Below, one piece after another: positions 1-38,392 of a stretch of DNA of 38,392 nucleotides (position 1 is the stretch's first letter; each line of letters opens with the position of its first letter). The notes beneath the pieces are model-generated. The model made no database searches, was not told the origin of the DNA, and saw only the letters and a list, made by a program, of their open reading frames with translations. The stretch is taken from the NCBI GenBank assembly GCA_035691305.1, contig DASSJF010000074.1:1-38392 (forward strand), in the 5' to 3' direction. The DNA is from a bacterium (lineage in GTDB: Bacteria; Sysuimicrobiota; Sysuimicrobiia; Sysuimicrobiales; Segetimicrobiaceae). The translations under genes were made by a program, and so were the position numbers.

Positions 1-2
1 GC

Positions 3-464
3 CGCAATCCCGCGTATGGGCAGCCGAAAACCAAGCGCGGACGGCGGACCGTGCTCCTTCCCGTTGAAGCGATTGAAGCGATCCGCCTGGCGCTCTTGTG
101 GAAGCATGAACGGCGCCTCAAACTTGGCCCGAAGTATCGTGATGCCGGATTGCTGTTCGTAGGCGACCGGGGCCGTCCGCTCAATCCGAGCAATCTCAGG
201 AATCGCGACCACTTTGATCGGCTGACGCGTCTCAAACTGCCGCGCTTCCGGCTGCACGATTTGAGGCATCTTCAGGCGACGTTCCTGAACGCGCAGCATA
301 TCGACGCCCGCCACATCGCAGACCGGCTCGGACACAGCCGGGCATCGTTCACGCAGGACCGCTACATCCACGCGGACCCGGCGGCTCAAGAACAGGTCGC
401 GGCGATTGCTAATGAATTGCTAGTGAAAACTCCGGTTCCAAGCGGCGAGGCGACGGCGCACTGA
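3..464 (+). CDS. Tyrosine recombinase/integrase, C-terminal part (cut by window edge)
   Basis: Site-specific recombinase catalytic domain. The frame is open to the first bases of the window, so the true start lies outside; a GTG at 51 is internal. The visible part holds a beta-hairpin region with PKTKRGRR (the beta2-3 lysine is probably among these), then HDLRH (the HxxR box), LGHSR (third catalytic His region) and RYIH, whose Tyr is the nucleophile. The first catalytic Arg is upstream of the window. It ends 35 bp from the 3' end of tRNA-Ala, and the two converge, which is the usual arrangement of an integrase beside its tRNA attachment site. Local base composition looks less GC-rich than the rest. 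The rest of the element would lie to the left. It could also be a remnant, since only the C-terminal part is visible. Confidence 0.9.
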   Translation, partial: RNPAYGQPKTKRGRRTVLLPVEAIEAIRLALLWKHERRLKLGPKYRDAGLLFVGDRGRPLNPSNLRNRDHFDRLTRLKLPRFRLHDLRHLQATFLNAQHIDARHIADRLGHSRASFTQDRYIHADPAAQEQVAAIANELLVKTPVPSGEATAH

Positions 465-499
465 AACCGCTGAAACCCGCGCCACGCCTTGCTTTCAGG

Positions 500-574
500 T
501 GGTGGACCTGGAGGGAATTGAACCCTCGACCTCCTCTACGCCAAAGAGGCGCTCTCCCGCTGAGCTACAGGCCC
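500..574 (-). tRNA. tRNA-Ala (anticodon GGC)
   Basis: Read on the minus strand it folds as a full cloverleaf: acceptor GGGCCTG pairs with CAGGTCC (one G-T wobble), the D arm carries GCTC/GAGC, the anticodon stem CCTCT/AGAGG encloses loop TTGGCGT with anticodon GGC, and the T arm is GAGGG-TTCAATT-CCCTC. Discriminator A and an encoded CCA (complement of 500-502) follow. Its 3' end faces an integrase gene, so the T-arm/acceptor part is the likely attachment core. Confidence 0.95.
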
Positions 575-599
575 GCGCGAACCGTACGGGACAAAGCGT

Positions 600-628
600 A
601 TTATAACGAACCACCGCGAAGCGGTCTA
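600..628 (-). promoter_or_regulatory. Sigma-70-type promoter of tRNA-Ala
   Basis: On the minus strand a perfect TATAAT (600-605) is preceded, after a 17-bp spacer, by TAGACC (623-628), four of six matches to TTGACA. It ends about 25 bp before the tRNA 5' end. The spacer contains a 5-bp ACCGC/GCGGT inverted repeat that may also be the tail of the GNAT transcript. Confidence 0.8.
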
Positions 629-667
629 CGCCCGCCCCGGGTGAGCGCCGTGTGAACGGGACGCGAG

Positions 668-1579
668 TCAGAGCGGCCGTTCAGCGTAGAGGTAGACGCG
701 CTCGGTCGTGAAGCCGAGCGCCGACCCGAACGCCTCCGCGACGACGTCCCCGGCCCAATGCGTACCGACCACCATGTGGACGCCGCGCGCGCCGAGGGCC
801 GCTAGCGCCGTGCGCGCGAGCACGGTTCCGACCCCGCGGCGGCGGTGCGTCTCACGCACGCCGAGCCGCCACTCCCCGACGTTGTCGCGGGCGGCCGCCA
901 CCACATAGCCGACCGGGTAGCCGTCGCGGGTGGCGAGAAATGTCCGAACGTCCCGGCCGCCGAGGTGGTGCGCGAGCTCGTGGCGCTCCGCCCGACCACC
1001 GAGACACTCCTCGTCGAGCTGCGCGACGACCTCCTCATCCTGTCCGGCGAACGCCCGGCGCACGACGTAGCCCTCGGGAATCGTACCGACGTCGGGCGCC
1101 GGTTCGGCGCCCGCGGCGGCGGACGGCAGATCGAGGCTCGAGACGACGAGCGCGTCCGCGATCGTGAATTGGCCGGTGACGATGAGCCGCATGCCGAGCG
1201 GATTGCGCTCCGCCGTGCGCAGGCGCAGCCGGTCCTGCCGCGCCTCCTGGAAACGGCGGCTGAGCTCGGCGTCGACGCGGTCCACCACGGTCCGCAGCGC
1301 CTGCGCGGTCGGAGCCTGCCGCAGGGCGTCCGGCAACAGCAGCACTTCTTCCGCGAGCAAGCGGTTTTTGTCCCGGCCGAACACCAGCAGGCCGGCCGGC
1401 TCGCGGTTCAACTCCAACACCACGACGTCTTTCTCGGACTGGATCCACCAGACGTCCTTAGGGCCGAGGATGCCGTAGCGGCCGAAGCACGCGGAGTAGC
1501 CGCCGTGGTAGACACCCTCGTACAGACGCAGAATCGTCTCCGCGTCGCCGGACTCCGCGGGGCGCAGCGTCAACAGCAT
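668..1579 (-). CDS. Tandem GNAT-domain N-acetyltransferase, substrate unknown
   Basis: A 303-residue protein that looks like two GNAT folds in a row. The C-terminal half (about residues 170-303) has the clear acetyl-CoA site: hydrophobic strand GYVVAAARD followed by RRRGVGTVLAR, the R-x-x-G-x-G loop of motif A. The N-terminal half starts LTLRPAESGDAETILRLYEG, typical of strand 1/helix 1 of a GNAT domain, but its pyrophosphate loop is not obvious, so it may be a degenerate copy. The ATG start at 1579 lies one base after the rsfS stop, so it is probably translated with rsfS at the end of the rplU operon. Substrate cannot be told from the sequence. Confidence 0.8.
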   Translation of the reverse strand: MLLTLRPAESGDAETILRLYEGVYHGGYSACFGRYGILGPKDVWWIQSEKDVVVLELNREPAGLLVFGRDKNRLLAEEVLLLPDALRQAPTAQALRTVVDRVDAELSRRFQEARQDRLRLRTAERNPLGMRLIVTGQFTIADALVVSSLDLPSAAAGAEPAPDVGTIPEGYVVRRAFAGQDEEVVAQLDEECLGGRAERHELAHHLGGRDVRTFLATRDGYPVGYVVAAARDNVGEWRLGVRETHRRRGVGTVLARTALAALGARGVHMVVGTHWAGDVVAEAFGSALGFTTERVYLYAERPL

Positions 1580-1580
1580 T

Positions 1581-1918
1581 TCACCGCTCGAGGATCGGCG
1601 TGTCGCCCCAGAGGCGCTCGAGGTTGTAGTATTCGCGCTCGCGGGGGTTCATCACGTGCACGACCACGTCACCGAAGTCCAGCAGCACCCACCGGCCGTC
1701 ATCGCGGCCTTCCGCGCGCGGTTTCGGCACGCCGGCGTCTTTCATCGCCTCTTCGACCGCCTCGGTGATCGCCCGAATCTGCACGCGCGTGGTGCCGCTC
1801 GCGATGACGAAGTAGTCGGTGACCGGCGTGTGTTCCTGAAGGTCGAGGACGATCACGTCACCGGCCAGCTTGGACTCCGCGGCGTCCGCGGCCAGCAGCG
1901 CCTTGCCGCGTGAATCCA

Positions 1919-1919
<1 letters not shown>
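1581..1919 (-). CDS. rsfS: Ribosomal silencing factor RsfS
   Basis: A 112-residue protein of the Iojap/RsfS family, which binds ribosomal protein L14 and blocks subunit joining under low nutrient supply. Family signatures are ALLAADAAESKLAGDVIVLDL, TPVTDYFVIASGTTRVQIRAI and the C-terminal DFGDVVVHVMNPREREYYNLERLWGD (given here only as landmarks). The start is set at the GTG at 1917-1919, which shares one base with the nadD TAG stop; the frame is open further upstream but that part overlaps nadD and has no family similarity. The nadD-rsfS pairing is very common in bacteria and supports the call. Confidence 0.93.
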
Positions 1920-3733
<1,814 letters not shown>

Positions 3734-3750
3734 ACGGCTCGTCTCCGCCG

Positions 3751-4011
3751 TTAGGCGCCGGCCGGGTAGACCGAAACCTGGCGGCCGTCGCGGCCGCGCC
3801 GCTCGAACCGCACCACGCCGCCGGCGAGCGCGAATAGCGTGTCGTCCCGGCCGATCCCCACGTTTTCCCCGGGACGGTAGCGGGTGCCGCGCTGGCGCAC
3901 GAGCACGCTGCCGGCGGACACCGTCTCGCCGGCGAACCGCTTGATCCCGAGCCGCTGCGCGTTGCTGTCACGTCCGTTCCGAGAACTGCTGCCGCCTTTC
4001 TTATGCGCCAC
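3751..4011 (-). CDS. rpmA: 50S ribosomal protein L27
   Basis: 86 residues beginning [22 protein letters not shown], the universal L27 N-terminus that reaches toward the peptidyl transferase centre. The start is GTG at 4009-4011: a GGAGGT (4019-4024) lies 7 nt upstream, whereas an earlier in-frame GTG (4018-4020) would overlap that site. There is thus no N-terminal extension of the Firmicutes kind that is removed by the Prp protease, and no prp gene lies between rplU and rpmA. It overlaps the end of rplU by 11 bp. Confidence 0.97.
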
Positions 4012-4333
4012 GGCGGGCACCTCCCAACTCGATCCGCTCGATCCGCACGCGACTGAGCGGCTGCCGGTGCCCGACCCTGCGGCGGTAATGCTTCTTCGGC
4101 CGAAACTTGCCGACCGTCACCTTGCGCATCCGTCCGTGCGACAGCACCTTGGCCATGACCTGCGCGCCCTCGACCACCGGCGTGCCGCACTGCACGTTGT
4201 CGGCGTCCACGACCATCAGGACTCGGCCCAACACAACCTCGGCCCCCTTGTCCGCGGACAGCCGGTCCACGTCCACGACCTGGCCCTGCTCGACGCGCAT
4301 CTGCTTTCCGCCTCGATCGATGACCGCGTACAT
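4001..4333 (-). CDS. rplU: 50S ribosomal protein L21
   Basis: 110-residue ribosomal protein starting [18 protein letters not shown] and containing the family signature [21 protein letters not shown] near the C-terminus. ATG at 4331-4333 is chosen because it gives the canonical N-terminus and has GGGGG 7 nt upstream; the frame extends further but lacks similarity. First gene of the rplU-rpmA-obg-nadD-rsfS-GNAT unit, with its own strong promoter. Confidence 0.97.
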
Positions 4334-4371
4334 ACTTAGTCCCCCATCGTAACGTTCGTAGGCACCACGAA

Positions 4372-4401
4372 ATCCTACCATTGACAATCAAATGGTGTCA
4401 A
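4372..4401 (-). promoter_or_regulatory. Sigma-70-type promoter of the rplU operon
   Basis: Minus strand: a perfect TTGACA (4396-4401), 18-bp spacer, TAGGAT (4372-4377). Start of transcription would be near 4365, leaving a leader of about 30 nt before the rplU ATG at 4333. It lies in the 80-bp gap after rng, the only clearly AT-rich spot in this part. Confidence 0.8.
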
Positions 4402-4413
4402 ATGACGTCGCCC

Positions 4414-6216
4414 CTACGACCGCTCCTCGGCGGGACGCCGGCGGCGGCCGCCCCTCCCCCGCCCGCGGCGCCGCGGCCGCGCCGGCCCGTTCGGCGACAT
4501 GAGCGGCAGCGGAGCGGCTTCGATCGGGGGGGGCGACGGCTCACGTTCGGGACGCCGGCCCCGCACCCAGGCCCAAAGCCGTACGAGCACGCCGGGACGG
4601 GACGCTTCGATCGGGCGCAGCATCCGCGCGTCGACGGTCTCGTCGTCCGGCACGTTGAGCGGCTCGCCGCGCACGGGATCGAGCCAAATCGCCTCGCCCG
4701 CGCCGTCGCCCTGGGCCGCCTGCCGCGCGGCGGCTTCCGGGGTATCGGCCTGCCGGACCACCGCGCGGTCGAGATGGATGCCCGGCCGCGGCAGCACGAG
4801 GACGCGCTTGCCGGTGGCCTGTTCGAGCGCCCGCCGCCACGCCGGGTCCTCTTCGAGCAGGACCGCGACGTCGGGGTGCACCTCGGCGACGACGCAGGCC
4901 GCCCGCGCGGTCTGCGCGAGCCGCCGCAGTTCACGCCGCGCGCGCACCGCGACGCTGCGCGGCGAGAGGACCCGGCCGCGACCTTCGCAGTACGGGCACG
5001 GAATCCGCATCAGCTCCTCGAGGTCCTGGTAGACGCGCTTCCGCGTCATCTCGACGAGCCCGAGGCCGGTGAGGTCGATGATGTGGATCTTCGTCCGGTC
5101 GGCGCGGACCGCGTCGCCGAGCGCGTCGAGGACAGCCCGCCGGTGCTGCAGGGACTCCATGTCGATGAAGTCGATCAGGATGATGCCGCCAATGTCCCGC
5201 AGCCGGATCTGCCGCGCGATCTCCCGCGCCGCCTCGATGTTCGTCTTGAGGATCGTGCTCGCGAGGTCGGTCTTCCCGACGTACTTGCCGGTGTTGACGT
5301 CGATGACGGTCGCCGCCTCCGTCCGGTCGAACACGAGGTAGCCGCCGCTCTTCAGCCAGACCTTGCGGTGAAGCGCCCGCTCGATCTCGCGCTCGACGTG
5401 GTGACCCTCGAAGATCGGCGCCGGGCCCTCGTGCAGCTGCACGCGGCCGGCGAGCGCCGGACTGAAGGTACCGATCAGTTCGCGGACCCGCCGCCATTCG
5501 TCCGGCGAGTCGAGCACAAAACGCTGGACCTCGCCGGTGAAGAGATCGCGCACGACCCGGCGGATCAGGCCGAGGTCCTGATAGAGGAGCGCCGGCGCGC
5601 GGGCGTCGCGCGCGCGGCCGGCGACGCCGCCCCACAACTGCAGCAGAAAGCGGACGTCGTCGGCGAGGTCCTTCTCCGCCACGCCTTCCGCGGCGGTCCG
5701 CACGATGAGCCCCATGCCCTCGGGCCGGAGGCGGTCGGCGATCGCGCGGAGGCGTCGCCGCTCCTGCTCGTCGCCGATCTTGCGGCTGACGCCGATGCCG
5801 GGCACGGTCGGCGTAAGCACGAGGTAGTGCCCCGGCAGCGCCACGTAGGTTGTCGCCCGCGCCCCCTTGCTGCCGCGCGGCTCCTTGGTGACCTGCACGA
5901 GGATCTCCTGACCGACGCGCACCCGCTCGGCGATCGCCGCACCCCGGCCGATGTGGTCCTCGATCTCCTCGGTCGCGCCGAACGCGGTGATGCGGCGGGT
6001 GCGGATGTCAGAGAGGTGCAGGAACGCGTTGCGGTCGAGCCCGACGTCCACGAACGCGGCCTCCATGCCCGGCAGTACGCTCGCCACGCGGCCCTTGTAG
6101 ATGTTGCCGGCCAGCGGCTCGCCGCGCTCGATCAGGATACCGACGACGACGCCGTCTTCGACGACGGCCACGCGCACTTCAAACGGTTCGACGTTGGCGA
6201 TGATCTCTTTGGCCAT
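4414..6216 (-). CDS. rng: Ribonuclease E/G family endoribonuclease
   Basis: 600-residue RNase of the E/G family that cleaves 5'-monophosphate RNA for rRNA maturation and mRNA decay. An S1 domain starts at GNIYKGRVASVLPGMEAAFVDVG (about 38-125); the DNase I-like catalytic part contains VIDVNTGKY (D306) and LIDFIDM (D349), the two Mg-binding aspartates, and a Zn-link CPYCEGRG (C407, C410). After about 430 the protein continues into a tail ending in an Arg/Gly-rich stretch, so it is longer than RNase G (about 490) but far shorter than E. coli RNase E. ATG start has GGAG five bases upstream. It follows rodA by 13 bp and precedes the rplU promoter. Confidence 0.93.
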   Translation of the reverse strand: MAKEIIANVEPFEVRVAVVEDGVVVGILIERGEPLAGNIYKGRVASVLPGMEAAFVDVGLDRNAFLHLSDIRTRRITAFGATEEIEDHIGRGAAIAERVRVGQEILVQVTKEPRGSKGARATTYVALPGHYLVLTPTVPGIGVSRKIGDEQERRRLRAIADRLRPEGMGLIVRTAAEGVAEKDLADDVRFLLQLWGGVAGRARDARAPALLYQDLGLIRRVVRDLFTGEVQRFVLDSPDEWRRVRELIGTFSPALAGRVQLHEGPAPIFEGHHVEREIERALHRKVWLKSGGYLVFDRTEAATVIDVNTGKYVGKTDLASTILKTNIEAAREIARQIRLRDIGGIILIDFIDMESLQHRRAVLDALGDAVRADRTKIHIIDLTGLGLVEMTRKRVYQDLEELMRIPCPYCEGRGRVLSPRSVAVRARRELRRLAQTARAACVVAEVHPDVAVLLEEDPAWRRALEQATGKRVLVLPRPGIHLDRAVVRQADTPEAAARQAAQGDGAGEAIWLDPVRGEPLNVPDDETVDARMLRPIEASRPGVLVRLWAWVRGRRPEREPSPPPIEAAPLPLMSPNGPARPRRRGRGRGGRRRRPAEERS

Positions 6217-6229
6217 TCCCGCTCCAGTG

Positions 6230-7339
6230 CTAGAAGAGAATCTTCTGCCGACGCATCCCGACGTTCAGCAGCAGCGCCACCGCCCAGATCATCGTCATGA
6301 GGGCGCTGCCGCCGTAGCTGATGAACGGCAGCGGAATGCCGGTGATCGGCATGATCCCGACCGTCATCCCGACGTTGACGAAGACGTGGAAGGCGACCAT
6401 GGACACGATCCCCACCGCGACGAGCGCGCCGAACCGGTCGCGCGCGACCGACGCCGTGCGCACGCCGCGCACCAGCCACACGTAGAACAGCGCGAGCAGC
6501 GCCACGCAACCGATGAACCCGAGCTCCTCGCCCACGACCGAGAAGATGAAGTCGGTGTGGTGCTCCGGCACGAACTGCAGCACGTTCTGGGTGCCCGCGA
6601 ACAGTCCCTTGCCCCACAGCAGACCGCTGCCGACGGCGATCTTCGACTGGATGATGCCGTACCCCGATCCGAGCGGATCGAGCGAGGGGTCGAGGAACGA
6701 CAGAAGCCGCCGGCGCTGATACGCCTTCAGGATGTGCCAGGCCAGCGGCGTCACCGCCGCGCCCGCGACGCCGATGAGCGCGAGGTCGCGCCGCCGCGCC
6801 CCGCCGGCGTAGAGCATGCCGGCGAAGATCGCGCCGTAGACCATCGCGGTGCCGAGGTCGGGCTGCCGAAAAATCAGGATCATCGGGATCGCGATGTGCG
6901 CGAGGAATGGCAGCAGGTCGCGGACCGACTCGTACGGCCCCGGCCGGTCGGTGAGGTGTCGCGCGAGGGTGACGACGATCGCGAGCTTCGCGAACTCGGA
7001 CGGCTGGAACTGACCGAGCGGCCCGAGCGGGATCCACCGCTGCGCGCCGAGGCTCGACCGGCCGGCGACGAGGACGGCCGCGAGCAGCACCAGGTTTACA
7101 ATGTAGAGCGCGCGCGCGCCGGACGCGAACGAGCGGTAATCGACGGCGAGAATGCCCCCCGCGATCACCACGCCGACGACGAGGTGCAGCACCTGACTGC
7201 GCACGTACACCAGCGGGTGCGGCCCGTAGTGCGTCGTGCTGTACACCATCACAAGGCCGAAGAGGCAGAGCAACAGCGTCGAGCCGAGCAGATACGGATC
7301 GAGGTAGCGAACGACCCGGCGGTCGAGTCCGATGCTCAC
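6230..7339 (-). CDS. rodA: Peptidoglycan glycosyltransferase RodA (SEDS family)
   Basis: 369-residue polytopic membrane protein of the SEDS family that polymerises lipid II during side-wall growth with PBP2. Around ten hydrophobic segments are visible; landmarks are QRWIPLGPLGQFQPSEFAK, RQPDLGTAMVYG and the C-terminal GIPLPFISYGGSALMT, all family signatures. The GTG start (7337-7339) overlaps the mrdA TGA in a GTGA junction; the longer open frame upstream is an mrdA shadow. Directly downstream of its partner PBP2, as in most rod-shaped bacteria. Confidence 0.95.
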   Translation of the reverse strand: MSIGLDRRVVRYLDPYLLGSTLLLCLFGLVMVYSTTHYGPHPLVYVRSQVLHLVVGVVIAGGILAVDYRSFASGARALYIVNLVLLAAVLVAGRSSLGAQRWIPLGPLGQFQPSEFAKLAIVVTLARHLTDRPGPYESVRDLLPFLAHIAIPMILIFRQPDLGTAMVYGAIFAGMLYAGGARRRDLALIGVAGAAVTPLAWHILKAYQRRRLLSFLDPSLDPLGSGYGIIQSKIAVGSGLLWGKGLFAGTQNVLQFVPEHHTDFIFSVVGEELGFIGCVALLALFYVWLVRGVRTASVARDRFGALVAVGIVSMVAFHVFVNVGMTVGIMPITGIPLPFISYGGSALMTMIWAVALLLNVGMRRQKILF

Positions 7340-9159
7340 CGGCCGGTTATCTCCCGAGGATCGGCGGGCGCGGCGCCCGGCGGCGCCGGCTGACTCGGCG
7401 GTGCGGGGACCGTGCGTCCCTGCTCCTCGGCGAGCCATGCTTGGAAGACCTGCTTGACGACCGGCAGGGCGTTCTCGGCGCCGAAACCGGCGTTCTCCAC
7501 CATCGCCACGACGACGAGCCGCGGCGCGTCGGCCGGCGCGTACGCGGCAAACCACGCATACGGCTTGCCGTGCGACGCTTCCGCGGTGCCCGTCTTGCCG
7601 GCCGCGGTAAAGCCGGGCATCTGAAGCGCGGTGCCGGTGCCCCGCTCCACCACCGCCGTCAACCCTTCGCGCACGATGTCGAGCGTGTGCTGGGTCACGT
7701 CGATGCGGCCCCCGGGCGGTGGCGCGATCCGGGCCACGCTGCGGCCCCCGGGCGTCCGGATTTCGGTCACGACGTGCGGCGTGACGAGCGTACCGCCGTT
7801 GGCGACCGCGGCCATCATGCGCGCGATCTGCAGCGGCGTCGTGAGCACATAGCCCTGGCCGATGCCCATGTTGAGCGTGTCCCCGCCGAACCAGTCCTGC
7901 TTCCAGGCGCGCTTCTTCCACGCCGGGTCGGGGATGACGCCGTCGCCCTCGTTCGGCAGGTCCACGCCCGTCGGCGAACCGAGGCCGTACGTCCGCGCGA
8001 ACTTGGCGACGGCGTTCGGGCCGGCGCGGCGGGCCAGGTCGTAGAAGCAGGCGTCGCACGACTGGGCGATCGCGTCGATGAAGTTGACGTGGCCGAGCGC
8101 CTTCCACTCGTGGAACGTCCAGCCGCCGAGGTTGTAGTATCCCGGCGAGTAGAAGCCCGTGTCGGGCGTCACGAGCCCCATCTGCAGCGCCGCCGACGCC
8201 GTGACGACCTTGAACACGGAGCCGGGCGGGTACGCGCCTTGGATCACGCGGTCGAGCAGCGGACGCGCCGGGTCCTTGAGGAGCGCGTTCCAATCGCTCG
8301 CCTTGATGCCGCCCGAAAACACGTTCGGATCAAACGCGGGATGGCTGACCATCGCGACGATCGTTCCGTCCCGCGGATCCATCGCCACGACGATGCCCGG
8401 CCGATCGCCGAGTCCGGCCTCGGCGACCTGCTGCACGGCAAGGTCGATGCCGAGGACGACCTCGTCGCCCGGAACGGCGGGCACGGTGCCCAGCGCGCGA
8501 ACCATCCGGCCCTGCGCGTCGACCTCGGCCTGTAGCTGGCCGTTCCGGCCGCGGATATAGGCGTCGTAGGTCTCTTCGATGCCTTCTTTGCCGATCAGGT
8601 CGCCCATCTCGTACCCGGCCGAATGCAGGCGTTTCAGTTCCTGATCACTGATCTCGCCGACGTACCCGAAGATTTGCGCCGCCAGCGTCTTGTAGACGTA
8701 CTGGCGGACCGGCTCGACCTCGACCAGGACGCCCGGCAGGTCGATCTGGCCCTCCTCGATCGCCCCGATGATCTCTTTAGGCACATCGCGCTTGAGGCGG
8801 ACCGGCTCGAACGGGCGGTCGCGTCCGGCGGCAAGGCGCGTCAGGATGTCCGCCGGGTCCATGCCGAGGATCTTGCCGACCGCCTGGGCCTCCGCACGCG
8901 GGTGGCGCACCTCGAGCGGCAGGAGCGCCACCGTGAACGCGGGGCGGTTGGCGACGAGCGTGCGGCCGCGGCGGTCGACGAGCGCGCCCCGGGGCGCCGC
9001 AAGCGGCGTCACCCGCAGCCGGTTTTCTTCAGACAGCTTGAGGTAGTAGTCGCCCTGGACGATCTGAACCTGCCAGAGGCGGACAACGAGGACGGCCAGC
9101 ATCGCCGCGACAACCACAACCATCGCGGCGAGGCGGCGTTCGAAAGCGTCCCGGTCCAT
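7336..9159 (-). CDS. mrdA: Penicillin-binding protein 2 (MrdA), peptidoglycan transpeptidase
   Basis: 607-residue class B PBP. One N-terminal membrane helix (about 11-27), a pedestal region with APRGALVDRRGRTL, then the transpeptidase domain: SVFK (S314, K317) is the SxxK nucleophile motif, S367-C-D369 stands in for SxN (S-x-D is the form I associate with the MrdA branch), and K522-T-G is the KTG motif. A Pro/Ala-rich tail follows. It partners RodA and lies two bases after mreD. Confidence 0.95.
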   Translation of the reverse strand: MDRDAFERRLAAMVVVVAAMLAVLVVRLWQVQIVQGDYYLKLSEENRLRVTPLAAPRGALVDRRGRTLVANRPAFTVALLPLEVRHPRAEAQAVGKILGMDPADILTRLAAGRDRPFEPVRLKRDVPKEIIGAIEEGQIDLPGVLVEVEPVRQYVYKTLAAQIFGYVGEISDQELKRLHSAGYEMGDLIGKEGIEETYDAYIRGRNGQLQAEVDAQGRMVRALGTVPAVPGDEVVLGIDLAVQQVAEAGLGDRPGIVVAMDPRDGTIVAMVSHPAFDPNVFSGGIKASDWNALLKDPARPLLDRVIQGAYPPGSVFKVVTASAALQMGLVTPDTGFYSPGYYNLGGWTFHEWKALGHVNFIDAIAQSCDACFYDLARRAGPNAVAKFARTYGLGSPTGVDLPNEGDGVIPDPAWKKRAWKQDWFGGDTLNMGIGQGYVLTTPLQIARMMAAVANGGTLVTPHVVTEIRTPGGRSVARIAPPPGGRIDVTQHTLDIVREGLTAVVERGTGTALQMPGFTAAGKTGTAEASHGKPYAWFAAYAPADAPRLVVVAMVENAGFGAENALPVVKQVFQAWLAEEQGRTVPAPPSQPAPPGAAPADPREITGR

Positions 9160-9161
9160 GA

Positions 9162-9671
9162 TTACGCGGGGTGAGACCGCTCGTACAGCCGGACAACCGC
9201 GGTGTCCAGCCGGCGCAGTCCGTGGAAAATAGGCACGGCGATGACGCCATTATAGCACGCGCTCCCGAGCACGGCGCGCGCGGCTTCGGGCAGCGGCTGC
9301 GGCGCGACCCCGACGAGATGCGCCCCGATCAGCGTCACGGCGCCGGCGAGCACCGAGACGAGCGCCCCGCCGGCGGCCGGCAGCCACGCGCTCTCGAGCG
9401 ACAGGTTGCGCTCGCCGAGTCCCGCGGCGAACCCGACGCACACCCCCGCGGCCATGCCGAGCCCGAGCGGCGACCCCGACATCACGTCGTGGAACAAGCC
9501 GATACCGGCCCCGACCACCGCCCCTTCCTCGGAGCCGTGGAGAAGCCCGACCGTCATGACGAGCGGCACGAGCGGATCCGCGATGCCGCCGAACAGCGGC
9601 AGGTACGTCAGCCACGCGGTCTGGAGGACCGTGCCGGCCGCCGCGCAGACGGCGTAGACGAGGAAGCGCAT
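9162..9671 (-). CDS. mreD: Rod shape-determining protein MreD
   Basis: 169-residue hydrophobic protein with about five membrane helices; the LHGSEEGAVVGAGIGLFHDVMSGSPLG segment is the typical MreD core. ATG (9669-9671) shares one base with the mreC stop. MreD is a membrane component of the elongasome; conservation is low in the family, so position between mreC and mrdA is strong support. Confidence 0.92.
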   Translation of the reverse strand: MRFLVYAVCAAAGTVLQTAWLTYLPLFGGIADPLVPLVMTVGLLHGSEEGAVVGAGIGLFHDVMSGSPLGLGMAAGVCVGFAAGLGERNLSLESAWLPAAGGALVSVLAGAVTLIGAHLVGVAPQPLPEAARAVLGSACYNGVIAVPIFHGLRRLDTAVVRLYERSHPA

Positions 9672-10501
9672 CAGCCGCCAGGCCCCCGGCGCAGCACAAT
9701 GAGGACGTCCTCGAGGTGCCCGAGGTCGGACGTCGGCCGCACGACCGCGTCCTGGAACATCGTCGCGCGCGAGACGCTCACAATCCTGCCGACCGGCAGC
9801 CCTTTCGGGTAGATCGGGCCGAGTCCCGAGGTCAGGAGAAGGTCGCCCGCCCGCACGTCGGCCTCGCGCGACAGATACGTCACCTTGAGATCGGTCTGGC
9901 CCTGCCCGACCACGACGCCCGCCTCGCGGGACCGGTCCAACACCACGCTCACCGCGCTGCGGGGATCGGCAACGAGCAGCACGCGCGCCCACGAACCCGC
10001 GGTCTCGATGACGTGGCCGACGACGCCGTCGCTCGTGATCACGGGATCGTCCCGCGCGACGCCCTCGGACGCGCCGCGGTCGACGAGGACCGTGCTGAAC
10101 CACTGGCTGGGGTCGCGGCCGACGATCCGCGCCGCGAGCGAGCGGTACGGCAGTTGCTGCTTGAACCCGAGGAGGGCACGCAGGCGCCCGTTCTCCTGGG
10201 CGTCGGGCCTGAGGCGTGCATTCTCTTCGCGCAGCCGCGCGACTTCGGCGGAGAGACGTTGGTTTTCGGTCCGGAGGGTACCGATTTCGGAGATGAAACC
10301 CCACGCGTCGGCAAACGCGCCGCTCACCTTGGCGAGCGCCACTGCCGGCGGCGCCAGCACGGCCTCGAGCGCGGTGCCGAGCCAGCCGATCCGCCGCCCG
10401 TCCGGGGACCGCATCTGCGCCGTGAGGATCACGAGGGCGACGATGCAGAGCAGACTCCACACGAGGAGCCGGCGGCGGGCGAGTGCGGGCGACGGAAACA
10501 C
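9671..10501 (-). CDS. mreC: Rod shape-determining protein MreC
   Basis: 276 residues: short cytoplasmic N-terminus, one membrane helix (about 11-29), a coiled coil (about 70-105, TLRTENQRLSAEVARLREEN) and a periplasmic beta-sheet domain with the family pattern ARIVGRDPSQWFSTVLVDRG. GTG start one base after the mreB TAG. It scaffolds the elongasome between MreB, MreD and PBP2. Confidence 0.95.
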   Translation of the reverse strand: MFPSPALARRRLLVWSLLCIVALVILTAQMRSPDGRRIGWLGTALEAVLAPPAVALAKVSGAFADAWGFISEIGTLRTENQRLSAEVARLREENARLRPDAQENGRLRALLGFKQQLPYRSLAARIVGRDPSQWFSTVLVDRGASEGVARDDPVITSDGVVGHVIETAGSWARVLLVADPRSAVSVVLDRSREAGVVVGQGQTDLKVTYLSREADVRAGDLLLTSGLGPIYPKGLPVGRIVSVSRATMFQDAVVRPTSDLGHLEDVLIVLRRGPGG

Positions 10502-10502
10502 G

Positions 10503-11537
10503 CTACATCTTCTTGCTCGTGATGAGCACCTTCTTGAGCGTTTCGATTTCCTCGAGCGCGCGGCCGGTGCCGAGGACGACGCTGCTGAGCGGATCCTCCG
10601 TCAGCATCACCGGCATGCCGGTCTCCTCGCTGAGCAGCCGGTCGAGGCCGCGCAGCAGCGAGCCGCCGCCGGCCATGATGATCCCGCGGTCCACGATGTC
10701 CGCGGCGAGCTCGGGCGGGGTGCGCTCGAGCGTCATCTTCACCGCCTCGACGATCGCCGCGATCGGCTCGGCCATCGCCTCGCGGATCTCGCTGCCGGTC
10801 ATGCGCACGGTACGCGGCAGGCCCGAGACCAGGTCGCGGCCCCGCACTTCGATGGACTGCTCGTCCTTCTGCGGATATGCGGAGCCGATCTTGATCTTGA
10901 TGTCCTCGGAGGTCCGCTCGCCGATCAGGAGGTTGTACGCCTTGCGCGCGTACTGGATAATCGCCTCGTCCATCTCGTCGCCGGCGATCCGGATGCTGCG
11001 CGCGGTGACGATGCCGCCGAGCGCGATGACGGCGACCTCCGTGGTTCCACCGCCGACGTCGACGACCATGCTGCCCACCGGCTCTGAGACCGGCAGGCCG
11101 GCGCCGATCGCCGCGGCCATCGGTTCTTCGATCAGATAGGCTTCGCGGGCACCCGCCTGCAGCGTCGCGTCGATCACCGCCCGCTTTTCGACCTCCGTGA
11201 CGCCGCTCGGAATCCCGACGATCACGCGGGGCCGCATCAGGCTGCGGCCCCGCGACCCGCGGCGGATGAAGTACCCCAGCATCGACGCCGTCGTGTCGAA
11301 GTCCGCGATTACGCCGTCGCGCAGCGGCCGGGTGGCCACGATGTCGCCCGGCGTCCGGCCGATCATCTTCTTGGCCTCGTCGCCAACCGCCAGCACCTCT
11401 CCGCCGTCCACGCGGCGCGCGACGACCGAGGGCTCGCGCAGGACAATGCCCTCCCGCCGAACGTAGACGAGCGTATTGGCGGTACCGAGGTCGACCCCCA
11501 TGTCCCGGGTGAACCGGGTCAGTAGTCCGTTGAGCAC
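10503..11537 (-). CDS. mreB: Actin-like rod shape protein MreB
   Basis: 344-residue actin homologue forming membrane-bound filaments that steer side-wall synthesis. Nucleotide-binding signatures are [13 protein letters not shown] (phosphate 1), [18 protein letters not shown] (phosphate 2) and [15 protein letters not shown] (adenosine). Start chosen at GTG 11535-11537, which gives the standard 344-345 residue length and lies about 10 nt after GGAGGAG; a GTG nine bases further upstream sits too close to that site. First gene of the mre-mrd operon. Confidence 0.96.
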
Positions 11538-11600
11538 TCCCCTCACACTCCTCCCCCGTCTGGTGCCGGGGCCGGCCACGCCTTCCTTATTGTGCCCAGG

Positions 11601-12305
11601 TTAGGCGTCGGCAGACAGCGGCCCTTCGAAGACCACCCCGCGCTCCCGCAGGCTCACCCACCGGCCGTCGCCGATGATCATGTGGTCCAGCACCGGGATG
11701 CCCATGACCGTCGCCGCGCGACAGAGGCGGGCCGTGACCGCCAAATCGGCCCGGCTCGGCGCGGGATCCCCCGACGGGTGATTGTGGACCAAAATGACCG
11801 CGGCGGCGCCCTCCCGCACCGCCGGCTTGAACACCTCGCGCGGATGGACCGGCGAACTCGCCAATCCCCCGCGCGTCACCTCCACCGTGTCCAGCACCTC
11901 GTGCCGCGTGTTCAGCAGCAGCACGAGAAACCGCTCCGCTTCCGCGAACCTGAGACGCCCCATCACCAGGCGCGCGGCGTCGGCGGGCCCCTCGATGCGC
12001 GGCCGCTGCCGCGCGGGCAAGGTGCCGAGGCGCCGACCGAGCTCGAAGGCGGCGAGAAGGTTGAGGGCCTTCACCTCGCCGACACCGTCCACGTCCCGCA
12101 ATTCCCGCACGCCCGCCGCGGCCAGCCGCGCCAGGCTGCCGTGGCGCCCGATCAGATCCGCCGCTACGTCCACGGCGCTTCGCGTCGGCGAGCCCGTCCG
12201 CAGCAGGACCGCGACGAGCTCTGCCGCGCTGAGCGCGTCCGCGCCGTGCCGCAGCAGCCGTTCCCGCGGCCGCAGCTCGTCCGGCAGATCCCTGATGCGC
12301 GCCAG
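11601..12305 (-). CDS. radC: RadC/JAMM-domain protein, apparent CTG start
   Basis: 234-residue RadC family protein of unclear biochemical role (once linked to DNA repair). N-terminal helix-hairpin-helix part (IRDLPDELRPRERLL to about 80) and C-terminal MPN/JAMM fold with VHNHPSGDPAPSRAD, giving metal ligands H174, H176 and D187. Homology demands a start just before ARIRDLP. There is no ATG, GTG or TTG there, but AGGAGG (12312-12317) lies exactly 6 nt before a CTG (12303-12305). The nearest upstream in-frame candidate is GTG 12369-12371, without a well-placed ribosome site. radC next to mreB is common in bacteria. Confidence 0.9.
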   Translation of the reverse strand: MARIRDLPDELRPRERLLRHGADALSAAELVAVLLRTGSPTRSAVDVAADLIGRHGSLARLAAAGVRELRDVDGVGEVKALNLLAAFELGRRLGTLPARQRPRIEGPADAARLVMGRLRFAEAERFLVLLLNTRHEVLDTVEVTRGGLASSPVHPREVFKPAVREGAAAVILVHNHPSGDPAPSRADLAVTARLCRAATVMGIPVLDHMIIGDGRWVSLRERGVVFEGPLSADA

Positions 12306-12394
12306 GGCCGTCCTCCTGCGTCGTGCCGCGCATACACAAACGGGGCGGAGCCGGCGCCCTACCGGGCACACTCCACCCCCTCGGTGCCTTACGC

Positions 12395-12667
12395 CTACAG
12401 CAACCGGAACACGTATATCGCCGCGATTATACCAAGCACCGTGGCCAGGTTCAATCGAATCACGAAACCGAGCGTCAGCGTGAGCACGCGCAGGTCGAGG
12501 GTCACCGGCGGATCGACGCCGACGGCGACGGAGTGTCCGAGCGGCGCGAGGTAGGTGAACTGTCCGAGGGAGTCCGCGATCACGCTGCCGAGCATCGCGC
12601 CGGCGATGATGACCACGACCAGGATCCACCACGGTTCGCGCGACGTTCGCTTTGCCGCTCTCGCCAC
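12395..12667 (-). CDS. DUF4321 small membrane protein
   Basis: 90 residues, GTG start with a GAGGTGAAGG stretch just upstream. Two hydrophobic segments (about 14-32 and 60-88) with IAGAMLGSVIAD and the C-terminal LGFVIRLNLATVLGIIAAIYVFRLL, matching the uncharacterised DUF4321 family that I know mainly from Clostridia and relatives beside mre or tat genes. Function unknown. Confidence 0.75.
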   Translation of the reverse strand: MARAAKRTSREPWWILVVVIIAGAMLGSVIADSLGQFTYLAPLGHSVAVGVDPPVTLDLRVLTLTLGFVIRLNLATVLGIIAAIYVFRLL

Positions 12668-12703
12668 CCTTCACCTCGTGCGCCGGGGCCCGCCAACGAA
12701 ACA

Positions 12704-12724
12704 GGAGCGGCGCGCCGCCGCTCC
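12704..12724. repeat. Inverted repeat between tatA and the DUF4321 gene
   Basis: Nine-base arms GGAGCGGCG/CGCCGCTCC around a 3-nt loop within the 113-bp gap. On the minus strand it is followed by TGTTTCGTTGG, only weakly T-rich, so it may be a partial terminator of tatA. Nothing else is visible in this gap. Confidence 0.45.
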
Positions 12725-12780
12725 CGCCTTGCCTGTCCGCCTCGGCATCCGGCGCCCGCCGGACGCGCCGTCGCGATCGC

Positions 12781-12969
12781 TTAGGCCTTGGTGCCTGCGC
12801 CGCCGCCCTGGCCGGCCGGCGGGGACTTCGGCTCCTCCGGCTTCGTCGCTTCCTTGAATTCCCGCATCGCCTTGCCGACCGCGCCGCCCAGGCCCGCGAG
12901 CCGGCTCGGGCCAAACAGCAGGATGACGATCGCCAGCACAATGATCAGTTCCCAGAACTTGGGACCCAT
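12781..12969 (-). CDS. tatA: Sec-independent translocase TatA/E
   Basis: 62 residues: one membrane helix (about 6-20, ELIIVLAIVILLFGP), the FGPSRLAGLGGAVGKAMREFKEA hinge and amphipathic helix of TatA, then a charged tail. ATG has GGAGGT five bases upstream. Pore component of the Tat system, which exports folded proteins; the Rieske protein nearby has a Tat-like N-terminus. Confidence 0.94.
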   Translation of the reverse strand: MGPKFWELIIVLAIVILLFGPSRLAGLGGAVGKAMREFKEATKPEEPKSPPAGQGGGAGTKA

Positions 12970-12995
12970 GGTGCACCTCCGGCTCGACTCTCTGA

Positions 12996-13001
12996 ATTAT
13001 A
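12996..13001 (-). promoter_or_regulatory. -10 element upstream of tatA
   Basis: Perfect TATAAT on the minus strand, in the 69-bp gap after the polyprenyl synthase gene. No convincing -35 hexamer is seen 16-18 bp upstream, so an activator or alternative contacts may be needed. Confidence 0.5.
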
Positions 13002-13038
13002 CACTACAAACGCCGGGGGAGACAGACGCGTTCCCGCG

Positions 13039-14115
13039 TCATCGGGTCCGGACGGTCACGAACTCCACAAGGGCGGCGAGGCTGTCGTGCGCCGCGGACG
13101 GCGGCAGGCCGTCGAGGGCACGCGCCGCGCGCTGCGCACGATCGCGCGCCACGGCCAGCGCCCGCTCGATCGCGCCTGTCCTGGCGAGAATGGCCTGGAC
13201 CTCGTCGAGGGACGGCGGCGCGGCCGGGGGGCGTCCGGATTCGGGCCCCGCGGACAGTCCCGCCGCGGACAGCGCCAGGGCGGCCGCCTCGGGCCGCGCG
13301 CGGCTCCCGTCGGCGTCGAGGATCTCGCGCAGGCGCCGCGCGTCCGCCGCGGACGCATCCCGCAGCGCGAAGATGATGGGCAGCGTCACCTTGCCGGTCT
13401 GAATGTCGCTCCCGATCGGCTTGCCGACGTGGTCGGCGGTCGCCGTCAGGTCGAGGGCGTCGTCCGTGATCTGGAACGCCAGGCCCCACTCGAGGCCGAA
13501 GACCGCGAGGGAGGCGGTGGCATCCGCCGGCGCCCCGGCCGTCACGGCGCCGCACCGGCAGGCGGCCTCGGTCAGCGCCGCAGTCTTGCCGTCGATGATG
13601 CCGTAGTAGATTCCCTCGTCGGTGTGCGGCGTATTGCCGTGCTTGATCTGGATAATCTCGGCTTTCGCCATGCGCACCGTCGCCGCCGCCATCGCGGCCG
13701 CGACACCCTCGGTGCGGATCCGCGCAAGGATGTGGAACGCTTTCGCGAAGAGAAAGTCGCCGAGCAGCACCGCGACCTGGTTCCCCCATACCGCGTTCAC
13801 CGAGGCCTGGCCGCGCCGCAGATCCGCGGCGTCAATGACGTCGTCGTGGATGAGCGAGGCGACGTGGATCAGCTCGACGGCCCCGGCGACGCCGAGCCGG
13901 TCCGGGTCGGGCGCCGCGGAGCCGCCGGACGCCACGGCCGAGAGGCAGGCGAGCGCGGGCCGCAGCAGTTTGCCGCGACTCGCGAGCACGTGGGTCACCA
14001 GTTCGCCGACGAAAGCGTCTTCGGTGGAGAGTTCCGCGCGGAACACACGCTCCAGCGCGTCCAAGTCGCGACGCACGGGCGCATAGATCCGTTCCAGGGC
14101 CACGACCTGCGTCAC
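13039..14115 (-). CDS. Long-chain polyprenyl diphosphate synthase
   Basis: 358-residue trans-prenyltransferase that extends isoprenoid diphosphates, probably for the menaquinone side chain. The first Asp-rich motif is DDVID (D91-D95) and the second DDALD (D218-D222); GKLLRP (about 48-53) binds IPP. Residues before the first motif are small (HVASLIH), as in long-chain enzymes. An Ala/Pro-rich insertion of about 35 residues sits near 275-310. GTG start has GGAGG 7 nt upstream. It lies 45 bp after the cytochrome b operon on the same strand, which fits a role in making that complex's quinone; exact chain length cannot be told. Confidence 0.9.
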   Translation of the reverse strand: MTQVVALERIYAPVRRDLDALERVFRAELSTEDAFVGELVTHVLASRGKLLRPALACLSAVASGGSAAPDPDRLGVAGAVELIHVASLIHDDVIDAADLRRGQASVNAVWGNQVAVLLGDFLFAKAFHILARIRTEGVAAAMAAATVRMAKAEIIQIKHGNTPHTDEGIYYGIIDGKTAALTEAACRCGAVTAGAPADATASLAVFGLEWGLAFQITDDALDLTATADHVGKPIGSDIQTGKVTLPIIFALRDASAADARRLREILDADGSRARPEAAALALSAAGLSAGPESGRPPAAPPSLDEVQAILARTGAIERALAVARDRAQRAARALDGLPPSAAHDSLAALVEFVTVRTR

Positions 14116-14160
14116 GGCGGCGCCTCCAGGGCCCCGGGCCTCCGTACGGCGGCCACGAGT

Positions 14161-14340
14161 CTAGGCTTCGGCGACGATACCGTAGAGCGTGACGAAATAG
14201 ACGAGCACAAAGAACAACAGCCAGAAGATCAAGTAGCGCCAATAGATGCTGCTCTGGGACGGAGGCGCGCCGGCGTCGCGCTGACCCGCGCGTGCGCCGC
14301 CCGCCGCGCCGGAAGCCGCTGCAGGCCGGTGCTCTGCCAT
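14161..14340 (-). CDS. Small single-helix membrane protein, end of cytochrome b operon
   Basis: 59 residues: a low-complexity Ala/Gly N-terminus of about 28 residues, then one strong membrane helix (YLIFWLLFFVLVYFVTLYGIV). ATG overlaps the stop of the MvhD-like gene by one base, so it belongs to the operon. No family recognised. One-helix subunits are typical of respiratory and b6f-type complexes, so an accessory subunit is plausible but unproven. Confidence 0.65.
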   Translation of the reverse strand: MAEHRPAAASGAAGGARAGQRDAGAPPSQSSIYWRYLIFWLLFFVLVYFVTLYGIVAEA

Positions 14341-14864
14341 CACGATTCCTCCTGAGCCTCGGGCGCCGGGGCGGCCTGCTCTGCGCCCCGGCCGGCCGGC
14401 CGCGCCTGGGGACGGGTCGGACCACCGCCGGGCGCGCGCGGCGCCGGGACCACGGGCCCGGGCAGCTGCGCGACGCGGTCGCTGAACGCCTTCACCCCGG
14501 CGACAAACTCTTTCTGATCGTGCAACCCGAAGTAGATCGCCGCAATACGGTCGGGATGGATTTTCTGCCGCTCGAACCGCCGCCGCAGCTGCACGACCCG
14601 GTCCCCGATCAGGTTGTTGCCGAGGCGGTTGAAGCAGTCGCCGAGCGGACAGCCGCAGACGAACACCCCTTCCGCGCCGTTGCGCAGCGCGAACTCCAGC
14701 CAGGCGGGCCGGATGAAGCCGGAACACGGCACCTTGATCAGTTTGACGTTCGGCGCATCCCGCATCGTCCCGTCGGCGTCCATCAACGACGACGCGTCGA
14801 CGGCGAAATCGCACAGGAACCCGACGATGCGCGGGCGACCCGGCTGCCGCGCTAGCTCCGGCAT
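14340..14864 (-). CDS. MvhD/FlpD-like iron-sulfur protein
   Basis: 174 residues. Residues 10-140 follow the MvhD/FrhD-like 'hydrogenase iron-sulfur subunit' family: RIVGFLCDFAVDAS, VKLIKVPCSGFIRP, and GVFVCGCPLGDCFNRLGN. In that family the protein carries a 2Fe-2S cluster and passes electrons to a heterodisulfide-reductase-like partner. Here the first site has one Cys (C17 region) where the family usually has C-x-x-C, while CSG and CGCPLGDC are intact. An Ala/Pro-rich tail of about 35 residues follows. It overlaps the end of the cytochrome b-ferredoxin gene by 13 bp. No hydrogenase or Hdr gene is present in the window, so the partner is unknown. Confidence 0.8.
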   Translation of the reverse strand: MPELARQPGRPRIVGFLCDFAVDASSLMDADGTMRDAPNVKLIKVPCSGFIRPAWLEFALRNGAEGVFVCGCPLGDCFNRLGNNLIGDRVVQLRRRFERQKIHPDRIAAIYFGLHDQKEFVAGVKAFSDRVAQLPGPVVPAPRAPGGGPTRPQARPAGRGAEQAAPAPEAQEES

Positions 14865-16009
14865 GCCGCCACCACCTTCTCCTGAACGTCGCGTTCAAGC
14901 ATCCGCGGCAGCTCGAGCGCCTCGAACGGGCACGCGCCGATGCAGATGCCGCACTCGACGCACCGCGATTCCAACACTACCGCGAACAGCTTCCGGGCCT
15001 GCGCCGCCTTCGTGACGCCCGGGTGCGGGCTCGGCGTCATCACGATCGCGTTGTACGGACAATCGTAGTAGCACAACTCGCAGCCCGTGCAATTCGCGTC
15101 GACCACCTGCGCGATCCCGGAGTCGCGGATGCCGAGCGCCGAGGGCGTCTCCGGCAGCTGGTACGGAATGTACAGGCCGTACACCACGATAACGACGGCC
15201 AGCGCCACCAGGACGACCGGCGACAGCACCTTGAGGCCCACGTACGGCAGCAGGAAGAGCCAGTCCACGGCGAGCGCCTGCGGCACGGCATCCGGGCGCG
15301 CGGCCGGCTGGCTCGCCGCCGGCAGCAGGCCGGTCAAAAGAAAGACCAGGCCGAGCGAGAACAGCGTCCAGACCGCCGGCGGCCACACCTTCGGGTGCCG
15401 GATGCGCACGTAGTGCCACCACAGCAGGATGTACAGGAGGACCGCGAGCCCGACGTGCAGATAGAGCATGCGCGGGAGCAGCAGGTTGGAGATGCCGGCG
15501 CTCCCCTGCCACTCGTTCTGCAGCCACCCGCCGACCCACGGCACCGCGCCCAGCGTGCGCCCGGTCAGCGCGACGATCAGCTGGCTGCGCTCGTCCCACA
15601 CCAGCACGTAACCGGTCACGCCGAGGAACCCGGTGAACAGCAACAGCATCATGCCGCTGATCCACGGCTCGTCGCGCGAGAAGCGGAACCGGTCTGTGAA
15701 CCAGTTGCGGAAGAAGTGCAGCAGCACCGCGATCATGAAGCCGTCGGCGGCGTACCGATGGACGCCGCGGATGATCTGGCCGTACGGAACCTGGTTCGTG
15801 ATGAACTGCACCGAGATGTACGCGTCGTTGAAGGACGGGATGTAGTACAGGAACAGGAAGATGCCGGACAGCACCAGGATCGTCAGGAACAGGTTGGACA
15901 GGCCCCCGGTATAGTACAGTGGATTGAAGTCCTCGGGGTAGACGCGGTTGATCGCCACGTCCAGCCGGAGCGTCCAATCCAGGAGACGGGCGAGCGCCCG
16001 GCTATACAC
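14852..16009 (-). CDS. Cytochrome b fused to a 2x[4Fe-4S] ferredoxin domain
   Basis: 385 residues. Helices A-D of a cytochrome b domain hold all four heme ligands: H84 and H98 in helix B, H185 and H199 in helix D, both pairs 14 apart. Two more helices follow (about 212-230 and 252-283). Where Qo-site proteins have PEWY there is V-D249-W-L-F, so that motif is degenerate. The C-terminus (about 296-370) is a bacterial-type ferredoxin with C307, C310, C313, C317 and C350, C353, C356, C360, enough for two 4Fe-4S clusters. Six helices would put the ferredoxin on the cytoplasmic side, next to heme bH. GTG start (16007-16009) has GGAGG about 8 nt upstream and overlaps the previous gene by 8 bp. It probably joins membrane quinone/heme chemistry to a soluble low-potential carrier; direction of flow is not known. 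Confidence 0.88.
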   Translation of the reverse strand: MYSRALARLLDWTLRLDVAINRVYPEDFNPLYYTGGLSNLFLTILVLSGIFLFLYYIPSFNDAYISVQFITNQVPYGQIIRGVHRYAADGFMIAVLLHFFRNWFTDRFRFSRDEPWISGMMLLLFTGFLGVTGYVLVWDERSQLIVALTGRTLGAVPWVGGWLQNEWQGSAGISNLLLPRMLYLHVGLAVLLYILLWWHYVRIRHPKVWPPAVWTLFSLGLVFLLTGLLPAASQPAARPDAVPQALAVDWLFLLPYVGLKVLSPVVLVALAVVIVVYGLYIPYQLPETPSALGIRDSGIAQVVDANCTGCELCYYDCPYNAIVMTPSPHPGVTKAAQARKLFAVVLESRCVECGICIGACPFEALELPRMLERDVQEKVVAACRS

Positions 16010-16196
16010 CCGTGAATCCTCCCTTTCTCAGAAATAGGAGAATGAACGAGTACGCCAGCAGGATCACACCGACGGCGACGCCGCCGACGAGCCGCTGCCC
16101 CGCGAGCTCGCCCCAGGCGATCGCCACGACCGCGGCCAAGCTCACGAGCGAGAGGATCAGGATCCAGCCGCCGTAGCGCGACTCGCGCTCGGTCAT
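16002..16196 (-). CDS. Small two-helix membrane protein
   Basis: 64 residues with two hydrophobic segments (about 10-28 and 38-56), ending FLRKGGFTGV. ATG overlaps the preceding stop in an ATGA junction, so translation is coupled. No family recognised. Its conserved place between the two cytochrome b genes suggests a structural subunit of the complex (inference). Confidence 0.7.
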   Translation of the reverse strand: MTERESRYGGWILILSLVSLAAVVAIAWGELAGQRLVGGVAVGVILLAYSFILLFLRKGGFTGV

Positions 16197-16459
16197 CGGG
16201 CCGCGCCCTTTTTCATCGCGATCACCCACTCGTACACGCCGACATGGTGGCGGATCCGGCCGGCCGCCCGGTCCACCTCGTACAGCAGAAACCCGAGCCA
16301 GCCCATCACCGCGAGGAGGCCGAGTCCGAGCACGAGCGCCGCGGAGGCGTGGTCGAGCGTCGGCGCCGCGCGCCAGTCGCGCCACGCCGCGAGGAACTGG
16401 CTCAACGCGAGCGTCGCGACGATCAAGAGCGCCCAAAACGTCAGCTTGCGCCTGGACAT
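16193..16459 (-). CDS. Small two-helix membrane protein
   Basis: 88 residues, ATG two bases after the cytochrome b stop. Two hydrophobic segments (about 7-25 and 39-60) and a charged end containing RHHVGVYEWVIAMKKG. Not recognised. Its two adjacent His (in RIRHHVG) lie outside the helices. Likely an accessory subunit by context only. Confidence 0.7.
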   Translation of the reverse strand: MSRRKLTFWALLIVATLALSQFLAAWRDWRAAPTLDHASAALVLGLGLLAVMGWLGFLLYEVDRAAGRIRHHVGVYEWVIAMKKGAAR

Positions 16460-16461
16460 GC

Positions 16462-17610
16462 TCAGGACGCGGCCGCCGGGCGGCCGGCGGGCACCGGGCG
16501 GCGGGCTGCGGCGGCCTGCGCCTTACGGCGCCGGTGCACCATTTCCCAGATAAAGGCAAACGACAGCACAACGATCGTCACCGCCAGAATGATCGGCGGG
16601 TCCCGGCTGATGACCGCGATGTTAAGCATGATCAGCGTCGTGAACCCGATGAAGAGCGCGAGCGCGTACGCGCCGACGACGAAGAAGAACGGACGCTCGA
16701 GCGGCCGCGTCTCCTTGGTCCGGTCGAGGAACGGCACGATCATGCCGTAGCCGATCAGCAGGCCCGGCGCGATGCCGGCCCAGAGCGGCGGCATGTACTT
16801 CACGAGCTGGTACAGCGCGAGGAAGTACCAGTCCGAGAGGATCGGCAGCGGAGTCCGGTTCGGGTTGGCCCACCGTCCCATCGCCGTGAGCTGATCGAAG
16901 CTCACGTACGTCAGGAACGCGAGTATCAGACCGATCGTGAAGAACGAGAGATTGAGGCGCCGCCGGCGCGTCCGGTAGAAGAAGATCTCCGCCAGAATCG
17001 CGAAGACGATCGAGATTCCGTAGTGGATTGCGTAGAACCGGGTCAGCGTCGGCTGCCCGAGCGCCGGACCGCCGAGAAAGATGTAGGCGATCGCGTGCCC
17101 GATGCCGGTCTGCCCGACACCGGGAATCTCGTCGTAGTACGTGGGCACGGTCAGGACCGTCTTGGCCGCCCAAAACGCCCGCTGGTTCCAGATCAGCGCG
17201 TAGCCGGTGATGCCCGAGATCATCGCGAGCACCAGCGACGCGAAAAGGATCATCCACGACAGTTCGCCCGGCTTCTTGTACTCGCCGGCAAAGTACATGC
17301 GGTAGATGCGGATCGTGATCGAAATGACCAGCATGTCCGCGCCGTATTTGTGGAAGCCGCGCACGAGCCAGCCGAACGGGATGTCTTCCGTCAGGTGCAT
17401 GATCGAGCGGTAGGCGCCGGTGGTCGTCGGAATGTACCAGACCATCAGGATGATGCCGGAAACGATGACGATCATCCAGGTCAGCCAGACGAGCCCGCCG
17501 ACGATGTACAGCGGGTTGTCCTGCTGCGCCGTCTTGGTTTCGTCGAACAGGTCGAGATGCTGCTTGCGGTCGTGCAGCCACTCCTTGAGGTTGGCCAGCA
17601 TCGCCTCCAC
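16462..17610 (-). CDS. Cytochrome b of a Rieske complex, lacking both heme bH ligands
   Basis: 382 residues with the b6/subunit IV order in one chain: helices A-D to about residue 212, then three or more helices. The first His of each pair, which bind heme bL, are present (H87 in RGFHKYG, H196 in TRFYAIHYG). The second ones, which bind heme bH, are not: R101 replaces His in helix B, and F210 (F211 if spacing is 15) replaces it in helix D. The helix C glycines and YKKPGELSW are as in normal family members. The Qo motif is S-D260-W-Y, close to the PDWY seen in Firmicutes and Actinobacteria. GTG start is preceded by GGAGG with 7-8 nt spacing; three bases separate it from the Rieske stop. Expected to oxidise quinol with the Rieske protein, but without an obvious heme bH or Qi site of its own. 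Confidence 0.9.
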   Translation of the reverse strand: MEAMLANLKEWLHDRKQHLDLFDETKTAQQDNPLYIVGGLVWLTWMIVIVSGIILMVWYIPTTTGAYRSIMHLTEDIPFGWLVRGFHKYGADMLVISITIRIYRMYFAGEYKKPGELSWMILFASLVLAMISGITGYALIWNQRAFWAAKTVLTVPTYYDEIPGVGQTGIGHAIAYIFLGGPALGQPTLTRFYAIHYGISIVFAILAEIFFYRTRRRRLNLSFFTIGLILAFLTYVSFDQLTAMGRWANPNRTPLPILSDWYFLALYQLVKYMPPLWAGIAPGLLIGYGMIVPFLDRTKETRPLERPFFFVVGAYALALFIGFTTLIMLNIAVISRDPPIILAVTIVVLSFAFIWEMVHRRRKAQAAAARRPVPAGRPAAAS

Positions 17611-17613
17611 GCG

Positions 17614-18279
17614 CTAGGCCTCCACGCGGCCGGGCTGCGGGCACTGCGCGATCCCGCCCGTCTCCGCGCCCGTGACGGTGATGTCCTGGCCCTTGATTTC
17701 GAACTTGAAGTAGCGGGCGCCGCGCGGCGCGGGCCCCGAGATCACGTTGCCTGGATCGTTCGGATACAGCGGGTCGTAGATGCTGAGGTGGCACGGGCAC
17801 GCCATCAGCGAGTGCTTCTCCCAGCTCGGCGGCACAAAGCCGCCGTACCCGGCCGTGACTTCGTGCCAGTCCGGAATAAAGTTGAAGATGCAGCCGAGGT
17901 GTGGACAGATCCGCTGAAACAGCACGACGTCGGTCTCGCCGTCGTACCCGACGTATCCCGAGGCGTTGACGAACTTGACCTTCTGGGGCAGCTTGAGCGC
18001 CACGCCGGCGATGTTGGCCTTCTTGGCCCCGTCCACGTCGTACTGAGGGTACGACTGGATGTACGTGAAGTAGAAGTAGTCCCACGGCTTCTGGAGCGAC
18101 GCCGTGGAGCCGACGATCTGCGCGCCGCCGGACGGCGTGTCGCGCTTCGTCAGGTCGATCTGGAACGGACCAACGTTGGGCTTCAGGAACCGCAGCAGCG
18201 GCGACAGGATCGCCAGAATGCCCCCGACGATCGGGATCGCCGTGAGCGTCTTCAGCAACCGCCGCCGATCGAACTTCAT
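17614..18279 (-). CDS. Rieske [2Fe-2S] protein of a cytochrome bc/b6f-type complex
   Basis: 221 residues. A Tat-like N-terminus (DRRRLLKTL) leads into one membrane helix (about 12-30). Cluster box I is CPHLGC (C125, H127 ligands) and box II CPCHLSIY (C161, H164 ligands), with C130 and C163 for the disulfide. S166 and Y168 correspond to the Ser and Tyr that raise potential in bc1-type Rieske proteins, so a high-potential cluster is expected; the Gly of CPCHGS is Leu. Takes one electron from quinol at the Qo site and hands it to cytochrome c. First gene of the two-cytochrome-b operon, 70 bp after the cytochrome c gene. Confidence 0.94.
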   Translation of the reverse strand: MKFDRRRLLKTLTAIPIVGGILAILSPLLRFLKPNVGPFQIDLTKRDTPSGGAQIVGSTASLQKPWDYFYFTYIQSYPQYDVDGAKKANIAGVALKLPQKVKFVNASGYVGYDGETDVVLFQRICPHLGCIFNFIPDWHEVTAGYGGFVPPSWEKHSLMACPCHLSIYDPLYPNDPGNVISGPAPRGARYFKFEIKGQDITVTGAETGGIAQCPQPGRVEA

Positions 18280-18349
18280 CGCCTCACTCGCCTCCTAGTG
18301 CCCCCAGCGTCATCATACTGCGCCGCTGTCCCGTTCCGCGAGGTCGGGG

Positions 18350-19222
18350 TCACTTGATGGGCGGATGCTTGTAGAAGAACGTGTAGACGTAGTCCACCAG
18401 CCCGTCGAGCTGTTGCTTGGTCAGCTTGCCACGGAACGACGGCATCAGCCCGTGACCGTCGAGGATCGCGTTACTCAGCTCGCTCGGGTTGCGCTGCACC
18501 ATCTGGTTCGGATCGGTGAAGATGCCGGGGCCCTCGTGCCGCGCCCACGACCACAGCTGCCCGGCCATCTCCGCGCCGCGGGGGCCCCGGCCGTCGCCGT
18601 TCACACCGTGGCACGCCGCGCACTGCTGGTCGTAGAGCTGCTTTGCCGCGCTGAGCTCCTCGGGGCTCGTGCGAAACATCATCTCGTACGCGTTCGCGTC
18701 CCAGCGCTCGGCGTTCGTCAGGTCCTGGGCCTTGTTCGCGCCGAACGACGCCGCCGGCCCGAACGCGGGCATCGCGGTGTGGGGCCGCCCGCCGGTGACC
18801 GTCTCGTACATGATCGCCGGGCTGACGACCGCCTCGAGGTCACGGTTGTGGAAGTTGACCGGCTTGCTCGGCAGCGGCGGCCGGTGCAGTTCGAGATGAA
18901 ACACGCCGAGCAAGGCCGTCAGCACGTCCTTGTCCGGGGCGGTCAGCGTTGCCGCCATCGGCCCGTTGCCGTCGCCTTTGGGACCGTGGCAGACGGCGCA
19001 GTTGGCATCAAACACCTTCTTGCCTTCGATCGCGTCGGGGACGATAGGCCGTTCGTTCTCATCCGTGACGAGCGGGATCTCGACGTATTGGGTTGGGGGC
19101 AGGCTCAGGCCGACCGTGGCGCCGGTCATCCCGACCCGGCCCTGGCAACCGGCGGCGACCAACGCGGCCGCAAGCACGGCCAACGCCGCGGGTGCACGCC
19201 GTCCCCAAAACCCGGTGGACAT
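18350..19222 (-). CDS. Diheme cytochrome c lipoprotein
   Basis: 290 residues. A signal peptide ends in lipobox VAAGC (C26), so it should be lipid-anchored at the periplasmic face. Two class I cytochrome c domains: CAVCH (75-79) followed by GPKGDGNGP, and CAACH (200-204) followed by GVNGDGRGP; likely axial Met are in TAMPAFG (M150) and HGLMPSF. This duplicated quinol:acceptor cytochrome type often works as the cytochrome c1 or electron shuttle of alternative bc complexes. ATG start has GGAGGA about 12 nt upstream. The 116-bp gap before it holds no gene and no clear promoter. Confidence 0.9.
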   Translation of the reverse strand: MSTGFWGRRAPAALAVLAAALVAAGCQGRVGMTGATVGLSLPPTQYVEIPLVTDENERPIVPDAIEGKKVFDANCAVCHGPKGDGNGPMAATLTAPDKDVLTALLGVFHLELHRPPLPSKPVNFHNRDLEAVVSPAIMYETVTGGRPHTAMPAFGPAASFGANKAQDLTNAERWDANAYEMMFRTSPEELSAAKQLYDQQCAACHGVNGDGRGPRGAEMAGQLWSWARHEGPGIFTDPNQMVQRNPSELSNAILDGHGLMPSFRGKLTKQQLDGLVDYVYTFFYKHPPIK

Positions 19223-19338
19223 GCGGATTCGCGCTCCTCCATGCCCTGCATGAACGCACGGCCGCTTGTGGCGAAATGTGCGCGGGGAATTTTCTTTCCA
19301 CGCGGTCGCGCGGCTCCCCTTCCCGGGTCTGCGTCGGT

Positions 19339-20340
19339 TCAGGAGGCGCTCGAGGCCGGGACGCGCGTCTTCGCCGCCGACCGCCGCAGAGCGACGCCGA
19401 GCCCCGCCGCCAGCGCGGCCGCCAGCGCCGCGGCGACCGCTCCGGGCCACCGGTCCTCGCCGGCCGGTAGGCCGGAGAAACGGACCAACACGGCCTGCCC
19501 GGCCCCGACCGAACCGCCCGACCAGTGGACGTACCGCCGTCCCGATGTCGTGACCGGGTCTGCGGGACGGAGTCCGTCCGCTGCGACGCGAATGTCGGTG
19601 TCCGACACTAGAATCTCGACGCGCGCCGCGCCGAAGGGCAGCGTCCACGCGAGCGCCGCGTCACCGCTCCGCGGACGTTCCTGGTAGGCATAGGTGACTT
19701 GGGCCGTGCCGGGGAGGATCGCGCGCGTGTCGGTGATCCGGCCGTCCTCCGTGTGCGGGTCGCGCCAGCCGTCGAGCGGCTGCACCGCACCGGCTCCGGC
19801 CGGCAGCGGGAACGCCAGCGGGTCCGCGGGGGTGGCCACGACCGTGCGGTCGGTGGGGTTCCGCACCTGCTCCACCGTCGTCACGCGCAGCGCCCCGGGT
19901 ACGACGTCCACCACGGCGAAAAGGAGCGCGCCGCGCAGCGCGCGGCGGTCCGCGCCCGCTTCGTAGACGGTCAACGGCAGGTCGCGCGCCGGGGCGTCCG
20001 CGGTGAGCACGATGCGCTGCGCCCCTTCGTATGTGGCGCCCTGGTAGTCGGTGGTCAGGAGGAAGATCTTTAGGCCGCCGACCGGCAGGCCCGAGAAAAC
20101 GTAGGCGCCGTCCGCGCCGGTCCGCGTCTGCCGCTCGGACGACGCTCCGCGCTCGACGATCTCCAGGCGCACGAGTTGCCCCGCGACGGGATGCGCGGGC
20201 GCCGTCCGGTCGATGACCCGCCCGCGGATGACGCCGCTCGCGTCGCCGGGCCCCGGCCCCGCCGGCGGCGCGGCCGGGGCCCGGCCGGGAACGCCCGCGG
20301 CCGCGATGACCGCGGCGGCAAGGACCGCGACCAACGTCAC
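19339..20340 (-). CDS. Secreted, C-terminally membrane-anchored protein with carboxypeptidase-regulatory-like domain
   Basis: 333 residues. Hydrophobic export signal (about 1-25), a beta-sandwich of the carboxypeptidase-regulatory/CNA-B type (about 37-130, VIRGRVIDRT then GADGAYVFSGLPVG), a second domain of about 150 residues, then a C-terminal helix (about 300-322) with a basic stop. The second domain and anchor are clearly homologous to the protein at 24023-24805 (shared TLPFGAARVE/TMPYGAADVE, GRRYVHWSGG/GRPYRRWSAG, VRFSGLPAGEDRWP/VRLDGLPAPEGRWP). GTG overlaps the previous stop as GTGA, so it is the last gene of the ccm operon. Function unknown; a role at the outer face of the membrane in cytochrome assembly or electron transfer is a guess. 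Confidence 0.7.
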   Translation of the reverse strand: MTLVAVLAAAVIAAAGVPGRAPAAPPAGPGPGDASGVIRGRVIDRTAPAHPVAGQLVRLEIVERGASSERQTRTGADGAYVFSGLPVGGLKIFLLTTDYQGATYEGAQRIVLTADAPARDLPLTVYEAGADRRALRGALLFAVVDVVPGALRVTTVEQVRNPTDRTVVATPADPLAFPLPAGAGAVQPLDGWRDPHTEDGRITDTRAILPGTAQVTYAYQERPRSGDAALAWTLPFGAARVEILVSDTDIRVAADGLRPADPVTTSGRRYVHWSGGSVGAGQAVLVRFSGLPAGEDRWPGAVAAALAAALAAGLGVALRRSAAKTRVPASSAS

Positions 20341-20615
20341 CGCGCGCCCATCGCGTCCAGGCGCCGTAGCGCGTCGATCGCCACGGCCTCTTGCCGAGCC
20401 CGCAGCGACTCGTAGTCCGCGTCGCTCATCTTGCCGGTGGCGTGGTCAAGCGTGAGGTCACGGAGCGTCCGCAGGGCCGCCTCGCGCTCCCGCAGAAGCC
20501 GCGGACGCTCGTCGAACACGACGCCGTCCCCGGCGCCCTCCCTGCGGCGCCAGAGCGGCGCGAGCACGTACCACGCTGCCACGGCGGCGAGCGCGACCGC
20601 GATCGCCGCGGTCAC
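20337..20615 (-). CDS. CcmI-like cytochrome c biogenesis protein (short)
   Basis: 92 residues: one N-terminal membrane helix, then a helical segment LREREAALRTLRDLTLDHATGKMSDADYESLRARQ typical of the N-terminal part of CcmI/CycH-like proteins. The TPR domain of full-length CcmI, which holds apocytochrome, is absent. GTG start overlaps the ccmF stop (GTGA). Called by motif and position. Confidence 0.65.
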   Translation of the reverse strand: MTAAIAVALAAVAAWYVLAPLWRRREGAGDGVVFDERPRLLREREAALRTLRDLTLDHATGKMSDADYESLRARQEAVAIDALRRLDAMGAR

Positions 20616-22600
20616 CGTCCGGCGGTCCCGACGAGGCGCGCCGGCACCGTCACCACCGCCGGCCCCGGACGCGCCTCCGGCAGCATCGCGATGATCGCGC
20701 CGACGCTGAGGACAAGGCCGCCGGCCCACATCCACATCACGAGCGGGTTGACGAGCAGCCGCAGCGTCGCCCGCCCGTCCGCCGCCCAACCGACGAGCGT
20801 GATGTACAGGTCGTCCCGCGGCGTGCTGCGCAGGGCCACCTCGCTCGTCGAGTCGCGGCCGTTGAGATACAAGTTGCGCGCGGCGGTGAGCGGGCCGAGG
20901 TCCCGCGCCCCGTCGAAGACGCGGAGCCGCGCGCCGACGACGAGCGCGCCGTGCGCGGTCGCCTGTCCGAGGCCCTCGTAGCGCACCCGGTACGGTCCGA
21001 CCGCCGCGCTCTCACCCGGTGCGAGCGTCGCCACGCGCTGCGTCGCGAAGACGGACGAACCCGTCACGCCGCAGAGCAGGAGCAGCATCCCGAAGTGCAC
21101 GATGTAGCCGCCGTAGCGCCGGCGGTTGCGCGCGATGAGCGCCACGAACGCCCGCGGCGCCGCCTCGCCGCGCAGCGACTGCCGGACGCGCATCCCGCGG
21201 GCGAATTCGAGGACAATCGTGCCCGCCACAAAGCCGGCGAGCGCGAAGACGAGAACCGGCCCGGACGCCCGCATGCCCGCGCCGAGCAGCACCCCGGCGA
21301 CGGCCACGCCCGCGGCGCCCGGCGCCAGGAAGTTGCGGCGTAGGTGCTCCGCCGAGGAGCGGCGCCAGGCGAGCAGCGGTCCTACGCCCATCAGCACCAG
21401 GAGGCCCGCGGCAAGCGGCGGGACGACGTGGTCGAAGAACGGCGGGCCGACGTTGATGCGCCGGCCCGTCAGTACTTCGGAGATGACGGGAAAGACCGTG
21501 CCGAGGAACACCGCCAGCGCAATCGCGAGAAACAGCACGTTGTTGAGGACGAACGCACTCTCCCGCGACAGCGCCGCGTCGAGCTCGTACCGGCCGCGCA
21601 GGGCGTCCCACCGCCACGCCGCGACGGCAAACGCCGCGATCAGGGTCCCGGCGAGAAACACGAGGAACAGCGTGCCGAGCGACGACTGCGTGAACGAGTG
21701 CACGCTGCTCAGCACGCCGCTGCGGGTGAGGAACGTGCCGAAGATCGACAGGCCGAACGCGAGGATCACGAGCACGACGTTCCAGCGGCTCAGCATCTCG
21801 CGGCGTTCCTGAATCATCACCGAGTGAATGAAGGCGGTCGCGACAAGCCACGGCATCAAGGCGGCGTTCTCCACCGGGTCCCACGCCCAGTACCCGCCCC
21901 ATCCGAGCACGACGTACGACCATTTCGCGCCGAACCACAACCCCATGCTGAGGCAGTACCATGCCCAGACCATCCAGCGCCGAGCCAGCAGCACGCCGCC
22001 GTCGGCGGCGTGCCCGGACCCGAGGGCCGCCATGACGATCGCAAACGGCACCGTCAGACCGACGTAGCCGAGATACAACGTCGGGGGATGGATCGCCATC
22101 CAGGGATTGAGCAGCAGAGGGTTCATGCCTGCTCCGTCGGCCGGCGGGAACGGCACGGTCGTGAACGGCGACGCGACCGCGGTCAGCATCACGAGAAAGA
22201 AGGCTGCCACGCCGCCGAGCACCACGACCATCCCGGGAACCAGCGCAGGCTGCGTGCGACCGACCGCCCGGAGGGCCAGCAGCGAGTAGCCGGCCAGCAC
22301 GAGGGCCCACAGCAGCAGCGAGCCTTCCATACCCCCCCAGAAGGCCGTCAGATCGTAGATGAACGGCTGTGCGTCATTGACGTGCGCGGCGACGTACTGG
22401 AAGGTGTAGTCGCGGGTCGCGAGCGCGTACCAGAGTACAATCGCGGCCGCGCCGAGCATCGCCGCGGACCCGCCGAGGGCCCGGACCGCGCTCGCGACGA
22501 ACTCCGCGCGGCGGGCGCGCGCGCCGACCGTCGCTCCGGCGATGGCGTACAAGGTCAGAGCGAGCGCGCCGAGGAGAGCGAACCGGCCGAGGCTAGCCAC
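20612..22600 (-). CDS. ccmF: Cytochrome c heme lyase subunit CcmF
   Basis: 662-residue polytopic membrane protein that attaches heme from holo-CcmE to apocytochrome c. Landmarks: AIHPPTLYLGYVG (H171), the periplasmic WWD heme-handling motif WGGYWAWDPVENA (234-245), FGTFLTRSGVLSSVHSF and, after the last helices, a periplasmic domain. Length and order match CcmF. GTG start three bases after ccmE. Confidence 0.96.
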   Translation of the reverse strand: MASLGRFALLGALALTLYAIAGATVGARARRAEFVASAVRALGGSAAMLGAAAIVLWYALATRDYTFQYVAAHVNDAQPFIYDLTAFWGGMEGSLLLWALVLAGYSLLALRAVGRTQPALVPGMVVVLGGVAAFFLVMLTAVASPFTTVPFPPADGAGMNPLLLNPWMAIHPPTLYLGYVGLTVPFAIVMAALGSGHAADGGVLLARRWMVWAWYCLSMGLWFGAKWSYVVLGWGGYWAWDPVENAALMPWLVATAFIHSVMIQERREMLSRWNVVLVILAFGLSIFGTFLTRSGVLSSVHSFTQSSLGTLFLVFLAGTLIAAFAVAAWRWDALRGRYELDAALSRESAFVLNNVLFLAIALAVFLGTVFPVISEVLTGRRINVGPPFFDHVVPPLAAGLLVLMGVGPLLAWRRSSAEHLRRNFLAPGAAGVAVAGVLLGAGMRASGPVLVFALAGFVAGTIVLEFARGMRVRQSLRGEAAPRAFVALIARNRRRYGGYIVHFGMLLLLCGVTGSSVFATQRVATLAPGESAAVGPYRVRYEGLGQATAHGALVVGARLRVFDGARDLGPLTAARNLYLNGRDSTSEVALRSTPRDDLYITLVGWAADGRATLRLLVNPLVMWMWAGGLVLSVGAIIAMLPEARPGPAVVTVPARLVGTAGR

Positions 22601-22603
22601 GCC

Positions 22604-23035
22604 TCACCGCGGGGATTTGGGATCCGCCGGGTTGTACTTCGTCGGGCACTTCGCCAGCAGCGTGGTCGCGTCGAAGGCACCGTCCCGCGCGATGCCGCCC
22701 TCCACCACCACCTGCCGACCTTCGGCGAAGATGTCGGGCACGACGCCCGTGTAGCGCACCGGCAGCGTGGACGCGCCGTCGGTGATTACGAACGACAGGT
22801 GCCGGTGCGCGTCGTCCCAGCGTACGGTGCCCGCCGCGACCGTCCCGCCGAGGCGCACCCGCGGCGGAAGCGACGACGCCCGCTGCCGCAGCTCGCCGAC
22901 CGTCACCCAGTAGGTCGCCCCCTGTTGGATGCCGCCGTAGACGAGATAGGCCAGCGACAGCACGATGAGCACCGTGCCGCCGGCGAAGACGAGCGTGCGG
23001 CGTCCCGCGCCGCGCGGTCGGGCGGCGGCGCTCAC
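22604..23035 (-). CDS. ccmE: Heme chaperone CcmE, CxxxY type
   Basis: 143 residues: basic N-terminus, one membrane helix (about 14-32) and an OB-fold periplasmic domain. The heme-attachment site is LLAKCPTKY: C130 and Y134, i.e. CxxxY in place of the HxxxY of E. coli. This form is known from Desulfovibrio and archaeal Ccm systems. GTG start (23033-23035) overlaps the ccmD-like stop as GTGA; the longer frame upstream is out of family. Confidence 0.93.
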   Translation of the reverse strand: MSAAARPRGAGRRTLVFAGGTVLIVLSLAYLVYGGIQQGATYWVTVGELRQRASSLPPRVRLGGTVAAGTVRWDDAHRHLSFVITDGASTLPVRYTGVVPDIFAEGRQVVVEGGIARDGAFDATTLLAKCPTKYNPADPKSPR

Positions 23036-23157
23036 GCCGCGCCTCCGCCGAGCCGCTTCACCTCGTCCTCGAGGGCGCGCGCACGGCGAATCAACGCGCG
23101 CACGTAGACGAAGAGCGCGGCCCAGACCACCGCGAACGACCAGAAGAGATACGTCAT
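23032..23157 (-). CDS. ccmD: CcmD-like small membrane protein
   Basis: 41 residues: one membrane helix (TYLFWSFAVVWAALFVYVRAL) and a charged coiled tail (RRARALEDEVKRL), the usual CcmD shape. Overlaps ccmC (ATGA) and ccmE (GTGA). CcmD helps release holo-CcmE from CcmABC. Identification rests on size, topology and position, since the family has little sequence conservation. Confidence 0.85.
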   Translation of the reverse strand: MTYLFWSFAVVWAALFVYVRALIRRARALEDEVKRLGGGAA

Positions 23158-23843
23158 GCCGTCCGCGCCCGGTCGTCCGCAAGCGCCTCGACCTGCGCCT
23201 CCATCACGCCGAGGCCGATCCGAAGCCGCACCAGCAGGACGTACACGACGCTCCACGCGACGAGGCCGACGAGCAGCGCCCACGCCATCTGCGGCGCCAG
23301 ACCGACGCTGTGGGAGGTGAAGATCACGGGCGAGAGCGCCCGGAGGTACCGGGCTGAGAACCACACCAGCGGCACGTCGACGAACCCGACGATCGCGAAG
23401 ACCGCGGCGATCCGGCGCTGGCGGTCGTCGTCGCCGGCGGCGGCCCGGAGCAGCAAATACCCCGCGTAGATGAACCACAGAATCAGGTACGTGACGAGCT
23501 GCGGATCCCAGGTCCACCAGGTGTTCCACACGGGCCGCGCCCACAGCGAGCCGGTGATGATGACGAGGCTCGCGAACAGCACGCCGATCTCCGCGGCCGC
23601 GGCGCTCGCGACGTCCCAGCCCCGCCGGGCGGTTCGCAGATACTGCACGGCCGCCCACGCGGAATGGCCGAAGGCGACGAACCCGACCCACGCCAGCGGC
23701 AGGTGCACGTAGAAGATGCGCTGGACATCGCCCATGATGCTCTCGCGCGGCGCGTAGATGAACGCCCCGTAGAGGGCGGCGAGCATCAGGCCCCCCATCG
23801 CCCACACGAGCCACCCGTCCGGTGTTCGACGCACGTCATTCAT
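23154..23843 (-). CDS. ccmC: Heme exporter/handling protein CcmC
   Basis: 229 residues with six predicted helices. The WWD motif reads VWNTWWTWDPQL (105-116) and the flanking heme-ligand His are H47 (FYVHLPLAW) and H177 (FTSHSVGL). CcmC loads heme on CcmE. First gene of the ccmCDEF unit. The annotated ATG at 23841-23843 overlaps a good -10 hexamer, so translation may really start at GTG 23832-23834 from a leaderless or nearly leaderless mRNA. Confidence 0.94.
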   Translation of the reverse strand: MNDVRRTPDGWLVWAMGGLMLAALYGAFIYAPRESIMGDVQRIFYVHLPLAWVGFVAFGHSAWAAVQYLRTARRGWDVASAAAAEIGVLFASLVIITGSLWARPVWNTWWTWDPQLVTYLILWFIYAGYLLLRAAAGDDDRQRRIAAVFAIVGFVDVPLVWFSARYLRALSPVIFTSHSVGLAPQMAWALLVGLVAWSVVYVLLVRLRIGLGVMEAQVEALADDRARTA

Positions 23844-23871
23844 GATAACAAAGCCCGCGAAGCCCTTTCAA
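23842..23871 (-). promoter_or_regulatory. Possible sigma-70-type promoter of ccmC operon
   Basis: Minus strand TTGAAA (23866-23871), 18-bp spacer, TATCAT (23842-23847). Five of six matches in each hexamer. Predicted transcription start is about 23835, inside the annotated reading frame. The remaining 150 bp up to 24022 contain an inverted pair GCGGCCG/CGGCCGC (near 23884-23914) and no gene. Confidence 0.5.
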
Positions 23872-24022
23872 CAAACGCGGGCGCGGCCGCTCAGAACGTA
23901 TCGTTCGGCCGCGACCGGTACAGCCGTCCAAGGGAGGCGCGCGTCATCTCCGGAGCCCGTGCGGGAGCCGGAATCGCGATGCTCTCGATCCACGCCGGCG
24001 CGCGGGTCACGACCATCGCCAT

Positions 24023-24805
24023 TCACGCCGGCTCCCTTCCCGGCTGTGGCGGCATCGGCCGCCGGCGCAGCGCCATGACCAACGCGGAGATAAGGACGAC
24101 CGCGAAGAGGCCGGCGACCACTTCCGGCCACCGCCCTTCCGGCGCGGGGAGACCGTCGAGGCGCACCGCGAACGCCTCGCCCGGACCGATCGGCCCCGCG
24201 GACCACCGCCGGTAGGGCCGGCCGCGCTCGGTCACCACGTCGCCGCCGCGCAGGCGCACTCCCGAGACCCGAATGCCGTGCTCCGGTGCGAGCAGCTCGA
24301 CGTCGGCCGCTCCGTACGGCATCGTCCAGCGGAGCGCCGCCGTGGCCGCACTAGGCTGGAAGACGAACGCATACGCCATTTCCCCGGTCGTGAAGAGCGC
24401 GGGCACGGCATCGGTAATGACCCCGTTCGCCTCCCGCGGACTGCGCCATCCGCCGACGAACTCGACCGGCTGCGCTTGCACGGGATGCGGCGAAATCTCC
24501 GGCAGGGGCAGCGCCAAGCGGTCCTGCTTGGTGCCGAGGACCACGTGATCGGACACCGTCGCCAGCCGCTGAATCACACTTACTCGAAGCGAACGTTCGG
24601 CCGGCTCGATGACTATCAGGGCGGTCTGACCCGACAACGGCAGCGGCGCTCCCGCGGCCTCGGAGACCGTGGGGACCGGATTCGCCCCGGCCGGCGGCGG
24701 CTCCAGAACGACAGCCGAGCCGGCGGCCACAGTAAGAAGGAGAGCCGTCCAGGCTCCCCTCCCCGACCGCCGCCGGCACCGCCAGATTGGAGCCGGCAAG
24801 ATCAC
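24023..24805 (-). CDS. Secreted, C-terminally anchored protein, paralogue of 19339-20340
   Basis: 260 residues: basic N-terminus plus hydrophobic signal (about 14-35), a beta-rich extracytoplasmic domain and a C-terminal helix (about 230-250) before RRRPMPPQP. The last 130 residues are homologous to the surface protein that ends the ccm operon, but the carboxypeptidase-regulatory-like domain is missing here. GTG start overlaps the preceding stop (GTGA), so it is translated with the Ig-repeat protein. Function unknown. Confidence 0.65.
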   Translation of the reverse strand: MILPAPIWRCRRRSGRGAWTALLLTVAAGSAVVLEPPPAGANPVPTVSEAAGAPLPLSGQTALIVIEPAERSLRVSVIQRLATVSDHVVLGTKQDRLALPLPEISPHPVQAQPVEFVGGWRSPREANGVITDAVPALFTTGEMAYAFVFQPSAATAALRWTMPYGAADVELLAPEHGIRVSGVRLRGGDVVTERGRPYRRWSAGPIGPGEAFAVRLDGLPAPEGRWPEVVAGLFAVVLISALVMALRRRPMPPQPGREPA

Positions 24806-26277
24806 GGCGCCACCACCACCGCGAGCCGAAAGACCGGCAGCGCGTATCCGAGCGCGAGGCCAGGACCGTCGTCGAGGACCGTGAGATGCGGCACCTGATA
24901 GGTGAGCACCGTGCGGTCCTTCCCTTCGTAGATCATCGGATACAGGTCGATCAGGTGCACGCCCGGTCCGCCGGTTGCGGTCAGGTAGACCGCGACGTCT
25001 CCGCGGCTGTTGAAGCCGCAGGCGTATCCTTCGTACCCGTTGTCGTAGGTCACCGCGACCCCGTTGTCGAGTTCGGTCCACCCAATCCCCTTGATCTCGA
25101 CCTTGAACCGCTCGCCCGGTTTGACCCGCGCGGGCGCAACGGCAACCAGGCTACGCTGGACGAAGTACGGCGCCGACGCGAGGACCTTGCCGTGCTGCAC
25201 AAGCTGCAGCATGTGCCATCCGCCCAAGTCGTCCGGGACGGTGAGTTGTCGCGCGAGCGAGCCGTCGGGCTTGGCCGCGGCGGCGACGAGCCTGTTGGTC
25301 ACGACGGGCGACATTCCGGTCATGCGGTTGCCTGCGCCCATCGTGGCCCACACGATGTCCGCGGTGCTGCCGCCCGGCAGTCCCGTCGCCGCGACGGCGA
25401 AAGTCGAGAGCACCGGACCCGCGGCGGGGGTGACGGCAAGCGAGACGCCCTGTGCCGGCTCCGATGTCGCCACCATGGCGCGGGCGGCGTCTTGCGAGAG
25501 CCTGGCCACGCGCGCGGGATCCGGCCATTCCAGGCGGTTCGGGGGCACGGCCCCGCCGGCTGTGACGGTAAACGTCCACGTCCGGTCGATGCAGAGATGA
25601 AGGATCGTGCACCCGGCGCCCTGCTGCGGGTTGAGGTACGGCGTTCCGGCGGAGGCCACGTCGAACTGCACGGCGTGAGGGCCGGGAGCGCCCGCGGCGC
25701 GGAAGCGCGCGCGCGCCACCCCGCGCGTGGTCACCGCGGAAACGAAGCCGAGGTAGCGGTTATCGTACCGGATCGCGGAGGTGTTCCACGGCGCGGGGGC
25801 CATCCCGTGGACGACGACCTCGATCGGCGTTCCGACCGGCCCGCTCGTGGGTGTCATCGCCGCGCCGAACTCAACGTGGAAATCGGCCTGGGCGACCTGG
25901 CGGCCGTCGAGGACCGCCGCGACCTGATGCGGTCCCCAGAGGTCCTCCGGCGCGGTAAACGCCACGGCGATGCGGCCCTGGGAATCCGCGACGGCGCGGC
26001 CGAGCAGCGTCGGGGCGGGCTGATACTCGACGCCCGACCAGGTCACCATGCCCTTGTCGGCCTTGGTTTTGTACTTGCCGTCTTCCGACAGCCAGCCGAC
26101 CGCCATTTGCGCCCCCGGCGTGAAGCCGGTGCCGGCCAGCCGGACTTGTGCGCCCGGCAGCCCGTGCGCAGGCGAAAGCGTAATCGACGGCCCGCCGGCC
26201 GCCTGAACGTCCGGCATTCCGGGTCCTACGACGAGGGCGGTCAGCACCACGGCGACCGCCCAGCGATGCCCGCGCAT
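24802..26277 (-). CDS. Secreted protein with about four Ig-like (IPT/TIG-type) domains
   Basis: 491 residues. Signal peptide ends near VQA-AGG (about 26). Four beta-sandwich-like repeats can be outlined: about 28-135 (PAHGLPGAQVRLAGTGFTPG), 140-240, 285-385 and 387-475 (ARVKPGERFKVEIKGIGWT). Repeat 2 carries a Cys pair (GCTILHLC). The first has the P-x-x-G-x-x-G...GxGF pattern of IPT/TIG folds. ATG has AGGAGG well placed. It sits 12 bp after the first cupredoxin and is coupled to the anchored protein downstream, so it likely acts at the cell surface or in the periplasm with them; no catalytic motif is seen. Confidence 0.7.
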   Translation of the reverse strand: MRGHRWAVAVVLTALVVGPGMPDVQAAGGPSITLSPAHGLPGAQVRLAGTGFTPGAQMAVGWLSEDGKYKTKADKGMVTWSGVEYQPAPTLLGRAVADSQGRIAVAFTAPEDLWGPHQVAAVLDGRQVAQADFHVEFGAAMTPTSGPVGTPIEVVVHGMAPAPWNTSAIRYDNRYLGFVSAVTTRGVARARFRAAGAPGPHAVQFDVASAGTPYLNPQQGAGCTILHLCIDRTWTFTVTAGGAVPPNRLEWPDPARVARLSQDAARAMVATSEPAQGVSLAVTPAAGPVLSTFAVAATGLPGGSTADIVWATMGAGNRMTGMSPVVTNRLVAAAAKPDGSLARQLTVPDDLGGWHMLQLVQHGKVLASAPYFVQRSLVAVAPARVKPGERFKVEIKGIGWTELDNGVAVTYDNGYEGYACGFNSRGDVAVYLTATGGPGVHLIDLYPMIYEGKDRTVLTYQVPHLTVLDDGPGLALGYALPVFRLAVVVAP

Positions 26278-26289
26278 TGTCCGTCCTCC

Positions 26290-26814
26290 TTACTTAGCGG
26301 TAATCGCGGCTGCTCCCGAAGGCGTCACGCTCGGCGCCGTGGCCGTCGCGGACACGACGAGCGCATCCCACTGGCCGGAGATGGCGTGTCCGGGGACGCC
26401 GCAGACGAACTCGTACGTCCCGGCCTTGCTCGCCTCGAACGTGAAGGTCTGCGTCTGGCCCTTCGCGAGTCCGGACGAGAAGTTGCCGCTCATCGCGCCG
26501 GCGAAAGCCGGGCTGGACGGCGGCGTGACCTGCGTGTGGCCGCCGGATGCCGCCACCGCGACACTGTGGTTGGTCGCGTCCGCGTTCTCAAAATGCACGA
26601 CGATCTCCCAGCCGGCCGGAACGGTGACCGTCATCCCGCCGCGCTGGTAGCCGTTGAAGGCGAATCCCCCGCTCGCCGTCTTGTTGGCCACGATCGTGAC
26701 CTCGGCGGTATGCGCCGCCGCGTGCAGCAGCGGCGTTCCAAGCGCCATCGCCCCGGCCGCCACCAGCGCCGCAACAACGAAGATCCGCCGCGTCCCCGCC
26801 TGCCGCTGTTTCAC
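26290..26814 (-). CDS. Sulfocyanin-like cupredoxin 1 (type I copper protein)
   Basis: 174 residues. Signal or anchor helix (about 11-34), then a cupredoxin domain with FAFNGYQRGGMTVTVPAGW and C-terminal CGVPGHAISGQWD. Copper ligands: H83, C138, H143; at the axial position, ten residues after Cys, sulfocyanins have Met (GMW) while here it is Q148. That Gln is the axial ligand type known from stellacyanin. A periplasmic one-electron carrier; sulfocyanin and rusticyanin serve iron oxidation or terminal oxidases in other organisms. GTG start follows GAGGTGAGGAC. Nearly identical in its core to the protein at 28487-29035. Confidence 0.88.
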   Translation of the reverse strand: MKQRQAGTRRIFVVAALVAAGAMALGTPLLHAAAHTAEVTIVANKTASGGFAFNGYQRGGMTVTVPAGWEIVVHFENADATNHSVAVAASGGHTQVTPPSSPAFAGAMSGNFSSGLAKGQTQTFTFEASKAGTYEFVCGVPGHAISGQWDALVVSATATAPSVTPSGAAAITAK

Positions 26815-26864
26815 GTCCTCACCTCGACACAGATTCGGCGTTTGGTCCCAAACAACCGTAGAGT

Positions 26865-26921
26865 ATCATAAGCGCGTGAATCCACGGATAGCATCGGATG
26901 GGATACCGATCTGGCATCGGT
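26865..26921 (-). promoter_or_regulatory. Activator-type promoter of cupredoxin 1 with conserved 29-bp element
   Basis: The element at 26893-26921 reads, on the plus strand, ATCGGAT-N5-ACCGA-N7-TCGGT. A -10 hexamer TATGAT (minus strand, 26865-26870) follows exactly 22 bp further on, with no -35 box. The same element and the same 22-bp distance occur upstream of cupredoxin 2. Predicted leader is about 44 nt. An additional palindrome GTTTGG-TC-CCAAAC lies at 26840-26853 in that leader. Confidence 0.65.
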
Positions 26922-26969
26922 CGTCTATCCTATCGCGGGCGCGCGGTCCCGGCGGGGCCGGCACTCTAA

Positions 26970-27017
26970 CGAAAACCTGAAGGCGGGAGCCGGTCCCGTC
27001 GCCGGCCGGCTCCCGCC
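26970..27017 (-). terminator. Rho-independent terminator after the Cyc2-like gene
   Basis: Twelve-base arms GGCGGGAGCCGG (26982-26993) and CCGGCTCCCGCC (27006-27017) around a 12-nt loop, followed on the minus strand by TTCAGGTTTTCGT. It lies 22 bp after the stop and separates the cupredoxin 2/Cyc2-like unit from the promoter of cupredoxin 1. Confidence 0.75.
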
Positions 27018-27039
27018 TCTGTGGAACGGTCTTGGATGA

Positions 27040-28446
27040 TCAGAATGAGAACAGAGTGTACAGCATCAGCACGTTGTTGTCGCTCGCGTTGCGGCCCTTG
27101 CCGTCGTAGTTGGTCGTCGCGCCGTTGAATTCGATGTAGTAACGATACTGCAGGCCGACGCGGTAATTAAGCCAGGGGAACCCGGGCCCCGTGTTGTTGC
27201 CGTGCGGCGTCCAGTTGATCTCTCCGATGATCACCTGGGTTTCCGGGCTATGGGCCGCGCTGCCGGTGAGCGTCGCGGCCGGATACAGCTTGGTGTCCGT
27301 GCTGCCGAAGATCCCATTGTAGGCCAGGACTGCGCCGTACGTCGCGTTCCAATCGTACATCGCCGCGACGCGGAACTGGTTCAGCGAATCGCTCGCGTTC
27401 GACGACTTGCCGGCCGCGAACGACGCCGTCCGGTCCTGGTCTTCGTGGAGGTAGTTGGCGAGCAACGTCAGCGTGTTCCGGCCGAACGACCGGTGATAGG
27501 TGACGTCCAGGCCGAAATCGCGGAATTCGTTCTGCGCGCTCTGGTTCGCGAACCCGGGGATCATGGTGACCGGGACGTCGACGTAGAGGGCGCCGACTTC
27601 GAGGTAGTTCTCGCCCCACGACTGCTGCCACGCGACCCGGAAGTACGGCGCGCTGCCGTTGATGAAGCCGAGGCTCGGCGGCGGCACCTTTCCGAGCGTG
27701 CTGATCGTCGACGTGGCCATCGTCTGGTAGATGCCGGCCTGCAGGTACAGGCTGTTGTTCCAAAACGCGTATAGGCTGGTGCCGTAGTTCGATGTCCCGA
27801 GCCCCGCGCCGACCGGCGAGGCGTTGCCGGCCACCATGTTCGAGCCGACGAAGCTCAGCGGGAAAGCGTACCCGTAGAGCGCACCGTCCCACGGGTCGCC
27901 CTCGGTCATCTTGTTGTTCAGATCGAATCCGAGGACCAACGGCTTGCCGCCGAGCGTCATCTGCTTCGTGAGCTTGAAGTCCGACGGTGCTTCAGACAAG
28001 TTGACCGTGCCGGCACCCACGACCAGCGCGTTCAGGTTGATCCACATCTTGCCGACTCCGCCCACGCCCCAGGAGCCGTCCTTGCCGAACGTTCGCCCGG
28101 TCGCGACGATGAACGAGGCACAGCCCGGCGTCACAAAGTTGTTTGACCCATAGCCCACCGGCGCGGTCGGACGGTCCTTGCCGAGGTTGGTGTATGACGG
28201 ATAGAACTGGAGGTTGAACGGCATGTGGGACCACGGCCCGGTCCCGCCGCGCATCGAGTAGCCGTTGAGTTTGAACGAGATCCCGAACGGCGTGAGGAAC
28301 GGTCCGAAGCCGCCGAGGTGACAGGCGCTGCACGGCGCGCCGGTCTGCCCCGAGAAGCTCGGCAGGGCTTCGGCCGGAGAGATCCACCACAGGGCCAGCG
28401 CACACGCCAGGATGCCGAGCAGCACCGTCCGGCGACCCACAGTCAT
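27040..28446 (-). CDS. Cyc2-like outer-membrane monoheme cytochrome-porin
   Basis: 468 residues. Signal peptide ends at AEA-LPS (about 27), then a single heme site CSACH (39-43) in the context SFSGQTGAPCSACHLGGFGPFLTPFGISFKLNGY (landmarks from residue 30 to 63), followed by about 400 residues of alternating polar/hydrophobic, aromatic-rich strands ending in ...TLFSF. The C-terminal Phe is the usual mark of an outer-membrane barrel. This order, one N-terminal heme plus a porin, is that of Cyc2, the Fe(II) oxidase of Acidithiobacillus and neutrophilic iron oxidisers. The 'PC-x-x-CH...LTP-F-G...FKL-x-GY' start is also seen in other heme-porins of unproven role. Start ATG is 40 bp after cupredoxin 2, so they are likely co-transcribed. 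Iron oxidation is inference; another external donor is possible. Confidence 0.75.
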   Translation of the reverse strand: MTVGRRTVLLGILACALALWWISPAEALPSFSGQTGAPCSACHLGGFGPFLTPFGISFKLNGYSMRGGTGPWSHMPFNLQFYPSYTNLGKDRPTAPVGYGSNNFVTPGCASFIVATGRTFGKDGSWGVGGVGKMWINLNALVVGAGTVNLSEAPSDFKLTKQMTLGGKPLVLGFDLNNKMTEGDPWDGALYGYAFPLSFVGSNMVAGNASPVGAGLGTSNYGTSLYAFWNNSLYLQAGIYQTMATSTISTLGKVPPPSLGFINGSAPYFRVAWQQSWGENYLEVGALYVDVPVTMIPGFANQSAQNEFRDFGLDVTYHRSFGRNTLTLLANYLHEDQDRTASFAAGKSSNASDSLNQFRVAAMYDWNATYGAVLAYNGIFGSTDTKLYPAATLTGSAAHSPETQVIIGEINWTPHGNNTGPGFPWLNYRVGLQYRYYIEFNGATTNYDGKGRNASDNNVLMLYTLFSF

Positions 28447-28486
28447 GCTCGTCCCCCCTATCGTCGGAACCGGGATATGATGCGAC

Positions 28487-29035
28487 CTACTTTGCGGTGA
28501 TGGCGGCGGCGCCCGGCGGTGTCACGCTCGGCGTCGCCGCGGTCGGGGACACGATCAGCGCGTCCCACTGGCCTGAGACCGCGTGCCCCGGCACGCCGCA
28601 GACGAACTCGTACGTCCCCGGCTTGCTCGCCTCGAACGAAAACGTCTGCTGCCCGCCCTTCGCGAGTCCGGACGAGAAACTGCCGGTGGTCGCGGCGGCG
28701 AACGCCGGGGTGGACGAGGGGCTGACCTGCGAGTGGGCGCCGGACGCCAGCACGGCCAAACTGTGGCTCGTGGCGTCGGCGTTCTCAAAGTGCACGACGA
28801 TCTCCCAGCCGGCCGGCACGGTCACGGTCATCCCGCCCCGCTGGTAGCCGTTGAAGGCAAAACCTCCGCTCGACGTCTTGTTCCCGGTGATCGTGATTTC
28901 CGCGGTGTGTGATGCCGCCGCGTGGAGAATCGGCGTTCGGAACGCCATCGCGCCCGCCCCCGCCAGTACCATGATCGCGAACCCCCACCGCAGTACCCGT
29001 CCCCGTGTCTTTGCCGCGTCCCGCCGGTCTCGCAC
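28487..29035 (-). CDS. Sulfocyanin-like cupredoxin 2 (type I copper protein)
   Basis: 182 residues if started at GTG 29033-29035, which I choose because GAGGTG lies 4 nt upstream as for cupredoxin 1, and because the promoter element then has the same distance to the start in both genes; an ATG at 29080 would overlap the predicted -10. Membrane helix about 18-38, cupredoxin domain with H91, C146, H151 and Q156 in the axial place. The core is almost the same as cupredoxin 1, so this is a recent duplication. First gene of the unit with the Cyc2-like porin; likely its periplasmic electron acceptor (inference). Confidence 0.87.
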   Translation of the reverse strand: MRDRRDAAKTRGRVLRWGFAIMVLAGAGAMAFRTPILHAAASHTAEITITGNKTSSGGFAFNGYQRGGMTVTVPAGWEIVVHFENADATSHSLAVLASGAHSQVSPSSTPAFAAATTGSFSSGLAKGGQQTFSFEASKPGTYEFVCGVPGHAVSGQWDALIVSPTAATPSVTPPGAAAITAK

Positions 29036-29082
29036 GCGCCACCTCGGTATAGGTGTGGCATTCTTGTAAGCAATTACCACAC

Positions 29083-29139
29083 ATGGTAAAGGGGTCGCCC
29101 CGGGCGCGGTATCGGATAAAACACCGAAATTGCGTCGGT
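29083..29139 (-). promoter_or_regulatory. Activator-type promoter of cupredoxin 2 with conserved 29-bp element
   Basis: Element at 29111-29139 (plus strand ATCGGAT-N5-ACCGA-N7-TCGGT; the last two half-sites extend to an 8-bp inverted repeat 29120-29142). A -10-like TACCAT (minus strand, 29083-29088) lies 22 bp from the element, inside a TTACCA-N4-TGGTAA palindrome (29074-29089). 21 of 29 bases match the copy at 26893-26921. It lies in the 263-bp gap shared with the divergent response regulator gene, which could therefore also be controlled from here. I see no gene or clear plus-strand promoter in the rest of that gap. Confidence 0.65.
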
Positions 29140-29298
29140 GTTCGGTCCGTCCGTTGAATTACGGATGCCCTACCGGCGAAGAGGCGGCGGGAAGAGGAGG
29201 AGGCACCTGCGGGCCGGACATTACGGCGAAGGCCCGAGTGGGTATCGGTGAGTCGCCCTATACCGGGCTCGGAACCGGGACTCTACCATAAACGCGGT

Positions 29299-30009
29299 AT
29301 GAACTCCGATCAGACCGATAGCGGAGTTGCGCGCATCCGGGTGCTCGTCGTCGACGACCATCCGGTATTCCGCGAGGGGACACGCCGAATTCTCGACGCC
29401 CTGCCCGACGTGCGGGTGATCGGCGAAGCGGCCGACGGTCTGGACGCGGTCGAGCGCGCGGGCGAGTTGCGGCCGGACGTCGTCATTCTGGACATCCGGC
29501 TCCCGCGGCTGAACGGCGTCGAGGCCACGCGCCGTATCCTCCATGCCGTTCCGGGCACGCGGGTCATGGCGCTGACGGCGTACGACGACGACGAGTACGT
29601 CATCGCGCTCATGAACGCGGGGGCGCTCGGGTACCTACTCAAGAACGTCTCGGGCCAGGGCCTGGCGGAGGCCGTGCGGAGCGTGCACCGCGGCACGCCG
29701 GTGCTTCATCCCGTCGTCGCCCGCAAGGTGGCCCGGTACTGGGCGCAGGCCGCCGGGACGGCCAAGCCGGGCGGAGGCGCCATCACCGGCCGCGAGATCG
29801 AGGTCCTGGACCTCGTCGCGCGCGGCCTGCACAACCGGGAGATCGCCGAACGGCTCAAGCTCAGCGCGCGCACGATCGAAACCCACCTCGAGCACATCTT
29901 CACCAAACTCGGCGTGTCGTCTCGCACCGAGGCGGTAACGCTCGCCTTGGGCCGCCACCTGCTGCACACCGTGGATCAGACGGATCCCGCCGGCGACGGC
30001 GGGACGTGA
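29299..30009 (+). CDS. NarL/FixJ-family response regulator
   Basis: 236 residues from ATG 29299. Receiver domain (about 12-130) with acidic pair D19-D20, phosphoacceptor D65 (VVILDIRLP), T93 region and K115 (YLLKN), then a LuxR-type helix-turn-helix (about 165-222, ITGREIEVLDLVARGLHNREIAERL as landmark). A GTG at 29248 extends the frame by 17 residues without similarity; neither start has a strong ribosome site. Coupled to the kinase gene behind it and divergent from the cupredoxin 2/Cyc2-like unit, which makes that unit a likely target. Confidence 0.92.
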   Translation: MNSDQTDSGVARIRVLVVDDHPVFREGTRRILDALPDVRVIGEAADGLDAVERAGELRPDVVILDIRLPRLNGVEATRRILHAVPGTRVMALTAYDDDEYVIALMNAGALGYLLKNVSGQGLAEAVRSVHRGTPVLHPVVARKVARYWAQAAGTAKPGGGAITGREIEVLDLVARGLHNREIAERLKLSARTIETHLEHIFTKLGVSSRTEAVTLALGRHLLHTVDQTDPAGDGGT

Positions 30010-31037
30010 CGGGCGGCGGGGCGGCCCGCGCGGCGCTCCCTGCGGCAGGTGCGCGCCTCAGGGTGCCGATCCGAGACCGCCGGTTCTGGACGATCCAGGC
30101 GCTGATCCTGATCCTTGCGGCCGCCGACCTCGGAACGGACGTCCTGCTCACGGACGACTCGGTGATCAGCATCGTGCTGGTCACGCTGTTCTTCATCCCG
30201 GTGACGTACGCCGCCGTCGCGTTCGATTTCGCGCGCGCGGCGGTCACGGCCCTCTGGTGCGTAGCTGTCGACCTCCCGGTCATGCTGCTCGAGCACCGCG
30301 GCACCCCGCGGATCGAACAGTTGTTTCTCCTCGCCGCCATCGTGAGCGCTGGAGTATACGTCGCGCATTGGGTGGGGCGGGAGCGCGCGGCGCGAACGGC
30401 ATACGCCCGCGCCATTCTGCGCGGACAGGAAGAGGAGCGGCAGCGCCTGGCCCAGGACCTGCACGACGAAACCATCCAGGATCTCATGATCCACTGCCGC
30501 ACGCTCGACGATCTGAAGCACGCGCTCGAGGCGAACGAAAACGCCCTGACCGGCATGCAGCATGCCCGCCGGTCCGCCGAACGGATCGTGCACGAGCTGC
30601 GCGAGCGCATTCGCGCGCTGCGCCCGGCGGTGCTCGACGACCTGGGACTCGTGGCCGCCATCGAGCAGCTCGTCACCCGGTACCAGGCTCAAACCGGCGC
30701 GGCCGGAGAGTTCCGCGTCGAGGGCACCGTGTGCCGGCTGGCCGCCGAGACCGAGCTCGGGCTCTTCCGGATCGCGCAGGAAGCCATCCGCAACGTGGAA
30801 CGGCACGCCGCGGCGATGCGTCTCGCCGTGGAGCTTCGGTTCGACACGGCCGGGGTACGTCTGCGCGTGGCGGATGACGGCGCGGGGTTCATCTTGAACG
30901 GCAATCGGGATCCGGCGGGCAAGGGCCATCTCGGCCTGCTCGGCATGCGGGAGCGGGCCGAGCTGCTGAACGGCAGCCTGGAGCTCGTCACGAGCCCCCG
31001 CGGGGGCACGGAAATCAGCGCCTGGATTCCGTCGTAA
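30006..31037 (+). CDS. Membrane histidine kinase, HisKA_3/HATPase type (NarX/DesK-like)
   Basis: 343 residues. Four predicted membrane helices (about 27-47, 53-74, 77-95, 104-122) with almost no periplasmic loop, so the signal may be sensed within the membrane. Dimerisation box EEERQRLAQDLHDETIQDL with H153, then ATPase boxes N (EAIRNVERHA), G1 (VADDGAGF) and G2 (GHLGLLGMRERAE). The GTG start overlaps the regulator's TGA in GTGA. Partner of the regulator in front of it. Confidence 0.92.
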   Translation: MTGGGAARAALPAAGARLRVPIRDRRFWTIQALILILAAADLGTDVLLTDDSVISIVLVTLFFIPVTYAAVAFDFARAAVTALWCVAVDLPVMLLEHRGTPRIEQLFLLAAIVSAGVYVAHWVGRERAARTAYARAILRGQEEERQRLAQDLHDETIQDLMIHCRTLDDLKHALEANENALTGMQHARRSAERIVHELRERIRALRPAVLDDLGLVAAIEQLVTRYQAQTGAAGEFRVEGTVCRLAAETELGLFRIAQEAIRNVERHAAAMRLAVELRFDTAGVRLRVADDGAGFILNGNRDPAGKGHLGLLGMRERAELLNGSLELVTSPRGGTEISAWIPS

Positions 31038-31108
31038 CGCGCCGGTCCGCTAGGTCTGGCCGACGGCGGCGTGCACCGACGTCGCGGGCGTCCGCCTCGC
31101 CGAGCGCT

Positions 31109-31771
31109 TCACTCCTCCACCACGTACTCGAACAACCACACGCCCAGGACGAGCACGACCACGTCGAACGCCGCGAGAAAACCGGCCGATTTGAGTACCG
31201 CGGCGAACGGCGCACCCTCGAGGGCGGCCGTCACTCCGGAGAGCGACACGACGATCGCCGGCAGCGTGACCGGCACCAGCAAAATCGGCAGCAACACTTC
31301 GCGCAGGCGTGTCGCCGCGGCCATCGCGCCGAGGAGCGTGCCCGTCGCCGCGAACCCCGCCCCGCCGAGCGCAAGCGGCAGCGCGATTCCGGCAATGCGC
31401 CGGCCGAGGTCGGGGGCGACGAGCACCGTCTCGGCGGCGACGATCACCACCATGATCATGAACGTCACGAGCAGGTTGGCGGCCGCCTTGGCCAGGAACA
31501 GCGTGCCGCGGCCGACCGGGGTCAGCAGCACACCCGAAAACGCCTGGCGGTCCTGTTCGAGCGTCTGCGTCCGCGCGAGGCCGAGCGTCGCCGCGAAGAC
31601 GACCGTGATCCACAGGATCGCGGCGGTGACCGTGGGCGCGGGACCGCTGCCGACCGCGAGTCCCTGCACCACGAGCGCGAGAAACGCGACGAGGCTCATC
31701 GACGTCACGAGCTCACGCGTGCGCAGCTCCGCGAGCACGTCCTTCCAGACGAGCGCGGCGGCCGCCCTCAC
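31109..31771 (-). CDS. ccmB: Heme exporter permease CcmB
   Basis: 220 residues, six predicted helices, starting with the CcmB-like VWKDVLAELRTRELVTSM and including FSGVLLTPVGRGTLFLAK. GTG 31769-31771 overlaps the ccmA stop as GTGA; a GTG 15 bp upstream would give a longer overlap. Membrane part of the CcmAB ABC transporter that drives holo-CcmE release. Lies tail to tail with the histidine kinase gene; the 71-bp gap has no clear terminator. Confidence 0.93.
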   Translation of the reverse strand: MRAAAALVWKDVLAELRTRELVTSMSLVAFLALVVQGLAVGSGPAPTVTAAILWITVVFAATLGLARTQTLEQDRQAFSGVLLTPVGRGTLFLAKAAANLLVTFMIMVVIVAAETVLVAPDLGRRIAGIALPLALGGAGFAATGTLLGAMAAATRLREVLLPILLVPVTLPAIVVSLSGVTAALEGAPFAAVLKSAGFLAAFDVVVLVLGVWLFEYVVEE

Positions 31772-32544
31772 CGCGCGCCGTACCACGCGTCGACCGCCGC
31801 CGCGTCGGCGCCGCAGAGCGGCAGCGGCGCACCGAGGCGCCCGCCGCGGAGGACGCGCGCCTCGCCGGCCGACTCGCGGCCGACAGCCGCGACATTGAGA
31901 CCGCAGACGCGCAGCGCCTCGACGGCCTGGTGGGTGGAGAGGACCACGGCGCCTCCACCGCGGCGAAACTCGGCGAGATGCGCGGCGAGCTGCGCGGCGG
32001 CGTCCGGGTCCAGCCCGGCGAACGGCTCGTCGAGCAGCAGGACGTCCGGCCGGTGTAAGATCGCGCGCGCCACCGACGCGCGCTGGCTGAGCCCGCGCGA
32101 GAGCCGGCCCGCGATCGTCTCCCGATACGGCGCCAGGCCGAGCAGCCCGCAGATCTCCTCGATTCTCTCGTCCGGCGCGGCGAGGCCGTACAGCGCCGCA
32201 AACAGATTCAGGTTTTCGCCCACCGTGAGGCCGCCGTACAGCATCGGCTCGTGGCCGACGAACCCGACACGTCCCCTGACCCGGTAGTCCGCGAACATGT
32301 CCTCGCCCGCGACGAGCACGGCGCCGCGCCGCGGACGCAGCAGGCCGGCCAGCACACGCAGGAGCGTCGACTTGCCGGAGCCGTTCGGACCAAGAATCGC
32401 GAGACCGCCGCCCGCCGGCACCTCGAGCGAGACTCCGCGCAGCACGCGCTCACGGCCGAACGCGCGCCAGAGATCGCGGGCGCCGATCGCCGCCGTCTGC
32501 GGCGCCTGAGCCGCGGGAGCGGCGGCGTCCGGGGCGGTCTTCAC
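31768..32544 (-). CDS. ccmA: Heme exporter ATP-binding protein CcmA
   Basis: 258-residue ABC ATPase: Walker A GPNGSGKST (52-60), Q-loop region, signature LSRGLSQRAS (148-157), Walker B VLLLDEP (168-174), H-loop THQAVE. The 20-residue Ala-rich N-terminus is extra. Longer than E. coli CcmA (about 205) through a C-terminal extension ending DAWYGAR. Together with ccmB it is separated from ccmCDEF by 7 kb. GTG start 13 bp after the BshC-like gene. Confidence 0.92.
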   Translation of the reverse strand: MKTAPDAAAPAAQAPQTAAIGARDLWRAFGRERVLRGVSLEVPAGGGLAILGPNGSGKSTLLRVLAGLLRPRRGAVLVAGEDMFADYRVRGRVGFVGHEPMLYGGLTVGENLNLFAALYGLAAPDERIEEICGLLGLAPYRETIAGRLSRGLSQRASVARAILHRPDVLLLDEPFAGLDPDAAAQLAAHLAEFRRGGGAVVLSTHQAVEALRVCGLNVAAVGRESAGEARVLRGGRLGAPLPLCGADAAAVDAWYGAR

Positions 32545-32557
32545 AGCCGTGAGACCG

Positions 32558-34102
32558 TCAGGAGCCGCCGAGGGGCGGAATGAGCGCGGCCACGTCGGTC
32601 GGCTCGAACAAGAAATACGGGTAGCCGCGGAACTGTACGGCCTCGTCGGCCTGCGGCGCCGCGGCGATGGCCGCGAGCCGCGCCGCGACCCGCTCGATCT
32701 CGGGTGCGAGCGTCTGGGAGAGAAGTCCGTTCACCTCGCGGATCCGGTGGGTCACCGCGCGCCGCTCGCGGCCCGGGCGCATCGCCTCCACCTCGCGGAT
32801 CAGCCGCCACTTTTCGTCGACGAGACGCCGCTCGGCCTCGCCCGCCTCGGCGAGGTGCCGGTCCGGATTGTGACGGAGGTCCATGAGCCGCCGCTCGAGC
32901 GTGCGCCGCTCCGCGCCGGGATCGCGCGCCTCGCCGAGCGGGAGATGCAGCGTCGCCGTGGCGACCGCGTACGGCGCGAGCCGCGCGTCGAACAGCCGCT
33001 CCGCGAGCGGCGCCGTGACGCGGTCGTACCGGCCGCCGCCGACGCCGTGAATGAAGAGATCGCCGAGGCACAGGCGGGCAAACAGCGTGAGCGTGAGGGC
33101 CTTCGGCCGCAGCGAGACGCCCGACGCGGCGAGCGCCTCGACGCCGGCCGGGCCGGCCGGAACGGTCGCGAGCGCGCGATCCGCGGTGCCGAGGACGAGG
33201 TCCGCTCCCTCCCGCGCGCCGTACAGATCCGCCCGGCGGCCGCCGTGCAGAATCCAGAACGGCAGTTCCGTGCGGCCGCCGGAACGAACGAGGTTCGGAA
33301 ACGGATTGGCCGCGGAGCGGACGCGGTGCGCGCGGCGGTAGTCGTCCAGACAGCCGTTGTAGGCGGCGAAGGTGCGGGCCGGATCCTGCGCGAGGTGCAG
33401 CGCGAACGCCTGGAACTCCGCGGCGGACCCGAACGCCGACACGTCCACGGTGGCGTAGCGCGGCTCGCCCGCGCGGGCTTCGAACGCACGGCGCAGGCCG
33501 TCGAGGTACGCGGGGAGCGCCGCGGCGCGGCGGCGCACCGCGGGCTCCGCGCCCGCGAACGCGGCGAACCGATCCAAAAGCTCGGCGCTGCCGAGCGCGA
33601 CGAGATCGGCGCGCACCGAGTTTGCAAACGCGGCCCAGGCGTCCGGCGCCGGGACGGCCGCCGCCTCGAGAGGCACGTCGTCCGGCAGCGGGACGAGCGT
33701 GCGGGTCACGCGCGCCACGTCCTCCCGTCCGGTTGGGATCTCGGCGGCGATCGGTCCGGTCGCGTCGGAGTCGACGATGCAGTGCAGCCCGACCGCCCCG
33801 TTGACGCCGCACAGCCCGCTGAGGAGAAAATACTTGATCCAGACGCCCGGGTGAAAGAACACCGGCTGATGCCCCATCAGGACGAGCGGGCGGTTCCCGA
33901 TCGCCGTCCCGGTGAGCCCCGCGATGCGCTCCCGCGTCCGCCGACGAAGTTCGCGCAGCGGGACGTCGAACACCGCGCCGTCTCCCGGATCGTGGACGGC
34001 GATCAGCGCCGCGAGGCGGTCGGCCGGCGGGACGAACAGCGTCTCGCCGGAGCGCGCGGGGATCGCGTACTCGGTTTGCACCGCGACGGACTCGGGCGTC
34101 AC
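32558..34102 (-). CDS. BshC-like protein, possible bacillithiol cysteine-adding enzyme
   Basis: 514 residues. An N-terminal Rossmann-like start LVLMGHQPVFFHPGVWIKYFLL and LHCIVDSDATG, a long middle part, and a helical coiled-coil region about 390-480 rich in Arg/Glu. The size, the GHQ-type N-terminal motif and the coiled coil recall BshC (about 540 residues), and it is directly coupled to bshB1 through a GTGA overlap. Overall similarity to well-studied BshC is not obvious to me, so it may be a divergent branch or a different enzyme. If BshC-like, it would join cysteine to glucosaminyl-malate to finish bacillithiol. Confidence 0.6.
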   Translation of the reverse strand: MTPESVAVQTEYAIPARSGETLFVPPADRLAALIAVHDPGDGAVFDVPLRELRRRTRERIAGLTGTAIGNRPLVLMGHQPVFFHPGVWIKYFLLSGLCGVNGAVGLHCIVDSDATGPIAAEIPTGREDVARVTRTLVPLPDDVPLEAAAVPAPDAWAAFANSVRADLVALGSAELLDRFAAFAGAEPAVRRRAAALPAYLDGLRRAFEARAGEPRYATVDVSAFGSAAEFQAFALHLAQDPARTFAAYNGCLDDYRRAHRVRSAANPFPNLVRSGGRTELPFWILHGGRRADLYGAREGADLVLGTADRALATVPAGPAGVEALAASGVSLRPKALTLTLFARLCLGDLFIHGVGGGRYDRVTAPLAERLFDARLAPYAVATATLHLPLGEARDPGAERRTLERRLMDLRHNPDRHLAEAGEAERRLVDEKWRLIREVEAMRPGRERRAVTHRIREVNGLLSQTLAPEIERVAARLAAIAAAPQADEAVQFRGYPYFLFEPTDVAALIPPLGGS

Positions 34103-34782
34103 AACAGGACCCCGAGGGTCGCCACGCCGATCGGCTCTTTGGCGGCGAAGGGCTCGCCGTACGGCCGGCGGATCCGGCTGCCCCAATAGGCGGCGACGGA
34201 CCGGATCGTGTCGAGAATGCCGAGGTTGTTGCGCTCGTCGTTGAACTGCGAACGGTAGCAGGCCACCGCTTCCAGCTTGCGCTCGATGTGATCGGAGATA
34301 TCGACGATAAACGCGGGGACGACCTGCAGCCGGTAGTGCGTACAGAAGAAATGAAGGATCCGGTCGGGATAGTGCGGCGCTCCGCGCATGTCCGTGCGCG
34401 TCAGCTTCGCGTAGAAGCGCGCGGCCTCGCCGAGGCGCTCCGCCGCGAGATGGTCGGGATGCGCGTCCACCCAGTACGGAATGCACAGCGTGTCGGGCCG
34501 CACCTCGCGAACGATTTCCGCGACGGCGACGCGGTTCTCCACCGTATCCATGAGATACCGGTTGGGCAGGGGCAGCGTGATCCGCCGGTCCACGCCGAGG
34601 ACGCGCGCCGCGGCCTCGCTCTCCGCGCGCCGCCGCTCCGGCGAGCCCGTCGGCGTCGGCTCCCCGTTCGTAAGGTCTAGGAGTGTGACCGTGTCGCCGC
34701 CCCCCACGAGCGCGCCGATGGTGCCGCCCATGCCGATCTCGGCGTCGTCGGGATGCGCGCCGATTACGAGGACGTTCGCCAC
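34099..34782 (-). CDS. bshB1: Bacillithiol biosynthesis deacetylase BshB1 (LmbE/PIG-L family)
   Basis: 227 residues. N-terminus VANVLVIGAHPDDAEIGMGGT contains the zinc site AHPDD (H10, D12, D13), and WVDAHPDH holds the third ligand. LmbE-like enzymes remove acetyl from N-acetylglucosaminyl-malate in bacillithiol synthesis; the YRSQFN...YWGSRIRRPYGEPF end is typical of the BshB1 branch. GTG start (34780-34782) behind GAGGTGAGCC, inside the end of the glycosyltransferase gene (19-bp overlap). The first enzyme BshA is not in the window. Confidence 0.85.
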   Translation of the reverse strand: MANVLVIGAHPDDAEIGMGGTIGALVGGGDTVTLLDLTNGEPTPTGSPERRRAESEAAARVLGVDRRITLPLPNRYLMDTVENRVAVAEIVREVRPDTLCIPYWVDAHPDHLAAERLGEAARFYAKLTRTDMRGAPHYPDRILHFFCTHYRLQVVPAFIVDISDHIERKLEAVACYRSQFNDERNNLGILDTIRSVAAYWGSRIRRPYGEPFAAKEPIGVATLGVLL

Positions 34783-35504
34783 CGGCTCACCTCGCGGTCG
34801 ATGATCGCCAGATAGTACGTGCGCCGGGCCTGCGGGTCGTCGAGACCGCCCCAGAACCGGCGCTCCGGGTTCTTGTAGATGCGCGGCACCGGGATCTCCG
34901 TAACCGTGAGGCCCAATCTCGCGGCCTGCAGCCACACCTGCAGCGGCATCCCGTAGCTGCGTTCGTCGAGCCGCATCCGCGCCAGCCCGGCGATGCGGTA
35001 CGCTTTGAACCCGCACCACGCGTCGGTGAGCCGGTAGCCCGTCAGCTCGTCGATGATGCGGGTGATCTCTTCGTTGAGACGCTGCCGGTCGGGCGGCGCG
35101 GGGTCCTGGTCGCCCGGCGCTTCGGCATGATAGCGGCTGCCGGAGACGATGTCAAACCGCCGCGCGGCGGCGAGAAAATCGGGAATGAGCCGCGGCTCGT
35201 GCTGCCGGTCGCAGTCGATCGTCACGGCGACATCGAACCCGCCGCCGATCGCGTAGCGGAACCCGTCGATCAACGATTGGCCGTACCCCTCGTTCTGCGC
35301 GTGTGTAAGCCCGCGCACATCCGGCAGCCGCCGCTCGGCCGCCGCGAGAATTTCCGCCGAGCCGTCGGTGGACCCGTCGTTCACGACCAGGATGCGCGCG
35401 GCGGTGTGGCGGCGCACTTCGTCGAGCACGCCGGCGAGCGTCGGCGCCTCGTTGTAGAGCGGCATGACGACCACGGCCCGCAGGGGCGGCTCCGATCGGC
35501 TCAT
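34764..35504 (-). CDS. GT2-family glycosyltransferase (polyprenyl-phosphate mannosyltransferase-like)
   Basis: 246 residues with the GT-A fold: MPLYNEAPTLAGVLDEV, VVNDGSTDGS, and the metal-binding TIDCDRQHEP (D-x-D plus QH). DAWCGFKAYR and the lack of membrane helices fit the dolichyl/polyprenyl-phosphate sugar transferase group. Target sugar and acceptor are unknown; it is not the GT4-type BshA. ATG start lacks an evident ribosome site. It lies 61 bp after hemB and overlaps bshB1. Confidence 0.85.
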   Translation of the reverse strand: MSRSEPPLRAVVVMPLYNEAPTLAGVLDEVRRHTAARILVVNDGSTDGSAEILAAAERRLPDVRGLTHAQNEGYGQSLIDGFRYAIGGGFDVAVTIDCDRQHEPRLIPDFLAAARRFDIVSGSRYHAEAPGDQDPAPPDRQRLNEEITRIIDELTGYRLTDAWCGFKAYRIAGLARMRLDERSYGMPLQVWLQAARLGLTVTEIPVPRIYKNPERRFWGGLDDPQARRTYYLAIIDREVSRWRTSS

Positions 35505-35550
35505 AGGCTAAGGGGTGCAACGACGGGGCGGCCGCGGCTATGCCCCGCGG

Positions 35551-35566
35551 ACCGGCGGCCGCCGGT
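35551..35566. repeat. Perfect 16-bp palindrome after hemB
   Basis: ACCGGC-GGCC-GCCGGT touches the hemB stop; a CCGCGG...CCGCGG pair follows it in the same gap. No T-run, so at best a weak or factor-dependent stop between hemB and the glycosyltransferase gene. Confidence 0.4.
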
Positions 35567-36552
35567 CAGCCTTTGCGCAACCGTTCCGCCGCGTCGCGCG
35601 CGAAGTACGTGAGGATCAGGTCCGCGCCGGCGCGGCGGATCGCCGTGAGCACCTCGAACATCGCCTGCGTCTCGTTGAGCCACCCGTTCGCCGCGGCGGC
35701 CTTCAGCATGGCGTACTCGCCGCTCACGTGGTACGCAGCCGTCGGCATGCCGAACGCCGTTTTCACCCGCCGCAGCACATCGAGGTACGGCAGCGCCGGC
35801 TTGACCATCACGATGTCGGCGCCTTCGTCGATGTCCGCCTGAATCTCGCGGACCGCTTCGTCGGCGTTGGCGGGGTCCATCTGATAGGCGCGACGGTCGC
35901 CGAACTTCGGCGCGCTCTCCGCGGCGTGGCGGAATGGCTCAAAGAACACGGACGCGTACTTGGCGCCGTAGGCGAGGATTCCAACGCCGGCGCGGCCGGC
36001 GGCATCCAGCGCCCCCCGGATCGTTCCGACCTGCCCGTCCATCATGCCGGACGGCGCCACGAAATCCGCGCCCGCGTCGGCGTAGGACAGCGCGATACGA
36101 GCGTAGACTTCGAGCGTCGCGTCGTTGTCGACGCCGCCGTCCCGGATCACGCCGCAGTGCCCGTGCGACGTATACTCGCAGAGGCAGAGATCGGGGATCA
36201 GCACGAGCCGGTCGCCGAGTTCGCCGCGAAGGCGCCGGAGGGTTTGCTGCACGACGCCCTCCGGGTCCCAGGCCGCGGTTCCGGCTTCGTCCTTGTGCGA
36301 CGGGATGCCGAACAACATCACCGCGGACACGCCCGCCTCCGCCAGCGCCCCGCACTCCTCGACCACGCTGGCCGGGGTATGCTGCACCTGCCCCGGCATC
36401 GCCGGGATCGGAACCGGCCGCGGGACGTTCTCTTTCACGAACAGCGGAGCGATCAGATCCGAGGGCAGGAGCGCCGTCTCGCGCACCATCGCGCGAAGGT
36501 GCTCGGTGCGCCTTAGGCGCCGGAACCTTCGATTCGGGAAGCCTGTGCTCAT
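35566..36552 (-). CDS. hemB: Delta-aminolevulinic acid dehydratase (porphobilinogen synthase)
   Basis: 328 residues; condenses two 5-aminolevulinate to porphobilinogen. Zn-type metal site C123-L-C125...C133 (LCLCEYTSHGHCG), catalytic lysines K198 (YGAKYAS) and K251 (MVKPALPYLD). ATG (36550-36552) overlaps the hemD stop as ATGA; start MSTGFPNRRFRRLR is the usual family N-terminus. Confidence 0.97.
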   Translation of the reverse strand: MSTGFPNRRFRRLRRTEHLRAMVRETALLPSDLIAPLFVKENVPRPVPIPAMPGQVQHTPASVVEECGALAEAGVSAVMLFGIPSHKDEAGTAAWDPEGVVQQTLRRLRGELGDRLVLIPDLCLCEYTSHGHCGVIRDGGVDNDATLEVYARIALSYADAGADFVAPSGMMDGQVGTIRGALDAAGRAGVGILAYGAKYASVFFEPFRHAAESAPKFGDRRAYQMDPANADEAVREIQADIDEGADIVMVKPALPYLDVLRRVKTAFGMPTAAYHVSGEYAMLKAAAANGWLNETQAMFEVLTAIRRAGADLILTYFARDAAERLRKG

Positions 36553-37352
36553 CGCCCTCCGGAGGGTACCACACATCCCGGCGGCGCGCCCAGCGCGCCG
36601 CGCAGGGCATCGACGAGGCCGGCGAGCGTGTAGGTCGAGGCCACCGCGCCCACCCGGAGCCCGTCGGCGCGGGCGGTCTCGGCCGTGACCGGGCCGATGC
36701 AGGCCACGCACACGCCCGCGAGGAGGCCGCGCGCGTCGGGTCCGGCCAGCTGCAGGAAGTACCGGACGGTGGACGAGCTCGTGAAGGTCACCGCGTCGAT
36801 GCGTCCGGCCCGCACCGCCTCGAGCACGTTCGGCGCCGGCGCGGCCGGTTCGGTGCGATAGGCCGGCACGACGTCCACCGCGGCCCCGAGGGCGCGGAGC
36901 CCCACGGGCAGGACGTCCCGGGCAACCGCGGCGCGAGGCATCAGCACACGTGCGGCGTGAAGGTCCCGCCGCGCGAACGCCGCGACAAGCGCCTCGGCGC
37001 GAAACTCCTCCGGGGCGAGCGCCGCCTCGAGGCCGTGCTCGCGAAGGGCCTCCGCGGTACCCGGCCCGATCACCGCAAGCCGCGCCCCGGCGAGCGCGCC
37101 GGGCGCCATCCCGAGCGCCCCCATGCGGTCGACCGTCGCGGCCACGCCGTTGCGGCTCGTGAACACCACCCAATCGTAGGCGGGAAGGTTCCGCAGCGCC
37201 TCGTCGAGCGGGCCGTAGTCGGACGGCGGAACGATTCGGATTGCGGGGAACTCGAGCACCACCGCGCCCTCGGCCTCGAGCAGGCGCCGGAGGCGCCCGT
37301 CATCTCGCGGCCGGGTGACGACGACGCGCCGGCCGGCGAGAGAGCCGCTCAC
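36549..37352 (-). CDS. hemD: Uroporphyrinogen-III synthase
   Basis: 267 residues with the two-domain HemD outline: GRRVVVTRPRDDGRLRRLLEAEGA at the start, YDWVVFTSRNGV, LAVIGPGTAEALREHG, and in the second part AVTFTSSSTVRYF and ACIGPVTAETA. Closes hydroxymethylbilane to uroporphyrinogen III. GTG overlaps the hemC stop as GTGA. Sequence is poorly conserved in this family, but the position between hemC and hemB removes most doubt. Confidence 0.94.
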   Translation of the reverse strand: MSGSLAGRRVVVTRPRDDGRLRRLLEAEGAVVLEFPAIRIVPPSDYGPLDEALRNLPAYDWVVFTSRNGVAATVDRMGALGMAPGALAGARLAVIGPGTAEALREHGLEAALAPEEFRAEALVAAFARRDLHAARVLMPRAAVARDVLPVGLRALGAAVDVVPAYRTEPAAPAPNVLEAVRAGRIDAVTFTSSSTVRYFLQLAGPDARGLLAGVCVACIGPVTAETARADGLRVGAVASTYTLAGLVDALRGALGAPPGCVVPSGGR

Positions 37353-38302
37353 CGGGCGCGCCTGGCGGGTTCGACCGGCGCGGCCGCCGGCACGGCGCCG
37401 GCGATCTCGGCCGCATCGGCGAACACGCGGTCCGCCACGCAGAGACCCAGCCACCGGGCGGCGCCCACCGGCGCCGTGCCGCGGTGCCGCCGCACGACGC
37501 GTCCGTCTTCGCCGGCGAGCAGACCCTCGAGCGTGACGCGCCCGTGGTCGACCGACGCCATTGCCGCGGCGGGTGCGCGGCACCCCGTGCCGAGCCGCGC
37601 GACGAAAGCGCGCTCGGCGCGCACCGCTTCGTGGGTCGCGGGGTCGTCGATGCGGCGCAACAGGTCGAGGACGACCGCGTCGCCGCGCCGCGCCTCCACG
37701 GCGAGGGCGCCCTGTCCGGGGGCAGGCAGCATCACCTCCGGCGCGAGCCACTCCGACACGCGGTCCTCCCACCCCATCCGGATCAGCCCCGCCGCGGCGA
37801 TGCAGAGCGCGTCGGCATCGCCGCGGTCGAGCTTCGCGAGCCGCGTGTCCACATTGCCCCGGATCGATACGATCCGGAGATCGGGGCGCCGCGCGCGCAG
37901 CTGCGCGGCCCGCCGCAGGCTGCTGGTCGCGACCCGCGCGCCGGGCGGAAGCGCCGCGAGCGGCACCCCGCCGCGCGAGATGAGGACGTCGCGCGGATCT
38001 TCGCGCGCCGGCACGGCGCCGAGGCACAACCGCGGATGCAGCGTGGTGGGAAGATCTTTCGCGCTATGAACGGCGACGTCGCAGCGGCCGTCCGCGACCG
38101 CTGCCTCGAGCTCCTTCGCAAAGAAACCGATGCCTTCGAGCCGTTCCAGCGGCACGTCCGGGGCGCGGTCGCCCGCGGACCGGATCACGACGGTCTCGAC
38201 CTCGAGGTCGGGCTCGTGCGCGCGCAGCGCGTCCATGGCGAGCCGCGTCTGACGCAGGCTGAGCGGGCTCCCGCGCGTGCCAACCCGCAGTCTCCTCGCC
38301 AT
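37349..38302 (-). CDS. hemC: Porphobilinogen deaminase (hydroxymethylbilane synthase)
   Basis: 317 residues from ATG 38300-38302 (a GTG one codon earlier is equally possible). RVGTRGSPLSLRQT, HSAKDLPTTL with the catalytic Asp (D83), SLRRAAQL and C241 in GTGCRAPAAA, which carries the dipyrromethane cofactor. Polymerises four porphobilinogens. First complete gene of the hem unit in the window. Confidence 0.96.
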   Translation of the reverse strand: MARRLRVGTRGSPLSLRQTRLAMDALRAHEPDLEVETVVIRSAGDRAPDVPLERLEGIGFFAKELEAAVADGRCDVAVHSAKDLPTTLHPRLCLGAVPAREDPRDVLISRGGVPLAALPPGARVATSSLRRAAQLRARRPDLRIVSIRGNVDTRLAKLDRGDADALCIAAAGLIRMGWEDRVSEWLAPEVMLPAPGQGALAVEARRGDAVVLDLLRRIDDPATHEAVRAERAFVARLGTGCRAPAAAMASVDHGRVTLEGLLAGEDGRVVRRHRGTAPVGAARWLGLCVADRVFADAAEIAGAVPAAAPVEPARRAR

Positions 38303-38335
38303 CACGCGCGCGCCGCGGTGACCGTGGCCCCCGGC

Positions 38336-38392
38336 TTAGCGGCGTCCCCGCTTCGCGGTGCGCTTGCGCGGCGCCGGCGGGCGGGCCGCCTT
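38336..38392 (-). CDS. C-terminal end of an unknown gene (cut by window edge)
   Basis: The last 18 codons before a TAA at 38336-38338 read KAARPPAPRKRTAKRGRR, a basic Pro/Ala/Lys/Arg tail. It is co-directional with hemC, 33 bp away. Such tails occur on many nucleic-acid-binding proteins; no identity can be given. Confidence 0.45.
   Translation of the reverse strand, partial: KAARPPAPRKRTAKRGRR

Follow-up and report, generated by a model that had tools for sequence, protein, structure and literature searches.

Two cytochromes b with complementary losses in a Rieske operon of Sysuimicrobiota: a candidate heterodimeric bc-type complex with a ferredoxin and FlpD branch

An operon in a genome of the phylum CSP1-3/Sysuimicrobiota encodes a diheme cytochrome c lipoprotein, a Rieske protein, two unlike cytochromes b (here b1 and b2), the second of which carries a ferredoxin, two small membrane proteins (s1 and s2), and an FlpD/MvhD-type protein. 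The balance of evidence tips modestly towards a single bc-type complex with an obligate b1:b2 heterodimer at its core, in which the low-potential electron would be passed to iron-sulfur clusters and FlpD. Residues lost from b1 and b2 are complementary, as the heterodimer proposed in a preliminary description of this DNA needs. Sequence comparisons leave such a heterodimer well supported but unproven.

The operon and its surroundings are listed in Table 1, with positions given in the window, i.e. the whole analysed stretch of 38,392 nucleotides. All operon genes lie on the minus strand and are close-packed or overlapping, and their synteny is kept across families of the phylum. Every gene of the preliminary description was found at its place; the gene of FlpD (14864-14340) and those of the two small proteins that separate b1 and b2 had been missing from it.

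Table 1. Features of the two-cytochrome-b operon and of neighbouring genes in the window
Feature	Positions	Strand	Characteristics
polyprenyl diphosphate synthase (from sequence)	13039..14115	-	downstream in syntenic loci; context, not a proposed subunit
small single-TM protein	14161..14340	-	overlaps FlpD; conserved (42-71% identity) in the bacterial family to which the window belongs; no Pfam match
FlpD/MvhD-type [2Fe-2S] protein	14340..14864	-	overlaps b2 3' end; Pfam PF02662
cytochrome b2	14852..16009	-	~6 TM; C-terminal 2x[4Fe-4S] ferredoxin; Pfam PF00033 + Fer4
s2, small 2-TM protein	16002..16196	-	overlaps s1 and b2; position conserved; no family match
s1, small 2-TM protein	16193..16459	-	between b1 and b2; position conserved in phylum; no family match
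cytochrome b1	16462..17610	-	~8 TM; Pfam PF00033/PF00032
Rieske [2Fe-2S] protein	17614..18279	-	Tat-like RRR start; CPHLGC...CPCHLSIYD
diheme cytochrome c lipoprotein	18350..19222	-	lipobox Cys + two CxxCH; Pfam PF13442/PF00034, two stretches
cytochrome c maturation genes (CcmC-like, CcmE, CcmF)	20612..23843	-	upstream; Pfam; context

Alignments of b1 show that the ligands of heme bL, H87 and H196, are invariant, while the histidines of heme bH are missing in all 15 sequences compared. Their positions are taken by an invariant arginine (R101) and by F, Y or L at residue 210, and the R and F of b1 fall on the bH ligand positions of the solved cytochrome b6. In all 47 other cytochromes b compared, b2 included, the four ligand histidines are kept. 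Glycine and arginine of helix C, conserved in canonical cytochromes b, are also lost from b1, and glutamine and alanine of the Qo-side cd region are retained. The earlier claim that b1 keeps heme bL and a Qo motif and lacks bH thus agrees with the alignments, except that the motif is SDWY, within the invariant stretch SDWYFLALYQ, and not PEWY. An AlphaFold2 monomer of b1 has a bc1-like fold at low confidence (pLDDT 56), with unreliable pocket geometry.

The second cytochrome b is expected to bind both hemes, as initially proposed, and two [4Fe-4S] clusters; H84, H98, H185 and H199 and the eight ferredoxin cysteines are all invariant. The glycine and arginine of helix C are kept, and much of the cd region is lost. 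Its Qo motif was said to be absent; it is degenerate, xD[W/V/L/F][F/L][F/Y], and retains a nearly invariant Asp. The AlphaFold2 monomer of b2 has the correct fold, also at low confidence (pLDDT 60), pocket geometry again being unreliable, and the ferredoxin is predicted to lie on the cytoplasmic side.

FlpD scores 83.5 bits against Pfam PF02662 (cut-off 22.3), and its cysteines 18, 47, 72 and 77 are invariant; the protein can be aligned with MvhD of 5ODC. Together, the ferredoxin and FlpD match the C-terminus of HdrA2, which likewise has a ferredoxin followed by FlpD and the four invariant cysteines. Here, by contrast with MvhD/HdrA2 systems, FlpD is tied to a cytochrome b, and the operon holds no hydrogenase. 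Only a single FlpD occurs in each of the genomes G000, G014, G026, G013 and G151. HdrA, the usual partner of FlpD, was present in one of the 12 genomes searched, and neither in the genome of the window nor in G014; as a partner in the former it was rejected because it was not found there.

The diheme cytochrome c lipoprotein is the counterpart of cytochrome c1. Its lipobox cysteine and both CxxCH motifs are conserved in 32-33 of 33 homologues. Although the Rieske protein scores below the Pfam Rieske threshold and its NCBIfam Rieske/PetC matches are weak, the cluster motif is invariant across 34 homologues, and Ser166 and Tyr168, residues typical for high-potential Rieske clusters, are conserved.

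Distribution of the two cytochromes b was followed in 43 genomes of the phylum. Cytochrome b1 was detected in 39 of them; the count for b2 is 37, and its two gaps are contig ends. Both are missing in four genomes of one genus, so that the loss is all-or-none. Thus b1 was never found without b2 except at contig ends, in agreement with the strict co-occurrence check set beforehand, and genomes with either variant alone beside the Rieske protein, named earlier as counter-evidence, were searched for and not encountered. Among about 340 genomes sampled outside the phylum, b1 was found only once, in G151, with b2 alongside, the same gene order and residue losses, and adjoining ccoN/ccoO (cbb3 oxidase). 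No second case was found among four genomes searched in the phylum of G151. Small membrane ORFs also stand at the positions of s1 and s2 in locus L156. The next-best b1-like match outside the phylum (G243/L165) was rejected as an ordinary cytochrome b with four histidines and PEWY. Because the b1/b2 pattern recurs across the phylum's families and turns up again in a second phylum, it is not due to chance.

In the favoured complex, quinol would be oxidized at a single Qo site, formed by b1 together with the Rieske protein. One electron would pass through the Rieske protein and the diheme cytochrome c and end at a terminal oxidase. Its partner would reach heme bL of b1, which would have no bH within its own subunit to receive it, cross the dimer to bL of b2, and continue through bH of b2 to the two [4Fe-4S] clusters and FlpD, a subunit that must be added to the picture first drawn. 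As bH is absent from the Qo-bearing subunit, its own negative-side quinone route would be closed, and the low-potential electron would therefore have to exit through b2 and the Fe-S clusters. The most likely function is bifurcation of quinol electrons, with cytochrome c oxidation as the driving force and a supply of low-potential electrons to the cytoplasm as the outcome. Gene content, residue losses, co-occurrence and ancestry were observed directly; heme content, heterodimer and electron path are inferences, and net direction and soluble partner are the least certain points. In favour of this reading, no cytochromes b besides b1 and b2 were found in the near-complete genome G014. Against it stand the canonical bc complex that the genome of the window has in addition and the rarity of HdrA among the 12 genomes searched.

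The same heterodimer could instead run a normal Q-cycle, with quinone reduced on the negative side of b2 and with the ferredoxin and FlpD as an entry port from a cytoplasmic donor to bH and the quinone pool, a reading that we consider rather unlikely. Directly after the bH ligand, b2 carries a conserved R-x-R-H-P-K motif, and its R-x-R-H-P part might serve a negative-side quinone site, permitting an ordinary Q-cycle. Such a cycle would be useful for energy conservation in the several near-complete genomes where no bc complex other than that of the two-b operon was found. An ordinary Q-cycle gives no reason, however, for the loss of bH from the subunit that bears Qo, a loss that leaves half the quinone-reduction sites, and on the donor side HdrA is absent in 11 of the 12 genomes.

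Relatives of b2 bear on both electron input and subunit pairing. The tree places b1, b2 and the b2-like fusions in a single clade (support 100/96); b1 and b2 are related paralogues. Tree and alignment group b2 with cytochrome b-ferredoxin-FlpD proteins (support 100/99), its nearest kin, which share with it domain order and the four heme ligands and differ in having FlpD fused, whereas here it is a separate overlapping gene. Beyond the phylum, such single chains were found in about 11 genomes. At the loci examined they have no Rieske or b1 gene nearby and mostly stand beside CoxA/CoxB/Sco1-like genes, a heme-copper oxidase-like setting that agrees with an electron-input role. By analogy, they show that a b2-type cytochrome b would be able to function without b1, and b2-type homodimers are conceivable.

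This lends some weight to two separate complexes, namely a b1 homodimer with the Rieske protein and cytochrome c, and an independent b2-FlpD trans-membrane/quinone oxidoreductase. We nevertheless hold this arrangement to be improbable: a b1 homodimer would offer no exit for the second quinol electron, b1 is not found apart from b2 other than at contig ends and the two were lost jointly in one genus, and small subunits with overlapping genes are encoded in between them. If b1 bound its second heme, or a different cofactor, non-canonically, it would not be a half-cytochrome and the complementary logic would fail. This is very improbable, since position 210 varies (F/Y/L) and is unlikely to be a ligand, and the helix-C glycine is lost as well, even though Arg101 and Glu208, invariant in b1 only, point to selection on the former bH pocket and AlphaFold3 models predict an extra, unexpected b heme at the anammox dimer interface (PMC12954380).

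The putative b1:b2 complex shares with bc1/b6f complexes a high-potential-type Rieske protein (CxHxGC...CxCH), the cytochrome b fold, a c-type cytochrome subunit and, in b1, a Qo-type motif. It differs in its two unlike cytochromes b with complementary losses and in carrying, towards the cytoplasm, a ferredoxin and FlpD. The four histidines are present in b2 and not in b1, and of the Qo motif b1 has SDWY and b2 only the Asp. Neither cytochrome b has the cysteine to which heme cN is bound in b6. A precedent for the b2/Fe-S route is provided by the anammox complexes Kustd1480-1485 and Kuste4569-4574, whose cytoplasmic Fe-S module is proposed to take the low-potential electron of bifurcation (PMC12954380). 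These contain a b6-type cytochrome b with subunit IV, an NAD(P) oxidoreductase and multiheme cytochrome c, and are modelled as homodimers (PMC12954380), while here there are two unsplit cytochromes b (~8 and ~6 helices), a diheme cytochrome c and, with no NAD(P) oxidoreductase of that type among the operon genes, FlpD instead. In an engineered Rhodobacter bc1 fusion dimer with Qo inactivated in one cytochrome b and bH in the other, turnover proceeds only through bL-bL transfer (PMC4330944). The lesions are of the same kind, but they are man-made point mutations, and there is no cytoplasmic Fe-S branch (PMC4330944).

Electron crossing between bc1 monomers in normal turnover has been disputed on the basis of engineered mutants. 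The asymmetric enzyme has so far been only engineered, and the operon looks like its natural version; if so, unlike halves would make inter-monomer bL-bL transfer obligatory. The proposed route to cytoplasmic Fe-S clusters also suggests how a return of the low-potential electron to quinone might be prevented, a problem noted for the anammox complexes. The full proposal, put forward tentatively as somewhat short of probable, is of a natural obligate heterodimer with a single Qo site and bL-bL transfer as the sole low-potential exit, which bifurcates electrons to cytochrome c/oxygen and to cytoplasmic Fe-S carriers and serves as the primary complex III for much of the phylum. If true, it would redefine respiration in Sysuimicrobiota, and possibly also their way of obtaining low-potential electrons for CO2 fixation. 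The open-access literature searched contains no earlier description of two-b Rieske complexes or of cytochrome b-FlpD fusions, and the Sysuimicrobiota paper makes no mention of Rieske proteins or cytochromes.

Quinone biosynthesis genes are patchy in the genomes searched. Neither the MqnA family nor MenD was found in G000 or G021, the MqnA family is present in G013, G015 and G151, and MenD scores above the cut-off in G014, G022, G026 and G016.

The two cytochromes b of the operon have lost complementary sets of residues, and the gene and residue observation of the preliminary description, right in substance, is confirmed. Profile alignment to solved cytochrome b6 assigns R101 and F210 to the bH ligand positions in b1 (the cytochrome b without bH ligands) and H98 and H199 in b2 (fused to a 2x[4Fe-4S] ferredoxin). 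Both bH histidines are absent in all 15 b1 proteins, one of these from another phylum, with an invariant Arg at one position and Phe, Tyr or Leu at the other. All four heme histidines are kept in 47 of the 47 other cytochromes b, comprising 14 b2, 12 b2-like fusions and 21 canonical proteins. Judged by alignment, the pattern is also complementary beyond the heme ligands. The helix-C Gly and Arg positions, kept in canonical cytochromes b and b2, are gone from b1, where the former bH region carries an invariant Arg101 and Glu208 peculiar to it. On the Qo side, b1 keeps an invariant SDWYFLALYQ motif and the cd-region residues Gln143 and Ala148; in b2, much of this region is gone, and the Asp is all that is left of the motif. 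Two corrections apply to the preliminary description: the b1 motif is SDWY, and that of b2 is degenerate rather than missing.

The window covers one entire contig of the 3.58 Mb genome, and genes from Rieske through the one-TM protein adjoin or overlap by a few bases. Pfam matches were obtained for cytochrome c, cytochrome b (b1 and b2), ferredoxin and the [2Fe-2S] protein FlpD; an NCBIfam search with b1, b2, Rieske and FlpD returned no model at its cut-off. The Rieske protein scored under the Pfam threshold, yet its motif is complete and kept in 34 homologues. It contains the Ser and Tyr that accompany high-potential clusters. A cupredoxin encoded nearby is a possible electron acceptor of the operon cytochrome c.

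Features of the two-b operon, its surroundings and related loci
Feature	Location	Strand	Remark
Diheme cytochrome c lipoprotein, Rieske, b1, s1, s2 (small 2-TM proteins), b2-ferredoxin, FlpD, one-TM protein, polyprenyl synthase	window	minus	gene order
CcmC/E/F genes	window		upstream of operon
Sulfocyanin (SoxE)-like cupredoxin	window 26290-26814	minus	few kb upstream of operon
Canonical set: Rieske, cytochrome b-c fusion	L007:7292-9276 (G000:C27)		own genome; PEWYF, four His
Very divergent cytochrome b	L006:about 6300-7298 (G000:C27)		own genome; long tree branch
CcoN-like and FixO/CcoO-like pairs	L046-L049, L052, L059, L074		FlpD-to-prenyl synthase interval
CcoN-like protein, example	L049:6346-7737	minus
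FixO/CcoO-like protein, example	L049:5868-6335	minus

Within the phylum to which the genome is assigned (CSP1-3, now Sysuimicrobiota), 39 of 43 genomes have b1 and 37 have b2; G040 and G041 have b1 alone, and in each of them the contig stops in or beside b1. The four genomes devoid of both belong to one genus (G016, G029, G035, G037), in which the two genes were lost together. A canonical short cytochrome b is present in G016, and HdrA-type FlpD loci in G016 as well as G029. The order cytc-Rieske-b1-(s1-s2)-b2-FlpD is conserved across families. The wider sample comprised 386 genomes, of which ~340 do not belong to the phylum; among these, b1 was detected only in G151, with the same genes, order and histidine losses, immediately following the cbb3 oxidase genes ccoN and ccoO. 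A search of G014, whose completeness is rated at 100%, detected no cytochrome b other than b1 and b2, so the two-b complex is probably its sole bc complex. The own genome encodes a canonical one as well. Its further, divergent cytochrome b lies downstream of proteins named from their sequences as cupredoxin-like and molybdopterin sulfite-oxidase-like. A published survey of Sysuimicrobiota describes facultative anaerobes, with some families autotrophic, and makes no mention of Rieske proteins or cytochromes.

Single-chain cytochrome b-ferredoxin-FlpD fusions, apparently undescribed so far in the open-access literature searched, occur in ~11 other genomes with no Rieske or b1 gene nearby. Neighbours at the loci examined are mostly genes we take to be CoxA/CoxB/Sco1-like. 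Open frames at L152-L155 and L157-L164 span 538-712 aa, some with an extra C-terminal domain. In the tree, b1, b2 and fusions group against canonical cytochromes b (support 100/96), and within this group b1 forms its own clade (100/99), separate from that of b2 plus fusions (100/99); the deep branching order is less certain than these values imply, since long branches join at these nodes.

Comparative genomics supports the suggested, still unproven b1:b2 heterodimer, which we infer from the lost residues, the joint occurrence of the genes and the layout of the operon; monomer models of b1 and b2 were weak, though each of them matches PDB structures of bc1 cytochrome b. Without bH, the second electron of quinol oxidation would have no transmembrane route in b1, and in a bc dimer its bL would have a single neighbour close enough for tunnelling, the other bL. 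The b2 subunit would provide bL, bH, two [4Fe-4S] clusters and, via FlpD, which must be added to the picture of the complex, a [2Fe-2S] cluster; helix count predicts these Fe-S clusters on the cytoplasmic side. Turnover via the bL-bL step is seen in an engineered bc1 dimer of which one half has an inactive Qo and the other lacks bH function (PMC4330944). The nearest published idea concerns anammox complexes, for which quinol bifurcation with a low-potential branch exiting to a cytoplasmic module was proposed; the main problem, according to the authors, is that electrons may leak to quinone on the negative side (PMC12954380). Removal of bH from the Qo-bearing subunit would shut one of two leaks to quinone. 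Alternatively, electrons may run in reverse, from the cytoplasm through b2 to the quinone pool. Ferredoxin plus FlpD resembles the HdrA2 C-terminus; a search of 12 genomes detected HdrA in only one, which is not the own genome. Neither an MqnA family member nor MenD above cut-off was detected in the own genome or in G021, although other families possess one of the two. The open-access literature searched contains no earlier description of a two-b complex of the Rieske/cytochrome b type, and such a natural enzyme makes the question of inter-monomer electron transfer directly testable.

In three families of the phylum, the operon includes a CcoN-like protein (COX1 Pfam match) in which essentially every heme and CuB histidine is gone, and which its residues mark as a ligand-free pseudo-oxidase subunit. 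It is adjoined by a FixO/CcoO-like monoheme cytochrome c.
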